NCBI RefSeq assembly: GCF_000829035.1
Contig: NZ_AP012541.1
Coordinates: 2,666,001-2,730,000, forward strand
Reading direction: 5' to 3'
Source: Lacticaseibacillus paracasei subsp. paracasei
Lineage (GTDB): Bacteria > Bacillota > Bacilli > Lactobacillales > Lactobacillaceae
DNA: 64,000 nt
Position numbers and translations under genes: made by a program. The notes under the pieces are model-generated. The model had not been told where the DNA came from, searched no databases, and saw only the letters and a list, made by a program, of their open reading frames with translations. Position 1 is the first letter of the stretch. Each line of letters opens with the position of its first letter. Shown here piece by piece: positions 1 through 64,000 of the stretch.

Positions 1-675
1 TATGTTGTCAGTCGGTTTCAGATGTACCAGCAGGTTTATTTCCACCCTGTGTCTCGTGGCATGGAAGTCATTCTTTTCCATCTGCTAAAACGTGCCAAAT
101 TCCTGTATGAGTCCGGTCAGTTTGAATCTGGCTTTTCGCCGCGGCTACTCGTGCCATTTTTTGAACAAACTTTTAACCTCACCGACTATTTGAAACTCGA
201 CGATGGCGTGTTAAACACTTACTTCACTTACTGGCTAGATTATCCAGACAGTATCTTAAGCGATTTTGCTGATCGCTTCTTGAACCGCCGACCACTGAAG
301 TCTGTGACCTTTACTGACCAAACAGCCTATCTCTTGCCACGCTTAAGGGATTTGGTAGCATCAGCCGGCTTTGACCCGCACTACTACACAGCGGAAAATG
401 ATAGTTTTGACTTACCATATGACCAATACGACCCAGCTTCCGCAAATCCAAAAACGCAAATCGAGATCATGCAAAAAGATGGGACGCTTGAGGAGCTCTC
501 CACCCTATCACCGTTAGTCGCGGCACTTAGCGGTCGGGCAACCGGTGACAAACGGTTCTACTTTCCAAAAGAAATGCTAGCCACGCAAGACAGTAACCTG
601 TTTTCGCCAATTTATGAAAAGTTCCAGCATTATCTGCTGAATGGCGGTCTCATTGATCCACACTTTAACGATTGA
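1..675 (+). CDS. HD-superfamily phosphohydrolase (YwfO-like), C-terminal part
   Basis: The gene is cut by the window edge. The frame is open from base 1 and reads YVVSRFQMYQQVYFHP, so the Met at base 22 is internal. The motif run SRFQMYQQVYFHPVSRGMEVIL followed by a long helical tail is what I know from the C-terminal half of YwfO/dGTPase-like HD phosphohydrolases of Firmicutes, which act on nucleotides in the cytoplasm. The HD metal site itself would lie upstream and cannot be seen, so the activity is inferred. The gene ends 8 bp before the convergent Nudix gene, with no hairpin between them. Confidence 0.72.
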   Translation, partial: YVVSRFQMYQQVYFHPVSRGMEVILFHLLKRAKFLYESGQFESGFSPRLLVPFFEQTFNLTDYLKLDDGVLNTYFTYWLDYPDSILSDFADRFLNRRPLKSVTFTDQTAYLLPRLRDLVASAGFDPHYYTAENDSFDLPYDQYDPASANPKTQIEIMQKDGTLEELSTLSPLVAALSGRATGDKRFYFPKEMLATQDSNLFSPIYEKFQHYLLNGGLIDPHFND

Positions 676-683
676 TGACTGCC

Positions 684-1136
684 TTATCGCTTAGGTTGAT
701 TGGCTAGCCATTTGGCAACTGCCCAACGGTGGGTCGGTCGTTTCAGCTCAGCGAGGGCTAGGTCAATCGGCATTAACATCAAGGTATTAAAAGTTTCCAG
801 CGGATCTTGTACAAACGCCAATTGATCACAAGCAAAAAAAGTTGCCGGATGATAGTAAGCTGTTTGACGGTGATGAGAGTAAAAATATTCAGATGACTTG
901 CCCAACTTTTGGGTGACATGAACGGTTGCGCCAAATTCTTCTAACAGTTCGCGTGCCAACGTGACTTCTGGCGTTTCGCCTTCCTCGACGCCGCCGCCCG
1001 GCAAGAATAAGGCGTGGTTGGGCGCCTGCAGAATCAGCAACCGAGCGCCACTATGATCCGGTATGACGCCATATGCGCCAATCCGGGTATGATAATCTAA
1101 CTTTGGATCTTTTCGGCCAAACACAGGATCGATCAT
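684..1136 (-). CDS. Nudix hydrolase
   Basis: A 150-residue Nudix protein. The Nudix box is near residues 47-69: GGGVEEGETPEV leads into ARELLEEFGA, which matches Gx5Ex7REUxEExGU and supplies the Mg-binding glutamates. Such enzymes hydrolyse nucleoside diphosphates linked to another moiety; the substrate cannot be read from the sequence. The start is supported by GGAGG eight bases upstream. It is a single gene, convergent with the HD phosphohydrolase and divergent from the YdcF-family gene. Confidence 0.85.
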   Translation of the reverse strand: MIDPVFGRKDPKLDYHTRIGAYGVIPDHSGARLLILQAPNHALFLPGGGVEEGETPEVTLARELLEEFGATVHVTQKLGKSSEYFYSHHRQTAYYHPATFFACDQLAFVQDPLETFNTLMLMPIDLALAELKRPTHRWAVAKWLANQPKR

Positions 1137-1207
1137 GTTGATTACCTCCGCTTTTAATCACATTATACCCTAATCATTTTTTAACCTCTACACAAGGAGA
1201 CTTTCCA

Positions 1208-2266
1208 ATGTCAGCTCAGGAACTTTTTATTATTTTTGCGATACCGATCGTATTAGGTGTCATCTTCGCTTTTAGTTTCACCGTGGAGCCGCGACGGTTG
1301 ATTAATGGTGTCTTGTTTAATTTTTTCGCGGTCACGTTTCTTGTGGCGTTAGCGATTGCCATTTTAAGGTCAGGCAATTTGTTGCTAATATCGGTCACCG
1401 GCGTATTGTTCCTGATCATTATTTTGATCGTTGCCTTGCTCTTTGCGTTGCATTTATTCTGGTTGTTGTGGAATGCCATTCTGGTTTGGCGGCGTGAAGG
1501 TCATTCATTGAGCAATATGCTGACTTTATATATTGCAATTGGTTTGTTGCTGATCGAAATTGCTGCTTCTTTTGGTCGCCGGTTCATTCCTGATCCGTTG
1601 TACTTCTCTCTTGCAATCTTTTTTGGTCTCGGCGGCTTTTATGTGCTCTTAACGTTGTATAATTTTCTTACAGTTTTGATTCTGTATAACTTTCGTCCGC
1701 AACCGCACAATCGTACATTTCTCATTGTGCTGGGCGCCGGTTTGTTACATGGCGACCAAGTTTCACCGTTGCTAGCGAGCCGAATCGATGCTGCGATCAA
1801 GTTCTATCGCAAACAAATCAAAAAGGGCCGACCAGCGCCGCGAATTATTTTTTCTGGCGGTAAGGGGAGCGATGAGGCCATCTCAGAAGCGATGGCCATG
1901 CAACGATACGCTTTAGGAAAAGGCATCGCTGAAGGTGACACGCTTCTTGAGGATCAGTCAACCACCACATTGGAAAATATGCAATTTTCCAAACGTCTCA
2001 TTACTCAAGAAATTGGTGAATCACCTTATAAGGCTAGCTTTTTCACAAATAATTACCATTTGTTTCGCGCAGGCATCTTTGCCCGCATGGCTGGCATTGC
2101 CGCCAATGGTGTCGGCGGCGCGACTTCGTTCTACTTCCTACCCAATGCGGTGATTCGCGAATACCTCGCCTTAGTGGTTCTATGTAAGCGACGGCATGCT
2201 GTCGCATTTGGCCTCATTGTCTTGATTGCGATTGCTGAATTCTTACGGGTTTGGCATCTGGGATAA
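1208..2266 (+). CDS. YdcF/SanA-family membrane protein (DUF218)
   Basis: A 352-residue protein with about five hydrophobic segments (near residues 7-25, 36-53, 60-92, 104-121 and 131-160), a cytoplasmic or surface DUF218 domain from about residue 170, and a final membrane segment near 330-347. The DUF218 core shows VLGAGLLHGDQVSP, IFSGGKGSDEAISEA and a TTTLENM motif, the usual signature of the YdcF/ElyC/SanA group. Members of this group are tied to envelope maintenance or bind S-adenosylmethionine; the role here is not known. The start follows AAGGAG. It is followed after a short gap by mscL, and both genes look envelope related. Confidence 0.82.
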   Translation: MSAQELFIIFAIPIVLGVIFAFSFTVEPRRLINGVLFNFFAVTFLVALAIAILRSGNLLLISVTGVLFLIIILIVALLFALHLFWLLWNAILVWRREGHSLSNMLTLYIAIGLLLIEIAASFGRRFIPDPLYFSLAIFFGLGGFYVLLTLYNFLTVLILYNFRPQPHNRTFLIVLGAGLLHGDQVSPLLASRIDAAIKFYRKQIKKGRPAPRIIFSGGKGSDEAISEAMAMQRYALGKGIAEGDTLLEDQSTTTLENMQFSKRLITQEIGESPYKASFFTNNYHLFRAGIFARMAGIAANGVGGATSFYFLPNAVIREYLALVVLCKRRHAVAFGLIVLIAIAEFLRVWHLG

Positions 2267-2328
2267 GCCGCAGAGATGCAGCATAAGTGTTGATTTCAGT
2301 ATACTAATTTTGAAGGGAGTTACTGTTT

Positions 2329-2700
2329 ATGTTAAAAGAATTTCAGAAATTTATCATGCGAGGTAACGTGCTAGACTTAGCCGTTGGGGTCATCATCGGC
2401 AGTGCCTTCACTGGTTTAGTCACCTCTTTAACTAAAAACCTTATCAACCCGATTTTATCCATGTTTGCGGGCAAAGCTGACCTCAGCGGGCTTTATTTCA
2501 CGATATTGGGCGCCAAGTTTACATATGGGAATTTTATCAATGACGTGCTCAACTTCTTGATTATTGCTTTTGTAGTCTTTCTGCTAGTCAAAGGTATTAA
2601 CCGCATTTTACCGTCAAAACCGGCCAAACCAGCTGGTCCGACACAAGAAGAATTGCTAACAGAAATTCGCGATCTGTTAAAGCAAGATCAACAGGTCTAA
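2329..2700 (+). CDS. mscL: Large-conductance mechanosensitive channel
   Basis: A 123-residue protein, the normal MscL length. The N-terminal amphipathic helix [20 protein letters not shown] runs into TM1 (about residues 15-40), with the conserved [10 protein letters not shown] pore helix. TM2 lies near residues 68-88 and a charged C-terminal helix ends the protein. As a homopentamer it releases solutes upon hypo-osmotic shock. It is followed by a strong terminator at 2746-2787 and preceded by GGGAG. The osmotic theme recurs in this window in the betaine-type transporter near 49 kb. Confidence 0.95.
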
Positions 2701-2745
2701 TAACCTAAAACAATCATCTTGTACAACGCTTTATCCCATAAATAT

Positions 2746-2787
2746 AAAAAGTGGCCTCGTTGCAGTATTTGCGCGAGGCCACTTTTT
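2746..2787. terminator. Rho-independent terminator after mscL
   Basis: The stem GTGGCCTCG pairs with CGAGGCCAC across a short loop. An A-run lies on the left and a T-run on the right, so it can work from either strand. Confidence 0.85.
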
Positions 2788-2881
2788 ATATGAATAATTG
2801 AATATTAACGCTTGTTTGACAACTTGATTCTTTACCAAAAGCTTGGGGTTTCATAGCTGTACATTAATTTAAATTCAACAA

Positions 2882-3382
2882 ATGGGGTTTGGGACATTGA
2901 CAAACAATGTCATCAATTCTAATGTGGTTTGTTTAATCTTCGGGGTTATCGCGCATCAAATCGGTTTTCTTGAGGACAATGCTTTGAACAAGGCTGGCGT
3001 CTTTAACTGGTTGATGTACGGCTTGCTCGCCTATGTCTTTGGTCAACTGAGTGCCACCACGCCAGCTGTGCTTGGTGGTATTGTCCTCCAAATCATTGTC
3101 CTAATTGCCTTGGGCGTTCTGGGCATGTTCTTAGCATCGCGGCTACTTGCTAAACCATTCGGTATGTCTTGGCAAATGGCATTTTCTTGCTCGCTGACAG
3201 CTCTTTTTGGCTTCCCAGCGGACTACATCCTGACTTCGGAAGTGGCGCGAGCGATGGCAACAACCGAAGATGAAGAGGAATACTTAACCCAACAAATGAT
3301 GCCGAAGATGCTGGTTGGCGGATTTGCCACAGTTTCCGTCGCCTCAGTCATCATCGCCACCATCTTCTTAAAACTGCTCTGA
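2882..3382 (+). pseudogene. C-terminal remnant of a polytopic membrane protein
   Basis: The reading frame gives 166 residues, with hydrophobic segments near 10-28, 42-57, 63-88 and 145-165 and an acidic loop TTEDEEEYLTQQMMPKML. It begins abruptly inside what looks like a membrane segment. The Met is preceded in frame by only three sense codons and a stop, and no Shine-Dalgarno site is visible. I read it as the tail of a longer transporter-like protein whose 5' part has been lost. I recognise a conserved family look in the C-terminal part but cannot name the substrate. It could still be a short expressed protein. Confidence 0.55.
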
Positions 3383-3485
3383 TAAATTGGCACAGTATTT
3401 ACACCGGTAGCTTGAAAAAATGACAGTCATTGGTGACTTCTAAGAAAGCATTCAAAAGTCTGGTTTATTGATCATCAACGCACAT

Positions 3486-3533
3486 AAAAAGCGACAGTCA
3501 TCTAATCTATTTCAGATGATGACTGTCGCTTTT
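3486..3533. terminator. Bidirectional terminator
   Basis: A 12-bp stem, GCGACAGTCATC with GATGACTGTCGC, is flanked by an A-run and a T-run. It lies between the truncated membrane gene and the convergent ASCH gene and would serve both. Confidence 0.85.
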
Positions 3534-3543
3534 GTCGTTGTCA

Positions 3544-3882
3544 TTAAAATGTTGGTTGTAAATGAATGGCCAAAACACCAAAGCTTGCTTCCTGCCATGC
3601 TGTGTATAGCTGATACGTATCTGCAACCATTTTCGTTTCGGAATCCGTTGCTGCACTGCCTACCTGCGGACCGCGATATTTGTGATACAACTCAGCAAAA
3701 CTGGTGAATTTTTCCAGGGCACCTACTGTCCTGCGCTGTGTTTGTGCCGTTGTGGTGTCTTCAAACACAATCGTATCGCCAACTTTTAATTGTTGCCGTT
3801 TTTCATCATTGAGTCTGATCTCAATCGTTTTGCTGCCTTGTTTGACTAACAAAAACTGATCGTGAGCTAATCCCATTCGCAT
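3544..3882 (-). CDS. ASCH-domain protein
   Basis: A 112-residue protein that is essentially one ASCH domain. MGLAHDQFLLVKQGSKTIEI followed by RLNDEKRQQLKVGD and IVFED is the canonical beta-barrel entry with the conserved KxGxKTxEIR and VGD motifs. ASCH folds are related to PUA domains and are expected to bind RNA or nucleotides; no specific target is known here. The start shown is the first Met. The Shine-Dalgarno site is poor (GGGG about nine bases upstream), so the start is less sure than the family. Confidence 0.75.
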   Translation of the reverse strand: MRMGLAHDQFLLVKQGSKTIEIRLNDEKRQQLKVGDTIVFEDTTTAQTQRRTVGALEKFTSFAELYHKYRGPQVGSAATDSETKMVADTYQLYTAWQEASFGVLAIHLQPTF

Positions 3883-4137
3883 CTGCCGGTTGTGCCCCCT
3901 TTTCAGCTAATCTCAGTGGCTGTTAATCTAATGACGCTTTGTCTGATGCAAGTAGTTGGTTACTGTCTCGGCAAACAAAACCAACGGTGGATCCAGCAGT
4001 AGAACGGAATAGAAAAAGGTCACCAACATCACCACTCAAGCATTTACACGATAGTCGCTATGCAACTTTTCACATTATATGACTTTCTTGCGACTATATG
4101 TCGTTTATTTGCTTCAACACCAATGATGCAGGTAAAT
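3883..4137. other. Intergenic stretch with a weak small ORF
   Basis: There is no clear gene. On the minus strand 3928-4029 reads as a 33-residue peptide, MLVTFFYSVLLLDPPLVLFA followed by a polar tail ending HQTKRH. Its hydrophobic core with a central Pro and a charged tail recalls Fst/Ldr type I toxins, but there is no good ribosome site. Treat it as unproven. Confidence 0.25.
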
Positions 4138-4173
4138 AAAAAAGCCGTACCTGAATATAGGTGCAGCTTTTTT
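4138..4173 (-). terminator. Terminator of prs
   Basis: The stem AAAAAAGC..ACCT pairs with AGGT..GCTTTTTT just after the prs stop codon. It ends in a T-run on the minus strand, and also in a shorter one on plus. Confidence 0.8.
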
Positions 4174-4177
4174 AGTA

Positions 4178-5152
4178 CTATTTCGTAAACCGATTTTCAA
4201 ACAACGGTGTCACGGAACGATTTTCCTGAATCCGCATGATGGCGCGACCCATCAGCGGACCAACTGAAACCACATCCAGTTTATCCATATGCTTGTCAGC
4301 TGGAAGATTAATGGAGTCAGTCACAACAACCTTTTCAATAGCTGAGTGGGTCAAGCGTTCAACAGCCGGACCAGAGAAGATGGCATGGGTCGCGGCCACG
4401 AGCACTTCGGTCGCACCGGCATCCTTCAATGCTTGAGCAGCGAGCGTAATGGTGCCCGCAGTGTCGATCATGTCATCAATGATGATACATTGTTTGCCAG
4501 TAACATTACCAACAATATTCATCACTTCCGCAACATTCGGACGCGGACGGCGCTTGTCAATGATCGCAATCGGTGCCTTCAAGAATTCTGCTAGTTTTCG
4601 GGCACGGGTAACACCGCCATGGTCAGGTGACACGACAACGGTGTCGGCACCATCGTAGTGATTCCGTAAGAAGTAATCTGCCAGCAATGGGGCGCCGACA
4701 AGATGGTCAACCGGAATATCGAAAAATCCTTGAATCTGCGCGGCATGCAGGTCCAGCGCCAAAACACGTGTGGCGCCGGCACGTTCTAACATGTTGGCAA
4801 CAAGCTTGGCTGTGATCGGTTCCCGTGAACGGGCTTTCCGATCCTGACGGGCATAACCGTAATAAGGCATAACCACGTTGATCGTATGCGCAGAAGCGCG
4901 GCGCAAAGCATCGATCATAATCAACAGTTCCATCAAGTTGTCGTTAACCGGGCTGGAAGTGGATTGGATGAGATAAACATCATCCCCACGAATACTTTCT
5001 TCGATGTTGATTTGAATTTCACCATCGCTGAACCGCTTAACCGACGACTTTCCTAGTTTCACACCGACCTCGGCAGCGATTTTCTCTGCCAACGGCTTGT
5101 TCGAATTCAAAGCAAAAATCTTTAATCTCGGGTCACCGTATTGCTCAGACAT
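4178..5152 (-). CDS. prs: Ribose-phosphate pyrophosphokinase
   Basis: PRPP synthetase, 324 residues, makes phosphoribosyl pyrophosphate from ribose-5-phosphate and ATP for purine, pyrimidine, His, Trp and NAD synthesis. Visible motifs are [17 protein letters not shown] at the N-terminus, the flexible loop [14 protein letters not shown], the [11 protein letters not shown] segment, and the PRPP loop [12 protein letters not shown] in the form [14 protein letters not shown]. The start was moved to the Met at 5152, because GTG at 5164 overlaps the GGAGG ribosome site and the Met lies seven bases after it. It follows glmU on the same strand with a gap of about 100 bp, and purR and glmU lie upstream. 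This is a common Firmicutes arrangement around precursor metabolism. Confidence 0.96.
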
Positions 5153-5249
5153 ATGTTCCTCCACGAATTGTTATGGGCTGCGAAAAATTGTTCCACAGAA
5201 ATCTTAGCGGACTGACGAAAAAAAGCAAGCACATGAATAGAATTATAAC

Positions 5250-6638
5250 CTAATTCCAATCTGGATCTTTTGCCAGCGGCAGGCGTTTCCAAAAATCATC
5301 TTTGTTGGTTTGTCGTGCGCGGGCGATGGCCATCGCGTGAAACGGGACATCTTTTGTGATCGTTGAACCAGCAGCAATAAAGCTATGGTCAGCAACATCC
5401 ACTGGCGCCACAATATTGGAATTTGAACCGATAAAGGCATGATCGCCAATCTTGCTTTCCCACTTCTGAACGCCATCATAGTTGACGAAAACAACGCCGC
5501 AACCAACATTAATATCCGTTCCCAAGGTCGCATTGCCAACATACGTTAAATGACCAACTTTGGTGCGGGCACCGATCTTGGCTTTTTTAATTTCGACAAA
5601 ATTGCCTAGATGGACGTATTCGCCGATGTCAGCATCAGGCCGCAGATGCGAATTTGGACCAATGTCACTATGAGCGTGCATCACGGCATGCTCGATGGTT
5701 GAACTAGTTACTGTGACATCATTTTCCAGTGTGGCATCGACTAGTTCAGAGTGGGTACCAATATGGCAATCTTCGCCAATGACTGTTTTCCCCTTCAAGT
5801 AAACACCGGGTTCAATCACGGTATCGGCACCGATTTTGACCTCGGTATCGATATAAGTCGTTGCTGGGTCAATTAAGGTCACACCATTGCGCATATGCTG
5901 TTCATTAATGCGCTGCTGCATCAGGCGGGTTGCCCGCGCCAATGCGACCCGATCATTGACGCCCAATGATTCGGTATAATCTGGCATCTGATAGGCAGCC
6001 ACTTTTTCGCCAGCGTCGCGCAAAATGCCTAGTACATCTGGCAAATAATACTCGCCTTGGGCATTATTATTATTCACTTGATGCAACGCCTTGAACAGAG
6101 CCTGGTTGTCAAAGACATAGACGCCGGTATTGATTTCAGAAATCAATGCTTCTTCCGGCGTTGCATCTTTTTGTTCTACATTCTTCACGACATTGCCGTC
6201 TGAGTCGCGAATAATGCGGCCGTAACCGGTTGGATCAGGAGCACTGGCAGTCAAAATAGTCGCCTTTGCGCCTTTGGCTTCGTGATAAGCAAATAAATCA
6301 TTCAACGTTTTGGCGGTAAACAATGGCGTATCACCACTGATAATGAGGGTTGCGCCTTCTTTTTGACCAAGTAACGGTTCAGCTTGTAAAACGGCATGTC
6401 CAGTTCCCAACTGTTCAGATTGCAAAACAAACTTCGTGCGCTTGCCTAGCGTTTCTTCAACTGCTTCTGCGCCATGGCCAACAATTGTTACAATGGCATC
6501 GGGATGGATGGCTTCCACCTGACTCACCACATGCTCGACCATACTTTTGCCACAGACCGGCTGTAAAACCTTGTAATACTTTGATTTCATCCGCGTCCCT
6601 TTACCGGCCGCAAGAATAATGGTGAATTTCTTTGACAT
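5250..6638 (-). CDS. glmU: Bifunctional GlmU (UDP-GlcNAc synthesis)
   Basis: The 462-residue protein has both GlmU domains. The N-terminal uridyltransferase (about 1-230) shows [19 protein letters not shown] and SGDTPLF. The C-terminal left-handed beta helix (about 250-450) shows hexapeptide repeats ([27 protein letters not shown] turns). It carries out acetylation of glucosamine-1-phosphate and then uridylation to UDP-GlcNAc for cell-wall precursors. The start follows TTGGAG. Promoter read-through from purR is possible, since the genes are co-oriented, although a perfect inverted repeat at 6731-6764 sits between them. Confidence 0.97.
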
Positions 6639-6730
6639 GTTTATGCTCCAATCCTAATATTCTGTCTTCATGATAGCCCAGCCACGGGAAGCTGACAACA
6701 AGTGGGTGGCTTGTGTCTGTGGCTGTCCAC

Positions 6731-6764
6731 AACAACAGACCCATGTTGCCACGGGTCTGTTGTT
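6731..6764. other. Perfect 12-bp inverted repeat between the VanZ gene and glmU
   Basis: AACAACAGACCC and GGGTCTGTTGTT are separated by 10 bases. There is no clean T-run on the minus strand, so it may be an imperfect terminator or attenuator after the purR-VanZ unit. Confidence 0.5.
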
Positions 6765-6777
6765 GACTATGATTGGC

Positions 6778-7971
6778 TTATGACTTTTGTATGTCATCGT
6801 CATTGGCTGAATCCTGCCTAGCAACAGGATCTTTTGGTTGTGACTGGAAGGTGCTAATTTGGGTGGTATCGGTCCATGCATCGTAAAAGAAACGGTGATG
6901 ACGCGAAATGATTTCCCATGCAAAATTGATGAGAAAGAGTAGCGACAAGAGGCCAAAGAATCCCAGCGCCGCTAAATTGATTTCGGTTCGATGGAAGGCG
7001 CCGAAATACTCGCCAAAAAATTAATTCAATCCCATAAAGCTCGGCAAAGCCAGCCCGTAAAGCAGACTCTCACGTAAAAAGAGACGCCAGAACCCAATCG
7101 GCTGGCCATTTGTCCGAACTATTTTGATTCGTACAAGACTTTTTCCCAGTGTCTGCCCTTGATTAAATGCTGGCCAAAGAACAAAGACAAAGAATAGCGG
7201 CAGGACATAATTGCCGAGAAAACCTGGTAGCTGATCCAGTCCCAGCAAATGCAGCAGGATTTGAATTAACACGCCAATAATCCCACTGAAGAGAAAGAAA
7301 TCAATGATAAACGCAGCAAATCGGCGAGCCAAAGTCACCCGAGCACCGCGCGCCTGACTTTTCGCATCAATGATGTCCCGTGACGGCAACGCGCGCATCA
7401 GAATTGGTGCAAACACACCGCCCAAAAAGCCGCCTGTCGTATTCAAAATCAGGTCATCAACGTCAAAGAGTCGATACGGACGCGGATAATAACCGTAGAG
7501 TCCTGACAATTGCGTCAGTTCGAAGAATAAACTTAAGCCAAAACTCATCAAAATAATCTGCGGCACGCTGCGTTTGAAGTAATAGCGCAAGTAAAAGCCA
7601 AACGGAATCGTCAAAATGACGTTAAAGAACGGCTGAATGAAAGCGGATTGCTTTAACGCTGCCAACCAAGTATGCGGATTGGTTGGCACGAACACGGTTG
7701 TATGCACGAAATAACGCAACGCCATGAAGGGTTCCAGATTATATTTAGGCCCGGTGAACTGCGCAACTGCTGCTCGCGAAGGCAACGGCAAAATAATCAA
7801 AAAGTAGGCTGATAGCAGATAAAAGACGAACGAGTAGATCACGACTGCACGCCACCAGCTAAAGGCACCGTACCGTCGATAAACGACGACCAGAAATGGT
7901 AATGCCAACACCAGCGCTAAAAACGGAAACGTGATGATCGCAGTTCTGACCGGTCCGAGATAAGCACTCAT
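6778..7971 (-). pseudogene. VanZ-RDD membrane protein interrupted by an in-frame stop
   Basis: The apparent gene 7971-7021 codes 316 residues: an N-terminal VanZ-like membrane domain (about 1-190) and an RDD domain from about 214 with ARRFAAFIIDFFLFSGI and the QGQTLGKSLVRIKI motif. It ends LPSFMGLN at a TAA (7021-7023), in the middle of a hydrophobic helix. The same frame then stays open for 80 more codons to TAA at 6778. The tail (FFGEYFGAFHRTE, then AALGFFGLLSLLFLINFA) supplies the rest of the helix, another membrane segment and a polar tail. A single base change of a Tyr-type codon to TAA explains this. The truncated product may still be made. Its ATG overlaps the purR stop by four bases. 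VanZ relatives are linked to glycopeptide tolerance, but the function here is unknown. Confidence 0.75.
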
Positions 7972-8816
7972 TGACCAGCCACCTCGAGTAGTTGACGATT
8001 CTGATCTAGAAAATTGCCAGCTGTGGCATGAAGCGTATTGGCTTTAGTGTCCACCTTGTCAACCCGAATCAATGATGTATATTCACTGACCATCCGATCA
8101 CCGTCGAACTTACCTTCAGCGAAAACCGTGATACCGACCATTTTGGCATTGAATTCATCAATCAGAGCCTTCATGCCATTGACGGTGCCGCCGCCTTTCA
8201 TGAAGTCGTCCACAATCAGAACTCTTGAGTTAGCTGGCAAGCTGCGTTTACTCAGTTCCATCTTTTCAATTCGCGCAGATGAACCGGACACATAGTTCAC
8301 GGACACTGTGGAACCTTCCGTAATCTTGGAGTCGCGGCGCACAATCACAAACGGCACATTCAGATACTGACTAACACTTTGCGCAATTGGAATACCTTTG
8401 GTTGCAACCGTCATGACAGCATCGACATGGGCCTCGCGATATTGGGTGGCAATTAATCGCCCAATTTGCCGTAGCACACTAGGTGTTCCTAACAGATCGG
8501 AAAGATAAACGTAGCCGCCTGGCAATAAGCGATCTGTCTCGGATAAACGTTTGGACATAGCGGCAATAAAGTTTTCCGCCTCATCTTCTCCCATGATCGG
8601 AATATAGCGCACACCGCCTGCCGCGCCTGGCACCGTTTCAAGAATGCCCGTCTGTCGCTGGGCAAATGTTCGCCGGACAATAGCCAGATCTTCACTGATA
8701 GAAGACTTCGCACTCTCATACCGTTTTGAGAAAAAAGTCAGTGGAATCAAGGTATGCGGTCGTTCTAATAAATACCGGGTCATATCAATTAACCGGTCAC
8801 TTCGTCTTACTTTCAT
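7968..8816 (-). CDS. purR: Pur operon regulator PurR
   Basis: A 282-residue PurR. The N-terminal winged helix begins RRSDRLIDMTRYLLERPHTL, and the C-terminal phosphoribosyltransferase-like domain carries the PRPP motif LIVDDFMKGGGTVNGM in the form VLIVDDFMKGGGTV. It represses purine synthesis genes when PRPP is low; the family binds PRPP but has no transferase activity. Two adjacent ATG codons are possible. The second (8816) is seven bases from GGAG and is preferred. It is translationally coupled to the VanZ-RDD gene. PurBox-like sequences upstream suggest autoregulation. Confidence 0.95.
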   Translation of the reverse strand: MKVRRSDRLIDMTRYLLERPHTLIPLTFFSKRYESAKSSISEDLAIVRRTFAQRQTGILETVPGAAGGVRYIPIMGEDEAENFIAAMSKRLSETDRLLPGGYVYLSDLLGTPSVLRQIGRLIATQYREAHVDAVMTVATKGIPIAQSVSQYLNVPFVIVRRDSKITEGSTVSVNYVSGSSARIEKMELSKRSLPANSRVLIVDDFMKGGGTVNGMKALIDEFNAKMVGITVFAEGKFDGDRMVSEYTSLIRVDKVDTKANTLHATAGNFLDQNRQLLEVAGQ

Positions 8817-8876
8817 CATTTCGCTCCTAACACCGAATATTTAGCACCACACTAACATTGCGTGATAATCTCAACA

Positions 8877-8940
8877 AGTATAAACGTTTTAACCGAAAAT
8901 TTCGACCCTTTTGCGTTGTTTTTTCAACGAACGTTCGCAT
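8877..8940 (-). promoter_or_regulatory. purR promoter region with PurBox-like sites
   Basis: On the minus strand a TATACT hexamer (8882-8877) is a fair -10. Upstream lie TTTTCGGTTAA, the inverted form of AACCGAAAA, and GCGAACGTTCG. Each differs from the PurR box AWWWCCGAACWWT at about two positions, and they face each other. This is sequence likeness only; binding is inferred. Confidence 0.35.
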
Positions 8941-8986
8941 TTGCTCATCTTGTGTTTCTTTTTAACTGAAAAATTGCTACATCTGA

Positions 8987-9024
8987 TTGGCTTCTTACGC
9001 CATTCTATATTAGAATGATTATAA
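8987..9024 (+). promoter_or_regulatory. Promoter overlapped by a PerR/Fur-type box
   Basis: A -35 TTGGCT (8987-8992), an 18-bp spacer and a -10 TAGAAT (9011-9016) precede the ABC gene. TTAGAATGATTATAA at 9010-9024 matches the PerR box TTATAATNATTATAA at all fixed positions but one and covers the -10. Repressor binding there would block the promoter. Confidence 0.6.
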
Positions 9025-9049
9025 AGAGTAAAAATGAGGAGGGCAAACC

Positions 9050-9700
9050 ATGAATTGTTTTGAACTGAGTCATGTGACGTTTGCGCCGGAAAAAAATGCG
9101 ATCCTGCATGACATCAATGTGACGATTCCGTGGGGTGCAGATCTTACCATTGCCGGTCATTCGGGTTCAGGAAAAAGCACCTTGCTTCGTCTGCTGGCGA
9201 CGCTGCTAACACCAACGAGCGGAACCATTCGCTATAATGGCAAACCGCAGGACGATTATGATCCGATCAGTTATCGCCGCGAAGTTTCTTATTGTGCGCA
9301 GCAGCCCGCTTTGTTTCATGGCACCGTTGCTGATGATCTGCAGTTTCCATTCACCATTCGTCATCAAAAAATGCCCCGTGAAGAAGCCGAGCGTGCTTTA
9401 GAAAGCGTTGATTTAGCCAAAACCATGCTCGACGATCCGGTCAAAAACCTTTCCGGCGGCGAACGTCAGCGAGTGGCGTTGTTGCGGCATCTTTTCTTTC
9501 CACCAAAAGTGCTGTTACTTGACGAAGTGACTGCTGGGTTAGATCCTGACACCAAAACGGTCATTCATGCCTTATTACAAAAACAAAATGACCAAGGTAT
9601 CACCTTGATCCGCGTCACCCATGATGAAGGCGAGATTCAAGCCGCGAAACAATTGCTGCGGCTAGTTGCTGGACAATTCGAGGAGGCCGCTCATGAGTAA
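9050..9700 (+). CDS. ABC transporter ATPase, FetA/YbbL-like (iron export)
   Basis: A 216-residue single ATPase domain. Walker A is GHSGSGKST (about residues 38-46), the signature NLSGGERQRVALL, and Walker B VLLLDEVTAGLD. The partner permease next door is of the UPF0014 family, which identifies the pair as FetAB-like. E. coli FetAB exports iron and protects against peroxide. A PerR/Fur-like operator overlaps the promoter, which fits that role. The start follows GAGGAGGG. The 3' end overlaps the permease start by eight bases. Confidence 0.8.
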   Translation: MNCFELSHVTFAPEKNAILHDINVTIPWGADLTIAGHSGSGKSTLLRLLATLLTPTSGTIRYNGKPQDDYDPISYRREVSYCAQQPALFHGTVADDLQFPFTIRHQKMPREEAERALESVDLAKTMLDDPVKNLSGGERQRVALLRHLFFPPKVLLLDEVTAGLDPDTKTVIHALLQKQNDQGITLIRVTHDEGEIQAAKQLLRLVAGQFEEAAHE

Positions 9701-10454
9701 TCAGCTCATTGTGTCACCCATCACCTTATTGCTAGCACTTATCTTGGTCTTGATTGCACTAGCGATCAACCTAAAAGAAGATCTCGGCATGACCAAAGAT
9801 TTGATTATCGGTGTTGTGCGGGCTGTCATCCAGTTGACTGTTGTTGGTTTCGTCCTGACCTACATCATCAAAGCCGATACTGTCTGGCTGACGTTGGCCA
9901 TGATTGCGGTCATCATTTTTAACGCCGCTTGGAACGCTAAAAAACGCGCCGGGACAATTCCAAATGCGCTCGTGACGAGTTTGTTGGCGATCACCACCGC
10001 GACTGGGTTAACGCTGGTGATGCTGGTCGCGGTCAAAGCCATCCGTTTTGTCCCGTCACAAATCGTCCCAATTTGCGGCATGATCGCCAGCAACGTTATG
10101 GTGGCAATTGGCTTGGCTTATCGCAGTTTGAATACAGAATTCAATGATTTACGGCAACAGGTCCTTGAACGTTTGGCACTCGGCGCTGATCTCAAGCAAG
10201 CCAGTCAATCGCTCATTGTCAATGCAATTAAAACTGGGATGGCGCCGACGATTGATTCAGCAAAAACGGTAGGGTTGGTCAGCTTGCCGGGGATGATGTC
10301 GGGGTTGATTTTCGCGGGTATTGATCCCACCAAAGCCATCATGTATCAGATCATGGTCACCTTTATGTTACTGGGCGCCACCAGTATCGGTAGCTTTATT
10401 GCCGTTTACCGCAGCTATCCACGCTTTTACAATGCCCGTAAACAACTGCGCTAA
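9693..10454 (+). CDS. ABC permease, FetB/UPF0014 family
   Basis: A 253-residue membrane protein with about seven hydrophobic segments. The family hallmark is GMAPTIDSAKTVGLVSLPGM near residues 185-205, with RAVIQLTVVGFV near the N-terminus. It should form the membrane channel for the upstream ATPase and export iron or a related metal from the cytoplasm. The start was set at the Met at 9693, six bases after AGGAGG; a longer in-frame start at 9666 lies inside the upstream gene. The convergent cation diffusion gene on the other side of the terminator adds to a metal-handling neighbourhood. Confidence 0.82.
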   Translation: MSNQLIVSPITLLLALILVLIALAINLKEDLGMTKDLIIGVVRAVIQLTVVGFVLTYIIKADTVWLTLAMIAVIIFNAAWNAKKRAGTIPNALVTSLLAITTATGLTLVMLVAVKAIRFVPSQIVPICGMIASNVMVAIGLAYRSLNTEFNDLRQQVLERLALGADLKQASQSLIVNAIKTGMAPTIDSAKTVGLVSLPGMMSGLIFAGIDPTKAIMYQIMVTFMLLGATSIGSFIAVYRSYPRFYNARKQLR

Positions 10455-10487
10455 AAAATCGTCCAACGAATCATTTGACAACCACAT

Positions 10488-10532
10488 AAAAAACGTTGTG
10501 CTCGCATTGGCCATGCGGACACAACGTTTTTT
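10488..10532. terminator. Bidirectional terminator
   Basis: AAAAAACGTTGTG with CACAACGTTTTTT and an inner GCAT/ATGC pairing. It lies between the FetAB-like pair and the convergent cation transporter. Confidence 0.88.
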
Positions 10533-10543
10533 AAATTACTTGA

Positions 10544-11422
10544 TTAATAAGGGTTCTCCATTTTATTTTGCGGCTCGTATGGACCATACTCAACCTGAAT
10601 CGTCGTGTGCGCAATATCAAAGCTTTCGCGCAAAGAGAGGCTGAGCGCATCGAGGAAGTCGTCATTGCCAACTGTGGTCGTGCGCACGACATGGACGGTC
10701 AGCGCCACATCGGTCGTGCTCAATGCCCAAATATGCAGGTCGTGGCAAGAAGCAACGGTTGGGTAAGCATTCACGAGCTTTTTAACCGCCACTGGGTCAA
10801 TATCTTTTGGCACTGCTGCCATGGCAAGGTTGACCGCATCGCGCAGCAAATTCCAGGTGCCAACCAAAACGACAATGGCAACTAAGATCGACATCACGGG
10901 GTCAAGCCATTCCCAGCCAGTCAGCAAAATCAGTCCGCCGGCAAGAACAACGCCAAGCGAAACGCCAGCATCGGCGGCCATATGCATGAAAGCGCCGCGA
11001 ATATTCAAGTCATGTTGCGAACCGCCATGGAATAGCAAGGCGGTGGCGCCGTTGACAATAATCCCAACGCCCGCCACCAGCATCATCCATCCGCCTTCAA
11101 CAGGTGCATTTTGTGAGAGTCGGGTGACCGCCTCAACAATGATGGCACCCATAGCCACTAATAGGAACGCGGCATTAGCCAAAGCTGCCAAAATCGAAGA
11201 ACTCTTATAACCATAAGTCCGTTCGACAGTAGGATGCCGTCCTGACAGCCAATCTGCGAACCACGCTAATCCGAGTCCCAACACATCGCCTAAGTTGTGA
11301 ACCGCATCTGCGACCAAGGCCACCGATCCAATGCCGATGCCAAAGGCTACTTCAGCAATAATATAAATTGTATTCAGTAAAATGCCCCAGAAGAATGCCT
11401 TGTTTGGTTGAACTTGTTCCAT
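10544..11422 (-). CDS. Cation diffusion facilitator (CzcD-like)
   Basis: A 292-residue CDF protein with six membrane segments. The metal site in TM2 is ADAVHNLGD (about 39-47) and in TM5 HMAADAGVS (about 146-154), giving the two HxxxD or DxxxD-type pairs used for zinc. A cytoplasmic C-terminal domain (about 205-292) shows the ferredoxin-like metal fold with HDLHIWALS. It exports Zn and related divalent cations by proton exchange. The start follows GGAGGGG. No metal-responsive operator was recognised upstream. Confidence 0.9.
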   Translation of the reverse strand: MEQVQPNKAFFWGILLNTIYIIAEVAFGIGIGSVALVADAVHNLGDVLGLGLAWFADWLSGRHPTVERTYGYKSSSILAALANAAFLLVAMGAIIVEAVTRLSQNAPVEGGWMMLVAGVGIIVNGATALLFHGGSQHDLNIRGAFMHMAADAGVSLGVVLAGGLILLTGWEWLDPVMSILVAIVVLVGTWNLLRDAVNLAMAAVPKDIDPVAVKKLVNAYPTVASCHDLHIWALSTTDVALTVHVVRTTTVGNDDFLDALSLSLRESFDIAHTTIQVEYGPYEPQNKMENPY

Positions 11423-11476
11423 GACAACCGCCCCTCCATTTTCCTATCCCCATCATGGTTTAGCGTTACCTAAAAA

Positions 11477-12355
11477 TCAACCCCTAAACCGTGAACCCGT
11501 GGCGGATAAACAAAATGGCCGTAATAGGTAAACTTCGCGGCAAAAGCCCTTCATACTGTTATAAACCCGCATGGCTCTGGAGTGCTTTTGGCACAGGCCA
11601 AAAACAGTTGGGCCGCTGCCTGACATTTGCGCGAATTCGGCACCATACTTTTGTAGCCGCTGCTTGAGGGCGGTCATTTCCGGATACCGACTAGCAGTGA
11701 TGGCTTCAAGGCTATTCGCCATGCCACTCGTCATTTGTGCAAAGTCATGATTTTGAATGCCTGCCACCACCGTTTGCGTATCAGGATGGCGCAGACCGGC
11801 GTCATAATCAATGGCATTCAAAATGGTCGGCGTCGATACTGAAACGCGAGGCTTTGCCAACACGACCCAAAAATTCGGCAAGCTGCCAAGTGGGGTGACC
11901 ACATCACCGCGACCAGTTACGAGCGCCGTCTCTGAATAAACACAGTAAGGGACATCACTATCAACACTTAAGCCGATCCGTGCTAATTGCGACCGACTAT
12001 AGCCGAGTTGCCAAAGCGAATTCAACCCTCGCAAAACGGCAGCTGCATCACTTGAGCCGCCGCCAAGCCCCGCGGCGACCGGAATATGTTTTTCAATATG
12101 AATCCGCGCACCTTGACGGATATTGGCGTGACGCTGCAGCGCCAACGCTGCTTTGTAGGCCAGATTGCGCGGATCTTCAGGTAGGAAGCCGCTATCTGTC
12201 GAAACCTGAATGCTGCGATGCGGGCTAATCATCACATAGTCAGCTAAATCGACCGATGTCATGACCATCTGCCACTCATGTTCGCCGTCGTCATGGCGAT
12301 ACAAGGCATCCAAGCTGAGATTAATCTTGGCCGGTGCTTTTTCGATCAGTTCCAT
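11477..12355 (-). CDS. ispE: 4-diphosphocytidyl-2-C-methyl-D-erythritol kinase family (IspE)
   Basis: A GHMP kinase of 292 residues. The N-terminal EKAPAKINLSLDAL is the IspE signature, and the ATP loop PVAAGLGGGSSDAAAV lies near residues 95-110. The canonical reaction phosphorylates CDP-methylerythritol in the MEP isoprenoid pathway. Lactobacilli generally use mevalonate, so this may be an orphan enzyme kept for another substrate; this is inference. The start was moved to the Met at 12355 because the conserved N-terminus begins there, although the upstream GGTGG ribosome site is weak. The last 15-20 residues look unlike the usual C-terminus. Confidence 0.85.
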   Translation of the reverse strand: MELIEKAPAKINLSLDALYRHDDGEHEWQMVMTSVDLADYVMISPHRSIQVSTDSGFLPEDPRNLAYKAALALQRHANIRQGARIHIEKHIPVAAGLGGGSSDAAAVLRGLNSLWQLGYSRSQLARIGLSVDSDVPYCVYSETALVTGRGDVVTPLGSLPNFWVVLAKPRVSVSTPTILNAIDYDAGLRHPDTQTVVAGIQNHDFAQMTSGMANSLEAITASRYPEMTALKQRLQKYGAEFAQMSGSGPTVFGLCQKHSRAMRVYNSMKGFCREVYLLRPFCLSATGSRFRG

Positions 12356-12542
12356 CCAACCACCAGTCTCTGGCGACCCATACGCTTGCCGGTCAATCAC
12401 TATCACCGCAAGCCCCGTTGTATGCATCGACCGTATAGTTATTTTTAGTATACTGTTTTATGCGCTGATTTTCACCGATACACGGTAAAAATCGCGTAAC
12501 GATGCGTGACTTGCTGTTTCCGTACCCGAAATGAAAAACAGC

Positions 12543-12577
12543 AAAAGACCTCGATGCAACTCACATCGAGGTCTTCT
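12543..12577 (-). terminator. Terminator of veg
   Basis: AAGACCTCGATG and CATCGAGGTCTT form a perfect 12-bp stem with a 7-base loop. T-runs follow on the minus strand. Confidence 0.8.
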
Positions 12578-12610
12578 TATAACAGATTTAATTGTTAAAA
12601 CAATTCAATG

Positions 12611-12862
12611 TTATGAGGCTTTTTCTTCGCCTTCGAAGGTGATCTGAATTGACTTAGTCAAGAGATCCGCGTAACTGTAGGAGACGCGCTCGAACGCATT
12701 TTCATCTTGGTCGAGATCGACCACAAAAATAGCCGGATAGGTTTCTTTCAAAGTCCCCCGTCGCCGCGTCACTTTCTTGCGTCCAGCTTGTGCAACGACC
12801 GTTAAGTTCTCACCGATTTTTCCATCGAGCTTCCGTTTGATGCTTGCTAGTGTGATTGGCAT
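12611..12862 (-). CDS. veg: Veg family protein
   Basis: An 83-residue protein matching the Veg (DUF1021) family. LASIKRKLDGKIGENLTV, the basic GRKKVTRRRG stretch and TYPAIFVVDLD are the conserved blocks. In Bacillus, Veg promotes biofilm matrix expression by an indirect route; its biochemical activity is not established. The start at 12862 is preferred over an upstream Met because AGAGGTG lies seven bases before it. It sits between rsmA and ispE on the same strand, the usual Firmicutes order rnmV-rsmA-veg-ispE. Confidence 0.93.
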   Translation of the reverse strand: MPITLASIKRKLDGKIGENLTVVAQAGRKKVTRRRGTLKETYPAIFVVDLDQDENAFERVSYSYADLLTKSIQITFEGEEKAS

Positions 12863-12979
12863 GCACTTCACCTCTTGCAGTCTATCATAGCACGAAAGCA
12901 AGAAATTTGCAATTATACCACGCGTTTCTTATTTCGGCAAGCGATTTATGCTGGTGTTTTTAGTAAAAATTTATCGTGC

Positions 12980-13876
12980 TTAAGCGTGGGCCTGACTGAT
13001 TAAATCCGCCGCTCGCAAAGCACGATCTAACCGAGCAAAATCAGCAATTGAAAGCCGCTCTGCGCGGGTACCAGGGTCAATGGCGGCGGTTGTTAAAGCA
13101 GATCGAATGGCAGCCTTGTTAGTTTTGCCAAATAAGACTACAAGATTATTCCAGAGTGTTTTTCGCCGTGAAGCAAAAGCGCCGCGAACTAGCCGATCAA
13201 AACTGGCTGGATCGGTTAAAGCTGCAAGCGGTTCGGTGCGCTGCGTCAAGGTGACAATGGCTGAATCGACATTGGGTGCCGGTACGAAGGCATGGCGGCT
13301 TACCGTGAAAGCAGTTGCCACGCTTGCAACGAGTTGAACTGCAATGCTCAGGCTACCATATTCTTTTGACCCCGGCGTTGCGCTTAATCGTTCTGCCACT
13401 TCTTTTTGCATCATAACCGTCATGCTATGAAGTGGTAGCTGTGCGCGTAAAAGATGGAGCAAAATGGGTGTGGTGATGTAATACGGCAGATTGGCAACAA
13501 CCTTTAAGGTGTGCTTGCCATCAAAATGCTCGGCAACCAATGCGCCTAGGTCGGTTTTTAAAACATCCTCATTCACGACCATCGCATTAGGATAATCGGC
13601 CAATGTTTCATCCAGAATCGGCAGCAACCGATCATCAATTTCAAGTGCCACCACCTGATGCGCGCTGTCCGCTAAGAATTGGGTCAAAGCACCAATCCCT
13701 GGGCCGATTTCGATCACATCATCCTCAGGGGTCAAATCGGCGGCTGTCACAATTTTTTGCAAAATCTTGGAGTCGGTCAAAAAATTCTGACCTAAGCCTT
13801 TGCGCATATGGAAACCATGGCGCTTTAAAATAGCGTTGGTGACCGCTGGCTGCGCAACTTTTTCAGGTTTTGTCAT
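12980..13876 (-). CDS. rsmA: 16S rRNA dimethyladenosine transferase
   Basis: RsmA/KsgA, 298 residues, dimethylates two adjacent adenines in the 3' helix of 16S rRNA. The family start KGLGQNFLTD is at about 28-37, the SAM loop DDVIEIGPGIGALT follows, and the catalytic NLPY motif appears in KVVANLPYYITTP. The C-terminal helical domain has SRRKTLWNNL. The start was set at the Met at 13876; an in-frame ATG four codons earlier is part of the GGAGG ribosome site. Its start overlaps the rnmV end by 14 bases, so the two are coupled. Confidence 0.96.
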   Translation of the reverse strand: MTKPEKVAQPAVTNAILKRHGFHMRKGLGQNFLTDSKILQKIVTAADLTPEDDVIEIGPGIGALTQFLADSAHQVVALEIDDRLLPILDETLADYPNAMVVNEDVLKTDLGALVAEHFDGKHTLKVVANLPYYITTPILLHLLRAQLPLHSMTVMMQKEVAERLSATPGSKEYGSLSIAVQLVASVATAFTVSRHAFVPAPNVDSAIVTLTQRTEPLAALTDPASFDRLVRGAFASRRKTLWNNLVVLFGKTNKAAIRSALTTAAIDPGTRAERLSIADFARLDRALRAADLISQAHA

Positions 13877-14432
13877 GCTGTCCTCCATCTACTTGGGCCA
13901 TGGCAGCCAAAAAAGCTGCGCGGCTAATTTGAAACTCTGCGAGTCGTCGAAGCAACTGTTTGCCGTTTGTGTAGCCAATATGCAACAACTCGCCTAACTG
14001 TTCCCGACGTTGGCGGGCACCGACACCACCGACTAAATCAGCAGCGAGCAAATCTTGCTGACTAATCACTTGCGGTGCATCTGGCATTTCTGTAAAAAGA
14101 TGCTGCAAAGCTGCGCGCAACGCAGCAGGCTTGGCATGTTCGATGCCCAACGAGCCTTTATGATCCGGCACACCTTCACGACGCGGCAAGAAAGCATGCG
14201 TCACCCCTGGAACCGCGCGGGAAATAGTTTTGCGGATTTTCTCACCTGGGAAATCAGGGTCGGTCAGCACAATCACACCGCGTTTAGCCTGTGCTTGCCG
14301 AATGCGTTCGAGCGTTGCCTCGTCAATTGCACTGCCGCGGGTTTCAATGGTGTCAATGGCACCAAAAGTTTCTTTCAATCTTTTCGTATCATCGCGGCCT
14401 TCAACGACCACGACTTGTTTGATAGTTGTCAT
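13863..14432 (-). CDS. rnmV: Ribonuclease M5
   Basis: A 189-residue protein with an N-terminal TOPRIM domain: VVVEGRDDTKRLKE supplies the Glu, and VLTDPDFPGEKIR the DxD. It matures 5S rRNA by cleaving both strands of the precursor near the helix ends. The start at 14432 has AAAGGA upstream and gives the standard N-terminus. The gene overlaps tatD by four bases and rsmA by 14, a tight translation-linked cluster for rRNA and DNA maintenance. Confidence 0.94.
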   Translation of the reverse strand: MTTIKQVVVVEGRDDTKRLKETFGAIDTIETRGSAIDEATLERIRQAQAKRGVIVLTDPDFPGEKIRKTISRAVPGVTHAFLPRREGVPDHKGSLGIEHAKPAALRAALQHLFTEMPDAPQVISQQDLLAADLVGGVGARQRREQLGELLHIGYTNGKQLLRRLAEFQISRAAFLAAMAQVDGGQHDKT

Positions 14433-15208
14433 GCTTTTTCCTTTAATCCAAAGATGCGATGGGCATTGTTCCATGTTTGCTTGGCAATCACTTCCGGCGT
14501 CGTTTCACGTAATTTCGCCAAGGCCTCCACCACATACCGCGTGTAGCCCGGTTGATTCTGCCGGCCACGATAGGGTGTCGGCGTGAGATAAGGCGCATCC
14601 GTTTCCACTAACAGTCGATCATTGGGCACAATTTTGGCACTGGCATGTTCTTCCGGTGCATTTTTAAAGCTGACAATGCCAGAGTATGAAATGTATAAGC
14701 CCAGGTCCAGAAAACGTTGGCCCCAAGTTGCATCGCCGGTGAAGCTATGCATGATCGCGCCGAAGTCTTCAACATGAGCCTTTTTTAAGATGTCATAGGT
14801 ATCGTCAAAGGCATCGCGACTGTGAATTGACACCGGTATTTTCAACGAACGTGCAATCTCAAGTTGCCGACGAAAAACCCGTCGCTGAATTTCCCGTGGC
14901 GAGGTATCCCAGTGATAATCTAAGCCGATTTCGCCTAAGGCTACAACTTTAGAATCCGCCAGTTGCTTGATTAACAACGCCTCTTTAGCCGCGTCATAAT
15001 CCTTGCTAGACTCGGGATGCCAACCAACAATGGCATATAAATTGTCATACTGGTGGGCCAACGCCAATGCGCCGGCATTCAAAGCTGTGTCAGAGCCGAC
15101 AATCGCCATCTTCTTGACACCAAGTTGCCGAGCGTTTTCGATATACTCGGCTTCTTTGCCTTGATAGGGCGTGTCATTCAAATGGGTGTGTGAATCAAAA
15201 ATATCCAT
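14429..15208 (-). CDS. TatD-family metal-dependent DNase
   Basis: 259 residues, the standard TatD size. The metal ligands are visible: FDSHTHLND at the N-terminus, LGEIGLDYHWD near residues 90-100, PVSIHSRDAFDD with His, MHSFTGD with His, and VETDAPYLTP with Asp near 200. It is a TIM-barrel exonuclease-type hydrolase. The ribosome site is weak (GAG). It lies 17 bases after the EIIA gene and overlaps rnmV by four bases, so the four genes probably share a transcript. Confidence 0.93.
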   Translation of the reverse strand: MDIFDSHTHLNDTPYQGKEAEYIENARQLGVKKMAIVGSDTALNAGALALAHQYDNLYAIVGWHPESSKDYDAAKEALLIKQLADSKVVALGEIGLDYHWDTSPREIQRRVFRRQLEIARSLKIPVSIHSRDAFDDTYDILKKAHVEDFGAIMHSFTGDATWGQRFLDLGLYISYSGIVSFKNAPEEHASAKIVPNDRLLVETDAPYLTPTPYRGRQNQPGYTRYVVEALAKLRETTPEVIAKQTWNNAHRIFGLKEKA

Positions 15209-15225
15209 GCGATCTCGACTTTCTT

Positions 15226-15708
15226 TTATGCTTCTGTCATAAGCGGTGTCAGCAACCGTGCAACTTGAGCGGCTTTTTTGGCAGCAAATAGTCGCTTCAA
15301 TTGCGCAGCTGGCGATTGCGTTAAAGCGCGAATCAACTGTGCCATGCGTTCCGGTTGTTTCTGCGGCTCAGCATTCATGAGCATGAACACCCAGTTCACT
15401 GGTAAAATCCGACTAGCATCGGCTAAATCTTTGAAGGCGACCGGAATAGCAAAATGAACAACCACCAACCGCGTTTGTTTCACTAATTCGCCTTCCAAAT
15501 GCGGAATGGCAATATTCGGCAAGCCATCTGCCACTTCATTTAGTTGCATGCCAGAAGGAAATGTCTGCTCGCGTGTGATCAACGCTTCTTTCCCAGCCGG
15601 CGCCATAACCTGCTGTTCAATAAGTGTTGTGCTAATCGTTTTAAAAAAAGCTGCTTGCGTGGGTGTATTCAGAAAATAGACCAGCTCTGGCGTGATCAAA
15701 TCAGTCAT
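15226..15708 (-). CDS. Orphan PTS EIIA domain protein (fructose/Ntr type)
   Basis: A 160-residue EIIA of the type-2 class. The phosphorylated His is in LPNIAIPHLEG (about residue 85), and the N-terminal ALITREQTFPSGM and later VNWVFMLMNAEPQKQ fit the family. No EIIB or EIIC gene is near, so it either serves a permease elsewhere or acts as a regulatory phospho-protein. It is the first gene of a run with tatD, rnmV and rsmA. The second Met (15708) is chosen because AGGTG is better spaced to it. Confidence 0.8.
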   Translation of the reverse strand: MTDLITPELVYFLNTPTQAAFFKTISTTLIEQQVMAPAGKEALITREQTFPSGMQLNEVADGLPNIAIPHLEGELVKQTRLVVVHFAIPVAFKDLADASRILPVNWVFMLMNAEPQKQPERMAQLIRALTQSPAAQLKRLFAAKKAAQVARLLTPLMTEA

Positions 15709-15926
15709 GCATTTCACCTATCTTTACAAATTCTCAATATGTTTAGAGTATAGCACGCAGTTTGCCTAGGCTCATCGTCGGGTGATCATTTCAAGAAACC
15801 ATTTATTATCCGCGCTTTTTCTTTGATTTTCATGAAAATGCTCCGCGAAAAATGTCTATTACTTCTATTTTGTTCTATACTATGGAGGTACTGAACATTT
15901 AAGGATTACCTAGGAGGTATTTTTAC

Positions 15927-16925
15927 ATGTCTGTTAAACTTACTGCTGGTCAGTTGAAGCACTTGAAGCAATTGTCAAACGATGACAATGTGATCTCAGC
16001 TTTGGCCATTGACCAACGCGGTTCCCTGAAGAAGATGCTTGCAGCTGCAGCTAACAAGCCGGCTGATGAAACCACGATTGTTGATTTCAAGAAGGCAGTC
16101 TCTGAAGAATTAACCAAATACGCCAGCGCTATTCTGCTTGACCCAGAATATGGCTTGCCGGCTGCTAAGGTTCGCGATCCTAAGTCTGGCCTACTCCTTT
16201 CATATGAAAAGACTGGTTACGATGCTACCGAACCTGGCCGTTTCCCAGATCTGATCGACAGCCAAAGTGCTTTGCGCATTAAGAACGAAGGCGGCGACGC
16301 TGTTAAGTTCTTGCTCTACATCGATCCGGATGAACCAGACGCTATCAATGATCGCAAGTATGCTTTCGTTGAACGTGTTGGTGCTGAGGCAAAAGCTAAT
16401 GACCTGCCACTGTTCCTTGAATTGGTTTCTTACGACGGTAAGACCAACGAAACTGGTACAGCTGCATGGGCTAAAGCTAAGCCTGAAAAGGTCATCAAGA
16501 TCACCAAGGAATTCAGCAAGCCGCAATACAATGTTTCTGTTTTGAAACTTGAAGTTCCAGTTGATCAAAAGTTTGTTGAAGGCTACACCGATGACGGCGT
16601 TACCCCTGTTTACAGCAAGGAAGAAGCCGCTAAGTATTACAAGGAACAGTCAGATGCAACGGATCTCCCATTCATCTTCCTGTCCGCTGGTGTTACCAAC
16701 GAATTGTTCCTTGAAGAACTCAAGTTTGCTAAGCAAGCAGGTTCAGCCTTTAATGGTGTTCTCTGTGGCCGTGCAACTTGGAAGCCGGGTGTTAAGCCAT
16801 ATGCTGCTGAAGGCGAAGCTGCTGGTAAGAAGTGGCTGCAGACCGAAGGCAAGGCTAACATCGATCGTTTGAACAAGGTGCTTGCAGAAACTGCAACCCC
16901 TTGGACTGACAAAGTTGAAGGTTAA
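15927..16925 (+). CDS. lacD: Tagatose 1,6-diphosphate aldolase
   Basis: LacD, 332 residues, splits tagatose-1,6-bisphosphate into dihydroxyacetone phosphate and glyceraldehyde-3-phosphate in the lactose/galactose tagatose pathway. Recognisable blocks are ALAIDQRGSLKKML, AILLDPEYGLPAAK, VLKLEVPVD with the Schiff-base Lys region, and FIFLSAGVTNELF. The codon usage is strongly biased, with a perfect TAGGAGG site, suggesting high expression. It stands apart from any lacABC genes here, so it may be a second copy or supply a different operon. A terminator follows directly. Confidence 0.94.
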   Translation: MSVKLTAGQLKHLKQLSNDDNVISALAIDQRGSLKKMLAAAANKPADETTIVDFKKAVSEELTKYASAILLDPEYGLPAAKVRDPKSGLLLSYEKTGYDATEPGRFPDLIDSQSALRIKNEGGDAVKFLLYIDPDEPDAINDRKYAFVERVGAEAKANDLPLFLELVSYDGKTNETGTAAWAKAKPEKVIKITKEFSKPQYNVSVLKLEVPVDQKFVEGYTDDGVTPVYSKEEAAKYYKEQSDATDLPFIFLSAGVTNELFLEELKFAKQAGSAFNGVLCGRATWKPGVKPYAAEGEAAGKKWLQTEGKANIDRLNKVLAETATPWTDKVEG

Positions 16926-16948
16926 TCTTTAACCATAGTTGCAAGAAA

Positions 16949-16978
16949 GGACCGATCATGATGATCGGTTCTTTTTTT
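16949..16978 (+). terminator. Terminator of lacD
   Basis: ACCGATCAT and ATGATCGGT form a tight hairpin, followed by TTCTTTTTTT. Confidence 0.85.
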
Positions 16979-17116
16979 ATGACTGCGGACATGTTTTTGT
17001 GACCACTGCAAACATCAAAATGAAGTTCAAAAAACTTGCTAACAATCATTGCAGGTCAGTGATCCAGTGGTAGACTGGTATTGAATGCGTTTTCGTATAT
17101 TAGGAGGTAATTCAAC

Positions 17117-17998
17117 TTGATCACAATTGAAAACAGCAAATTTAAAGCAGGCATTGCCGAGCGCGGTGCTGAATTGCAGTCGCTGGTAAATAAAGCCGAC
17201 AACTATGAGTATGTCTGGACAGGTGACAAGACTTTTTGGAATCGGCATGCGCCTATTCTATTCCCATCTATCGGGAAGTCTAATCAGGATCAATATCGGT
17301 TAGGGGCAAAAACCTATCCAATGAGTCAGCATGGATTTGCTCGTGACTATGACTTTGATGTCAGCGATAAGAGCGACTCAGCGGTCACCTTCACGCAACA
17401 TCAAAATGCTGAGACATTGAAGAAGTTCCCGTTTGAGTATACCTTGGCTGTTACTTACATGTTGACGGACGGCGGCCTCAGCGTACATTACACGGTCACG
17501 AATGACGATACTAAATCAATGCCATTTGCTTTAGGGTTCCACCCTGCCTTTAATGTTGGCTTGAAAGCTGATGGCAGTTTCGACGATTACGACCTCACTG
17601 TTGAACCATTAAACAGCCCACTACAACGATTCGGCATCGGCCCTGTGCCATTCCGCAATGGCGATGTTGAGGACATCCCCGGCGCAGAAGGCAATCGTTT
17701 GCCCCTGACACATGATCTTCTTGATGGTGGTCTCGTGATTCTCGCTAACAGCGAAATTGCCAAGGCAACCCTCGCATCACCGCACCATGACCACAGCATC
17801 ACCCTCGATATCAGCGACTTCCCATATCTCACCATCTGGAGCCCAGAACATAAAAAGGCGCCTTTCATCGCCGTTGAGCCATTCGATGGTCTGCCAGATC
17901 AAGCTGGCGAACCAACCGACTGGTACACCAAGCTCGGCAACACCACGCTATCTGCTGGTGCCAACAAGCAATTGGCCTTGAAGGTTGAGCTTCACTAA
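17117..17998 (+). CDS. Aldose 1-epimerase family protein (LacX-like)
   Basis: A 293-residue galactose-mutarotase-fold protein. ERGAELQSLV, YVWTGDKTFWNRHAPILFPS, the His of PMSQHGFARDYDF and LGFHPAFNV (second His) mark the LacX/YeaD-like subgroup. It likely interconverts sugar anomers; LacX is found at the end of lac operons in streptococci and lactococci, and here it follows lacD after a terminator. It starts at TTG (17117), supported by TAGGAGG eight bases upstream. A conserved Glu late in the protein (FIAVEPFDG) is the expected base. Confidence 0.88.
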   Translation: MITIENSKFKAGIAERGAELQSLVNKADNYEYVWTGDKTFWNRHAPILFPSIGKSNQDQYRLGAKTYPMSQHGFARDYDFDVSDKSDSAVTFTQHQNAETLKKFPFEYTLAVTYMLTDGGLSVHYTVTNDDTKSMPFALGFHPAFNVGLKADGSFDDYDLTVEPLNSPLQRFGIGPVPFRNGDVEDIPGAEGNRLPLTHDLLDGGLVILANSEIAKATLASPHHDHSITLDISDFPYLTIWSPEHKKAPFIAVEPFDGLPDQAGEPTDWYTKLGNTTLSAGANKQLALKVELH

Positions 17999-18014
17999 TC
18001 GAAGTTTACCACCC

Positions 18015-18045
18015 AATCGTCCGACACAATTCGGGCGATTTTTTT
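18015..18045 (+). terminator. Terminator of the LacX-like gene
   Basis: AATCGTCCG and CGGGCGATT with one G-T pair, followed by a run of seven T. Confidence 0.8.
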
Positions 18046-18190
18046 GTGAGCGCGGGGCAGCTCGGTAGCAACCGAAGTGTCAGCAGTCAAAAAAAGCTGC
18101 CTCACCCTAGCTAGCTTTCTGGAAAAGCGACCAAATAATTGGTACAGTTGCAGTACAATGAACTAAATTCAGAAAAGGAGGCCTCTATCC

Positions 18191-18895
18191 ATGCACATTG
18201 CCATCATTGACGATCAGACAGCCACGCGGCAAGCAACAACCCAGCTGCTTAGCCAACTGACCACGCCCACGCAACCTTTACAAGTGACGGCTTATCCAAC
18301 TGCAGAGGCCTTTCTTTTTGCTGATCAGCCTGCCGATCTGTTGTTGCTCGATATCAAGTTAGGCTCGGGCATGGATGGGATGACGCTTGCAAAGCAGATT
18401 CGGGAACATGACGCGGACACGGCGATTGCGTTTGTCAGTAACTATGATGAATTCGTTTTTGACGGCTATGATGTCAACGCGATTGATTATGTCATCAAAC
18501 CGCTCACAAGTGACAAGCTGCAGCATCTCATCACCAAAGTCGCCGTGCAAACGCAACCAAAGCTGTTGGCCTTCACCACCGCCAACGGCATTCAGCGTGT
18601 CGCCATGTATGATATCAGTGCCATCGAAGTAACCGATCATCGCTTGCAGGTGCACACCCAGAAAATGACGTACACAGTTGCCGGTCAGTTAAAAGACTTC
18701 CTGCCTCAGCTCGATGATAATTTTATTCAAATCTATCGATCAATTGTGATCAACCTCAACTTTTTGTCGCAGCTTGAGAAAAACACCGTCGTCATGGCTG
18801 ATGGCACCAGTTACCCGGTTTTTCGGCAACAAGCACCGCTCGTCAAACAAGCCTTCTTTAAACATTTTCGGGGGTTGGCTCATGACAGTGAATGA
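18191..18895 (+). CDS. LytTR-family response regulator
   Basis: 234 residues. The receiver domain (about 1-120) has IAIIDDQ, the phospho-acceptor Asp54 in LLLLDIKLG, and Lys in YVIKPLT. The C-terminal LytTR DNA-binding domain (about 135-230) shows IQRVAMYDISAIEV and FIQIYRSIVINL. It pairs with the histidine kinase that starts inside its last codons. LytTR regulators of the AgrA/BlpR type bind paired 9-bp repeats; only one partial copy (ACAGTTGCA near 18147) was seen upstream. The start follows AAAAGGAGG. Confidence 0.93.
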   Translation: MHIAIIDDQTATRQATTQLLSQLTTPTQPLQVTAYPTAEAFLFADQPADLLLLDIKLGSGMDGMTLAKQIREHDADTAIAFVSNYDEFVFDGYDVNAIDYVIKPLTSDKLQHLITKVAVQTQPKLLAFTTANGIQRVAMYDISAIEVTDHRLQVHTQKMTYTVAGQLKDFLPQLDDNFIQIYRSIVINLNFLSQLEKNTVVMADGTSYPVFRQQAPLVKQAFFKHFRGLAHDSE

Positions 18896-19793
18896 ATGGT
18901 GGTGGTTAGCCGCATTCGGCCTGTTGACAGTTGGCTGTTGCCTGCTTCTATGGTGGACCTTCCGCCGACAACAAAATTGGCCTGTGCGCGGTTTGAATCT
19001 GGCTGTCACATTGCTGGCCTTAGGTGGTTGGTGGCTTTGGCCGCTGCCAAGTGTGCGGTTTGTGCTTTTCTGCAGCACCGTTTTGACCGGCACCTTGGAG
19101 TTTGTCTTAATGCGTCAATTCCTCAACGATCAGGACGCCGTATTCGCCCGCAGCCTCGATAAAATGATGGCCCAATATTCGCAAGAAGTGCAGGAACTTT
19201 ATGCCAATATGCGCGGATGGCGCCATGATTACCATGATCATTTGCAGGCGCTCAAAGCTTACTTAGATAATCAGGATACGCAGGCAGCCCGAGCCTATCT
19301 CGACGAACTAGAAGACAAGTTGGACAAAGTTGATCCGCTCGTTCACTCTGGCAATGCCATGTTGGACGCTATCGTCAATGCTAAGCTGACATTGGCCGAA
19401 CGGTTGCACATCCCCGTCAATGAAAAAGTGATTGTCGGCAGCACACCGTTAATTAAAGATGTTGATCTGGTTGTCATCTTGGGAAACCTGTTAGACAACG
19501 CCATTGAAGCAATCAGTGAGCAACCGGCCGGTGAGCCGCGCCAACTGCGGCTGTATATCGGCATCGTCAAGCAACAGTTTTACCTCTCTGTCACCAATAC
19601 CCGGCCTGCCGAACAAGAAATCGACTATCAGTACGCCTCAACCAAAAGCGACAAACGCGGCCTCGGTATCCGGCGCGTCAACAAACTCGTGGCCAAGTAT
19701 AATGGCATGATCAATCGCCAATATGAAGCTTCCGTCTTTGTCACCGAGATTGCGATTCCCATTCACGCCGTTAAATCGACCACTCACGCATAA
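18882..19793 (+). CDS. GHKL-type sensor histidine kinase
   Basis: A 303-residue kinase with three short membrane segments (about 7-24, 35-52 and 58-75), then a coiled linker. The phospho-His region is MRGWRHDYHDHLQALKAYL. The ATPase part has the N box LGNLLDNAIEA and a G box RGLGIRRVNKLV. It is shorter at the membrane end than AgrC/BlpH kinases, which have six or more segments. The start at 18882 overlaps the regulator by 14 bases and follows GGGGG. The signal is unknown and no peptide precursor gene is adjacent. Confidence 0.9.
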   Translation: MTVNEWWWLAAFGLLTVGCCLLLWWTFRRQQNWPVRGLNLAVTLLALGGWWLWPLPSVRFVLFCSTVLTGTLEFVLMRQFLNDQDAVFARSLDKMMAQYSQEVQELYANMRGWRHDYHDHLQALKAYLDNQDTQAARAYLDELEDKLDKVDPLVHSGNAMLDAIVNAKLTLAERLHIPVNEKVIVGSTPLIKDVDLVVILGNLLDNAIEAISEQPAGEPRQLRLYIGIVKQQFYLSVTNTRPAEQEIDYQYASTKSDKRGLGIRRVNKLVAKYNGMINRQYEASVFVTEIAIPIHAVKSTTHA

Positions 19794-19817
19794 TCTGCCG
19801 CGAGTGGCCGATTTTTT
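19775..19817 (+). terminator. Terminator after the two-component genes
   Basis: The ATCGACCACTC arm lies in the kinase 3' codons and pairs with GAGTGGCCGAT, followed by six T. It would lower read-through into the ABC genes. Confidence 0.75.
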
Positions 19818-19846
19818 GCTAGATTAAGATCAACGAGGTGATCGAC

Positions 19847-21673
19847 ATGAAAAAATACGGGTTGTTCAACAACTTAAGGTGGTACTTAACTTACTTGCGA
19901 AAAGATGAACCGTCACTTGCTTGGACCGCAACCGGTCTCGCCATTGATAAAGCGGCCGCAGCCTTGCTGGGAGTTTTCACTCCAGCATTGTTGGTCGGTG
20001 CCATCGTGCAGCATGCGACATTGGGGGAATTTGCTTGGTTAGCTGGTTTAACCGGCTTGGGATTAGCCATTACCAGTGAAGTTGATTATCTTTTAATGAC
20101 CCACGATAACGTTAAAAGCACCAAATTACGTACCGTCATTGAGATGGAATTTCATCAGAAACAATGGGATCTGGATTATGACCAAATCAGCAGCGGCAAA
20201 GTTCAAGGGTTGGCGCACACCGCTTTCAGTAAAGGGTTGAGTTGGACATATGCTGGGGCAGAGGCAATCTATATTTATGGTCGTGGCACTTTGATTGATA
20301 TCGCGACCTTGTTCGTTTTCCTGGCAACGTTATCGACAGTCATGCCATGGGTCTTTGTATTAGTTCTACTCAGTGCCGCTATCAGTTATGCCGGGCTGAG
20401 CTGGTACCGCAAGTGGTATCAAACAAACAACGTCAATTGGAATAAGCTCAGCCGCCAGCAAGCTTATATCTCCCGCAATGCCTATGCGCTTGAAAACGGT
20501 AAGGATATTCGGATGTTTGGGATGGCCGGTTGGTATCACACCCATCTTGATCGACTCCTTTCACTTCAAGATGCTTGGCAACGCCGCAACTCATTGCGGC
20601 ATTTCTTAGGGGCACAGGTTGGTGAACTTGCCGGATTATGTCGCGATGCCTTGGTCTACGGGAGTTTAGTTATTGCCGTCACCCAAGGCAGCCTATCCAT
20701 TGCTCAATTTACTTTGATGTTTGGCATGACAAGTGGCTTCATCACCTTACTTGACCAATTACTGAAAGATTTCAGTGGTTTGCAAACTGCTAGTATCGAT
20801 CTACAAGAACTTCGCGAATTCATGACGCTTAAGCCGCGAACACCGGCTCGCCCGCTCACCACTTCCGAACAAACACAACTAGCGCAGCGACCGGTCACCA
20901 TTCATTTTGACCATGTAACCTTCCGCTATCCCGAAGCTAAAACCGCGAGTCTCAAGGATGTCAGCTTTACGTTAGAAGCCGGCCAAAAGCTTGCCATCGT
21001 CGGCGTCAATGGCGTAGGTAAATCAACTCTCGCTCGTTTGATGATGGGCTTGTTACACCCAACAAGCGGCACCATTCTGATCAACGGCTTAAACGCCGAT
21101 CTATTACCACTAGCAACTCGTTTTTCATTGTTCGCCCCCGTCTTTCAGGAAACCATCGTTCTAGCATTGAGCCTCGCTGACAACGTGGCATTGACGAACC
21201 CGCCGCAACTTCAACGAGTCGAGTCAGCATTAAAAGACGCGGGTCTAGCTGATTTTGTTGCGACGTTGCCACAAAAAGCTCATAAACCTATGACCCGATA
21301 CACTCGCGATGATGGCATCGAACTTTCAGGCGGTCAGTCCCAGAAACTTATGTTAGCACGCGCACTGTATAAAGATGCTCCTGTCTTGGTGTTAGACGAA
21401 CCAACAGCGGCTTTAGATGCCATCGCCGAAAACGAGGTTTACCAAGAGTATGCTCAATTAGCCTCGGGGAAAACTTCTCTGTTCATCTCGCATCGACTCG
21501 CCTCAACACGTTTCTGTGACGCCATTCTCTTCATGGATCACGGTCAAGTGCTTGAATCAGGGACGCATGACCAATTGATCGCAAACAATGGTCGTTATGC
21601 GCAAATGTATCATATTCAAAGTAAATACTATCAACCTGAAGCAAAGGAGGTTCCAGCCAATGACAACCTTTAA
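19847..21673 (+). CDS. ABC exporter half (membrane plus ATPase), first of a pair
   Basis: 608 residues: a six-segment membrane domain (about 20-320) and an ATPase domain (about 345-590). Walker A is GVNGVGKST, the signature LSGGQSQKLMLARAL, Walker B VLVLDEPTAALD, and the H-loop FISHRLAST. It probably forms a heterodimer with the next gene, whose start overlaps by 14 bases. The start was set at the Met at 19847 because GAGGTG lies upstream; GTG at 19838 is in the ribosome site. Substrate unknown; co-location with a LytTR system suggests peptide or antimicrobial export or defence. Confidence 0.88.
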   Translation: MKKYGLFNNLRWYLTYLRKDEPSLAWTATGLAIDKAAAALLGVFTPALLVGAIVQHATLGEFAWLAGLTGLGLAITSEVDYLLMTHDNVKSTKLRTVIEMEFHQKQWDLDYDQISSGKVQGLAHTAFSKGLSWTYAGAEAIYIYGRGTLIDIATLFVFLATLSTVMPWVFVLVLLSAAISYAGLSWYRKWYQTNNVNWNKLSRQQAYISRNAYALENGKDIRMFGMAGWYHTHLDRLLSLQDAWQRRNSLRHFLGAQVGELAGLCRDALVYGSLVIAVTQGSLSIAQFTLMFGMTSGFITLLDQLLKDFSGLQTASIDLQELREFMTLKPRTPARPLTTSEQTQLAQRPVTIHFDHVTFRYPEAKTASLKDVSFTLEAGQKLAIVGVNGVGKSTLARLMMGLLHPTSGTILINGLNADLLPLATRFSLFAPVFQETIVLALSLADNVALTNPPQLQRVESALKDAGLADFVATLPQKAHKPMTRYTRDDGIELSGGQSQKLMLARALYKDAPVLVLDEPTAALDAIAENEVYQEYAQLASGKTSLFISHRLASTRFCDAILFMDHGQVLESGTHDQLIANNGRYAQMYHIQSKYYQPEAKEVPANDNL

Positions 21674-23576
21674 AGACGCCGAAAAAAAGAAGCCAGCAAG
21701 TAATACGGTAGTCCGAGCTTTACGTGTGGTTCGGGTCATTTATGAACTCGACTCAGCCGCTCTGCCAGTTGAATTTATGCGAGCCCTCACAACCGTGGGA
21801 ATCCCTTATCTCAACATTGCCTTTCTTGGGCTCGTGTTGAATCAGCTACAGCAACGGGCATCATTACAACAAGTCATGCTATTAATCGGTATCTTTTTGG
21901 CCGTTCGTTTTTTGCTACAATTGTGCGGCGGCTGGTTTAACAAGCGCGCCGAGGATCATGAAACTGCAGTTAAACGGCGACTCGATCGCGCTGTGACCGA
22001 AAAGCTATTAACTGTTAGCTACAGCACGCTCCAAGATCCAGACATGCGCAAGGCATATGCTGGAGCTCAGGCTGGGCAATCCTTCAGTGGTGGCTTATCG
22101 ACACTTATGAAAGAAGGGTTACAGGACTTCTTTTCGCTTATAATCGCTGTTGGTTTTGGGATTGCGACACTTGTTAGCCTCATGAAACCAATGGCAGCCT
22201 CCAGTGCGTGGCTCAATGATGATCGTTATCCCTTGATGATTTTGGCTTTGTTGATCTTACCAATTGTCGTTGGCAGTTGGAGCATTAAACACAGTAATCG
22301 CATTCAACAAGGGGTTATTCAAAAAATCATTCCAAGTAATCGAAGGTTCACCTATTTTTTCAATTTCACTGAAAATATGGACAATCATCAGGTTGTCCGC
22401 CTTTACCGTGCAAGTGACCTCATTATGCATCGAGAAACAAACAGCACCATGGCATCACTTCAACAAATTTGGGATGGCGACTGGCAAATGGCCAAATACG
22501 GTCACTGGCCAAATCTCGCTATCGCCGTTGCAGTCATCGGTCTCTATATCTTAGTCGGTGCCAAAGCCCTCCTCGGTAGCCTTGCAATCGGCAGCGTCAT
22601 GATCGCGGTTGGGTATTTTCAACAACTTATGACCGCGGCCTACCAATTTCTTCAGCAAGTTGGCATGTATGTGAATATGGTTGACTACCTCCAATTCTAT
22701 GTCGATTTTCTGGCCCTGCCTGATCACGAAAAGTCCGGCTCGCTGCCTGTCGAGAAGCGCAACGACAACGAATTTGCCATCCAGTTTCATGATGTGAGCT
22801 TTAAATACCCAGGCAGCGATGAGTGGGCGCTGCGGCACGTCAATCTCACGCTGAATATTGGCGAACGCCTTGCCTTGGTCGGCCGAAACGGCAGTGGTAA
22901 AACGACCCTCATCAAACTGCTTGTGCGCCTGTTCAAACCAACTGAAGGCACGATCACCCTTAACGATATCGACATTCAAAAATACGATGAAGACGAATAT
23001 CGCAGCCTACTGGGGGTTGTTTTTCAGGATTTTCGGCTTTTTGCTTATAGCATCGCGGAAAATGTCGCGGCAACGACCCAGCCTGACCGTGACCGCGTTT
23101 GGCAAGCACTAACTGTCGCGGATGTGGCCGATCGGGTTAAGCGAATGCCTGAGACAATCGATACCCCAATTACAACTGCGTTAAGTGACGATGGTGTGGA
23201 TGTCTCTGGCGGCGAAGCCCAAAAAATCGCCATCGCCCGCGCGTGGCACAAAAACGCGCCGATCATGATTCTGGATGAACCGACCGCCGCTCTTGATCCC
23301 ATCTCCGAGTATGAAATTTATCAACGGTTTGACGAGCTCATTGAAGGGAAAACTGCCATCTATGTGTCACATCGCATGAGCTCAACCCGTTTTTCCCAAC
23401 GGATTGTGGTGCTTGACCATGGGCAACTCGTCCAAGATGGTACGCATGCCAGTCTCATGGCTAAATCCGGCATTTATCGCGATTTATTCAATGCGCAAGC
23501 GCAATACTATACAGAGGACAGAATAAAAGCTGCACGTAAAAAAGTGGCCACATCTGTTGCACCCGTGGCAAATTAA
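21660..23576 (+). CDS. ABC exporter half, second of a pair
   Basis: 638 residues. The membrane domain covers about 25-370, and the ATPase domain about 395-620, with Walker A GRNGSGKTT, signature VSGGEAQKIAIARAW, Walker B IMILDEPTAALD and H-loop YVSHRMSST. Both halves keep the catalytic Glu after Walker B, so neither ATP site looks dead at that position. The C-terminal tail is basic and Ala-rich. The start at 21660 follows AAAGGAGG; a longer in-frame start lies inside the preceding gene. A strong bidirectional terminator follows. Confidence 0.88.
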   Translation: MTTFKDAEKKKPASNTVVRALRVVRVIYELDSAALPVEFMRALTTVGIPYLNIAFLGLVLNQLQQRASLQQVMLLIGIFLAVRFLLQLCGGWFNKRAEDHETAVKRRLDRAVTEKLLTVSYSTLQDPDMRKAYAGAQAGQSFSGGLSTLMKEGLQDFFSLIIAVGFGIATLVSLMKPMAASSAWLNDDRYPLMILALLILPIVVGSWSIKHSNRIQQGVIQKIIPSNRRFTYFFNFTENMDNHQVVRLYRASDLIMHRETNSTMASLQQIWDGDWQMAKYGHWPNLAIAVAVIGLYILVGAKALLGSLAIGSVMIAVGYFQQLMTAAYQFLQQVGMYVNMVDYLQFYVDFLALPDHEKSGSLPVEKRNDNEFAIQFHDVSFKYPGSDEWALRHVNLTLNIGERLALVGRNGSGKTTLIKLLVRLFKPTEGTITLNDIDIQKYDEDEYRSLLGVVFQDFRLFAYSIAENVAATTQPDRDRVWQALTVADVADRVKRMPETIDTPITTALSDDGVDVSGGEAQKIAIARAWHKNAPIMILDEPTAALDPISEYEIYQRFDELIEGKTAIYVSHRMSSTRFSQRIVVLDHGQLVQDGTHASLMAKSGIYRDLFNAQAQYYTEDRIKAARKKVATSVAPVAN

Positions 23577-23645
23577 CAAAAACGTTTTGGGTTGACTTAC
23601 CACGAATAAACTTTACCAACTGTTGCGACATTATCTCTGACCATC

Positions 23646-23680
23646 AAAAAACACTCGACCACAACTAGTCGAGTGTTTTT
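23646..23680. terminator. Bidirectional terminator
   Basis: AAAAACACTCGAC and GTCGAGTGTTTTT form a perfect stem with an 8-base loop between the ABC pair and convergent metG. Confidence 0.9.
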
Positions 23681-23693
23681 CATTGCCTTTCAA

Positions 23694-25694
<2,001 letters not shown>

Positions 25695-25754
25695 TTAGTT
25701 CAGAATGAGTCTAGTATAGCATAGGAAACAGCGGGGCTGTATAGTTGCCCACAG

Positions 25755-26633
25755 CTAATCATTTGCTGCTAACCAGTGATCCAAAACACTGATAAATTCA
25801 TCATGTTGGTCAAGCAGCGCCAAATGCCGACTGTTGGCGAAGAGATGCCATTTGGCGTTAGGAATATGATCGACAACTGTTTTCGCAATAAGCGGCGTGC
25901 AGAGGTCATCAGTCCCATTGGTCACCAAAACCGGAACGTGAATGTTTTTGAGCTGATCGGTTACATCGAAGTCGCTAATCGTCCCATTTTCAGTAAATTC
26001 ATTGGGGCCTTCAGCAATTAAACTGGCGCGTTTGCCGTTAGTTGGCCGGCGTAGCGGTTCAGGTGAGTTTTCATCCGGATCATCCCAGCAGTACTTTTCC
26101 ATGTAGCGATCATTGGCCGCCAGATATTTCACATTCGTAAAGTCGCCGGTTCGTTCTGCTTCTGCGATGGCTTCGCGATCTTCATAACTCAGGTATTTGA
26201 TCAGGCGATGTTGTTCCTGAATCCACAACTTAATAGATGACGGCGAGCCGTCAATCATCACACTCTTGATACCTTGAGGATCGAAGCTGGTTAGATAATA
26301 CATTTCCAGCATACCGCCCCATGATTGACCAAGCATGTGAAGCTCATCGAGGTGCAGGTACTTTCGTAAGGCGATCAACTCTTCTGCCCAAGTTTCTTTA
26401 ACATAAACCGCCGGATCTTCTGGTAGTGACGACTTCCCGCAGCCGACTTGGTCGTACATAATCAGTTGCCGGCCGGTTTCGGCATAGTCGTCCATGAGTT
26501 CAAAATAATTATGCGACGACCCCGGTCCGCCGTGAATCAGTAACAACGGCGCCTTATCAGCACTAGGTTCGCCAACGATTCGGTAATAAGTTTTATATTC
26601 ATGAAACGGCATGTAGCCTTCTTGGATTTTCAT
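25755..26633 (-). CDS. pepI: Proline iminopeptidase (alpha/beta hydrolase)
   Basis: A 292-residue alpha/beta hydrolase that removes N-terminal proline from peptides in the cytoplasm. The oxyanion segment is LLIHGGPGSSHNYFE, the nucleophile GQSWGGMLEMYY, and late Asp (GTDDLCTP) and His (SRHLALLD) complete the triad. The DQVGCGKS block and length match PepI of lactobacilli. The start at MKIQEGYMPF (26633) is the family start; the AAGGAG site is rather far (about 12 bases). Its role is use of casein- or food-derived peptides. Confidence 0.92.
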   Translation of the reverse strand: MKIQEGYMPFHEYKTYYRIVGEPSADKAPLLLIHGGPGSSHNYFELMDDYAETGRQLIMYDQVGCGKSSLPEDPAVYVKETWAEELIALRKYLHLDELHMLGQSWGGMLEMYYLTSFDPQGIKSVMIDGSPSSIKLWIQEQHRLIKYLSYEDREAIAEAERTGDFTNVKYLAANDRYMEKYCWDDPDENSPEPLRRPTNGKRASLIAEGPNEFTENGTISDFDVTDQLKNIHVPVLVTNGTDDLCTPLIAKTVVDHIPNAKWHLFANSRHLALLDQHDEFISVLDHWLAAND

Positions 26634-26712
26634 AGATGCACCGGTCTCCTTCTTAAAAATGATGATCCTTACCGCGATTGTACTACGCATTGATCATGGT
26701 GTCAGAAAGAAT

Positions 26713-26759
26713 CGAAGCGCGATCGCCAACCCGGTTTCTGGATCGGTGGTCGCGCTTCG
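26713..26759 (-). terminator. Probable terminator of the DUF72 gene
   Basis: CGAAGCGCGA and TCGCGCTTCG form a perfect 10-bp stem, extended by CC/GG pairs. Only a broken T-run follows on the minus strand. Confidence 0.5.
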
Positions 26760-26841
26760 AAGATGATATGTTTGCTCTCAATGCTAACTTAGCGCTGTGC
26801 TGTTATCCGAGCCGGCCTCTTTGATCCCAACTTAATCAGCA

Positions 26842-27654
26842 TCAAAACAGATCTAATTGTCGTGGGGCAAGACCCGGAAAGTCCAGACCCAACAAATCGA
26901 TCAAACTTTGCGCATTGGCTGCAGCATCGTGACCACCATTATTGTTGAAGATGACAGTAACATTTTTACTTTTCAAATGCTGCGCGATGATACCAAACTG
27001 CTGCAGTTCTTCTTTGCTGTAACGATAATTGGTTCTTTCAGTCGTTTTGGCGCCGGTTCGACCCCATGCCGGATTTCGGCCATGCAAGCGCATCATGGTT
27101 AAATCGGCATTCGTTGCAATTGGCACAAGCGGCACTGAGCCGCTGGTCGTCTGCGCTTCATCAACGATCACGTGAATGTCGCCGGCTGCTTGCAACAGCG
27201 CCATCGTGTTGGCACGATAGGCCGGCAAATACCAGCTAGGATGACGAAATTCAATGGCAACAGGTAAATCCGGCAGTAAACGATTTAGTTGCTGCAAGTA
27301 GCGTACATTTTCTGCGGTCACGCCAAAATATGGCGGAAATTGGCACAGCACCGCCTGCAACTGATGGCTTGCAACCAGCGGTGCCACCATATCATTAAAT
27401 TTGGAAAAGTCAGCGACTGTGTCTGCACTTTCTTCGTGTTTCGTCATGGTTCGCGTCGCTTTAATTATGAACTGAAACCCAGATGGCACTTGAGCCTGCC
27501 AGTGGCGAACCTGTTCCACAGGCTTCAATCCATAAAACGTCGTGTCCAACTCCAGTACAGGAAAATGCTGAGCGTAATCCGAAAACGTACTCCGATTGCC
27601 GCGCGTCGCTAATTCTGGATGATCGGCTACACTCGTCAAACCAACATTAATCAT
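26842..27654 (-). CDS. DUF72 family protein
   Basis: 270 residues with a TIM-barrel look. INVGLTSVADHPEL, FPVLELDTTFYGL, FIIKATRTMTKHE and IEFRHPSWY are conserved DUF72 (YecE-like) blocks. No activity is established for the family. The start at 27654 is preferred because GGTG precedes it and the family starts there; it then overlaps the upstream Nudix gene by eight bases, suggesting co-translation. Confidence 0.85.
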   Translation of the reverse strand: MINVGLTSVADHPELATRGNRSTFSDYAQHFPVLELDTTFYGLKPVEQVRHWQAQVPSGFQFIIKATRTMTKHEESADTVADFSKFNDMVAPLVASHQLQAVLCQFPPYFGVTAENVRYLQQLNRLLPDLPVAIEFRHPSWYLPAYRANTMALLQAAGDIHVIVDEAQTTSGSVPLVPIATNADLTMMRLHGRNPAWGRTGAKTTERTNYRYSKEELQQFGIIAQHLKSKNVTVIFNNNGGHDAAANAQSLIDLLGLDFPGLAPRQLDLF

Positions 27655-28126
27655 CAATTTCACCATCCGCGATGCGAAAATCTTCTAACCGATCGCCGGT
27701 AAAATAAGATGCATAATCATGGCGTTCGCCATTCAGCGCATAGTGCAACAGCGGCTGTAAATCTGGTACCAAGCCGGGATTATCCGCTAACAACCAATCT
27801 TTTGAAAAAGTCGCTAAAATGCCCTCCCGAGTGGCTCGCGGCATCACCAGCTCGTCTTCCGTGTGGCCAAAGAAGGCAAAAAGTTCGGCCCGCAACTCAC
27901 CATCAACATGCCAGAACACACGCCCGCCATTGATCAGATCATACGGGGGAATAATAATGTGACTTTCTTCCTGCAATTCACGTGAGGCGCAAGTAGCTGG
28001 GGTTTCATTAGGCAGGAATTTCCCGCCCAATGTATTCCACATGCCACGATATGGTGGATTCGTCCGATTAATTAGCAACCAGCCGCTTGGGGTTTCGACA
28101 GTGACTAAGGTATATTTTTTGACCAT
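27647..28126 (-). CDS. Nudix hydrolase, MutT-like
   Basis: 159 residues. The Nudix box is GGKFLPNETPATCASRELQE followed by ESHI: the RELQEE core is kept, while the usual Gly after EE-x is His. LLINRTNPPYRGMWNTLGGK resembles 8-oxo-dGTP/MutT-type enzymes, so nucleotide sanitation is plausible but not proven. The start follows AAAGGAG. The end overlaps the DUF72 gene. Confidence 0.85.
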   Translation of the reverse strand: MVKKYTLVTVETPSGWLLINRTNPPYRGMWNTLGGKFLPNETPATCASRELQEESHIIIPPYDLINGGRVFWHVDGELRAELFAFFGHTEDELVMPRATREGILATFSKDWLLADNPGLVPDLQPLLHYALNGERHDYASYFTGDRLEDFRIADGEIDD

Positions 28127-28158
28127 GTTTGCTCCTTTGCTTTGGGATCATCACTAGC

Positions 28159-28186
28159 AAAAAGGCGCCGAAATGGCGTCTCTTTT
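28159..28186 (-). terminator. Weak terminator of the L-HicDH gene
   Basis: AAAAGGCGCC and GGCGTCTCTTTT form a short imperfect stem, with T-runs on the minus strand. Confidence 0.45.
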
Positions 28187-28270
28187 GAATCTTTGCTGAC
28201 AGGCCTTTTTTGCGAGGATGCGTCAAACCGCCCAGATTAGCTGACCGTGAAAGAGCGCTCGTAAAAGGAC

Positions 28271-29176
28271 CTACTTCATTTTTTCAAAGGTATCCTTAAT
28301 GATACCGGCAGAGTGAACATACTTAGCACGCTCTTCATCTGTCAACTTCAACGTTGGCGTCTTGATAACACCTTGTTTACCGATCATGGCTGGATGACCG
28401 ATAGCAATACCGAATTCTGGATCGTAATTAGCGCATGGGAAGATGCGATGTGCATCGCTGATGATCGCCTGTGTCATTTCAGTCGCGATGGTGGCGATAC
28501 CGTAGCTCGTATAATGCTTAGCCTGATAAATCTTCCAACCGCCTGCCCGCGCATCATCGGCAAGCTGGTCGTAATCCACCTTCGCATATTCAGCAATCGG
28601 TTCATTATTGACCCGTACTGTTGACCAAGCGGTAAATTGCGATTCGCCATGTTCGCCCATATTGTAACCACGCACGTCAGCAACATTCACATGCAAGGTA
28701 TCGGCAACCGCCCGTCGCATCCGATAAGTATCCAGCGAAGTCCCAGTCCCAATAATTTGAGACTTCGGTAAATCTAGGAGATATTGCCAGTAACTCGTGA
28801 CAGCATCACATGGATTGGTGATATCTAGCAAAACACCATGGAAGCCAGACGCCTTCAGTTTTGGAGCGACGTCATCTAGTGCTACTTTTGAAGTCTTGGT
28901 TTCTCCAATTCGATCACCATTTGAAATGGCGCCAATATTGCCGACCGCGGAAATAACCACATCAGCATCTTTCAAAGCATCATAATCGTTGACAACAATG
29001 TCAGTATAAGTGGGCAAGCCGCCAAGCGCATCCTTCAAGTCAAAGCTTTCGCCTTCAGCAAGTTCAGCCTTTTTATCAATCAAGACTAACTTGTCAGCAA
29101 CCCCTTTGCTGACAAGATTAAAAGCCGTGGTCACACCTACGTGTCCAATACCAATAATACCAATTGTTCTTGCCAT
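28271..29176 (-). CDS. L-2-hydroxyacid (hydroxyisocaproate) dehydrogenase
   Basis: 301 residues of the LDH/MDH superfamily. The Rossmann loop is GIIGIGHVGVTTA, the NAD-binding Asp is in VLIDKKAE, and the catalytic His in YNMGEHGESQF. In place of the normal LDH specificity loop the sequence reads VGNIGAISNGDRIGETKTSK. This longer divergent loop is typical of L-2-hydroxyisocaproate dehydrogenases, which reduce branched 2-oxo acids from amino-acid breakdown with NADH. The start follows AAAGGAG. It lies 27 bp after the TMEM175-like gene on the same strand. Confidence 0.88.
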   Translation of the reverse strand: MARTIGIIGIGHVGVTTAFNLVSKGVADKLVLIDKKAELAEGESFDLKDALGGLPTYTDIVVNDYDALKDADVVISAVGNIGAISNGDRIGETKTSKVALDDVAPKLKASGFHGVLLDITNPCDAVTSYWQYLLDLPKSQIIGTGTSLDTYRMRRAVADTLHVNVADVRGYNMGEHGESQFTAWSTVRVNNEPIAEYAKVDYDQLADDARAGGWKIYQAKHYTSYGIATIATEMTQAIISDAHRIFPCANYDPEFGIAIGHPAMIGKQGVIKTPTLKLTDEERAKYVHSAGIIKDTFEKMK

Positions 29177-29203
29177 ATAAAAAATCTCCTTTTCAAAATG
29201 CGT

Positions 29204-29812
29204 TCATTGGCGTGATTTCTTTTTTGAATCAGCCATCAAGTGACGTTCAATGCGCTGATCCGGAATCGCCCATAGCAGCAACATCAATAAGTCTAGTATG
29301 ATCGTCAACGGCGGCCAAAGCAAAGCCAATAACATCGCAACAAGTGCAATCGCGACTGAGGCCGCTGCTTTCCAGTTGTGCCGCTGCCGATATAAGTCTG
29401 CTAATGCCGATGTTGGTCCATTGACGCGAATCAGGGTTTGCACTAATAGCACATAGCTGATATTGGCCATCAAGATCACAAACCCATAGGCCAATTCAGG
29501 GCCAAATGTCCCTACGTGTCCTTCGCCTACCCAGCTAGTGGCGAATGGAAACATTGACACAACCAGCATGAAGAAAGAGTTCGCCCACATCACCCGCCAA
29601 TCGATTAGTTCGACCAGTTGAAACAAGTGATGATGATTATTCCAGTAAACAATGAGTGTCAAAAACGACACTAGATAAATGGCAAAAACACCGCGTAGTT
29701 GCCATAACGAAGCCAATGATCCGCTGTGCGGCGGTTGCAATTCTAACACCAGAATCGTCAGGATAATGGCGATAACCGCATCTGTAAACGCCTCAAGCCG
29801 TCCTTTATTCAT
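29204..29812 (-). CDS. TMEM175-like potassium channel (DUF1211)
   Basis: 202 residues with six hydrophobic segments. The N-terminal RLEAFTDAVIAIILTILVLE carries the family motif RxxxFSD, here with Thr in place of Ser. Bacterial TMEM175 proteins form K-selective leak channels as tetramers. The HHHLFQLVELIDWRVMWANSF region is also conserved. The start follows GAGGGG. It is upstream of the L-HicDH gene on the same strand and may be co-transcribed. Confidence 0.85.
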   Translation of the reverse strand: MNKGRLEAFTDAVIAIILTILVLELQPPHSGSLASLWQLRGVFAIYLVSFLTLIVYWNNHHHLFQLVELIDWRVMWANSFFMLVVSMFPFATSWVGEGHVGTFGPELAYGFVILMANISYVLLVQTLIRVNGPTSALADLYRQRHNWKAAASVAIALVAMLLALLWPPLTIILDLLMLLLWAIPDQRIERHLMADSKKKSRQ

Positions 29813-29903
29813 GGCAATATCCCCTCACAAAGTTATTTTTGGAAGCTTCGCCTTCACTTACAGAATTTCCCAGATGATGAGCAAAAGCTAAGTTGTGATT
29901 GCT

Positions 29904-30596
29904 TCAGACTACCAGCTTCGCAAATACGTCCACCGCATCCCCCTGCACCATATGCGCTCCTTCTGGCAAAGCGATCTTTTCACGGTTCACAGCGACAATG
30001 GTCGCCTCTGGTTGCGCATAGCCAATCAACCCCGCAAATGGATAAACCACGAAGCTTGTTCCCACCACGATCAGCAAATCTGCAGTTGAAATGGCTTCGA
30101 TCGCCGCACTGACGGTATCGGGATTGATTGGTTCACCATACAACACAATATCTGGTCGCAAAATACCACCGTCAGCTGCATGAACATCACTTTTCAGATA
30201 GGTCTCGTAGTCAAAATGCTTGTGACAAGTTTGGCAATAAATGCGATAAAGATTGCCATGAAATTCAACAACATGCTCTGCACCGGCCTTACGATCGAGG
30301 CCGTCAACATTCTGCGTAACAATCGTACCTTTTTGATTGGTGATGGTTGCCATTTTCTCGTGAATAACGTTCGGTTTAGCCGCTGGAAAGTACATATTAT
30401 TGACAACAAACTTATGAAAATCTTCATGATGTGCTTGTAAATTATCAATAGACAGTGCATATTCCAGATCGACTTGATCGGCGTATAGCCCGCCCTTGGA
30501 ACGATAATCCGGAATCCCTGATGCCGTTGAGACCCCTGCCCCAGTCATGAATGTCACATGCTTCGCCTGCTGAATTGCAGTTTGCAGATCAAACAT
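29904..30596 (-). CDS. Sir2-family NAD-dependent deacylase
   Basis: 230 residues. The NAD loop is MTGAGVSTASGIPDYRS, the TQNVDGLDRKAG motif follows, and the catalytic His is in VVEFHGNLY. A CQTC pair is present. The second CxxC expected before GGILRPDIVLYGE is missing and reads SDVHAADGG, so the structural zinc site is incomplete. It would remove acyl groups from protein lysines. The start at 30596 follows AAGGAGG; a longer in-frame start would translate family A repeat DNA. Confidence 0.87.
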   Translation of the reverse strand: MFDLQTAIQQAKHVTFMTGAGVSTASGIPDYRSKGGLYADQVDLEYALSIDNLQAHHEDFHKFVVNNMYFPAAKPNVIHEKMATITNQKGTIVTQNVDGLDRKAGAEHVVEFHGNLYRIYCQTCHKHFDYETYLKSDVHAADGGILRPDIVLYGEPINPDTVSAAIEAISTADLLIVVGTSFVVYPFAGLIGYAQPEATIVAVNREKIALPEGAHMVQGDAVDVFAKLVV

Positions 30597-30611
30597 ATAT
30601 GGTCCCTCCTT

Positions 30612-30705
30612 AAACGCGATCACCGGCTCAGAAACCTGCACATAAAGACCTCAAGCCTAAAAGGCCGCTTATGCTCCGGTTTCTAAACGGGTTCGTTCAC
30701 GCGCT
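30612..30705 (-). repeat. Family A hairpin repeat, copy 1 (short)
   Basis: It ends at CGCGTTTAAGGAGG, so the repeat border directly joins the Shine-Dalgarno site of the sirtuin gene. It reads GAAACCGGAGCATAAGCGG, then a pairing arm CTTTATGTGCAGGTTTCTG on the sense strand. The central loop is shorter than in the other copies. Confidence 0.8.
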
Positions 30706-30879
30706 TATCTCTTAGCAGATATTTTTCAATGATGAAAATACGCAATCAAACCGTCAATCCTTAGCATGACGCATCTTTAATATTTCAAGTTGCGTTTGAA
30801 TGGTTCACATGCGCTATTAATTTAAATCAAAAAAGGTGTAACATAACAGTAGAAATACTTTCAGAAAGGAGTCTTGATC

Positions 30880-31026
30880 ATGAAGTCATTTCGGTGGTCA
30901 CACGTTATTAGTTATCTGATCATGGTCATCGTCCTTGTTTTCTTTGCCTTCGTCCTTTATCAGGTCATCATGCTCGGTGTTCATTCCGTTTCCAATAGTT
31001 TCTTCATCAACTTTGGCCGGCATTAA
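30880..31026 (+). CDS. Small membrane peptide, 48 residues
   Basis: A short gene with a good AAAGGAG site eight bases before ATG. It begins MKSFRWSHVISYLIMVIVLV and has one long hydrophobic segment (about residues 9-32) followed by a polar end SNSFFINFGRH. I do not recognise a family. Its stop overlaps by four bases the stop of the convergent HELLH gene. No terminator is visible, so the two transcripts would overlap and could form antisense RNA. It could be a DUF4044-like small protein, but this is not certain. Confidence 0.6.
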   Translation: MKSFRWSHVISYLIMVIVLVFFAFVLYQVIMLGVHSVSNSFFINFGRH

Positions 31027-31949
31027 CGAATCGTGTAGTCGAGCCGATACTGCGTCAGAATGTCATTCAGCGATTGTTGATACAACTGCTGAAAGGCTTC
31101 TGGCGTTGTTTCTTTTTCTGGCAAGGGCAGTACAAACGCATTTTGCTCATCGCTGCGTCCCATGGCAACATATGCGAGTTCCTTGGTCTCGCGATCACGG
31201 TAGCCACTGTGTTTGATCATGAAAACCTGATCCAAGGTAAGGCGTAATTGCCGATGCGACAGAACAGGCGTCAACGTTGCAAATTCAGCATCGTTGGTCG
31301 GTTGATAGCCTAGCCGTTCAATCACGGTATCAAATCGCGCCAGCAGGTGAACAACGGCGCGTCGTAATCCAAATGGGGAATCAAGCTTCTGCGCATCCAG
31401 CAAGTCGTAAAGTTCGCGTGCAAGCGGCAAAGCTTGTGGATAGGCATTTGCTAATTCTGCTGGCAACTCACCATTTGAAAACCCCAACAAATCAAGCAAC
31501 GATAGCACTCGATAAATAACCAACTGGTCATCGGCTTCTGCTGGCACATTTTGTTTGAAGCCGGCGAGCACTTGCGCCACCGCTGCGTCTGTCAAAAGGT
31601 TGTGATCGCGTTGCCAGGCCACCACGAGCATATGCACCGCAGCATTGTATAGCGAGGTGCTCGTGGCATAAAGTTGATCGTCTACCTGCGGATCACCGCT
31701 CAATAAATGGAATTGAAGTTGCGGATAACCTTTCATCTGGAACAACAGGTGTAGTAACTCATGACTTAAGGTGTAATCGACATTGGTCGTGTCCGTCACT
31801 GCTACCACTAGCGTACCATCTTTTTTCAATTGCTGATGGCTTTGATCGTGCGTTAAGACGCCGCTCGCCTCCCCACTAATGTCGACTTCTAGGGGATGAT
31901 CATAGTGTTCCTTGACTTCATTTAGTAATGTTTCAACGTCTTCCTGCAT
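31023..31949 (-). CDS. Putative metal-dependent protease-like protein (HELLH motif)
   Basis: 308 residues of unknown function. LSHELLHLLFQMKG near residues 79-92 is an HExxH zinc-protease motif, preceded by VAVTDTTNVDYT as in gluzincin-like folds. The rest is predicted helical, without membrane segments or signal peptide, and no family name could be fixed. The start at 31949 has AAGGAG upstream. An in-frame start 15 codons earlier would translate the family A repeat and is rejected. Confidence 0.6.
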   Translation of the reverse strand: MQEDVETLLNEVKEHYDHPLEVDISGEASGVLTHDQSHQQLKKDGTLVVAVTDTTNVDYTLSHELLHLLFQMKGYPQLQFHLLSGDPQVDDQLYATSTSLYNAAVHMLVVAWQRDHNLLTDAAVAQVLAGFKQNVPAEADDQLVIYRVLSLLDLLGFSNGELPAELANAYPQALPLARELYDLLDAQKLDSPFGLRRAVVHLLARFDTVIERLGYQPTNDAEFATLTPVLSHRQLRLTLDQVFMIKHSGYRDRETKELAYVAMGRSDEQNAFVLPLPEKETTPEAFQQLYQQSLNDILTQYRLDYTIR

Positions 31950-31964
31950 CGTATTGCACTCCTT

Positions 31965-32085
31965 AAACGCGATCACAGCCGCAGAAACCTGCACATAAGG
32001 GCCTCAGGCGTAAATGGCCCAAACCCAGCCGTTTACGCCTGAGGCCGCTTATGCTCCGATTTCTAACCGCGGCCGCTCACGCTCT
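31965..32085 (-). repeat. Family A hairpin repeat, copy 2
   Basis: A full-length copy. Its arms include CTTATGTGCAGGTTTCTGCG and GAAATCGGAGCATAAGCGG on the sense strand, and a long central arm GGCGTAAA with TTTACGCC. CGCGTTTAAGGAG joins it to the ribosome site of the HELLH gene. Confidence 0.85.
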
Positions 32086-32088
32086 GTC

Positions 32089-32132
32089 TTAAACACGGTT
32101 GCTGACCCAGAAACCGGGCCAGCTCACGCTCT
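32089..32132 (-). repeat. Family A remnant with internal deletion
   Basis: Only the two ends remain: CGTGTTTAAG on one side and AGAGCGTGAGCTGGCCCGG on the other, with the hairpin core lost. It is adjacent to copy 2. Confidence 0.6.
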
Positions 32133-32200
32133 GTGATAAATTGGCTTTAATTATTTTTATCCTCTATCATTAAGGTAGCGATAAAAGGGAGGAAATTCAA

Positions 32201-32710
32201 ATGAAACTATCCGTACCACTTATCAATGGTCAACTTGCCGATCGCTATGGCAAGCATGCAAGCGGCAGTGACGTTAAAAATGGCTATCCCATTACGAGTT
32301 TTCCTTTTACGATTGAGGGTGCCCCTGCCGAAACTGTCAGTTTTGCACTTTGGTTCCTTGACTACGATGCTGTACCGGTTGGCGGCCTACCATGGATTCA
32401 TTGGAATGCGGCCAATATTCCCGCCGACAGCACAACATTCCCAGCAGGCGCCAGTCATACCAATAAGGTGACAATGGTCGAAGGCAAGAACGCCACCGCT
32501 GGCCACCTCGTCGGCAACACCGACCCGTTCACACAGGCTGGTTATGTCGGCCCGCAACCACCAGATAAAGATCACGATTATACCTTAATCGTCTTTGCAT
32601 TGGATACGGAATTGCCACTGCAAGCTGGCTTTTGGCTAAATGAAGCTCGGCACGCGATGAAGGGTCACATATTAGCACAAGCAGAAATTGATCTGCCTTC
32701 GCGCGTTTAA
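32201..32710 (+). CDS. YbhB/YbcL-family PEBP-like protein
   Basis: 169 residues of the phosphatidylethanolamine-binding (Raf kinase inhibitor-like) fold. FALWFLDYDAVPVGGLPWIH supplies the Asp-Asp/His pocket, followed by GYVGPQPPDKDHDYTLIVFA with the conserved GPxPPxxxHxY motif. It binds an unknown small anionic ligand in the cytoplasm. The start follows GGGAGG. A strong terminator follows. Confidence 0.9.
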   Translation: MKLSVPLINGQLADRYGKHASGSDVKNGYPITSFPFTIEGAPAETVSFALWFLDYDAVPVGGLPWIHWNAANIPADSTTFPAGASHTNKVTMVEGKNATAGHLVGNTDPFTQAGYVGPQPPDKDHDYTLIVFALDTELPLQAGFWLNEARHAMKGHILAQAEIDLPSRV

Positions 32711-32721
32711 CCGATAAAAAT

Positions 32722-32759
32722 AAAAAACCCCTGCTGACGCTGGTCAGCAGGGGTTTTTT
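32722..32759. terminator. Bidirectional terminator
   Basis: AAAAAACCCCTGCTGAC and GTCAGCAGGGGTTTTTT form a perfect stem with a 4-base loop between the PEBP-like gene and the convergent small membrane gene. Confidence 0.92.
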
Positions 32760-32785
32760 CATTTTGACACCAGCTTCTTAAACTG

Positions 32786-33064
32786 TCAGCTACCATCGCC
32801 TGTATTCAGCCATAAGGCACCAGCGCCGGCTGCAGCTAAAACGCCGACACCAATAATACCGACTAACGCAAACTTAAAAATGGCAAAGCCGCCAAGTGCA
32901 AACAGTATCAGACTGATAAAGGGATGACGGAGGATCGCACCCAGTAACTTAATCACCAAAAACAAAATGATGATCACCGCCACCACTGCACCAATCAAAA
33001 TTGCGCCAGTTAAGGTATGACCATTGCCACTACCCTCTGTCGTTGTTAAAATCGCCGGAATCAT
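32786..33064 (-). CDS. Small two-segment membrane protein
   Basis: A 92-residue protein, ATG at 33064 with GGGGTG upstream; a GTG one codon earlier is possible. Two or three hydrophobic segments (about 19-44, 48-63 and 65-85) are rich in Ile, Val, Ala and Gly, with a polar Thr/Gly N-terminus and an acidic end. I do not recognise the family. It lies 35 bp after the DUF1002 gene on the same strand, so both may act together at the cell surface. Confidence 0.65.
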   Translation of the reverse strand: MIPAILTTTEGSGNGHTLTGAILIGAVVAVIIILFLVIKLLGAILRHPFISLILFALGGFAIFKFALVGIIGVGVLAAAGAGALWLNTGDGS

Positions 33065-33098
33065 CACAAACTGTCACCCCTTGCTTAAACCGCTAAAA

Positions 33099-34082
33099 TT
33101 ATTTGATCAGGCTCTGAATCCATTGAGCGATACCATTAAAGAAACTCACGATGCCATCCCAGATTTTTTGCAGGAAATTCCGATTTTCTTCAGTGTTCAG
33201 GCTCTTATTGAGTTTATCAAACAAGCCTTTAGCAGAATTCTGAATGGAATCGGCCAGCTTCCCTGCCTGTGCTTTAAAGTCATTGTTCTTTAGTGAACCG
33301 GCTTTTTGAACGTTCACTAGTAAGTTAATGATCAATTGCCGCTGATTGTTGTTAATAATCGTTGTTAAATTATTCTGTTTAAGCTGACTGTCTACGATGT
33401 TACCGATCTGATTTTGGGACAAAGTCTGCTGACCATTGTTACTTTGACTGGCCATTTGCTGTTTCGCACCCGCCACGGCATTATTGAGCTGCTTGTCAGA
33501 ATAGCCATCTTTGTCCTTATTCGCTTGGGTGATCGAACTCAAGGTGTTGACTTCCTGCTGAGCAGCATTGATTTGCTGGTTATTCAAATTTTCGCCATTT
33601 TGAGCAAAAGCCGCATAAACCCCTGCCAAGGCACCTGAACCATCAATTCTAACCGCGCTGGTAATGTAGAGGTTGGCATTGCTAACCCCAGCGGTTAATG
33701 CCGCATTACGATATTGATCAGCGGTGATGGTGGTGATGTTATTGGTGCCATTATAAGGGACGATTTTGACATTAATGCCCCCATTATCAGTCTTTTGAAC
33801 CAACGCGCTAGACCAGACGCCTGAGCTTTCAGTAAAAGTACTACCTGAAGGATTGAGGTACTTCACCAGTGTGGCCCCATTCACGGTCAGTTGACTGGCA
33901 TTGTTGACCCCGGCAGCATTTTGTAAAGTGCTCAAGGTGCCGCTTTTTTGATCAGCAGTCAGTGAGGAACCAATTGTTGCCACTGGTTGTGACCAAGTAT
34001 CGGCTCGCACCACATGCGGTGCTGCGGTTAGCAAGGCCAAGCCTGCAACGGCCAGACCTAGCCATTTCATAAATTTTTTCAT
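33099..34082 (-). CDS. Exported DUF1002 protein
   Basis: 327 residues. A signal peptide is clear: KKFMKW, a hydrophobic core LGLAVAGLALLTAAP and a likely cut after VRA. The body is rich in Asn, Gln, Thr and Ala: LTADQKSGTLSTLQNAAGV and TYV-like DUF1002 blocks, then a helical region with an amphipathic C-terminus FLQKIWDGIVSFFNGIAQWI. The family function is unknown. The start at 34082 with AAAGGATGG upstream gives the signal peptide; upstream in-frame Met codons lie in family A repeat DNA. Confidence 0.8.
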   Translation of the reverse strand: MKKFMKWLGLAVAGLALLTAAPHVVRADTWSQPVATIGSSLTADQKSGTLSTLQNAAGVNNASQLTVNGATLVKYLNPSGSTFTESSGVWSSALVQKTDNGGINVKIVPYNGTNNITTITADQYRNAALTAGVSNANLYITSAVRIDGSGALAGVYAAFAQNGENLNNQQINAAQQEVNTLSSITQANKDKDGYSDKQLNNAVAGAKQQMASQSNNGQQTLSQNQIGNIVDSQLKQNNLTTIINNNQRQLIINLLVNVQKAGSLKNNDFKAQAGKLADSIQNSAKGLFDKLNKSLNTEENRNFLQKIWDGIVSFFNGIAQWIQSLIK

Positions 34083-34100
34083 GAGTAAAATCCATCCTTT

Positions 34101-34220
34101 TAAATGCGTTCTCCAGCCCAGAAACCTTCGCATAGGGACTTCAAGCACAATGACTATGACCCAGTCATCGCACTTGAGCGCACTTATGCTCCGGCTTCTA
34201 ACCGGGCTGGCTCACGCTCT
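34101..34220 (-). repeat. Family A hairpin repeat, copy 3
   Basis: A full copy with diverged centre GTGCGATGACTGGG and CATAGTCATTG. GAAGCCGGAGCATAAGTGCG forms one arm. The other end AACGCATTTAAAAGG runs into the ribosome site of the DUF1002 gene. Confidence 0.85.
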
Positions 34221-34299
34221 CCTTTAGATTGGTACCTTCATTATCGCTGCTTCAGTGCACCCCGTCAGCATGTTTACCAGACTTTTAAGCAATGATTAA

Positions 34300-35241
34300 C
34301 TAATGCTCACGCTGTGTCACTGCACGCGTGTTCAAATGATCGTACAGCGCGCCTTCTCGCAAGCCAAACTGTGAGAAGGTGAGACGATCCGAGTCTAGAT
34401 AACGAATCATCGAGATAACCGGCATCAAACCGCCCACGATAATATCAGCGCGAAACTTTGACAGCCCCGGAATTGACTCCCGCGTGGCCAAATCTGCACC
34501 AAGAATTTCCTTAAAAATCGCATTGGCCTGCTTTGTCGGCATCCGATAGCCGTGAATCGCCTCAAAATCAGCCATTTTTTCCTTACGTCGTTCGATTTTC
34601 GCCAACGTCCGATTGCTTCCGCCAAGCGCGATAATCGGCAAATTCTGTGCTCGCCGCAGCCACCAGATGCTGTTAAAAGTCTCATGAATAAACGTACTTA
34701 AGGCAAAATACTCCGGCGCCGAAATCACATCCGGATTCAAAAACCGTTCGGACAGGTTGACCGAACCAAAAGGAATCGATACCAGATGTTGCAACTTCCG
34801 ATTTTGAACCAGAATCAATTCGGTTGAGGCACCGCCTGTGTCCATAATTAAGGCGTTTTGAATCGGCAAGGTGTTGATGACGCCTAAAAAGTCATACTCG
34901 GCTTCACGCGTTCCCGGAATCACATTGATGATCAACCCCGCCTCGTTCTTCACCCGTTTGAGGAATTCTTTTTGATTCTTGGCTTGGCGGACAGCAGCTG
35001 TTGCAACCGCCTTTAAATCAATATCAGCATACTTATTCAGCTCCGTCTTAAACCCCTGCAAGGCTTTCAGAGTGCGATCCATTGCTGCGGGCTGCAAAAC
35101 GCGATCTGGCCCCATGTCCTCAGACAATCGCACCATTTCTTTGAGCCGTTTGATCGGCTTGACAACCTCTTGCTCGATTTCCCAGATCGTCATCCGAGCT
35201 GAGTTACTGCCAAGATCAATTACTGCAAAATGATGCGTCAT
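34300..35241 (-). CDS. ppx: Exopolyphosphatase (Ppx/GppA family)
   Basis: 313 residues, the short one-module form. Phosphate loops are intact: AVIDLGSNSARMTIWEI at the N-terminus and ALIMDTGGASTELILV near residue 130. It degrades polyphosphate from the chain end, or pppGpp. Its ATG overlaps the ppk stop by four bases, so it is translationally coupled as the third gene of the polyphosphate operon. Confidence 0.93.
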   Translation of the reverse strand: MTHHFAVIDLGSNSARMTIWEIEQEVVKPIKRLKEMVRLSEDMGPDRVLQPAAMDRTLKALQGFKTELNKYADIDLKAVATAAVRQAKNQKEFLKRVKNEAGLIINVIPGTREAEYDFLGVINTLPIQNALIMDTGGASTELILVQNRKLQHLVSIPFGSVNLSERFLNPDVISAPEYFALSTFIHETFNSIWWLRRAQNLPIIALGGSNRTLAKIERRKEKMADFEAIHGYRMPTKQANAIFKEILGADLATRESIPGLSKFRADIIVGGLMPVISMIRYLDSDRLTFSQFGLREGALYDHLNTRAVTQREH

Positions 35242-37400
35242 GCGTCATCGTCCTCCTTGGGTGCGGTTATCGGAATAAAAGTATGCGTTGCATGCAAGTC
35301 TTCAGGAGCATCATCAACTTCCTCACGTCGCAATGCTTCACCCATGGCTTCAGCATGTTCAATGAAGTATGCCTGTGCATTGAGTTTTGTAACCCCGCGT
35401 AATTGAGCACGAACCCACGTACTATCCGGTTGTAAAATTCGCGTTTTAACGTTATCTGCCCACATGATACTGAAAATTTTGATGATGCGTTCGCGAATAT
35501 CGTCCTGCAAAATCGGGAACAGCAGCTCAACTCGGCGGCTCAGATTGCGGTTCATCAAGTCAGCAGATGAAAGGTAAACATTTTCCTGCCCATCCGCATA
35601 AAAGTAGTAAATTCGGCTGTGTTCCAGCAACTGTCCGACAATCGAATGTACTGTGATATTGTCTGAAACTCCGGGAATACCAACCTTCAAGTTGCAGATC
35701 CCACGAATAAGGAGATGTATCTCGACACCGGCATTAGAAGCTTCATAGAGTTTCTCGATCATGGCCGTATCAGATAGCGAGTTCATCTTCATCTGGATCA
35801 AGGCCTTGCGCCCCGCCTTAGCAGCAGTAATTTCTTCATCAATTCGATCCATTAGATAGTCTCTGATGCCCAGTGGTGCAATGACCAGCTTGTGAAAATA
35901 CGGTGGTTCCGAAAAGCCAGAAAGCATGTTGAAAATATTAGACGCATCTTCGCCAATTTCGTTGTTGCAAGTGAACAAGCCCATGTCGGTATAAAGCCGC
36001 GCCGTCACATCGTTGTAATTTCCGGTCGCCATGTGCATATAGCGCTTGATGCCTTCCTCTTCGCGACGAACCACCAACGCCAACTTACAATGTGTCTTCA
36101 AACCGACCAAACCATAAATCACGTGGCAACCGGCATGTTCCAATTCTTGCGCCCAATGAACATTATTCTCTTCATCAAACCGCGCCTTCAACTCCACCAA
36201 TACCGTGACCTGCTTGCCATTTTCTGCAGCTTTTTTCAGGTAACGGATGATCGGCGATTTGCTTGAAACCCGATACAGCGTCATTTTTACCGCAAGCACT
36301 TGTGGATCTAATGCCGCTTCGCGAATAAAGTCAACAACTGGCTGAAAGCTGTCATATGGGTGCTGCATGAAGACATCGCGATCCTTAATGACATCAAAAA
36401 TCGACTCTTTCTTGAAATCCGGATCCATGTACGGTGTGAATGGCTTGAATAGCAAATCTTTATGATCGTGCACTTGTTTGACCAATTTGCTGAGAAAATT
36501 GAGATCAATCGGACCATGAATTTCATAAACGTCTTCATCCTTCACATTCATAGCCTTGATGAGACGTTTGCGCAAATGCTTGCTCATACCAGCTTCAATC
36601 TCAAGCCGCATCACTTTCCCGCGTTGACGCTTTTTCAACTGGGATTGAATCTCCTTCATCAAATCAGATGCATCCTCTTCGGCCACATCCATGTCCATGT
36701 CACGGGTAACCCGAAATGTAGCCGTTTCTTTGATGTCAGCACCAACAAACAGCTCACTGACAAACATCCGCACGACTTCTTCAAGCAAAATAAAGACATT
36801 GTCGCCGCCTGGCAGCCGCAAAACCCGCGGAAAAACATCAGGCACCTGTACCATCGCAAACGACCGTGACTTATCGCCTTTATCATCAGGCCGAACCAGC
36901 CGAATGGCCAAATTCAGACTATTATTGCCAAGAAATGGGAACGGCCGCGTCGGATCAACTCCCATCGGGGTTAAAACGGGATACAGTTCATAATGGAAAT
37001 AATCTGAGACAAAATCGTGCTGTTTCTCCGTCAATTCTGATGCATGTAGCAGTTGAATATCGACAGCACTCATTTTTGGCAACAGCGAACGAACCAATGT
37101 TGTGTATTGTTTCTCCACCATTGCGTGGGCGGTTTCGGAAATTGCGTCTAACTGCTCTTGCGGTTTCAATCCTGCTGCATCCGGCTGATCATAATTAACT
37201 GTGACCATTTTTTTCAGCGACGCAACGCGAATATTGAAAAACTCATCAAGATTGCTTTGCGTAATACCCAGGAAACGTACCCGTTCAAGCAACGGGTTAT
37301 TCTTATCCCGGGCTTCTTCCAGTACCCGATCGTTGAATGCCAGCCAACTGAGTTCACGGTTATTAAAATAACGCGGCTTTGAAAAATCTAGTTTCTTCAT
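35238..37400 (-). CDS. ppk: Polyphosphate kinase
   Basis: 720 residues, class 1 PPK. The N-terminal domain starts FNNRELSWLAFNDRVLEEA. The head domain carries the phospho-His in LVGLKTHCKLALV, followed by YMHMATGNYN and the second conserved LLEHSRIYYF. It makes polyphosphate reversibly from ATP and gives stress tolerance in lactobacilli. It overlaps ppx genes on both sides by four bases (ATGA), a three-gene coupled operon. Confidence 0.97.
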   Translation of the reverse strand: MKKLDFSKPRYFNNRELSWLAFNDRVLEEARDKNNPLLERVRFLGITQSNLDEFFNIRVASLKKMVTVNYDQPDAAGLKPQEQLDAISETAHAMVEKQYTTLVRSLLPKMSAVDIQLLHASELTEKQHDFVSDYFHYELYPVLTPMGVDPTRPFPFLGNNSLNLAIRLVRPDDKGDKSRSFAMVQVPDVFPRVLRLPGGDNVFILLEEVVRMFVSELFVGADIKETATFRVTRDMDMDVAEEDASDLMKEIQSQLKKRQRGKVMRLEIEAGMSKHLRKRLIKAMNVKDEDVYEIHGPIDLNFLSKLVKQVHDHKDLLFKPFTPYMDPDFKKESIFDVIKDRDVFMQHPYDSFQPVVDFIREAALDPQVLAVKMTLYRVSSKSPIIRYLKKAAENGKQVTVLVELKARFDEENNVHWAQELEHAGCHVIYGLVGLKTHCKLALVVRREEEGIKRYMHMATGNYNDVTARLYTDMGLFTCNNEIGEDASNIFNMLSGFSEPPYFHKLVIAPLGIRDYLMDRIDEEITAAKAGRKALIQMKMNSLSDTAMIEKLYEASNAGVEIHLLIRGICNLKVGIPGVSDNITVHSIVGQLLEHSRIYYFYADGQENVYLSSADLMNRNLSRRVELLFPILQDDIRERIIKIFSIMWADNVKTRILQPDSTWVRAQLRGVTKLNAQAYFIEHAEAMGEALRREEVDDAPEDLHATHTFIPITAPKEDDDA

Positions 37401-38926
37401 AAAATGTTTCTTCCTTTCAGCTCAAGCCCTAGCCCGAATACCTCAGAGAAAAACTTTCCTTTGCGTGCTAATGTCCAGCGTTCAAGTTCAATATCATCAT
37501 CGGCTCTGGCTGTTAACAGCACTTCATTTGGTTTGACAGAAACCCGTAATTGCTGAATCTTCTGTTGGCGAGATGCGTCTAGACTATCTGCAACGCGTAG
37601 CAAGGCGGATAACTTAGCCACAACTAAGCGATTTTCGGTCGACATTGTTGGAAAGTTCTTTAAGTCCGATTGCGGTGTAATGGAGCTGTGAAACCGTGTA
37701 ATCGTTGCCACCATGGTTACTTCAAGATCATTGAGCCCCATAATTTCAGATGCTTTGATGATGTAATTAGAATGTGCGTAATGTTTGTGTGTTTCAATGT
37801 AACTACCAATATCACTAACCGTTGCGGCGACTTCAAGCAAAAGACGCTCGCGTTTGCCCATGCCGTGCAACTTTCTCAATCGATCAAACAGCTGTAAGGC
37901 AACCATCCGTGTGGCTTGCATATGGGCTTCATCAACTTGGTAGCGTTCTGCCAAATTATTCGCACTGATGACAATTTCTTCATTTGGATCAAAGCCCAGC
38001 TTTTTAAAGCCGCCTTCATGTGCTGCATTGACTTCAATTCCATCAATGGCTTTAAGATCTGAGATCCAAATAGATTGACTGTTGAGTGTTTCAACCAACC
38101 GATACACCAGCAAAACTGTCGGCAAAACCAGTGATGTTTGGTCAGAAGTCAAATCATAGGTATCTGCAAGGTACTGGTCAGAAGCCTTTGTCACTTCATC
38201 GTATAATAAATCAAACCCTGGCCGATCAGTTTCTACCTGATGCTTGCCTTCCGGAATGATATTTTGAAAAATCGACAGATTACTACCCATTAAAATCATA
38301 TTGGTGTACTCAACACCTTGTGGCAACAGCCGCATAAAGTCGAGCAAGCGACTGTCGATATAGTCGCGCATCACTTCAACATAATTTGTCACCGAGCGTT
38401 GGACATCACTCATGATTTCATACACTCGCAAAGGGCCAAGTGACAGATTACGCGAGAAGCCAAACACGCCATTGCTGAAGGTAGTCAACTCAACTGACCC
38501 TGAACTGATATCAATCAGCACCGTGCCTTTTTGCGTAATCGATTTAAACTGCGGAAACTTCACCATGATCGCTTGGGTACGAAAAAAGGCTTCTTCTGAT
38601 AGTGAGGTAGTTTTAATGAGCCAGCCAGTTCGCGTATAAAGCTGATCACGCACAAACTCGGCATTATCAGCTTCGGCCCAACTGGTACTTGCAAATACAT
38701 TAACAGTCGGTACGCCATAGTCTTTAAAAATTTGATTGATGGCATCAAACGCTTGTACGATCGCATCAACAGTATCGGGCAAGATTTCATGTTCTGCATA
38801 AAAATCATCCCCAATGGCAACTGGATATCTACCGCGTTCAATTGTTTTCAGCGTCCGCAGATTTGTGATGCTAAAAACGATTGCTTGTGCACCGATCATC
38901 ACAAACCCTTGTATATTATTTGCCAT
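37397..38926 (-). CDS. Ppx/GppA-like protein with altered active sites
   Basis: 509 residues: a two-lobed Ppx/GppA ATPase-like fold (about 1-300) plus a C-terminal HD-like domain (about 310-500). The first phosphate loop, normally DxGSNS, reads VMIGAQAIVFSI, and the second, normally DxGGGSxE, reads LIDISSGSVEL. The HD motif reads AATVSDIGSYI, where a His is expected before Asp. Several catalytic residues are therefore gone and it may be regulatory. It is the first gene of the polyphosphate operon. The start at 38926 follows GGGTGG. Confidence 0.85.
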   Translation of the reverse strand: MANNIQGFVMIGAQAIVFSITNLRTLKTIERGRYPVAIGDDFYAEHEILPDTVDAIVQAFDAINQIFKDYGVPTVNVFASTSWAEADNAEFVRDQLYTRTGWLIKTTSLSEEAFFRTQAIMVKFPQFKSITQKGTVLIDISSGSVELTTFSNGVFGFSRNLSLGPLRVYEIMSDVQRSVTNYVEVMRDYIDSRLLDFMRLLPQGVEYTNMILMGSNLSIFQNIIPEGKHQVETDRPGFDLLYDEVTKASDQYLADTYDLTSDQTSLVLPTVLLVYRLVETLNSQSIWISDLKAIDGIEVNAAHEGGFKKLGFDPNEEIVISANNLAERYQVDEAHMQATRMVALQLFDRLRKLHGMGKRERLLLEVAATVSDIGSYIETHKHYAHSNYIIKASEIMGLNDLEVTMVATITRFHSSITPQSDLKNFPTMSTENRLVVAKLSALLRVADSLDASRQQKIQQLRVSVKPNEVLLTARADDDIELERWTLARKGKFFSEVFGLGLELKGRNIL

Positions 38927-38941
38927 TCTCGTTCCACCCAT

Positions 38942-39303
38942 TTCTTTTCGTTTGCTACCTGACTGTCATCATGCTCTAATGCCATGATAGCACGGTAAAC
39001 ACCGCCTGCATGGCTTTTTAGACAAGCCTTATTACTGACAATCGGTCTATCTACCTTTAGTTTACCAAAAATCGGCATCAATCTTTACTGAATGTGCTAT
39101 AAGTAGCGCTTTCTTCAGCATTTGGTCCGACCAATGGCAGACTCGACTGCTGGCTAGTCAGTCATTGGCCAATACCACAGACTTAATAACCATCACAAAA
39201 GCATGCGATAGCCTCAAATTAGCTCGTCCTTGAGGGTGCTTTCTCACGCAATCATCACTGCTTTTGTGATAATCTTAAAGCATCATGGAACAATTCTGAA
39301 AGG
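38942..39303. other. Divergent intergenic region with nested inverted repeats
   Basis: No gene. A perfect 12-bp pair ATCACAAAAGCA (39192-39203) and TGCTTTTGTGAT (39259-39270) encloses a smaller one, CCTCAA and TTGAGG (39211-39234). It has no T-run, so it looks like an operator or leader structure rather than a terminator. No convincing promoter was fixed. Confidence 0.5.
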
Positions 39304-39312
39304 ATGCTCATT

Positions 39313-40245
39313 ATGAAAATGATTGATCTAGGCCGTTCTGGTCTGCACGCTTCTGCCATTGCGTTAGGTGTTATGCGTTTGCCGAATCTCGATCGGCCGC
39401 GAGCAACCGAACTACTTGATGCTGCTTATGACGTTGGCATTAACTTTTTTGACAATGCTGATGTTTACAGCAATGGTAAAGCTGAACAGCTTTTTGGCGA
39501 TGCGTTGAAGAAGGCCAGCTTTACACGTGATCAAGTCCTGATTCAGACTAAGGTCGGTATCGTCAATGATCGAAAAGCGACCCATCGCTATGATTTCTCC
39601 AAAGAGCATATCGTGGATGTTGTCAATGGCAGTCTTAAACGCCTTGGTACCGATCATGTTGACAGCTTGCTATTGCATCGACCTGACCCGCTCATGGAAC
39701 CAGAGGACGTTGCTGAAGCCTTTCTGCAATTGCAAAATGAAGGTAAAGTTCGGCAGTTCGGGGTTTCCAACTTCAATCCTGCTCAGATTGAACTGCTCCA
39801 ACAGGCGGTGCCGCAACGATTGATCATCAATCAATTGCAGTTTTCCCTGATGCACACAGGCATGATTGATGCCGGCATGCATACAAACATGGCAGATGCC
39901 CGTTCCATTGATCATGATGGCGGTCTTCTCCCATACAGTCAGCAGCATCATATGGCAATTCAGGCGTGGAGTCCTTTCCAATATGGCTTCTTTGAAGGTG
40001 TCTTCATCGACAACGATAAATTTTCTGAATTAAATGCCTTACTTCAAAAGCTGGCCGATCAATATACCACCAATCCCAACGCAATTGCTGCTGCCTGGCT
40101 CTTGCGTGTACCAGCTGATGTGCAAGTCATCGCCGGAACCACCAAACCCGCTCGCATTCGCGCCATCGCCGAAGCCGGCGACATTGCTTTGACTCGGCAA
40201 GAATGGTATGACCTCTACTTCGCCGCCGGAAACGACCTGCCATAA
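39313..40245 (+). CDS. Aldo/keto reductase (YdhF-like)
   Basis: 310 residues, TIM barrel NADPH reductase. Catalytic tetrad positions are visible: Asp and Tyr in NFFDNADVYSNGKAE, Lys in LIQTKVGIV and His in SLLLHRPDPL. The C-terminal cofactor loop is VIAGTTKPARIRAIAEA. It reduces carbonyl compounds; the substrate is unknown. The start at 39313 is preferred because GAAAGGA lies nine bases upstream. Two tandem family A repeats follow the stop codon. Confidence 0.9.
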   Translation: MKMIDLGRSGLHASAIALGVMRLPNLDRPRATELLDAAYDVGINFFDNADVYSNGKAEQLFGDALKKASFTRDQVLIQTKVGIVNDRKATHRYDFSKEHIVDVVNGSLKRLGTDHVDSLLLHRPDPLMEPEDVAEAFLQLQNEGKVRQFGVSNFNPAQIELLQQAVPQRLIINQLQFSLMHTGMIDAGMHTNMADARSIDHDGGLLPYSQQHHMAIQAWSPFQYGFFEGVFIDNDKFSELNALLQKLADQYTTNPNAIAAAWLLRVPADVQVIAGTTKPARIRAIAEAGDIALTRQEWYDLYFAAGNDLP

Positions 40246-40251
40246 TCAGAC

Positions 40252-40370
40252 AGAGCGTGAACTGGCACGGTTAGAAACCGACGCATAAGCGGCCTCAAGT
40301 GCATTGACCGGGCTTTGGTCAGTCTGCTTGAGGTCCTTACACGCAGGTTTCTGCGACTGCGAACGCGTTT
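40252..40370 (+). repeat. Family A hairpin repeat, copy 4
   Basis: A full copy, GCGTGAACTGGCACGGTTAG to GACTGCGAACGCGTTT. The hairpin arms are GCATAAGCGGCCTCAAGTGC and the matching ACTTGAGG/CTTACACGC side. It is separated by AGAC from the next copy. Confidence 0.88.
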
Positions 40371-40374
40371 AGAC

Positions 40375-40493
40375 AGAGCGTGAGGAGTCGCGCTTAGAAA
40401 CCGAAGTGTAAGTGGCCTCGGGTGCGATGGTCGGCCTTTGACCATTGTGCCCGAGGTCCTCACACGCAGGTTTCTGCGACTGCAAACGCGTTT
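40375..40493 (+). repeat. Family A hairpin repeat, copy 5
   Basis: Tandem to copy 4 and co-oriented with the methyltransferase that starts 42 bp further on. CCTCGGGTGCGATGGTC pairs with GACCATTGTGCCCGAGG across a short loop, so compensatory changes relative to copy 4 keep the stem. Confidence 0.88.
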
Positions 40494-40534
40494 AGACAAA
40501 GCATGAACCAACACATTTTTAAAAGGAAAATCCT

Positions 40535-41359
40535 ATGGAAAAACGACTCGACTACATTACAGATCTCATGGCACTTGGTCCAACCGCCAATGCAAGGACC
40601 ATTCAGCGTCGCCAAACTGCCCATCGACTCGCAATTGCTGAGGCATGGCAGGTAAAACCCGGCGAAAAAATTCTGGAAGTCGGCTGTGGGCAAGGCGACC
40701 TAAGCGCCGTTTTGGCTGATCAAGTCGGCTCAGCCGGGCATGTGACTGGCATTGACATCGCCTCACCTGACTACGGTGCCCCGCTGACGCTTGGCCAAGC
40801 ATGGAACCACTTGCTTGCGGGACCGCTTGGTGATCGCTTAACGGTTCATTTCAACACTAATCTTTCGGATGATCTTGGGCCCATCGCCGATCAGCATTTT
40901 GACCGGGTTGTCCTGGCACATAGTCTTTGGTACTTTGCTTCCGCCAACGCCCTCGCCTTATTATTCAAAAACATGGCAGCTGTCTGTGATCACGTTGATG
41001 TCGCCGAGTGGTCAATGCAGCCAACTGCGCTGGATCAAATTGGGCATCTGCAGGCGGCTATGATTCAAGGCTTGCTGTATGCCATTGCTCCAAGTGATGT
41101 CGCCAACATTCGCACGTTGATCACGCCGGACACTTTGGCACAAATCACACATGATAACACATGGACCTACACCGCTGGCACCATCGTCGAAGACCCTACT
41201 TTAGATGATGCCCACTGGGAGATTGCAACAACCAATGCGCTTTTGACCGAACTCAAGCTCAGCACCGATTTGCGTGATCGTGTGAAACCATTGCTCGAGG
41301 CTATGAGCCATAACGGTACGGCAAGTTTAGCAACTTTTACGGGCCGCATCACATTTTAA
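40535..41359 (+). CDS. SAM-dependent methyltransferase
   Basis: 274 residues, class I methyltransferase. SAM motif I is ILEVGCGQGDLSAVLADQVG (about residues 47-66), followed by VTGIDIASPDYG with the acidic ribose-binding residue. The later VVLAHSLWYF takes the place of motif IV. The C-terminal half is helical and family-specific; the substrate is not known. The start follows AAAAGGA. It is followed by the GNAT gene after 22 bp and probably shares its transcript. Confidence 0.85.
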   Translation: MEKRLDYITDLMALGPTANARTIQRRQTAHRLAIAEAWQVKPGEKILEVGCGQGDLSAVLADQVGSAGHVTGIDIASPDYGAPLTLGQAWNHLLAGPLGDRLTVHFNTNLSDDLGPIADQHFDRVVLAHSLWYFASANALALLFKNMAAVCDHVDVAEWSMQPTALDQIGHLQAAMIQGLLYAIAPSDVANIRTLITPDTLAQITHDNTWTYTAGTIVEDPTLDDAHWEIATTNALLTELKLSTDLRDRVKPLLEAMSHNGTASLATFTGRITF

Positions 41360-41381
41360 CCAAAATGGAGGTCATCAGACG

Positions 41382-41882
41382 TTGATTGAATTTACCCCTG
41401 CCACAGCCAGTGATTTACCAAAAATTGTCGCCATTTACAATGAAACTATCCCGACCCATCAAGCAACCGCTGACTTGCAGCCGCAAACAGTCGCTGAGAA
41501 ACAAACTTGGTTTGCGGCTCACAATAACCACTTTCCCGCTTGGATGATTCAAGTTGACCACAAAATCGTTGGCTGGCTGACACTGTCGGCTTATAGTGAC
41601 CGCTCAGCTTATGACCAAACTGCCGAAATCAGTTTATACCTTGATGTGGCCGCCCGCGGTCACCACGTTGGCAGCGCGGCATTGGCCTTTGTTGACCGCG
41701 AAGCACCCAAGCACGACTTAACCACCGTTCTCGCCCGAATTTTTGGGCATAACCAAGCCAGTCGCAACTTGTTCACCAAATTCGGTTATGACCACTGGGG
41801 CCATTTGCCAGCCATCGCTATCCTGCCAGAAGGAGAAGCGGATTTAGAAGTCTATGGCAAACACTTTAAAAGCAGAGCGTGA
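41382..41882 (+). CDS. GNAT N-acetyltransferase (phosphinothricin-acetyltransferase-like)
   Basis: 166 residues with the GNAT fold. IEFTPATASDLPKIVAIYNE is the start, AEISLYLDVAARGHHVGSAA the acetyl-CoA loop (RGxGxG form is RGHHVGS) and ARIFGHNQASRNLFTKFGY the C-terminal block seen in Pat/Bar-like enzymes. The substrate is unknown. It starts at TTG (41382), nine bases after GGAGG. The last codons (SRA and stop) lie inside the family A repeat that begins at 41874, so the insertion has replaced the original end. Confidence 0.82.
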   Translation: MIEFTPATASDLPKIVAIYNETIPTHQATADLQPQTVAEKQTWFAAHNNHFPAWMIQVDHKIVGWLTLSAYSDRSAYDQTAEISLYLDVAARGHHVGSAALAFVDREAPKHDLTTVLARIFGHNQASRNLFTKFGYDHWGHLPAIAILPEGEADLEVYGKHFKSRA

Positions 41883-41992
41883 ACTGGCGCGCTTAGAAAC
41901 CGGAGCATAAGCGACCACAAGTGCATTGGCCGGGTTTTGGCCAGTGTGCTTGTGGTCCTTATGTGTAGGTTTCTGCGCCAGTGAACGCGTTT
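41874..41992 (+). repeat. Family A hairpin repeat, copy 6
   Basis: A near-ideal copy. TTAGAAACCGGAGCATAAG pairs with CTTATGTGTAGGTTTCT, and CCACAAGTGCATTGGCC with GGCCAGTGTGCTTGTGG. It supplies the GNAT stop codon. Confidence 0.9.
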
Positions 41993-41995
41993 AAA

Positions 41996-42114
41996 AGAGC
42001 CTGAACTGGCGCGCTTAGAAACCGGAGCATAAGTGGCCGCAAGTGCATTGACCGGGTTTTGCCAGTGTGCTTGTGGTCCTTATGTGCAGGTTTCTGCGCC
42101 AGTGAACGCGTTTA
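41996..42114 (+). repeat. Family A hairpin repeat, copy 7
   Basis: In tandem with copy 6 and almost identical to it. A third, internally deleted remnant (AGAGCGTGAACGCG) follows at 42117-42130. Confidence 0.9.
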
Positions 42115-42130
42115 AAAGAGCGTGAACGCG

Positions 42131-42191
42131 TAAAAAGCGTTTGACTGATGCTAACGGGCGGGCCCGTTGGCGATCAATCAAACGCTTTTTT
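42131..42191. terminator. Bidirectional terminator
   Basis: AAAAAGCGTTTGA and TCAAACGCTTTTTT form the outer stem, with an inner AACGGGC/GCCCGTT stem. Confidence 0.88.
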
Positions 42192-43545
42192 AATCTTGGT
42201 GCCCAGCTAATTCATCTTCCTGCTGTCTAATACGCCGCATCGTCCGAACATACGAGCTGACTAGTACCAGCACACTGCCGAACCACGCCAGCGGGTTGGC
42301 CGCCGATGCACCAGCAAAGCCGAATGGCACAACGAGGAAAATCGCAGCAAACGCCCGCATCCCCAATTCGAAGAATCCCGCAACCGTTGGCACCAACGTC
42401 TGGCCAAGACCTTGCAACAAATTACGAATCGTGAAAAGAATCGCCAACAACCAGTACATGCTGGCATTGAAGTGAAAATAAGTCTGGGCTAAGGCCGTCA
42501 CAGCTGGTTGATTCGGCCCAAGAAACAAATTCACTAATGGTTTGCTGAAAAGAATAATGACCACACCCAGCACTGCCGATAAGCCGACGTTCACCATCAA
42601 GGTTTGATAAACTCCGCGACGGATTCGCCCATATTCCTTCGCACCCAGATTCTGCGCAGCAAACGTCGCCATTGCCACCCCAAAAGAGGCTGACGGCAGG
42701 GTCGCTAACTGGTCAATTCGTCCAGCCGCCGTATACGCAGCAACCGCATTGGTGCCTAATGTATTCAACATCACCTGCAAAATGACAGCGCCAATTGCGA
42801 TAATCGACATCTGAAACCCCATCGGAAGCCCAACTTTTAAATGCTGAACAATATCGTGCCAATCAAAGCGCAAATCACGACGCCGAATCATCAGAAGCGG
42901 TATCCGCATGCGAATGTAAATCCAACAGAGCAACGCCGCGATTACTTGCGCGCTAACCGTCGCATAGCCGGCACCAGCCACCCCGGAATGAAACCCGAGA
43001 ATGAACCAAAAGTCCAGTACGATATTAATAATGGTCGCAATGATCAAGAAGAACAGCGGTGTTCTTGAATCGCCCAGTGCGCGCAGCATATTGCTTAACA
43101 AGTTAAAACTCATTGATGCAATAATGCCGAAATAGATAACCCGCACAAAGGCAATCGAACCATCCATGATATCCGGTGGTGTCTGCATCACGGTCAATAA
43201 TGGTCGTGTCATCGTGACGGCTGCTACGGTGAGAATCAGTGAAATCCCACCCGTGATCCAAATGCTCGTACCGAAACTGCGTCGCACACGGCGATAATCA
43301 TGAGCACCATAGGCCTGTGCTGTCAAAATAGAAAGTCCAGCCGTGGTCCCTTGCGCAAATCCAATAATCAAAAAAACAATGCTGGATGTTGCCCCAACTG
43401 CCGCCAACGCATCCTTACCGATCGTCCGCCCAACAATCAACGCATCCATAAAACTATAAAGCTGTTGAAAAAGATTGCCAATCAGTAATGGAATCGTGAA
43501 CAGCACGATTAATTTCAATGGCTTACCGATGGTCAAATTCCGCAT
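42190..43545 (-). CDS. MATE-family multidrug exporter
   Basis: 451 residues with 12 hydrophobic segments. PLLIGNLFQQLYSFMDALIV and GRTIGKDALAAVG are the NorM/DinF-type MATE signature. It exports cationic drugs or metabolites with Na or H. The start was set at the Met at 43545 because GGAGG lies eight bases upstream; the frame is open for 46 more codons upstream, which look unlike a MATE N-terminus. The substrate is unknown. Confidence 0.9.
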   Translation of the reverse strand: MRNLTIGKPLKLIVLFTIPLLIGNLFQQLYSFMDALIVGRTIGKDALAAVGATSSIVFLIIGFAQGTTAGLSILTAQAYGAHDYRRVRRSFGTSIWITGGISLILTVAAVTMTRPLLTVMQTPPDIMDGSIAFVRVIYFGIIASMSFNLLSNMLRALGDSRTPLFFLIIATIINIVLDFWFILGFHSGVAGAGYATVSAQVIAALLCWIYIRMRIPLLMIRRRDLRFDWHDIVQHLKVGLPMGFQMSIIAIGAVILQVMLNTLGTNAVAAYTAAGRIDQLATLPSASFGVAMATFAAQNLGAKEYGRIRRGVYQTLMVNVGLSAVLGVVIILFSKPLVNLFLGPNQPAVTALAQTYFHFNASMYWLLAILFTIRNLLQGLGQTLVPTVAGFFELGMRAFAAIFLVVPFGFAGASAANPLAWFGSVLVLVSSYVRTMRRIRQQEDELAGHQD

Positions 43546-43710
43546 TAACAAATCCTCCAAAAATGATCGTGTGCTCACCCAATCAGGATCGCACTTTTCA
43601 ACAACGGGATTGCACACGTAAACTACCTGTCCGTCATCGGATATCACTGATAAGCGATATGACATGCGCTCGTTCCCGTTCACAAAAGACTAATTCAACA
43701 ACCATAGCAC

Positions 43711-43740
43711 AAAAAACCAGGCAGCGACTCGCTGTCTGGT
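43711..43740 (-). terminator. Terminator of the TPM gene
   Basis: ACCAGGCAGC with GCTGTCTGGT, followed on the minus strand by six T. Confidence 0.8.
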
Positions 43741-43759
43741 AATTGAAATATATTTGCAA

Positions 43760-44620
43760 TCAAACATCGGCACCACCGCCGCCGGAACTGCCGCCGCCCC
43801 AGCTGGAACCGCCACCGGAGCCGCCTCCGAAACCACCGCCGAAGCCGCCTCCGCCGCCACGGCGGCCAGAAGATAGCAGCGCGTCCAGAATAACCCAGAG
43901 CCAAAAGCTGCTGTCACCTCGACCACGGCGACCACCACGGCCACCGCCGCCGCGACTACCAAAGATGATGGCCACAACGACGACAGCGATAAAGATGAAA
44001 ACAATTTTCGTCAAAAAGTTGCCGCCGCTGTCTTGACTTGAGTTGCGATATTGATTCATCGTCTCATCAGAAACCGTGTTTTGATCTTTAGGGAACTTGT
44101 ATTTCTTATCGATGACTGTCGCAACCGCATTGAAAACCTTGCGAATGGCCTGATTCAGTTCTTTAGGATCATGTGACTTGATGTCCTTCAGATTGTCATT
44201 CAAGATTCGCCCAGCCAGCGCATCAGGCAAATCGCCTTCCAAACCATAACCAACTTCAATGCGCATGTTCTGCTTGCCGCCGTTATTCGCATAAAGCAAA
44301 AGCACTCCGTTATCGGTACCTTTCTTGCCAATTCCCCATTTCTGGAAAAGATCCGGTGCATAGTCTGACAAGGGGTCGCCATGGGTCGACTTTAAAGCTG
44401 CTACGGCAATTTGCGGCTGTTGTTTGGTGCCTTGGTAATACTGATTCTTACTGTCGATCAGTTGCTTGGTACTTTCATCAAGCACACTGTCTTGATCTAG
44501 ATAGTAATGCTCGGTGGGCCGTGCCGGCAGATCTTCGGCTGCCGCCACTGGCTGCGCGGCGCCAGTGAACAACAACAAACCCGTCAGCGCGGCAACAAAC
44601 CACGCTAAATGCCTGCGCAT
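43760..44620 (-). CDS. TPM-domain membrane protein (YgcG-like)
   Basis: 286 residues. Signal peptide: RRHLAWFVAALTGLLLFTGA with a cut near VAA. The TPM/DUF477 domain (about 35-165) shows YYLDQDSVLDESTKQLIDSK, GIGKKGTDNGVLLLYA and RIEVGYGLEGDLPDA. A membrane segment (about 205-220) is followed by an Arg/Gly-rich stretch and a Gly/Ser tail ending in GGGGADV, typical of the family. It probably acts with the LemA protein eight bp upstream in envelope stress. The start follows AGGTGG. Confidence 0.9.
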   Translation of the reverse strand: MRRHLAWFVAALTGLLLFTGAAQPVAAAEDLPARPTEHYYLDQDSVLDESTKQLIDSKNQYYQGTKQQPQIAVAALKSTHGDPLSDYAPDLFQKWGIGKKGTDNGVLLLYANNGGKQNMRIEVGYGLEGDLPDALAGRILNDNLKDIKSHDPKELNQAIRKVFNAVATVIDKKYKFPKDQNTVSDETMNQYRNSSQDSGGNFLTKIVFIFIAVVVVAIIFGSRGGGGRGGRRGRGDSSFWLWVILDALLSSGRRGGGGGFGGGFGGGSGGGSSWGGGSSGGGGADV

Positions 44621-44628
44621 GGTGCCAC

Positions 44629-45237
44629 CTACTTCCCAGAACTAGAGCTGTTCGTTGAAAAATCAACGCTTGGAACCGTTTGGGCAGCCGGTGTTGCTTT
44701 GAAGGTGTCCTTCTTCCCTAAGCCCATCATGCTAGCAAAAATATTCTTCGGAAAGGTCACAACACTCTGGTTATAATCACGAACCTGATCAATGTATCGC
44801 TTACGTTCAACCGAGATTCGATTTTCACTACCTTCAAGCTGTGTCATCAAGGTGTTCACCTGATTGCTGCTTTGCAGTGTCGGGTAATTCTCTTTAATCA
44901 CGTTGATCAAAGTACCCACACTCTTGTTCAACTGATCATCGGCCTTAGCTTTGTCAGTTGTCGAACTTGCATTAGCATACGACTTGCGGGCTTCAGCAAT
45001 GTCACCAAAAACCTTCTGCTCTTGGCCCATGTTGCCCTTAACCGCATTAACTAAGTTAGGCACCAAGTCAGCCCGTCGCTGCATGACGTTTTCAACCTGG
45101 CCCCATTGCGCTTCAACGGCTTGATTCTGCTTAGCTAATGAGTTGTAGGTGCCGATTCCGAAGATCAGGCAGATAGCAACAATCACACCAAGGACAATAC
45201 TTGTGACCGCAACTGGACTTAATCGTTTCGTTTTCAT
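44629..45237 (-). CDS. LemA family protein
   Basis: 202 residues. A membrane anchor lies at about 10-32 (VAVTSIVLGVIVAICLIFGI). The LemA helical domain has YNSLAKQNQAVEAQWGQVEN, RRADLVPNLVNAVKG and the late YNQSVVTFPKNIFASMMG. The role is not defined. LemA and TPM genes are often paired, as here. The start at 45237 follows GAGGGG at about 11 bases. The leader holds a strong inverted repeat at 45272-45329. Confidence 0.92.
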   Translation of the reverse strand: MKTKRLSPVAVTSIVLGVIVAICLIFGIGTYNSLAKQNQAVEAQWGQVENVMQRRADLVPNLVNAVKGNMGQEQKVFGDIAEARKSYANASSTTDKAKADDQLNKSVGTLINVIKENYPTLQSSNQVNTLMTQLEGSENRISVERKRYIDQVRDYNQSVVTFPKNIFASMMGLGKKDTFKATPAAQTVPSVDFSTNSSSSGK

Positions 45238-45271
45238 TGATATGAATTCCCCTCTAATGCGTTCACAATTA

Positions 45272-45329
45272 CCTACCTTTTCACGGAAAAAGCCGTCAGA
45301 AAACAACGGTACTTCCGTGAAAAGGCAGG
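45272..45329. promoter_or_regulatory. Inverted repeat in the lemA leader
   Basis: CCTTTTCACGGAA and TTCCGTGAAAAGG are perfect over 13 bp and extend outward with one mismatch. An inner CCGT/ACGG pair is present. It lies 35-90 bp upstream of lemA. It has no T-run, so it could be an operator or mRNA leader structure. Confidence 0.5.
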
Positions 45330-45422
45330 CTACAACTGCTCACGCTTATCATCAATTTCCTGCTTATACCATCATTCTACCATGACGACGGTTTTCGACA
45401 TCCGGCTTAAGACGGAACTTGA

Positions 45423-46577
<1,155 letters not shown>

Positions 46578-46581
46578 ATAG

Positions 46582-46699
46582 TGAGCGCGAACAGGAGCGC
46601 TTAGAAACCGGAACATAAGCGGCTTTGGGCGTGATGCCCGATTTTTGGTCATTGCGATCAAGGTCCTTATGCGCAGGTTTCTGCGACTGTGAGCGCGTT
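46582..46699 (+). repeat. Family A hairpin repeat, copy 9
   Basis: Tandem to copy 8: GAGCGCGAACAGGAGCGC, GAAACCGGAACATAAGCGGC and CTTATGCGCAGGTTTCTGCG. It abuts the T-box terminator. Confidence 0.85.
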
Positions 46700-46703
46700 A
46701 TCG

Positions 46704-46918
46704 TAAAAAAAGCGCCCTATGTCATAACAACATAGGACGCAAGCGCGCGGTACCACCTAACTTGTCCGTCTTGCGGACCTCTCTTGGCTTAAGGCGCACC
46801 CACCGAACATAACGCAAACGACCCAACTTTGCCTACCATGGTCATCGACGTCACAGCATTGCCGACTCTCTGGAGACCACTTAGATAAGCTACTCATCGT
46901 TTGTGTGAATATGGGTTT
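46704..46918 (-). ncRNA. T-box riboswitch of trpS
   Basis: On the minus strand: stem I base AAACGA/TCGTTT, the GATGAGTAG and AGAGAGTCGGC motifs, a TGG specifier at 46825-46823, the T-box AGGTGGTACCGCG at 46757-46745, and the terminator GCGTCCTATGT/ACATAGGGCGC with seven T. Uncharged tRNA-Trp should favour the antiterminator and turn trpS on. Confidence 0.95.
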
Positions 46919-46947
46919 AGGTTAGCTAAATTCGCTAGTGATGTCAA
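46919..46947 (-). promoter_or_regulatory. trpS promoter
   Basis: TTGACA, a 17-bp spacer and TAACCT on the minus strand, just upstream of the T-box. Confidence 0.75.
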
Positions 46948-46979
46948 TGCAAGGTTACATCTGTGACTTATCATTGGTT

Positions 46980-48305
46980 TTACAGCAGATACTGCAAATC
47001 ACTCTGCGCACTTGGATAAGCATAGATCTTGTTTAAATCACTCGGCTTTTCACCAGCATCAATGGCCGATGCGAAGGTATTGATCAAGTCCTCAGCCAAG
47101 CTGGCTAAGACGACAGCACCGGCAAGTCGGCCGGTCTTTTTGTCGACAATGGTCCAAACTTGCGCGTCAGGATCCTGGACCCGATTGTAAGTGTACCAGT
47201 GGGTCATCTCGTTGTGTTTGACGGTGTACTGATCAGGCGCTGCTTCAGCGGCCTCTAATGAAACCCCGACTTTGGCTAACTCCGTTGGGCCAAAGACGAT
47301 AGTCGGAATGGCCGAATAGCTAATGGGTGCTTGGTCGCCTAAAATTTGGTTGGCAACATAACGGCCTTCGAAGCCGGCTACCGGTGTTAATTTAGGCTGT
47401 GGCTTCAAATTGACATCGCCGATTGCATAAATCGTCTCAACTGCGGTGCGAAGATGGTCGTCAACCGGAATACCACGCGTATCAGCCTTAATACCAGCAT
47501 TGGCTAGCCCGAGGTCGGCAACATTGGCGATACGACCCATGGCAGTGATTGCCATGTCAACATTCAAATCGAAGTTATCAGCATGTAGATGGGTCATGGT
47601 ACCTAAGGGCGTGATTTTAGTCAGTTCGACGTTAGGATGAAAATGAATCCCGGTCTTGGCAAGCAATGGTTTTAAAGCTTCGGTAGCGACTTTGGGGAAT
47701 GCCCGTAACAACCGATCAGAATGACCGATGATATGCACATCTGCGCCAGCCGCTGCAGCAATGTTGGCCAGTTCGACACTGACATAACCGGCTCCGATGA
47801 AGGCAATGCTGGTTGGTAACTGATCAAGGTCCAGAAAATCCCGACTCGTTTTAAGCAGATTGGCCCCTGGAATGTCCGGATAACGAGGCGTGTGCCCAGT
47901 CGCGATCACAATATGTTCACCGGTCACGTTTTGGGAGCCAACTTTGACAGCATGTTCACCTAAAAGCTGAGCATGACCATACAACGTCGTGATTCCAGCA
48001 TGAGTCAGGCCATTCAATGTGCCAGCAGGTACGCCGGTTGTGTAACTGCGCTTGAAGGCCATTAAGGATGGCCAGTCAATCTTCGCCGCCCCGCTGATCC
48101 CAAAACCATTCATCCGCAAGGCAGCATTTTTAACTTCGACACCGCGATACAGCATTTTTTTCGGATCGCAGCCATAGTTGGGACAGGTGCCGCCCCACAA
48201 ATCGTTTTCAACGACTAATACTTTTTGCTTTGCTGCTAAACCGTAAGCTGCTGCTAAGCCGCCTGGGCCGCCACCAATCACAATCGTTCCATAATCATAA
48301 GCCAT
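46980..48305 (-). CDS. Flavin-dependent disulfide reductase-like (glutathione-reductase family)
   Basis: 441 residues. The FAD site is IVIGGGPGGLAAAYG, the redox disulfide GGTCPNYGCDPKK, the NAD(P) site AFIGAGYVSVELANIAAAAG, and the second FAD motif IYAIGDV. The C-terminal His-Glu pair expected as HPTxSE reads YAYPSAQSD, where His is replaced by Tyr, so the usual acid-base catalyst is missing. The substrate is unknown. It starts at 48305 after AAGGAG, and follows the betaine-type ABC genes in one operon. Confidence 0.85.
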   Translation of the reverse strand: MAYDYGTIVIGGGPGGLAAAYGLAAKQKVLVVENDLWGGTCPNYGCDPKKMLYRGVEVKNAALRMNGFGISGAAKIDWPSLMAFKRSYTTGVPAGTLNGLTHAGITTLYGHAQLLGEHAVKVGSQNVTGEHIVIATGHTPRYPDIPGANLLKTSRDFLDLDQLPTSIAFIGAGYVSVELANIAAAAGADVHIIGHSDRLLRAFPKVATEALKPLLAKTGIHFHPNVELTKITPLGTMTHLHADNFDLNVDMAITAMGRIANVADLGLANAGIKADTRGIPVDDHLRTAVETIYAIGDVNLKPQPKLTPVAGFEGRYVANQILGDQAPISYSAIPTIVFGPTELAKVGVSLEAAEAAPDQYTVKHNEMTHWYTYNRVQDPDAQVWTIVDKKTGRLAGAVVLASLAEDLINTFASAIDAGEKPSDLNKIYAYPSAQSDLQYLL

Positions 48306-48310
48306 CACGA

Positions 48311-49270
48311 TCACTCCTTCGTCTCTGTGTTCTGATCGACAAATGCACTTGCGAGATAAGCGACAACACTATGGGTATTGACCACAAACGCACCATGTTC
48401 ACTATTCACGCGCAACGCCTCATGCGCATCTAAAAGCGGCAACGCCTCGGCCAGCGTCAAGTTGCCGCCAACCGCATGCCGGGCCGACACATCCGCTGCA
48501 AATGGTGCTAACTGACTGAGCGTGACCTGCAGGCCCTGATTGGCTTGCGCTCCCTTGAACAAATCCGCCACGAAATCGTTAGCCGGATTGGTCGCAATTT
48601 CTTCCGGCGTATCAACCTGCAAGAGTTTGCCACCGCGCATCACGCCGATCCGATCACCAAGTTTCATCGCTTCAGCCATATCGTGGGTCACAAAAATGAC
48701 AGTGGTCTTCAAGGCACGATGCAAATGCAGCAGCATATCCTGAAGCTGAGTGCGGGAAATCGGATCTAATGCTGAGAACGGTTCGTCCATCAAGACCACC
48801 TTAGGCCGTGATGCTAAGGCCCGCAAAATACCGATGCGTTGCTGCTGCCCGCCGGATAATTCGCTTGGCATGCGATTGCGATACTCGGCTGGCGGCAAAT
48901 CAACTGTTGTGAGTAACTCGTCTGTTGCCGTCCTAATTTTTTGGCGCGACCAGCCCTTCATTTCGGGGATCACGGCAATGTTTTGCGCCACTGTCATGGT
49001 TGGAAACAAGGCGATCTGCTGCAGGACATACCCCAGATCCCACCGCAAGTCGCGCATTTTGTAACTGGTGAGCGGTTTGTCGGCAAATTCGATGACGCCG
49101 CTCGTTGGATCAACCAAACGATTGATCATTTTCAGCGTCGTGGTTTTACCGCTGCCGGAGGTGCCGACTAGCACAAACAACTCCCCTTGATCGACCTTCA
49201 GACTAAGATCGTTGACCACGGGCTTGCTGTCATATTCCTTTGTGACGTGTTCAAGACTGATCAATGCCAT
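48311..49270 (-). CDS. Betaine/choline-type ABC transporter ATPase (OpuCA/ProV-like)
   Basis: 319 residues. The ATPase domain (about 1-230) has Walker A VGTSGSGKTT, the signature ELSGGQQQRIGILRAL and Walker B VVLMDEPFSALD. The C-terminal part (about 240-319) is a poor CBS-like regulatory region with HEALRVNSEHGAFVVNTHSV. It energises uptake of osmoprotectants. It is linked to the fused permease-binding protein by a one-base overlap. Confidence 0.88.
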   Translation of the reverse strand: MALISLEHVTKEYDSKPVVNDLSLKVDQGELFVLVGTSGSGKTTTLKMINRLVDPTSGVIEFADKPLTSYKMRDLRWDLGYVLQQIALFPTMTVAQNIAVIPEMKGWSRQKIRTATDELLTTVDLPPAEYRNRMPSELSGGQQQRIGILRALASRPKVVLMDEPFSALDPISRTQLQDMLLHLHRALKTTVIFVTHDMAEAMKLGDRIGVMRGGKLLQVDTPEEIATNPANDFVADLFKGAQANQGLQVTLSQLAPFAADVSARHAVGGNLTLAEALPLLDAHEALRVNSEHGAFVVNTHSVVAYLASAFVDQNTETKE

Positions 49271-50802
49271 CAGCGCACCTCCTTCAGCAAGCCATGCTGA
49301 ACCAAATAGCGGTGAGCCACAGTTGCGGCCTTTTTGTTCTTCACACTCACGGCATAATTCATGGTCTGCATCTGTTTTTCCGTAATTTGACCAGCCAACT
49401 TGTTCAATGCAGCTACAAGTTGCGGGTGTTTTTCGGCAAAGGCCGTTCGCATCAATGGTGCACCGCGATAAATCGGAAACAACCCCTTATCATCTTGCAA
49501 CGCCACCAGATGATATTGCCGCAGTTGCGCATCAGTCGTATACCCATCGGTCAAATTGATCTGCCCGCGGTCTAAAGCTTGGTAACGCAAGGAAGCATCC
49601 ATTGAATCCACCTTAAACTGCAAGCCGTATTTTGATTGGATGCCCTTATACCCGTCTTGCCGGTCAATGAACTCTAAATCAAATCCGGCGCGAATGGATG
49701 GTGCAATTTTGCCAAGATCGCTAATGGTATGCAGATCATAACGCTTGGCAAAACTTTCCTTAACGACTAAAGCATAGGTGTTGTTATACGCCATCGGTTT
49801 GAGATAACTCAGGCCTTGTTTAGCAAGCAGTTTCTTTGCAAGTGGATAATTATCTTTACCAGCCGTCACCTGTTGTTGCTGAGCGGCAGATGGTTTCGTC
49901 AAACTTGCCAGAACCGTCCCGGAAAACTCAGGGTATATGCCGATCTTATCGGTTCTCAACGCATTGTACAAGAAGCTCGTCTGTCCAAAGTTCGATTTCA
50001 ACGTGACCCCGACATCAGGATCAGCTTTTTGAATGAGTTCTTTGTACATATTGATCAAAATATCCGGTTCACTGCCTAGTTTTCCCGCAATCGTGATAGT
50101 TTCCTTTGGTGCGGTCGCATAAGTGTATACTTGGCTGCCAACCATACCAAGGACGGCAACCGCCACAACCCCGACACTGACCTTCCAACTGACTTTTTGC
50201 ATGACATTTAAGAGCCACGAAAAGACAATCGCCAATAGCGCTGCTGCCAAAGCACCCATTAAAGTTAACGCCGCATCATTTCGATCAATACCTAGCAAAA
50301 TGAACGTGCCTAAGCCACCGGCGCCGATCAAAGCTGCCAGCGTCGCGGTACCAATGATCATGACCATTGCAGTCCGGACGCCCGACAAGATAACCGGTAA
50401 GGCGATGGGCAATTCAACTTTGAACAACTTCCGCAATCGACTCATGCCAAACGCATCGGCTGCTTCTTCATAGGAAGGATCAATATCGCGTAAACCGATA
50501 TATGTATTTTGAAAAATCGGCAATAAAGCATACACCACTAAAGCAATAATCGCTGGCAGTGTCCCGATACCCACAAACGGAATCAACAACCCTAACAAGG
50601 CCAACGAAGGAATGGTTTGCAAAACACCAGTCACTTGCAGCAGCACTGCCGCGGTTTTGTGATGCGTCTGGACCCAAACGGCCAATGGAATCGCAATCAC
50701 AACGGCGATCATCAAGGCAATTAAAGATATTTCGATATGTTGCCCCAAGGCACTAAGCAACTCGCCGTGCCGTTCAGAAATTGTCCGCCACAAATCAGCC
50801 AT
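49270..50802 (-). CDS. Fused permease and substrate-binding protein for quaternary amines (OpuB/C type)
   Basis: 510 residues. The permease (about 1-230) has LLSALGQHIEISLIALMIAV and the GVRTAMVMIIGTATLAALIG motif. The binding domain (about 235-505) follows a membrane anchor: TITIAGKLGSEPDILINMY and IGIYPEFSGTVLASL. The YPEFSGT block fits the choline/carnitine/betaine class. It takes up osmoprotectants with the ATPase. It starts after TTGGAGG. A promoter with TACACT (50834-50839) lies upstream. Confidence 0.9.
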   Translation of the reverse strand: MADLWRTISERHGELLSALGQHIEISLIALMIAVVIAIPLAVWVQTHHKTAAVLLQVTGVLQTIPSLALLGLLIPFVGIGTLPAIIALVVYALLPIFQNTYIGLRDIDPSYEEAADAFGMSRLRKLFKVELPIALPVILSGVRTAMVMIIGTATLAALIGAGGLGTFILLGIDRNDAALTLMGALAAALLAIVFSWLLNVMQKVSWKVSVGVVAVAVLGMVGSQVYTYATAPKETITIAGKLGSEPDILINMYKELIQKADPDVGVTLKSNFGQTSFLYNALRTDKIGIYPEFSGTVLASLTKPSAAQQQQVTAGKDNYPLAKKLLAKQGLSYLKPMAYNNTYALVVKESFAKRYDLHTISDLGKIAPSIRAGFDLEFIDRQDGYKGIQSKYGLQFKVDSMDASLRYQALDRGQINLTDGYTTDAQLRQYHLVALQDDKGLFPIYRGAPLMRTAFAEKHPQLVAALNKLAGQITEKQMQTMNYAVSVKNKKAATVAHRYLVQHGLLKEVR

Positions 50803-50833
50803 GTTATGCCTCCAATTGAATGTGATATGAGTA

Positions 50834-50860
50834 AGTGTAACACCTAGTTTTCACGTGCAA
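50834..50860 (-). promoter_or_regulatory. Promoter of the osmoprotectant operon
   Basis: An extended -10 TGTTACACT with TTGCAC at a short 15-bp spacing, or TTGTTG at 18 bp, on the minus strand. Confidence 0.5.
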
Positions 50861-51021
50861 CAAGATAAGGTGTGTTATATTCTGGCAAGTTCATCTTTCT
50901 TCTGGGAGCTGGTGAAATAACGGTAGTTCGCGTTAACTTCGCAGGCGCCTGCCACTGTCTTAAACGCTTCAAGAGGCAGTGCCATGGGCAATCAAGCTCG
51001 AATACTAGGATAGAAAGCAGA

Positions 51022-51196
51022 GAGTTGGCGGAGCGGCGATGGGCTCAGTGGTGAGATTGGTCTTAGCAGAGTGGTTTTCTCCGCTTAGACCAAGGCCGAG
51101 CTTCGAGACAGCGCGCCGGGCTTGCGCGTTGGCTCGAAGTCGTGCCCACCACTCTAGCTTCGCGGTCGCCACCCCGAATCGCCGCGGAGCCAACTC
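51022..51196 (+). repeat. Family B three-way-junction element, copy 1
   Basis: The outer helix is built from GAGTTGGC:GCCAACTC, CGGCGAT:ATCGCCG and AGTGGTG:CACCACT. It encloses two hairpins, GGTCTTAGC:GCTTAGACC (one mismatch) and CTTCGAG:CTCGAAG with an inner CGCGC:GCGCG. It could be a structured RNA or a folded DNA element. There is no coding signal. Confidence 0.75.
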
Positions 51197-51249
51197 GGAC
51201 AATAGGATCAAGCTTAATTAGAGTAGAGCCGAGAAAAGCTTGACACATA

Positions 51250-51266
51250 CGGGCCTGCTCACGCTC
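51250..51266 (+). repeat. Family A end fragment
   Basis: CGGGCCTGCTCACGCTC resembles the CCGGGCTGGCTCACGCTC end of family A only. The rest is absent. Confidence 0.4.
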
Positions 51267-51295
51267 TTTACTTTTCCAAGTGCCCAGCGTACAAT
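51267..51295 (+). promoter_or_regulatory. Probable helD promoter
   Basis: TTTACT, a 17-bp spacer and TACAAT (51290-51295). The -35 is weak and the -10 good. Confidence 0.45.
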
Positions 51296-51335
51296 TATCG
51301 ACACCATTTTAAACACCGAAAGGAGCGCCGTTTCT

Positions 51336-53624
51336 ATGGAAAATGCAACGAAGGCAGAAGAACAGGCTCGGGTCACGGCGGTCATTGAGAAGCTCAAGGC
51401 AAGGCTAGCGGCCATTCATGACCAGATCGAAGCGGCGCACAAAGAAACCAGCCGGATTGAACGATCTTACGGTGAAAATACCAAGGTCAACGTTACCGAA
51501 GTCGATGACCAAATGGAAACCAACGCTGCGGTTCAACAGCAGAAAGTCATGGTTGCCCGCGCCGTCGAAAATGAAACCATTCTCAAACACGAAGGTAATC
51601 GTCTCACCCTGCTAGCGGACAATCCTTATTTTGGCCGTATCGATATTGACGAAGATGGCGATCCCGACACGCTTTATATCGGCACTGCCACCTTCATTGA
51701 CCAAGATGGCGAATTCTTGGTTTATGATTGGCGCGCGCCGGTAAGTTCTATTTATTACAACGGTACCCTTGGCGATGTCAGCTACGATACACCAGCAGGC
51801 GAACAACACGCCACTTTGAAAAACAAGCGTCAGTTCCAAATCGAACACGGCCACATCAAAACCATGTTCGACACCAATGAAACCGTTGGCGACGAAATCC
51901 TTCAATCCGTTTTAGGCGATCAATCAGACGAATACATGAAAAACATTGTCGCGACCATTCAGCGCGAACAAAACGACATTATTCGTGATACCACCAGCGA
52001 CTTGCTTGTGGTTCAAGGGGTCGCCGGCTCCGGGAAAACCAGTGCGGTCCTGCAACGCATTGCTTACTTGCTATATCACAGCCGTAGCGATCTGGATGCT
52101 GACCAAATGGTACTTTTCTCACCTAACCGCTTGTTTGCCAATTACATCTCACAAGTTTTGCCGAGCTTAGGCGAAAAGAATATGCGGCAGGCAACCTTGT
52201 TTGAATTCTTGGCAAACCGTTTCACCGGCTTACATGTTGAAACATTATTCGAACGTTATGAACATGATGCAGCTGGATTGCCGCCAGCTGCTGAGCATAT
52301 CCGTCGCTTTAAAGAAGCGCCGCGCTATCTTGAAGCTATCTACGACTATGCTAAGCAACCGAAGCGGACACCGCATTTTATTGACGTTGAGTTCAACGGT
52401 GAGACTTTCTTCTCAGCCGCAACCATCGCAAAAATTTATCAAGCCCAGCCAGCATTGATGCAGCCAGTTGATAAGTTTACTGCCACTAAGAATGCTTTGA
52501 TCAAACGTCTGAATACCCGGATTCATATGGAGGCCAAACGAGACTGGGCGCAGTTGCGCGTTTCCGATCTGTCACAAACTGAATTGGAAACCTTGACCGC
52601 CGATCACGAATTCGAAACCGGTGAAGATGAACAGCGATTTGTCTCGGAAGCTATTGTCTCAAAAGCATTTTCACCAATCTACGACGCACTGTACAACGAT
52701 CATTTTTACGATGTGTTCCAAGACTATCAGCAATTCATGGCACAGGTGAAACCACCCGTTGCTCCGGCTATCTGGCACACAATGGTCAACGCCTTTTCAG
52801 ACGGAATCGAAGCGCATCAATTACGCTTAGAAGATGCCATCCCGTTGCTTTATCTTCGTGATCTCAGCACCGGCAGCGGTCAAAATAGCCTGATTCAGTA
52901 TGTTTTCGTTGATGAGATGCAAGACTTCAGTATGGCGCAGTTGTTGTACTTGAAACACGCCTTTCCTAAAGCCAAGTTGACCTTATTGGGCGATGCCAAG
53001 CAAAACGTGTTTACCAGTAATTACCAGCCTAGTGATTTCATTCATGAAATCGAGGACGTTTTTTCCGGCTATAAAATTCGACTCATTACGTTAAACAAAA
53101 GCTACCGATCCACGCAACCGATTACTAACTTTGCCAAAGCTTTATTACCAGAACACGACCATATTCAGGCGTTTAACCGTGCTGGTGATAAACCAGAAGT
53201 CTTGACGGTAGCGCGCACGGAAGCGCCTGATGCTTTGTCAAAACTGGTGACGCAACTGCTGGCAACCGATACCACCGTGGCGATTCTAACCAAAGATGCC
53301 CAAACGGCTGATCAACTTTACGCCACTCTCAAACTTGATGCACCAGTCACCTTGCTATCGGCTAATGACCATAGCCTTAAAAACGGTTGTGTCATTTTGC
53401 CAGTCTATCTCGCGAAAGGTTTAGAGTTTGACGCAGTCATCGGTTGGGATATTTCTGCAACCACGTATCAAAATGAAGCCGACCGTGATATTCTCTACAC
53501 ACTTTGCTCCCGAGCCTTGCACCATCTCACACTCGTTGCTTTGGACGCCCCAAGTCCATTGATCACGGCACTGCCCGCTGATCTCTACACACATGCAGGG
53601 GATGCCTCTGAGGCGCGTGTCTAA
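51336..53624 (+). CDS. helD: RNA polymerase recycling ATPase HelD
   Basis: 762 residues. The N-terminal coiled coil (about 1-75: EEQARVTAVIEKLKARLAAI) would insert into RNA polymerase channels. The UvrD-like ATPase has GVAGSGKTSAVLQRIAYLLY (about 222-241), VFVDEMQDFSMAQ and LNKSYRSTQPI. It frees stalled polymerase from DNA or RNA using ATP. The start at 51336 follows AAAGGAG. The 5' region holds the family B element. A strong terminator follows. Confidence 0.93.
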   Translation: MENATKAEEQARVTAVIEKLKARLAAIHDQIEAAHKETSRIERSYGENTKVNVTEVDDQMETNAAVQQQKVMVARAVENETILKHEGNRLTLLADNPYFGRIDIDEDGDPDTLYIGTATFIDQDGEFLVYDWRAPVSSIYYNGTLGDVSYDTPAGEQHATLKNKRQFQIEHGHIKTMFDTNETVGDEILQSVLGDQSDEYMKNIVATIQREQNDIIRDTTSDLLVVQGVAGSGKTSAVLQRIAYLLYHSRSDLDADQMVLFSPNRLFANYISQVLPSLGEKNMRQATLFEFLANRFTGLHVETLFERYEHDAAGLPPAAEHIRRFKEAPRYLEAIYDYAKQPKRTPHFIDVEFNGETFFSAATIAKIYQAQPALMQPVDKFTATKNALIKRLNTRIHMEAKRDWAQLRVSDLSQTELETLTADHEFETGEDEQRFVSEAIVSKAFSPIYDALYNDHFYDVFQDYQQFMAQVKPPVAPAIWHTMVNAFSDGIEAHQLRLEDAIPLLYLRDLSTGSGQNSLIQYVFVDEMQDFSMAQLLYLKHAFPKAKLTLLGDAKQNVFTSNYQPSDFIHEIEDVFSGYKIRLITLNKSYRSTQPITNFAKALLPEHDHIQAFNRAGDKPEVLTVARTEAPDALSKLVTQLLATDTTVAILTKDAQTADQLYATLKLDAPVTLLSANDHSLKNGCVILPVYLAKGLEFDAVIGWDISATTYQNEADRDILYTLCSRALHHLTLVALDAPSPLITALPADLYTHAGDASEARV

Positions 53625-53647
53625 TGCCACCCATGCATCATCACATC

Positions 53648-53685
53648 AACAAACGCCCGTGTCTTCGCTGACACGGGCGTTTGTT
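53648..53685 (+). terminator. Terminator of helD
   Basis: AACAAACGCCCGTGTC and GACACGGGCGTTTGTT form a perfect 16-bp stem with a 6-base loop. Confidence 0.85.
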
Positions 53686-53763
53686 TGGCTTCTAGAATCA
53701 TGATAAATTATCAATGGGACGATTTAATCAATTCTGTTTATTAAAAATTTGGAGGGTTTGTTT

Positions 53764-54597
53764 TTGTTTAATCTACTCCGTACCTTCATGGCCGTTTACG
53801 AAACACGCAGCTTTTCCTTGGCAGCCACGCACTTATTCACCAGCCAGCCAACTGTGTCACACCATATTCATCAGCTGGAACATCAACTAAAAACAACCTT
53901 ATTTGAACGAAACAAACGCAGTGCGACGATTCCCACAGCAGCTGCTGATATTTTGTATACCTTTAGTGGCAACATGCTGGCTGAGTGGGAAAAAACGCAG
54001 GAAGCGATTCAAAATAGTCAAAAGGATGCCATTGTTGACCTGCATATTGGCGTATCGCAAAGTGTCGCCGCTGTTCTATTTTCCCGAATCGCAGCGGCTT
54101 TAAAAAAGACTTTTCCCTACTTGCAATATGATGTCGCCGTACTCAATTCCTTGCAAGTTGTCAAACAGCTGGAAGGCCAACATTTAGATTTAGGCTTTAT
54201 TGAACAACCTTTAACCTTAAAGGGCGCTGTCCGAACAACCCTTTGTACGGATCAACTGATCGCTGCAGGTTGGTCTACCGGCACTTGGATTACCCGCGAA
54301 GAAGGCTCTGGGATGCGCTATTACACCACCGCTTACCTACAAGCAGCCGGTATTTCGCCGCAACACATGATGACCGTCAATAACAATGCCATGCTGCTGG
54401 CATTGGTACAACAAGGTGTCGGGCAGGCACTTTTGTCGGATCAAGTCGCACTCGGCAATGCTCCGGCACAAGCAATTGGGCCGCAATTTCAACGGCATTT
54501 TTACTTGCTGCAAAACCCAACCGCCAATTGGCCCCACAAACAGGCCATGCTAGATAAAATTGTTGAAGCAGCTCGCGCTTCGGAAGTAACCCGCTGA
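53764..54597 (+). CDS. LysR-family transcription regulator
   Basis: 277 residues. The N-terminal winged helix has FMAVYETRSFSLAATHLFTS and QPTVSHHIHQLEHQL. The co-inducer domain follows, with LHIGVSQSVAAVL and LDLGFIEQPL. It starts at TTG (53764), seven bases after GGAGGG; TTG at 53749 lies before that site and is rejected. The convergent TDT transporter is its natural candidate target, though divergent genes are more usual. Confidence 0.88.
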   Translation: MFNLLRTFMAVYETRSFSLAATHLFTSQPTVSHHIHQLEHQLKTTLFERNKRSATIPTAAADILYTFSGNMLAEWEKTQEAIQNSQKDAIVDLHIGVSQSVAAVLFSRIAAALKKTFPYLQYDVAVLNSLQVVKQLEGQHLDLGFIEQPLTLKGAVRTTLCTDQLIAAGWSTGTWITREEGSGMRYYTTAYLQAAGISPQHMMTVNNNAMLLALVQQGVGQALLSDQVALGNAPAQAIGPQFQRHFYLLQNPTANWPHKQAMLDKIVEAARASEVTR

Positions 54598-54621
54598 TGG
54601 CCAAGCTGCTTTGGATGACTA

Positions 54622-55593
54622 TTAATCAGACAGTTCTTGAGTAGCAGTTGCTGTTTGCTTGACTGTTTTAGCTGTAAGCCGCAAAAAGTTTAGATAATGG
54701 CCGGTCACAAATATCAGCATCAAACTCGCTACAAGCCACTCACCCCACTGCAACACGCTCAACAAGTTATGCACCAACCCCTTGCTGGCAAAGATAGCAA
54801 TAAAGCGGGTCAAAGCAGTTGCGGAAATGACGAGTGGAAAGGTGAAGGCGGCAAAACTCGGATAAAACGACAGCCGCGTATACTGTCGAATGCTGAAAAG
54901 GGTCAGAAAATACAGGCACTGTGCAAAAATCAACATGCCGGTTGCAAATGCCAAATTAGGATGCGTGAAGCTGGCCAGATAACCGATCAGGCAAAGCGAA
55001 GCCGGTGCGGCGATGATCGTCAGTAAGGGCTGTGTTGCCTCAGGCAGCGGTATTGTCCTGACACGATGCAGCACAAACGGAAAAACTGCCACGTAGATCA
55101 CAAATGCAAGCCAGAAAAGGGGCTGCCCAAGTGCTGGCACGAATTTTCCACTGGTCACGGGAATGACGCCGATACCGACAAAGGTGACAAACCAGCTCGG
55201 ATAAATCATTTGCCATTCTTTTTGTTGCGGGAGCAAATGCCGTGAAACGAAAAAAATCATTAAGCCAAAATGGATAATCACTGCTAATACCCAGATGACA
55301 GTAGCGATCCCCACCGGCATTCCCCAAGCAGTTAAATAAGTGCACAAGATCATCAAGGTCATCGAAAATGTCGGCGACACCGACGCGATGATCGGATCCT
55401 GTAAACTTTTAGCTGCGTGTAAGGGAGTCAGACAAATTTTCAGTAAAATCAGTCCAAACAGCAAAGCAGCTAAGCCTCCTGTTAGGTTCCCTACTAATTG
55501 CCAACCTGCCAGTTTGTATAGATTACCCAACGATGCCAATCCCAGTGTCAGTCCCGCCATCGGTAACGGCACTCGTTTCAAAAATGATCTCAT
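54622..55593 (-). CDS. TDT-family transporter (SLAC1/TehA-like)
   Basis: 323 residues with about ten hydrophobic segments. VPLPMAGLTLGLASLGNLYK at the N-terminus and FSMTLMILCTYLTAW are typical of the tellurite-resistance/dicarboxylate family, which includes anion channels and sulfite exporters. The substrate is unknown. The start follows GGAGG. The leader is 140 bp and then the family B element. Confidence 0.85.
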   Translation of the reverse strand: MRSFLKRVPLPMAGLTLGLASLGNLYKLAGWQLVGNLTGGLAALLFGLILLKICLTPLHAAKSLQDPIIASVSPTFSMTLMILCTYLTAWGMPVGIATVIWVLAVIIHFGLMIFFVSRHLLPQQKEWQMIYPSWFVTFVGIGVIPVTSGKFVPALGQPLFWLAFVIYVAVFPFVLHRVRTIPLPEATQPLLTIIAAPASLCLIGYLASFTHPNLAFATGMLIFAQCLYFLTLFSIRQYTRLSFYPSFAAFTFPLVISATALTRFIAIFASKGLVHNLLSVLQWGEWLVASLMLIFVTGHYLNFLRLTAKTVKQTATATQELSD

Positions 55594-55738
55594 AACTGCC
55601 TCCTTATATTCTTGCTATTAAGTGTAGCAAGAATCATCGTCATCGGCTAAATTGATCTTTTGCATGATTAACATTCACTTATTGAATCAATCATGGTGAC
55701 GATCATGCGACCAATCTAGGCTAAAAGTTTCTTGCCAT

Positions 55739-55901
55739 GCCAAACTCCGCAATCTCCGGCCAGATGAGGATGGAACGCGTGACGGCGCTTCGAGCCCAAA
55801 AAGCGGTCTCGAAGTCGCCTAACAACATCAGCGACAAAGCCCGGTCGCTGTGTTGTTTGCACAGCTGATCCCCATCCGGCCTACGATTGCTTCGCCTTGG
55901 C
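55739..55901 (-). repeat. Family B three-way-junction element, copy 2
   Basis: The outer helix is GCCAA:TTGGC, GCAATC:GATTGC, GGCC:GGCC and GGATGG:CCATCC. Inside are CTTCGAG:CTCGAAG and ACAACATCAGCGAC:GTCGCTGTGTTGT. On the minus strand the hairpin order equals that of copy 1 on plus. CTTCGAGAC and GGCTCGAAG are shared. Confidence 0.75.
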
Positions 55902-55940
55902 ACTGGGATCTTTAAAACCCCAATAAATCATTTATGAGAA

Positions 55941-55980
55941 AATAAAAAATGAACAACTTCCAATTGCGAAAATTGTTCAT
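55941..55980 (-). terminator. Terminator of the CPBP gene
   Basis: ATGAACAA and TTGTTCAT with an AAT-rich interior; TTTTTTATTTT follows on the minus strand. Confidence 0.75.
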
Positions 55981-56028
55981 TCTTATTTGACGCTTATGAA
56001 TGATGTCCTAACCTTAGTTTGGAAAATT

Positions 56029-56673
56029 CTACACGAGCAAAATTGTTGCATTGTTGAGCATATGCAACCCAATCGAATAACGCATGTCTCTTGTTCGCAA
56101 GTAAGTCCAAGCAAGGACGCCGCCAAGCGCGGCATAGATGAAGAAGTTATAATCCACTTTTCCGGCCACATGTGCAAAACCGAAGACTGCAGCACTGATT
56201 AGCACACTCACCCATTGCCAGGATCGCCGCTTCAAAGAGCCAAAACTGTTCATCAAGAAACCCCGAAATAGATACTCCTCAACGATTGGGCCACCAACAA
56301 CTGCTAATAACTTGATTGACCACGGATAGTTTTTAACTAAATCAAGCAGGTTACTTTGGTTGGCAGCTTGAGGCGCGTGCATGACTTGCGTGAGCGTCAC
56401 GGTGATGAGCTGAATCAAAAATAGCAATCCGATACCTTGCCAGATCACGCTAGAAGGATGAGCCACCGCCAGCGCAGGTTGTTGGCGGTAAAAATGTCGA
56501 TAGCAGACCATCAATGCAGCAATCAGTGCACCGAATACAAAGACCAAGGCACCAATGGCCCCATAGGCACCCCACGTGGCCTCACTGCGGATCAACGCAA
56601 GTTCGGCAGACGAATAGGCGATAAAACCTGCAGCAACGCCAACAAGTTGGACAAATGAGCGAAGAATTTTCAT
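56029..56673 (-). CDS. CPBP-family intramembrane metalloprotease
   Basis: 214 residues with about six hydrophobic segments. Motif 1 is PIVEEYLFRGFLMNS (EExxxR), motif 2 FGFAHVAG and motif 3 SIGLHMLNNATI (HxxxN). It belongs to the Rce1/abortive infection-like protease family; in lactobacilli several act in bacteriocin immunity, others are unknown. No bacteriocin gene is near. The start follows AAAGGA. Degenerate family A repeats lie upstream. Confidence 0.87.
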   Translation of the reverse strand: MKILRSFVQLVGVAAGFIAYSSAELALIRSEATWGAYGAIGALVFVFGALIAALMVCYRHFYRQQPALAVAHPSSVIWQGIGLLFLIQLITVTLTQVMHAPQAANQSNLLDLVKNYPWSIKLLAVVGGPIVEEYLFRGFLMNSFGSLKRRSWQWVSVLISAAVFGFAHVAGKVDYNFFIYAALGGVLAWTYLRTRDMRYSIGLHMLNNATILLV

Positions 56674-56749
56674 GAAGACAATCCTTTCTTGGCATGTTTG
56701 TCTTTAAGGGTAACATTTTAGAAGCCAGGGTGCATGGTGAAACATAGCC

Positions 56750-56914
56750 GTGAAGAGGCGTGTCATGCTTAGAAAGTGAAGCATAAGGTCCCACCATAAC
56801 GCGCGAATCATCCCAAAAACCTACGCATAAGGAGCTTAGTCGTAATGATCAAAGCCCGACCTCACGTCCAAGACCACATACTTTCCGGTTTCTAACCGGG
56901 TTGGTTCGTGCTCA
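56750..56914 (-). repeat. Family A repeat, degenerate copies 10 and 11
   Basis: 56798-56914 is a worn full-length copy: AACGCGCGAATCATCCC, ACCTACGCATAAGGAGC and TTTCCGGTTTCTAACCGGG. 56750-56795 holds one arm of another, GTCATGCTTAGAAAGTGAAG. The inner stem has decayed. Confidence 0.6.
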
Positions 56915-56915
56915 C

Positions 56916-56947
56916 AAAAAAACCTGACAGATTTAATATCTGTCAGG
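56916..56947 (-). terminator. Terminator of tRNA-Thr
   Basis: CCTGACAGAT and ATCTGTCAGG with a 5-base loop, then seven T on the minus strand. Confidence 0.9.
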
Positions 56948-56959
56948 CGCGGTACTATC

Positions 56960-57032
56960 AGCCGTCTATCGGATTCGAACCGACGACCTCATCCTTACCA
57001 TGGATGCGCTCTACCGACTGAGCTAAGACGGC
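56960..57032 (-). tRNA. tRNA-Thr (GGT)
   Basis: 73 bases on the minus strand. Acceptor GCCGTCT pairs with AGACGGC, D-arm GCTCAGTCGGTAGAGC, anticodon arm CATCC-ATGGTAA-GGATG with anticodon GGT, and T-arm with GGTTCGAATCC. The discriminator is U. CCA is not encoded. Confidence 0.96.
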
Positions 57033-57067
57033 AAATGGCTGTGTTGTTTAAAAACAACTGCCTAATT

Positions 57068-57096
57068 AATGTACACTAAATCCCCATAGCTCGCAA
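57068..57096 (-). promoter_or_regulatory. tRNA-Thr promoter
   Basis: TTGCGA, a 17-bp spacer and TACATT on the minus strand, 36 bp before the tRNA. Confidence 0.65.
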
Positions 57097-57196
57097 GTCC
57101 TTTTTATAAAAATGTAGCGTAGAAAGCAAAAAAATGCGCATTGCCACAGCTGTTTTAACTGGCCATGCTGTCCTTTCATAAAAGAGCCGCCTTGCC

Positions 57197-57841
57197 TTAC
57201 CGTCTACCGTGCCACTCGGCCTTGAACTCGGTTAGAAAATCTTCCATAACCTGTTGGCGATGCATCGCCATTTTTTTGGCCGCATCGGAGTTCAATTGAT
57301 CCTTGAGTTTCAACAGTTTTTCATAAAAGTGATTGATGACGGTGCCTTCTGTTGTACGATACTGAGCCGCGGTTAAGTCAGCTCGTGGTGGTAAATCTGG
57401 ATCATACATCCGCCCACCATGTGCACCGCCATACATAAAAGCACGACCAATGCCAATGGCACCAATGGCATCAAGACGATCGGCATCCTGAACCAGTTGT
57501 CCTTCGACCGGCAACGATTGATGGTGTTGTAAGTTTGCTTTAAACGACATGTGATCGATAATCGTCAATACCATTTGGACTTGGTCAGCGCGCATGCCAG
57601 CGTCGACCATTGCCTGCTGGGCGGCGGCTTTGGCTATTGGCACATCCGGAACCAATTTATCGTCATAGGTATCATGCATCGTGGCCGCCGCCAACACAAC
57701 GGCTGTATCAGCCTCTGGTGTTTGCGCAGCTAGTTGTTTTGCTGTCGCCACAACCCGCTGAATATGGTCAAACCCGTGGCCACTGTGATCTTGTTCAGAT
57801 ACCTTTTTTGCAAAGGCTGTCACCTCTTGCCATTCGATCAT
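57197..57841 (-). CDS. HD-domain hydrolase
   Basis: 214 residues, HD phosphohydrolase of the YedJ/YpgQ type. The metal ligands are visible: His in GHGFDHIQRVVATAK, HD in ATMHDTYDDKL and a late Asp in LVQDADRLDAIGAIG. It may hydrolyse nucleoside triphosphates. The start at 57841 follows AAAGGAG; a longer in-frame start is rejected. Confidence 0.88.
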   Translation of the reverse strand: MIEWQEVTAFAKKVSEQDHSGHGFDHIQRVVATAKQLAAQTPEADTAVVLAAATMHDTYDDKLVPDVPIAKAAAQQAMVDAGMRADQVQMVLTIIDHMSFKANLQHHQSLPVEGQLVQDADRLDAIGAIGIGRAFMYGGAHGGRMYDPDLPPRADLTAAQYRTTEGTVINHFYEKLLKLKDQLNSDAAKKMAMHRQQVMEDFLTEFKAEWHGRR

Positions 57842-57998
57842 GAATCGTTGCTCCTTTTCGTTGTCCACCATTCAGTCACCTGCTATGTGATTTTGTTAAC
57901 AAATTGAGCTTTTTTCTGCCGTATTTATTGCGTCAATCAGCCTCAATCCTTCATACTAAAAGTATACAGAGGTTATGAAAAAAAGGGGGAGCACTTTT

Positions 57999-58415
57999 AT
58001 GAAAAAGCAATATTTGGCAGCCAGTCAGTCGATGAATCAATTCAACCGACTCTTTTCACCGGTTTCAACATCGGAGATTCCATTGAATCAACAAAACCTG
58101 CTTTTCTGGATGGCGACCGATGCCACGCCAAGAACACCAACAAGCTTGGCCAAAGAGATGCATGTCACCAAGGCTGCGATCACCAAAGCCAGCAGCCCGC
58201 TGATTGACCGGGGTTTGCTTGAAAAACAACCCGATCCTGAAGATTGTCGCAGCTTCAAGCTCGTGCTTAGCGAAGAAGGTGAGCAAGCAATTGAGGATCT
58301 CGGGCCTGAATACTTGGGCAACTTAGAACGTCTCTATCATGAACTTGGCGAGAAAAAGTATCTGAAGTTGATCAAACTTCTCAGCCAAGCAACTGGCACC
58401 TTAGTGACCGAATAA
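57999..58415 (+). CDS. MarR-family regulator
   Basis: 138 residues with a winged helix: TPTSLAKEMHVTKAAITKAS (recognition helix) and wing DPEDCRSFKLVLSEEGEQAI. It is 210 bp upstream of the UvrA-like gene on the same strand and probably controls it and itself. The start follows GGGGGAG. A short terminator-like stem lies between the genes. Confidence 0.88.
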   Translation: MKKQYLAASQSMNQFNRLFSPVSTSEIPLNQQNLLFWMATDATPRTPTSLAKEMHVTKAAITKASSPLIDRGLLEKQPDPEDCRSFKLVLSEEGEQAIEDLGPEYLGNLERLYHELGEKKYLKLIKLLSQATGTLVTE

Positions 58416-58462
58416 ACCGGTCATCTCGTGGCACAAACACCTCATGGAGATCACCACAATCA

Positions 58463-58491
58463 AGCCTGACGCTCAGTTGCGTGAGGCTTTT
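58463..58491 (+). terminator. Terminator after the MarR gene
   Basis: AGCCTGACGC and GCGTGAGGCT with one G-G mismatch, then five T. Confidence 0.65.
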
Positions 58492-58627
58492 TCATTTGAC
58501 TGGGCGACACAATTTTGTCGCCGACTGTTGCCGTTTTTCTAGGAGCGTTACAATGACAATATCAGGACGTAGCTAGCCCGATTTTGTCAGTAGCCGGCTA
58601 TGTCTATCTTTTTAAAGGAGTGGTTTG

Positions 58628-61156
58628 ATGGCAATTCCCGATCATATCAGTGTTCGCGGCGCTTACGTTAACAACTTGAAGCATCTCAATGTTGATATTC
58701 CGCTTAACAAACTGGTGGCGATCACTGGTCGGTCTGGTTCCGGTAAAAGTTCATTAGCCATGGGCGTGTTATACGCTGAAGGTATGCGCCGCTACATGAG
58801 TGCTTTGTCCACCTACACCCGCCGGCGCCTTGGCCAAACAAGTCCTGCTGCTGCTGACTCAGTACGCCACATTCCTAGTGCCATCGCTTTGCGGCAGCGG
58901 CCAACCGTTCCAGGCATCCGCTCAACTGTCGGTACGGCCACAGAAGCGCTCAACGTCATTCGCCTCATGTTTTCCCGTCTCGGCTCGCCGGTTTGTCCTA
59001 ATGGTCACCGCGTGTCGCCAACTCTCGATATTGCCAAGGCAATGGATCTGCCCAATGACGGTGAAAGTGGTATGGGCATGATCACTTGTCCGACCTGTGG
59101 CGTCCGTTTCATGGCTTTTGCTGCTGAAGATTTCGCCTTCAATTCAACTGGCGCCTGCCCGACATGCGGCGGTACTGGTCAAGCGCGCACACTGGCCGCC
59201 AACCGGCTCATCCCTGATCAAACACTGACAATCCGTCAAGGTGCCGTGGCCTCGTGGCGCTTGCCCGGTCGCAATTTTATGCCTTTTGTCGCACAAGCAA
59301 TCGGCATTGATATTGATACGCCTTTCCAGGACCTGCCAAAAGATCAGCAAGAACAGGTTTGGCACGGTGAACGTAAAAAATACGCCATCAATATCCCCAG
59401 CAAAACCGGCAAAATTTTTCATATGGACCATGCACAGTACGAGAATGCCTTCAATGCGGTCGAAGATTCTTTAGCGACGACCAAAAATGAACGCGCCATT
59501 CAGCGGCTGAATCGCTTCTATGAGTTTGGCATCTGCCCGACCTGCCATGGCAGCCGATTTGCCCCGAAATTATTGAGCCAGCACCTAGTGGATCAAAACA
59601 TTGCTCAGGTTAGTGATATGACTTTAACGCAATTAGCCGCGTTCATTCCCGAAATCTATCACTGGTTGCCAGCAGATATGCAGTCACTGGCGCACGATAT
59701 TATCCAAGAACTGACGCAATTGCTTAAGCCCATCATGGACCTTGGCCTCAGTTACCTGACCCTGAGTCGAGCCGCGGCTTCCTTATCGACTGGTGAATTG
59801 CAACGCATTCAGCTCAGTCGCACGCTTCGGACTGAAACGACCGGCGTCCTTTACGTCCTTGATGAACCGTCCATCGGCCTGCATGCTGCAAACGTTTCTG
59901 GATTGCTAGAAGTCATGCACGGTTTGGTCAATCAAGGCAACTCGCTGGTCGTTGTGGATCACAACACCGCCATCATTGAGGCAGCCGATCAAGTGATTGA
60001 GATTGGTCCCGGTGCAGGCGTTGCTGGCGGCCGACTCATTGATCAAGGCAGCCCTGAAGCGATCAGCCATGATACCCATTCGTTGATTGCACCTTTTTTA
60101 ACCGGAGCGGCTTCCTTGATTGTTCGCCCGCAAGCTGGTGAACAAGAAATTAAGCAAACCAAACAACTGCAATTAACCGTAACTGATCGATTTAACCTTC
60201 ATGACCTGCATGTCCATTTTCCAGTTAACTGCTTCTCAGTGGTATCCGGCTTTTCTGGTGCTGGCAAGTCAACTTTGATTTTTGACGCCCTAGTACCAGC
60301 GCTGTCAGCAACTGCTGACCAACCAGCTCCAGCATTTGTTCGTGATCTTGACCGCGGCGGCCTGCGCCATGTAGTTGCGATTGATGCCACGCCGGTCGGT
60401 AAAAATGTCCGCTCAACCGTCGCCACCTACACAGACATTCTCGACCATCTGCGACACCTTTTCGCCAGTTTGCCTGATGCCAAAGCCAAGCACTATACGA
60501 GTAGCCATTTCTCTTACAACGTCAAAGCCGGCGCGTGCCCGACATGCGGCGGTACCGGCGTCATTAACTTAGATATCCAGTATCTGCCTGACATGCAGCA
60601 AACTTGCCCGACTTGTCACGGCCGTCGCTACAACCCCGAGGTTCTGAAAATCAAATGGCAGCAGCACAGCATCGCCGACTTGCTAGATCTGGACGTGGAC
60701 TCCGCCTTGACCGTTCTGAAAGACGAGCCCGCTATTTCTCACACATTGCAAACCCTGCATGACATGGGCCTCGGTTATTTGCATTTAGGTGAAAGTACCC
60801 CGACGCTGTCTGGCGGTGAAGCGCAGCGCCTGAAGCTAGTTGCCCACATGGGACGCTCCCAAAAGGACACGCTTTTTGTCTTCGATGAACCATCGGTAGG
60901 TCTACACCCCTTGGATGTTCAAACCTTGATCGCTGTTTTTCAACGGTTGCTCAAAACCGGTGCAACGGTTATTGCCATCGAACACGATTTAGACGTCATC
61001 GCTAACGCTGATTATGTCTTGGATCTCGGACCAAAAGGCGGTGCAGAAGGTGGCCGCATCATGGCTGCTGACACACCGCAAGCAATCGCCAAACAAGGGA
61101 AAGGTGAAACTGCCCCTTACTTGGCGGCCCATCTGGCGGCCTTTCACGTTAAGTAG
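58628..61156 (+). CDS. UvrA-like ABC ATPase, drug-resistance type (UvrA2)
   Basis: 842 residues, shorter than repair UvrA (about 940). The first ATPase has GRSGSGKSSLAMGVLYAEGM and the signature SLSTGELQRIQLSRTL; the second GFSGAGKSTLIFDAL and LSGGEAQRLKLVAHM. Zn-finger pairs CPTCGV/CPTCGGTGQ and CPTCGGTG/CPTCHG are present. It probably lacks the UvrB-binding insert, as in UvrA2/DrrC-type proteins tied to drug or DNA-damage tolerance. It starts at the ATG at 58628 after AAAGGAG. Confidence 0.87.
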   Translation: MAIPDHISVRGAYVNNLKHLNVDIPLNKLVAITGRSGSGKSSLAMGVLYAEGMRRYMSALSTYTRRRLGQTSPAAADSVRHIPSAIALRQRPTVPGIRSTVGTATEALNVIRLMFSRLGSPVCPNGHRVSPTLDIAKAMDLPNDGESGMGMITCPTCGVRFMAFAAEDFAFNSTGACPTCGGTGQARTLAANRLIPDQTLTIRQGAVASWRLPGRNFMPFVAQAIGIDIDTPFQDLPKDQQEQVWHGERKKYAINIPSKTGKIFHMDHAQYENAFNAVEDSLATTKNERAIQRLNRFYEFGICPTCHGSRFAPKLLSQHLVDQNIAQVSDMTLTQLAAFIPEIYHWLPADMQSLAHDIIQELTQLLKPIMDLGLSYLTLSRAAASLSTGELQRIQLSRTLRTETTGVLYVLDEPSIGLHAANVSGLLEVMHGLVNQGNSLVVVDHNTAIIEAADQVIEIGPGAGVAGGRLIDQGSPEAISHDTHSLIAPFLTGAASLIVRPQAGEQEIKQTKQLQLTVTDRFNLHDLHVHFPVNCFSVVSGFSGAGKSTLIFDALVPALSATADQPAPAFVRDLDRGGLRHVVAIDATPVGKNVRSTVATYTDILDHLRHLFASLPDAKAKHYTSSHFSYNVKAGACPTCGGTGVINLDIQYLPDMQQTCPTCHGRRYNPEVLKIKWQQHSIADLLDLDVDSALTVLKDEPAISHTLQTLHDMGLGYLHLGESTPTLSGGEAQRLKLVAHMGRSQKDTLFVFDEPSVGLHPLDVQTLIAVFQRLLKTGATVIAIEHDLDVIANADYVLDLGPKGGAEGGRIMAADTPQAIAKQGKGETAPYLAAHLAAFHVK

Positions 61157-61163
61157 GCTTGAC

Positions 61164-61208
61164 AAAAAAGAGATGCCTCGGAAAGTGATAACCGAGACAT
61201 CTCTTTTT
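61164..61208. terminator. Bidirectional terminator
   Basis: AAAAAGAGATG and CATCTCTTTTT with an inner CTCGG/CCGAG stem. Confidence 0.88.
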
Positions 61209-61220
61209 CATACATCAACT

Positions 61221-62225
61221 TTAAACGTTCAAGATCGAATCAATGTGGCTGATTTCTTCCGCACTGAAGGTCAGATTTTCAGTTGCCTTCAGGTTGTCTT
61301 CCAAATGATCAACCGAGGTGGTCCCGATGATGACACTGGTGACAACTGGATCACGTAACAGCCATGCCAATGCCATTTGCGTTAACGTCTGGCCACGGTC
61401 ATGTGCTACTTCGTTTAACTCGTTCAGCTTCTTCACAACCGCGTCTTTCCCATGGGCAAAAGTGGCTTGGTTGGTCGGATGAATTTTGAACGTATCCGGA
61501 ATACCATTCAGATACCGATCCGACAACAAGCCTTCTGAAAGCGGCCCATAAGCAATTAAGCCGGTGCCATCGGCTTGAAGAGCCTTCGTTAGGCCAGAAG
61601 TTTCAGCCTCACGATTAAACATGTTGTAACTGAACTGATTCAGCACAAATGGCGTATGCAGATCTTTAAACATCGCAATCGCATCTTTGGTTTGCTGGGT
61701 ATCAAAATTCGAGATCCCGATGTAAAGTGCCTTACCATCACGCACCGTCTGATCAAGCGCATTGACAGTTTCTTCTAAATCAACCGTATCATCAAAGCGA
61801 TGCGCATAATAAATGTCGACATAGTCAAGCTGCAGGCGTTTGAGTGAATCATTCAAGCCTTGAATGACCGCTTTGCGCGAAGTCCCAACACCATATGGGC
61901 CCGGATGAATCTCATACCCCACTTTGGTGCTGATCACCAATTCATCTCGATAAGCCTTCAGATCCGTTGCTAAAATTTGACCAAGCAAACTCTCGCTGCT
62001 GCCAAAACCAGGTTCATGATCACCATTACCATAGTGATTCGCCACGTCAAAATGAAAGACACCATGATCAAAAGCGTCTAAAATAACCGAACGGCGTGGG
62101 CCAAATGGATCAAGATTGCCATAATGCTGCCACAAGCCAAGTGAAATTGCCGGTAGCATCAAACCGGTTTTCCCGGCATGACGAACAGGCATCTTGTCAT
62201 AACGATCAGTTGCTGCATAATACAT
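61221..62225 (-). CDS. Aldo/keto reductase (YghZ-like)
   Basis: 334 residues. The catalytic set is FHFDVANHYGNG (Asp, Tyr), VISTKVGYEIHPGPYG (Lys) and DIYYAHRFDD (His). The GPYGVGTSRKAVIQGL block and WQHYGN start match YghZ (methylglyoxal reductase-like) enzymes. The function in this organism is unproven. The ribosome site GAGGGGG is nine bases upstream. A family A repeat lies before it. Confidence 0.88.
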   Translation of the reverse strand: MYYAATDRYDKMPVRHAGKTGLMLPAISLGLWQHYGNLDPFGPRRSVILDAFDHGVFHFDVANHYGNGDHEPGFGSSESLLGQILATDLKAYRDELVISTKVGYEIHPGPYGVGTSRKAVIQGLNDSLKRLQLDYVDIYYAHRFDDTVDLEETVNALDQTVRDGKALYIGISNFDTQQTKDAIAMFKDLHTPFVLNQFSYNMFNREAETSGLTKALQADGTGLIAYGPLSEGLLSDRYLNGIPDTFKIHPTNQATFAHGKDAVVKKLNELNEVAHDRGQTLTQMALAWLLRDPVVTSVIIGTTSVDHLEDNLKATENLTFSAEEISHIDSILNV

Positions 62226-62240
62226 GACTTTTCCCCCTCT

Positions 62241-62319
62241 ACACGTTCACGAGTGCAGAAACCTGCATACAAGCGCCTTGAACGCTTATACGCCAGTTTC
62301 GACCGCACCAGCTCACGCT
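62241..62319 (-). repeat. Family A repeat, copy 12 (short)
   Basis: CACGTTCACGAGTGCAGAAACC to GACCGCACCAGCTCACGC. The inner loop is reduced to AAGCGCCTTGAACGCTTAT, similar to copy 1. Confidence 0.7.
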
Positions 62320-62325
62320 TTGACT

Positions 62326-62442
62326 TAAACGCGCTCACCGACCCAGGAATCATGTATACAGGCCCTGAACGCTATGGTCAAAATTCAACCCTCGTATTCA
62401 AGCCAATTTGCATACGGATTTCTAACCGGGCTGTCTCACGCT
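62326..62442 (-). repeat. Family A repeat, copy 13
   Basis: AAACGCGCTCACCGACCCAG to TTTCTAACCGGGCTGTCTCACGCTC-like end. The centre is worn. Confidence 0.65.
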
Positions 62443-62526
62443 CATAAAAACGTTTACCATCTTCTATGGTGGCAAACGTTGGCCCAACAAGCAACTTAAA
62501 AAGTCAATTTTTTAATATAAAACTAC

Positions 62527-63339
62527 TTATTTTTCAAAAAAATCGTTCAAAAAGTTAGCTACACCATCATCCACATTGGCGTCTGTCATATAGCGGGCAG
62601 TCTGCTTAACCTGTGGCACAGCATTTTCCATTGCCACACTAATACCAGCAGCCTTCAGCATGCCAAGATCGTTGAGACCATCGCCAAAGGCAATCGTTTG
62701 CTCCGGACCGATTCCTGTGAGCGTCTGCAACTCCTTGACGGCCGTGGCCTTATCAATATGTTTAGGAATGAGTTCAAGGTTAGTATGTTCAGAGGCTGAA
62801 ACATGTAAAACATCCTGTGTTTCTAACGCTGCCTTCCCCTTAGCCAATGCTTCCGAATCATGCGGGCCAAAAATGATCCCATTCGTAATTGCAGGTGCAT
62901 GTGCTAACAAATCATCAACTGATGGTAAGGCTACAACGTCAATGCTCACCGAGCTGGGGGTAAACTTGCGTGCAGCTGCTTCAATGGCAGGCGGCACTTT
63001 ACCTGTGTAATAAACGGTATCATCGCTGAAATACAAGGCGTTCAGGCCCAACTGATCGGTCACAGTTTCAACCGCCGTAAGTGCCGCTTGCCCCAAAACA
63101 TGATGCACCCGCTCGCCGGAAAAATCGTAGACAGCACCATTCGATGCAATAATCGAAGCTTCTGGTTCGAATTGTTTGGCCACAACCTGCGCTAAAGCGT
63201 GCATGCGCCCGGTGGCAACATAAAAAGAAGCGCCGCTAGCAACGGCAGCTGCGATGGCCGCTGCCGTTTTGGGCGTAACGTCATGATGATTGGCGGTTAG
63301 TGTGCCGTCAATATCACTAATAATTAAGTATCGCGGCAT
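62527..63339 (-). CDS. Cof-type HAD phosphatase
   Basis: 270 residues, HAD IIB. Motif I is ISDIDGTLTANHHDV (nucleophile Asp), motif II ATGRMH, and motif III/IV ELQTLTGIGPEQTIAFGDGLND. The cap domain (about 85-190) is of the Cof type. It removes phosphate from sugar phosphates or cofactors; the substrate is unknown. The start follows AAAGGA. It is followed by the family A repeats. Confidence 0.93.
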   Translation of the reverse strand: MPRYLIISDIDGTLTANHHDVTPKTAAAIAAAVASGASFYVATGRMHALAQVVAKQFEPEASIIASNGAVYDFSGERVHHVLGQAALTAVETVTDQLGLNALYFSDDTVYYTGKVPPAIEAAARKFTPSSVSIDVVALPSVDDLLAHAPAITNGIIFGPHDSEALAKGKAALETQDVLHVSASEHTNLELIPKHIDKATAVKELQTLTGIGPEQTIAFGDGLNDLGMLKAAGISVAMENAVPQVKQTARYMTDANVDDGVANFLNDFFEK

Positions 63340-63401
63340 AACCGTTCCTTTCTACCCTAAGGACACAAATGGCGACCGATCACCATCGGCCGCCTTATTT
63401 G

Positions 63402-63746
63402 TTAAAGTCCTTGCGGTAATCCGTCAATTTGATCAGCGTACCAATCGTTCCATGGTGTTTCAGGTGCGCCTTGCGCATTAAAAGTTACCTTAACTTGCTT
63501 CAAAAGGTCCAACAAGTTACCGGATCGGTTAGTCAGAAGACCGGCTGTCAATTCCTCGCGAGTCAGTGGTTGATTATCAAGCAAGTAATGATTAATATCT
63601 GCTAGATTCCCCTGCGTATCAATTTGGGAAAAAACATCGAGACCGGCGCCGAAGAAGCGATCCAAGTAGAACTTTGCAAAAGTTTCCAATGCTGTATGTT
63701 GTGCTGTTTCATTTAATTGATCAATCGTTGTGTTGCTTGCTGCCAT
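63402..63746 (-). CDS. Small protein of unknown function
   Basis: 114 residues, acidic, no membrane segment and no motif that I recognise. It begins MAASNTTIDQLNETAQHTAL, and the C-terminus has VTFNAQGAPETPWNDWYADQ. The start is supported by AAAGGA nine bases upstream. It precedes the HAD gene by about 60 bp on the same strand, so it may share its promoter. Confidence 0.7.
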   Translation of the reverse strand: MAASNTTIDQLNETAQHTALETFAKFYLDRFFGAGLDVFSQIDTQGNLADINHYLLDNQPLTREELTAGLLTNRSGNLLDLLKQVKVTFNAQGAPETPWNDWYADQIDGLPQGL

Positions 63747-64000
63747 AACTATTTTCGTCCTTTCTGCTTTATTCCATTATAACCACTTTTGGTTGCGTTT
63801 TGGAAAACATCGTCCCACAACGATCACAAGTTTCACATAAACTTACACGTTGCCTTCGACCACCATTTTATGAGTGCTCCTGGTCATATTCATTAATGAA
63901 AAGATAGTGTTTGATGACATTTTTATAGGAAATCAAAAATGCCATAAAATATTCGTCTTTTTTGAAATTTTACGACTTTGGTCTCTTGCTATTATGGAAC
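63747..64000. other. AT-rich upstream region at the window end
   Basis: No gene. A 12-bp palindrome TTCATTAATGAA lies at 63889-63900. No convincing promoter was fixed; the region probably leads into a gene outside the window. Confidence 0.4.

Follow-up and report, generated by a model that had tools for sequence, protein, structure and literature searches.

Two folded elements of Lacticaseibacillus paracasei represent two subfamilies of one dispersed, non-coding chromosomal repeat family of the Lactobacillaceae

In a stretch of 64,000 nucleotides from Lacticaseibacillus paracasei subsp. paracasei (contig NZ_AP012541.1, positions 2,666,001 to 2,730,000 of the forward strand; hereafter the window), two segments that share little overall sequence fold alike. 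The locus raises the question of what these segments are, and whether their shape is maintained as RNA or as DNA. A first-pass annotation, made from the sequence alone, described them as two diverged copies of a single element. We find instead that they are members of two subfamilies, A (copy 1) and B (copy 2), present at 20 and 40 places in the L. paracasei genome respectively, and that A and B belong to one large family of dispersed, non-coding chromosomal repeats. This family is apparently undescribed: no description of it was recognised in the full-text literature, where few subscription papers are covered.

Folding recovered, for both copies, the architecture proposed earlier: an outer helix that is interrupted and surrounds two hairpins, whose order is the same in each (Table 1). 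Their minimum free energies are -97.1 kcal/mol (copy 1, z -6.23) and -87.7 kcal/mol (copy 2, z -7.83), and in each case 0 of 200 shuffles was as stable. The CTTCGAGAC/GGCTCGAAG hairpin is indeed the part alike in copies 1 and 2; the remaining helices differ, yet pair. On its sense strand the unit, of about 150-190 bp, can form an outer stem, interrupted by purine loops (GGA/GGA or alike), around two hairpins with fixed mismatches. As to its extent, the three-way-junction core stands as first drawn, but the recurring unit is wider: many B copies (the flank survey covered 37 of the 40) are accompanied by an A/T-rich flank, by a terminator-like hairpin (at 55945-55984 for copy 2) and by an end motif of 16 bases (at 55999-56014). 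With up to two mismatches the end motif AGGTTAGGACATCATT has 27 matches in the L. paracasei genome, against 3 for the reversed control. The (G)ATAGAA motif in the 5' flank of A is no recognisable promoter. A different dispersed repeat of about 125 bp lies elsewhere in the window (56789-56922), where it adjoins a tRNA gene (56960-57032); among the matches listed, it has dozens, at 76-82% identity, in the genomes G005, G006, G019 and G028.

Table 1. Positions of the two elements, their parts and neighbouring signals in the window
Feature	Positions	Strand	Basis or remark
5' flank of A, recurring motif (G)ATAGAA	51005..51021	+	present in most A flanks; promoter scan about as for shuffled sequence
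Copy 1, subfamily A, whole three-way-junction element	51022..51196	+	fold z, 20 genomic places, match to covariance model R1
Copy 1 outer stem, GGA/GGA internal loop, 5' side	51027..51034	+	partner 51184-51191; loop type counted
Copy 1 hairpin 1	51057..51093	+	fold, covariation
Copy 1 hairpin 2 (CTTCGAGAC...GGCTCGAAG) with A/G non-pair	51094..51146	+	fold; A/G in 39 of 41
Copy 1 long 3' module CTCTAGCTTCGCGGTCGCCA	51152..51171	+	other copies carry the short CGTTCCA module in exchange
Candidate helicase promoter TTTACT-17-TACAAT	51267..51295	+	3' of copy 1; read by eye
B 3' flank (ATGGCAAGAAACTTTTAGCC), recurring	55719..55738	-	B flank comparison
Copy 2, subfamily B, three-way-junction core	55739..55901	-	fold z -7.83; 40 genomic places
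Copy 2 short 3' module (GCGTTCCATCC)	55768..55778	-	alignment of copies
Copy 2 hairpin 2, part alike in both copies	55784..55819	-	fold
Copy 2 hairpin 1	55821..55857	-	fold
B A/T-rich 5' flank (TTTTAAAGA), recurring	55906..55919	-	B flank comparison
Terminator-like hairpin 5' of copy 2	55945..55984	-	18 pairs and T-rich tail
End motif AGGTTAGGACATCATT of the larger B unit	55999..56014	-	pattern matching

The copies were counted by blastn searches of the home genome (3.02 Mb, 3 contigs), and some of the places counted are fragments. Copy 1 as query gave 32 rows; once 2 pieces had been merged, and 6 B copies and 4 rows with E > 0.4 set aside, the 20 places of A were left. With copy 2, 43 rows gave the 40 places of B after 3 pieces were merged. 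A covariance model of the A-type core (R1) finds 47 places in this genome (E <= 1e-4), copy 1 itself scoring 105.6 bits over contig 1 positions 2717041-2717175 (window 51041-51175). Cores were extracted from 16 A and 34 B copies, of which 15 and 32 respectively were aligned; three aligned rows overran the element. Hairpin 2, the short 3' module (CGTTCCAGCC) and the long 3' module (CTCTAGCTNCGCGTCGCC) are exchangeable parts, each present in both A and B, and the relatives G005, G006 and G028 hold A-like cores within B-like outer arms. Arms, hairpins and 3' module are combined differently among copies.

The suggestion that pairing is kept while the sequence changes was borne out by the covariation test. 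Among 142 distinct sequences (from the best 150 of 168 matches, in an alignment fitted to R1 itself) two-sided changes affect 32 of the 35 pairs, and pairing holds in 96.5% of the cells; the covariation score reaches 0.619, where shuffled data give 0.178 and slid partners 0.05-0.08. A MAFFT alignment that was not model-fitted, of 41 sequences hand-chosen from 109 pattern matches (a few of these being non-elements; B-type cores and near duplicates were left out), has two-sided changes at 26 of 35 pairs. Disparities nevertheless appear between the subfamilies of the home genome: own A copies alone show two-sided changes at 25 of 57 pairs, own B copies at only 4 of 48, so that the case for covariation rests on A and on the other species. 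Exchange of whole hairpins may lie behind part of it; as a counterpoint, hairpin 1 has 35 distinct sequences among the 41 copies.

Some positions remain unpaired throughout this variation. The T·T of hairpin 1 persists in 36 of the 41 sequences and the A·G of hairpin 2 in 39. When 83 elements from named genomes were folded, 36 GGA/GGA loops were counted, and 38 elements had a 3x3 loop with GA on both sides, which means that over half of the 83 lack such a loop in their best fold. For 44 own copies the counts were 26 GGA/GGA and 28 GTA/GGA loops.

Homologues beyond the two sites are many, in L. paracasei as well as in its relatives. Among 30 Lacticaseibacillus genomes R1 has matches in 21, which hold from 2 to 75 copies each, and among 161 sampled Lactobacillaceae genomes in 44, which fall in 12 of 40 genera (at most 23 candidates being scored per genome in this survey). 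From an order sample of 198 genomes, for which the number belonging outside Lactobacillaceae is not given, 4 match R1, all of the own family among the matches listed. The exact core pattern matches at least 120 stretches of the GTDB contigs. The 80 matches listed all bear Lactobacillaceae names (Lactiplantibacillus, Lapidilactobacillus, Levilactobacillus, Lacticaseibacillus, Companilactobacillus, Pediococcus and Loigolactobacillus, as well as metagenome-assembled genomes named Lactobacillus). So far, the repeat family is known only from Lactobacillaceae. One Lacticaseibacillus genome (G011) has 75 R1 matches, yet its best E-value is only 3.2e-14; judged from these scores, its copies would be a strongly diverged, expanded subfamily. 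In a genome of another genus (G079), several matches to model positions 8-105 have an unusual length of 150-158 bases, which may reflect a variant whose hairpin is enlarged.

We then considered the placement of the elements relative to genes. As first reported, copy 1 lies in sense 5' of a UvrD-like helicase gene (earlier named helD) and copy 2 in sense upstream of the gene earlier called TDT, which has a Pfam SLAC1 match. Sense placement before the next gene is usual for A (14 of 18) and does not hold for B (11 of 39; Fisher p 0.0006), the next gene being antisense to B in 28 of 39 cases. B lies downstream of a gene in sense in 28 of 38 cases and between convergent genes in 20 of 39. These values come from the L. 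paracasei genome with crude gene calls: within 600 bases, the longest frame free of stops, if it had at least 70 codons, was taken as the gene, and clipping affected 1 A and 1 B place. On their 5' side, 17 of the 40 B copies have a terminator-like hairpin, the 17 stems all being different, as does 1 of the 20 A copies. Over the named loci, 109 of 116 elements are intergenic and 7 overlap a called ORF. A general role as cis-acting 5' leader was not supported: the next gene is in sense for 46 and antisense for 59 of 105 elements. At the helicase locus itself, TTTACT-17-TACAAT is a probable promoter of the gene. It lies downstream of copy 1, and comparable hexamers are present in three relatives that have no copy 1 at this site; on these grounds copy 1 is probably not part of the helicase leader.

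The elements often occur in pairs. At distances under 1 kb there are 51 distinct neighbours: 42 stand head-to-head, 9 share one direction and 0 are tail-to-tail; the head-to-head spacers measure 101 to 955 bases (median 364), and many close pairs associate unlike elements. In L. achengensis two unlike elements and their spacer form one unit, with six aligned examples of 636-709 bp. These units (loci L217, L245, L247, L253, L266 and L294) have spacers of about 400-480 bases, in which no function was seen.

Comparison of sites between genomes gives a picture of turnover. In the closed genome G153 the cores of the 20 fetched copies, each at a place of its own, are similar and fall into two main types; upstream modules of two kinds recur among these copies, and the flanks beyond differ. 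The outer-arm pattern gives 67 and 76 matches there, against 16 and 23 for the reversed control. G005, G006 and G028 have orthologous sites without copy 1 and without copy 2, a plain hairpin followed by a T run, with no B, standing at the site of copy 2. The helicase site of G019 carries an A copy in the opposite orientation. Similar copies at different places and sites devoid of the element in relatives suggest that the elements have been mobile. No clean empty site with a target duplication was found at the orthologous sites in relatives, and a head-to-head pair of G153 traced into four genomes of its genus gave no clean boundary. At the place orthologous to this pair (L379), G176 carries, in replacement of the three-way-junction pair, a single long hairpin with CCCGGAGGATAAC and GTTATCTCGGAGGG; this hairpin, which has GGA loops and no junction, points to a broader class of repeats that carry loops of this type.

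A candidate for the enzyme that would move them was sought among known transposases. Of the 30 Lacticaseibacillus genomes, 13 have PF01797 (Y1_Tnp), including some without copies, and its presence does not track the copy number of the element. There is no match in the L. paracasei home genome (47 copies), in G005 (40) or in G011 (75), which leaves a resident Y1 transposase unsupported as mobiliser in the home genome. When 646 ORFs around elements were clustered, the 14 most widespread clusters contained no transposase by eye; they resemble ordinary genes, such as those for ABC transporters and MFS proteins. Nor was there support for an autonomous element whose gene would lie between the paired copies: no shared open frame was seen among 20 pairs, although some of their spacers hold stop-free stretches of up to 99 codons.

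Carriage by phages or plasmids was not supported either. A search of 50,697 phage records with B gave no match, and two exact element patterns have none in viral contigs. Of 72,556 plasmid records, 5 match A and 2 match B, with matches of up to 98.5%, and a third query matches none. Three of the five A records were inspected and carry the same transporter genes that adjoin copy 1 in the window; for B, one record has the neighbourhood of the genomic copy at 2062054 and the other holds a different copy. Empty sites sought on plasmids yielded insertion sequences only. On the L. paracasei plasmids NZ_CP080339.1 and NZ_CP064305.1 (positions 5067-5080), A beside the same transporter genes breaks off within hairpin 1, at about its base 45, and some 10 bases past the break the annotated gene of an IS5-family transposase starts; an insertion sequence seems to have entered hairpin 1 of A on these plasmids.

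What kind of object do these observations describe? The first-pass annotation offered a structured RNA or a mobile folded DNA; the second reading fits better and the first less well. In the RNA reading, the elements would form a multicopy family of structured RNAs, each transcribed through read-through or from a promoter of its own, and would act as RNA or as a ribonucleoprotein scaffold, their dispersal being secondary. We regard this as unlikely, in spite of the covariation of the helices, of purine loops conserved on the sense strand, of a sense strand that folds better than the antisense in 37 of 44 own copies, and of the sense position of A before genes. If selection acts on RNA, more G·T than A·C is expected at sense-strand pairs. 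The raw cells do show such an excess (139 G·T against 46 A·C; 95 against 41 at pairs with a Watson-Crick majority; 15 against 12 in the first 41 sequences), but these cells are not independent of each other. Counted as pair-by-type events, the values for G·T and A·C in four alignments are 15/11, 7/4, 13/11 and 4/5, with no significant excess of G·T. When nearest relatives are compared, one Watson-Crick pair replaces another in 473 cases; 67 changes lead to G·T, 19 lead to A·C and 41 are of other kinds. Nor does a sigma-70-type promoter stand out 5' of the elements in 16 A, 37 B and 20 G153 flanks: the mean best scores for A, B and G153 are 8.22, 8.26 and 8.10, against 7.99, 8.24 and 8.37 after shuffling, which gives no support to a promoter of their own. 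The antisense position of most B copies and the putative helicase promoter downstream of copy 1 also speak against an RNA. As to the level of the constraint, our results lean slightly toward DNA. Together, the head-to-head doublets, the dependence of gene orientation on the subfamily, the lack of a promoter signal and the large preponderance of two-sided Watson-Crick changes over wobble intermediates favour the DNA reading.

Our best reading, which we hold with moderate confidence, is that the elements are folded, non-autonomous, dispersed DNA repeats. They would spread as DNA units through a folded single-stranded or cruciform form, recognised by a trans-acting enzyme that the elements do not encode; the fixed mismatches could serve this recognition or guard against cleavage of the palindrome. 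The elements would be tolerated between transcription units, A mostly before genes and B mostly after genes beside terminators, and may insulate the neighbouring units. Several points weigh against folded DNA repeats: no mobiliser emerged from the Y1_Tnp search or from the 14 most widespread neighbouring protein clusters, no exact ends or target duplication could be established at the sites compared, near absence from plasmids and phages is unusual for an active mobile element, and the raw excess of G·T and the better folding of the sense strand both suit RNA. Tentatively, and with more doubt than belief, we also envisage a new class of mobile bacterial DNA: a single-stranded three-way-junction substrate with GGA/GGA loops, arranged in head-to-head unlike doublets, moved by a hypothetical enzyme of Lactobacillaceae and maintained on chromosomes through vertical inheritance. 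Comparable roles in chromosome organisation or insulation have been proposed for BIMEs, and by analogy the elements might be chromosomal sites bound by a nucleoid, topology or repair protein, which would organise the chromosome or separate transcription units. Their intergenic position, their rarity on phages and plasmids, the subfamily-specific siting and the terminator-like hairpins that accompany B agree with such a role; we nevertheless find it improbable, given that fixed single-strand loops are unexpected for a duplex binding site and that the copy number varies from 0 to 75 within Lacticaseibacillus, so that the element is not essential. We give very little credence to non-functional debris of an old transposon, an ordinary MITE with terminal inverted repeats whose pairing would come from palindrome correction or whole-hairpin exchange only. 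The TIR-like end motif in part of the B copies recalls such an origin, and the dominance of two-sided changes is what templated correction or hairpin exchange predicts, but T.T, A.G and the GGA/GGA loops persist where correction would erase them, and the same core is found in 12 of the 40 sampled genera.

In many lactobacilli, including food species, a structured repeat absent from Rfam is present in tens of copies; it matters for the annotation, assembly and typing of these bacteria and for mapping their promoters and terminators. With paired bases that change together and few wobble intermediates, the family is a test case for distinguishing DNA-level from RNA-level constraint. The mobiliser is a concrete target for searches, with a copy number that spans 0 to 75 in Lacticaseibacillus.

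Among known systems, Rfam structured RNAs resemble the family by a covarying three-way junction and differ in that none of their models convincingly matches the family: a search of the window at gathering level returned a tRNA only, and 15 loci searched at E <= 1 gave only one match, to mir-55, which is insignificant. Membership of a known Rfam family is accordingly not supported. With ERIC, NEMIS, RUP and other MITEs the elements have in common that they are small, non-coding, intergenic repeats with strong secondary structure; in contrast to these, the lactobacilli core is shared over many genera, and clean terminal inverted repeats with a target duplication could not be established, part of the B copies having a TIR-like motif. 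REP/BIME and REPIN with RAYT are closer, by copies that are numerous on the chromosome, by hairpins that pair imperfectly and by inverted doublets that join unlike units (here 42 of 51 head-to-head), although the RAYT-type Y1 transposase has no match in the L. paracasei genome. EFAR repeats are modular and show changes at complementary positions, and may be the same as the Efa-1 family. Exchanged modules and compensatory changes are likewise present in the lactobacilli repeats, a likeness drawn by description only. EFAR is named in the literature as palindromic repeats of Enterococci (PMC3733652), and Efa-1 is given as a family of 163 bp with 65 copies, each a pair of adjacent stem-loops (PMC2267715); the shared traits are an intergenic position, tens of copies, palindromic sequence forming stem-loops and a lactic acid bacterium as host. 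In PMC2267715, the Lactobacillus covered is L. johnsonii, with a family inside coding sequence. REPINs are described in PMC8049555 with these traits and with little sign of horizontal transfer, which the lactobacilli repeats share; REP units are described as hairpins of 20-40 bp (PMC3733652), and the lactobacilli unit differs from them by its 150-190 bp and its three-way junction. On these traits, EFAR (by description only) and BIME/REPIN would be the nearest kinds, like which the lactobacilli repeats may work. In our reading, copies 1 and 2 are less likely to be an RNA gene than folded DNA repeats dispersed between transcription units, of the same kind as BIME and EFAR but with an architecture that is new.
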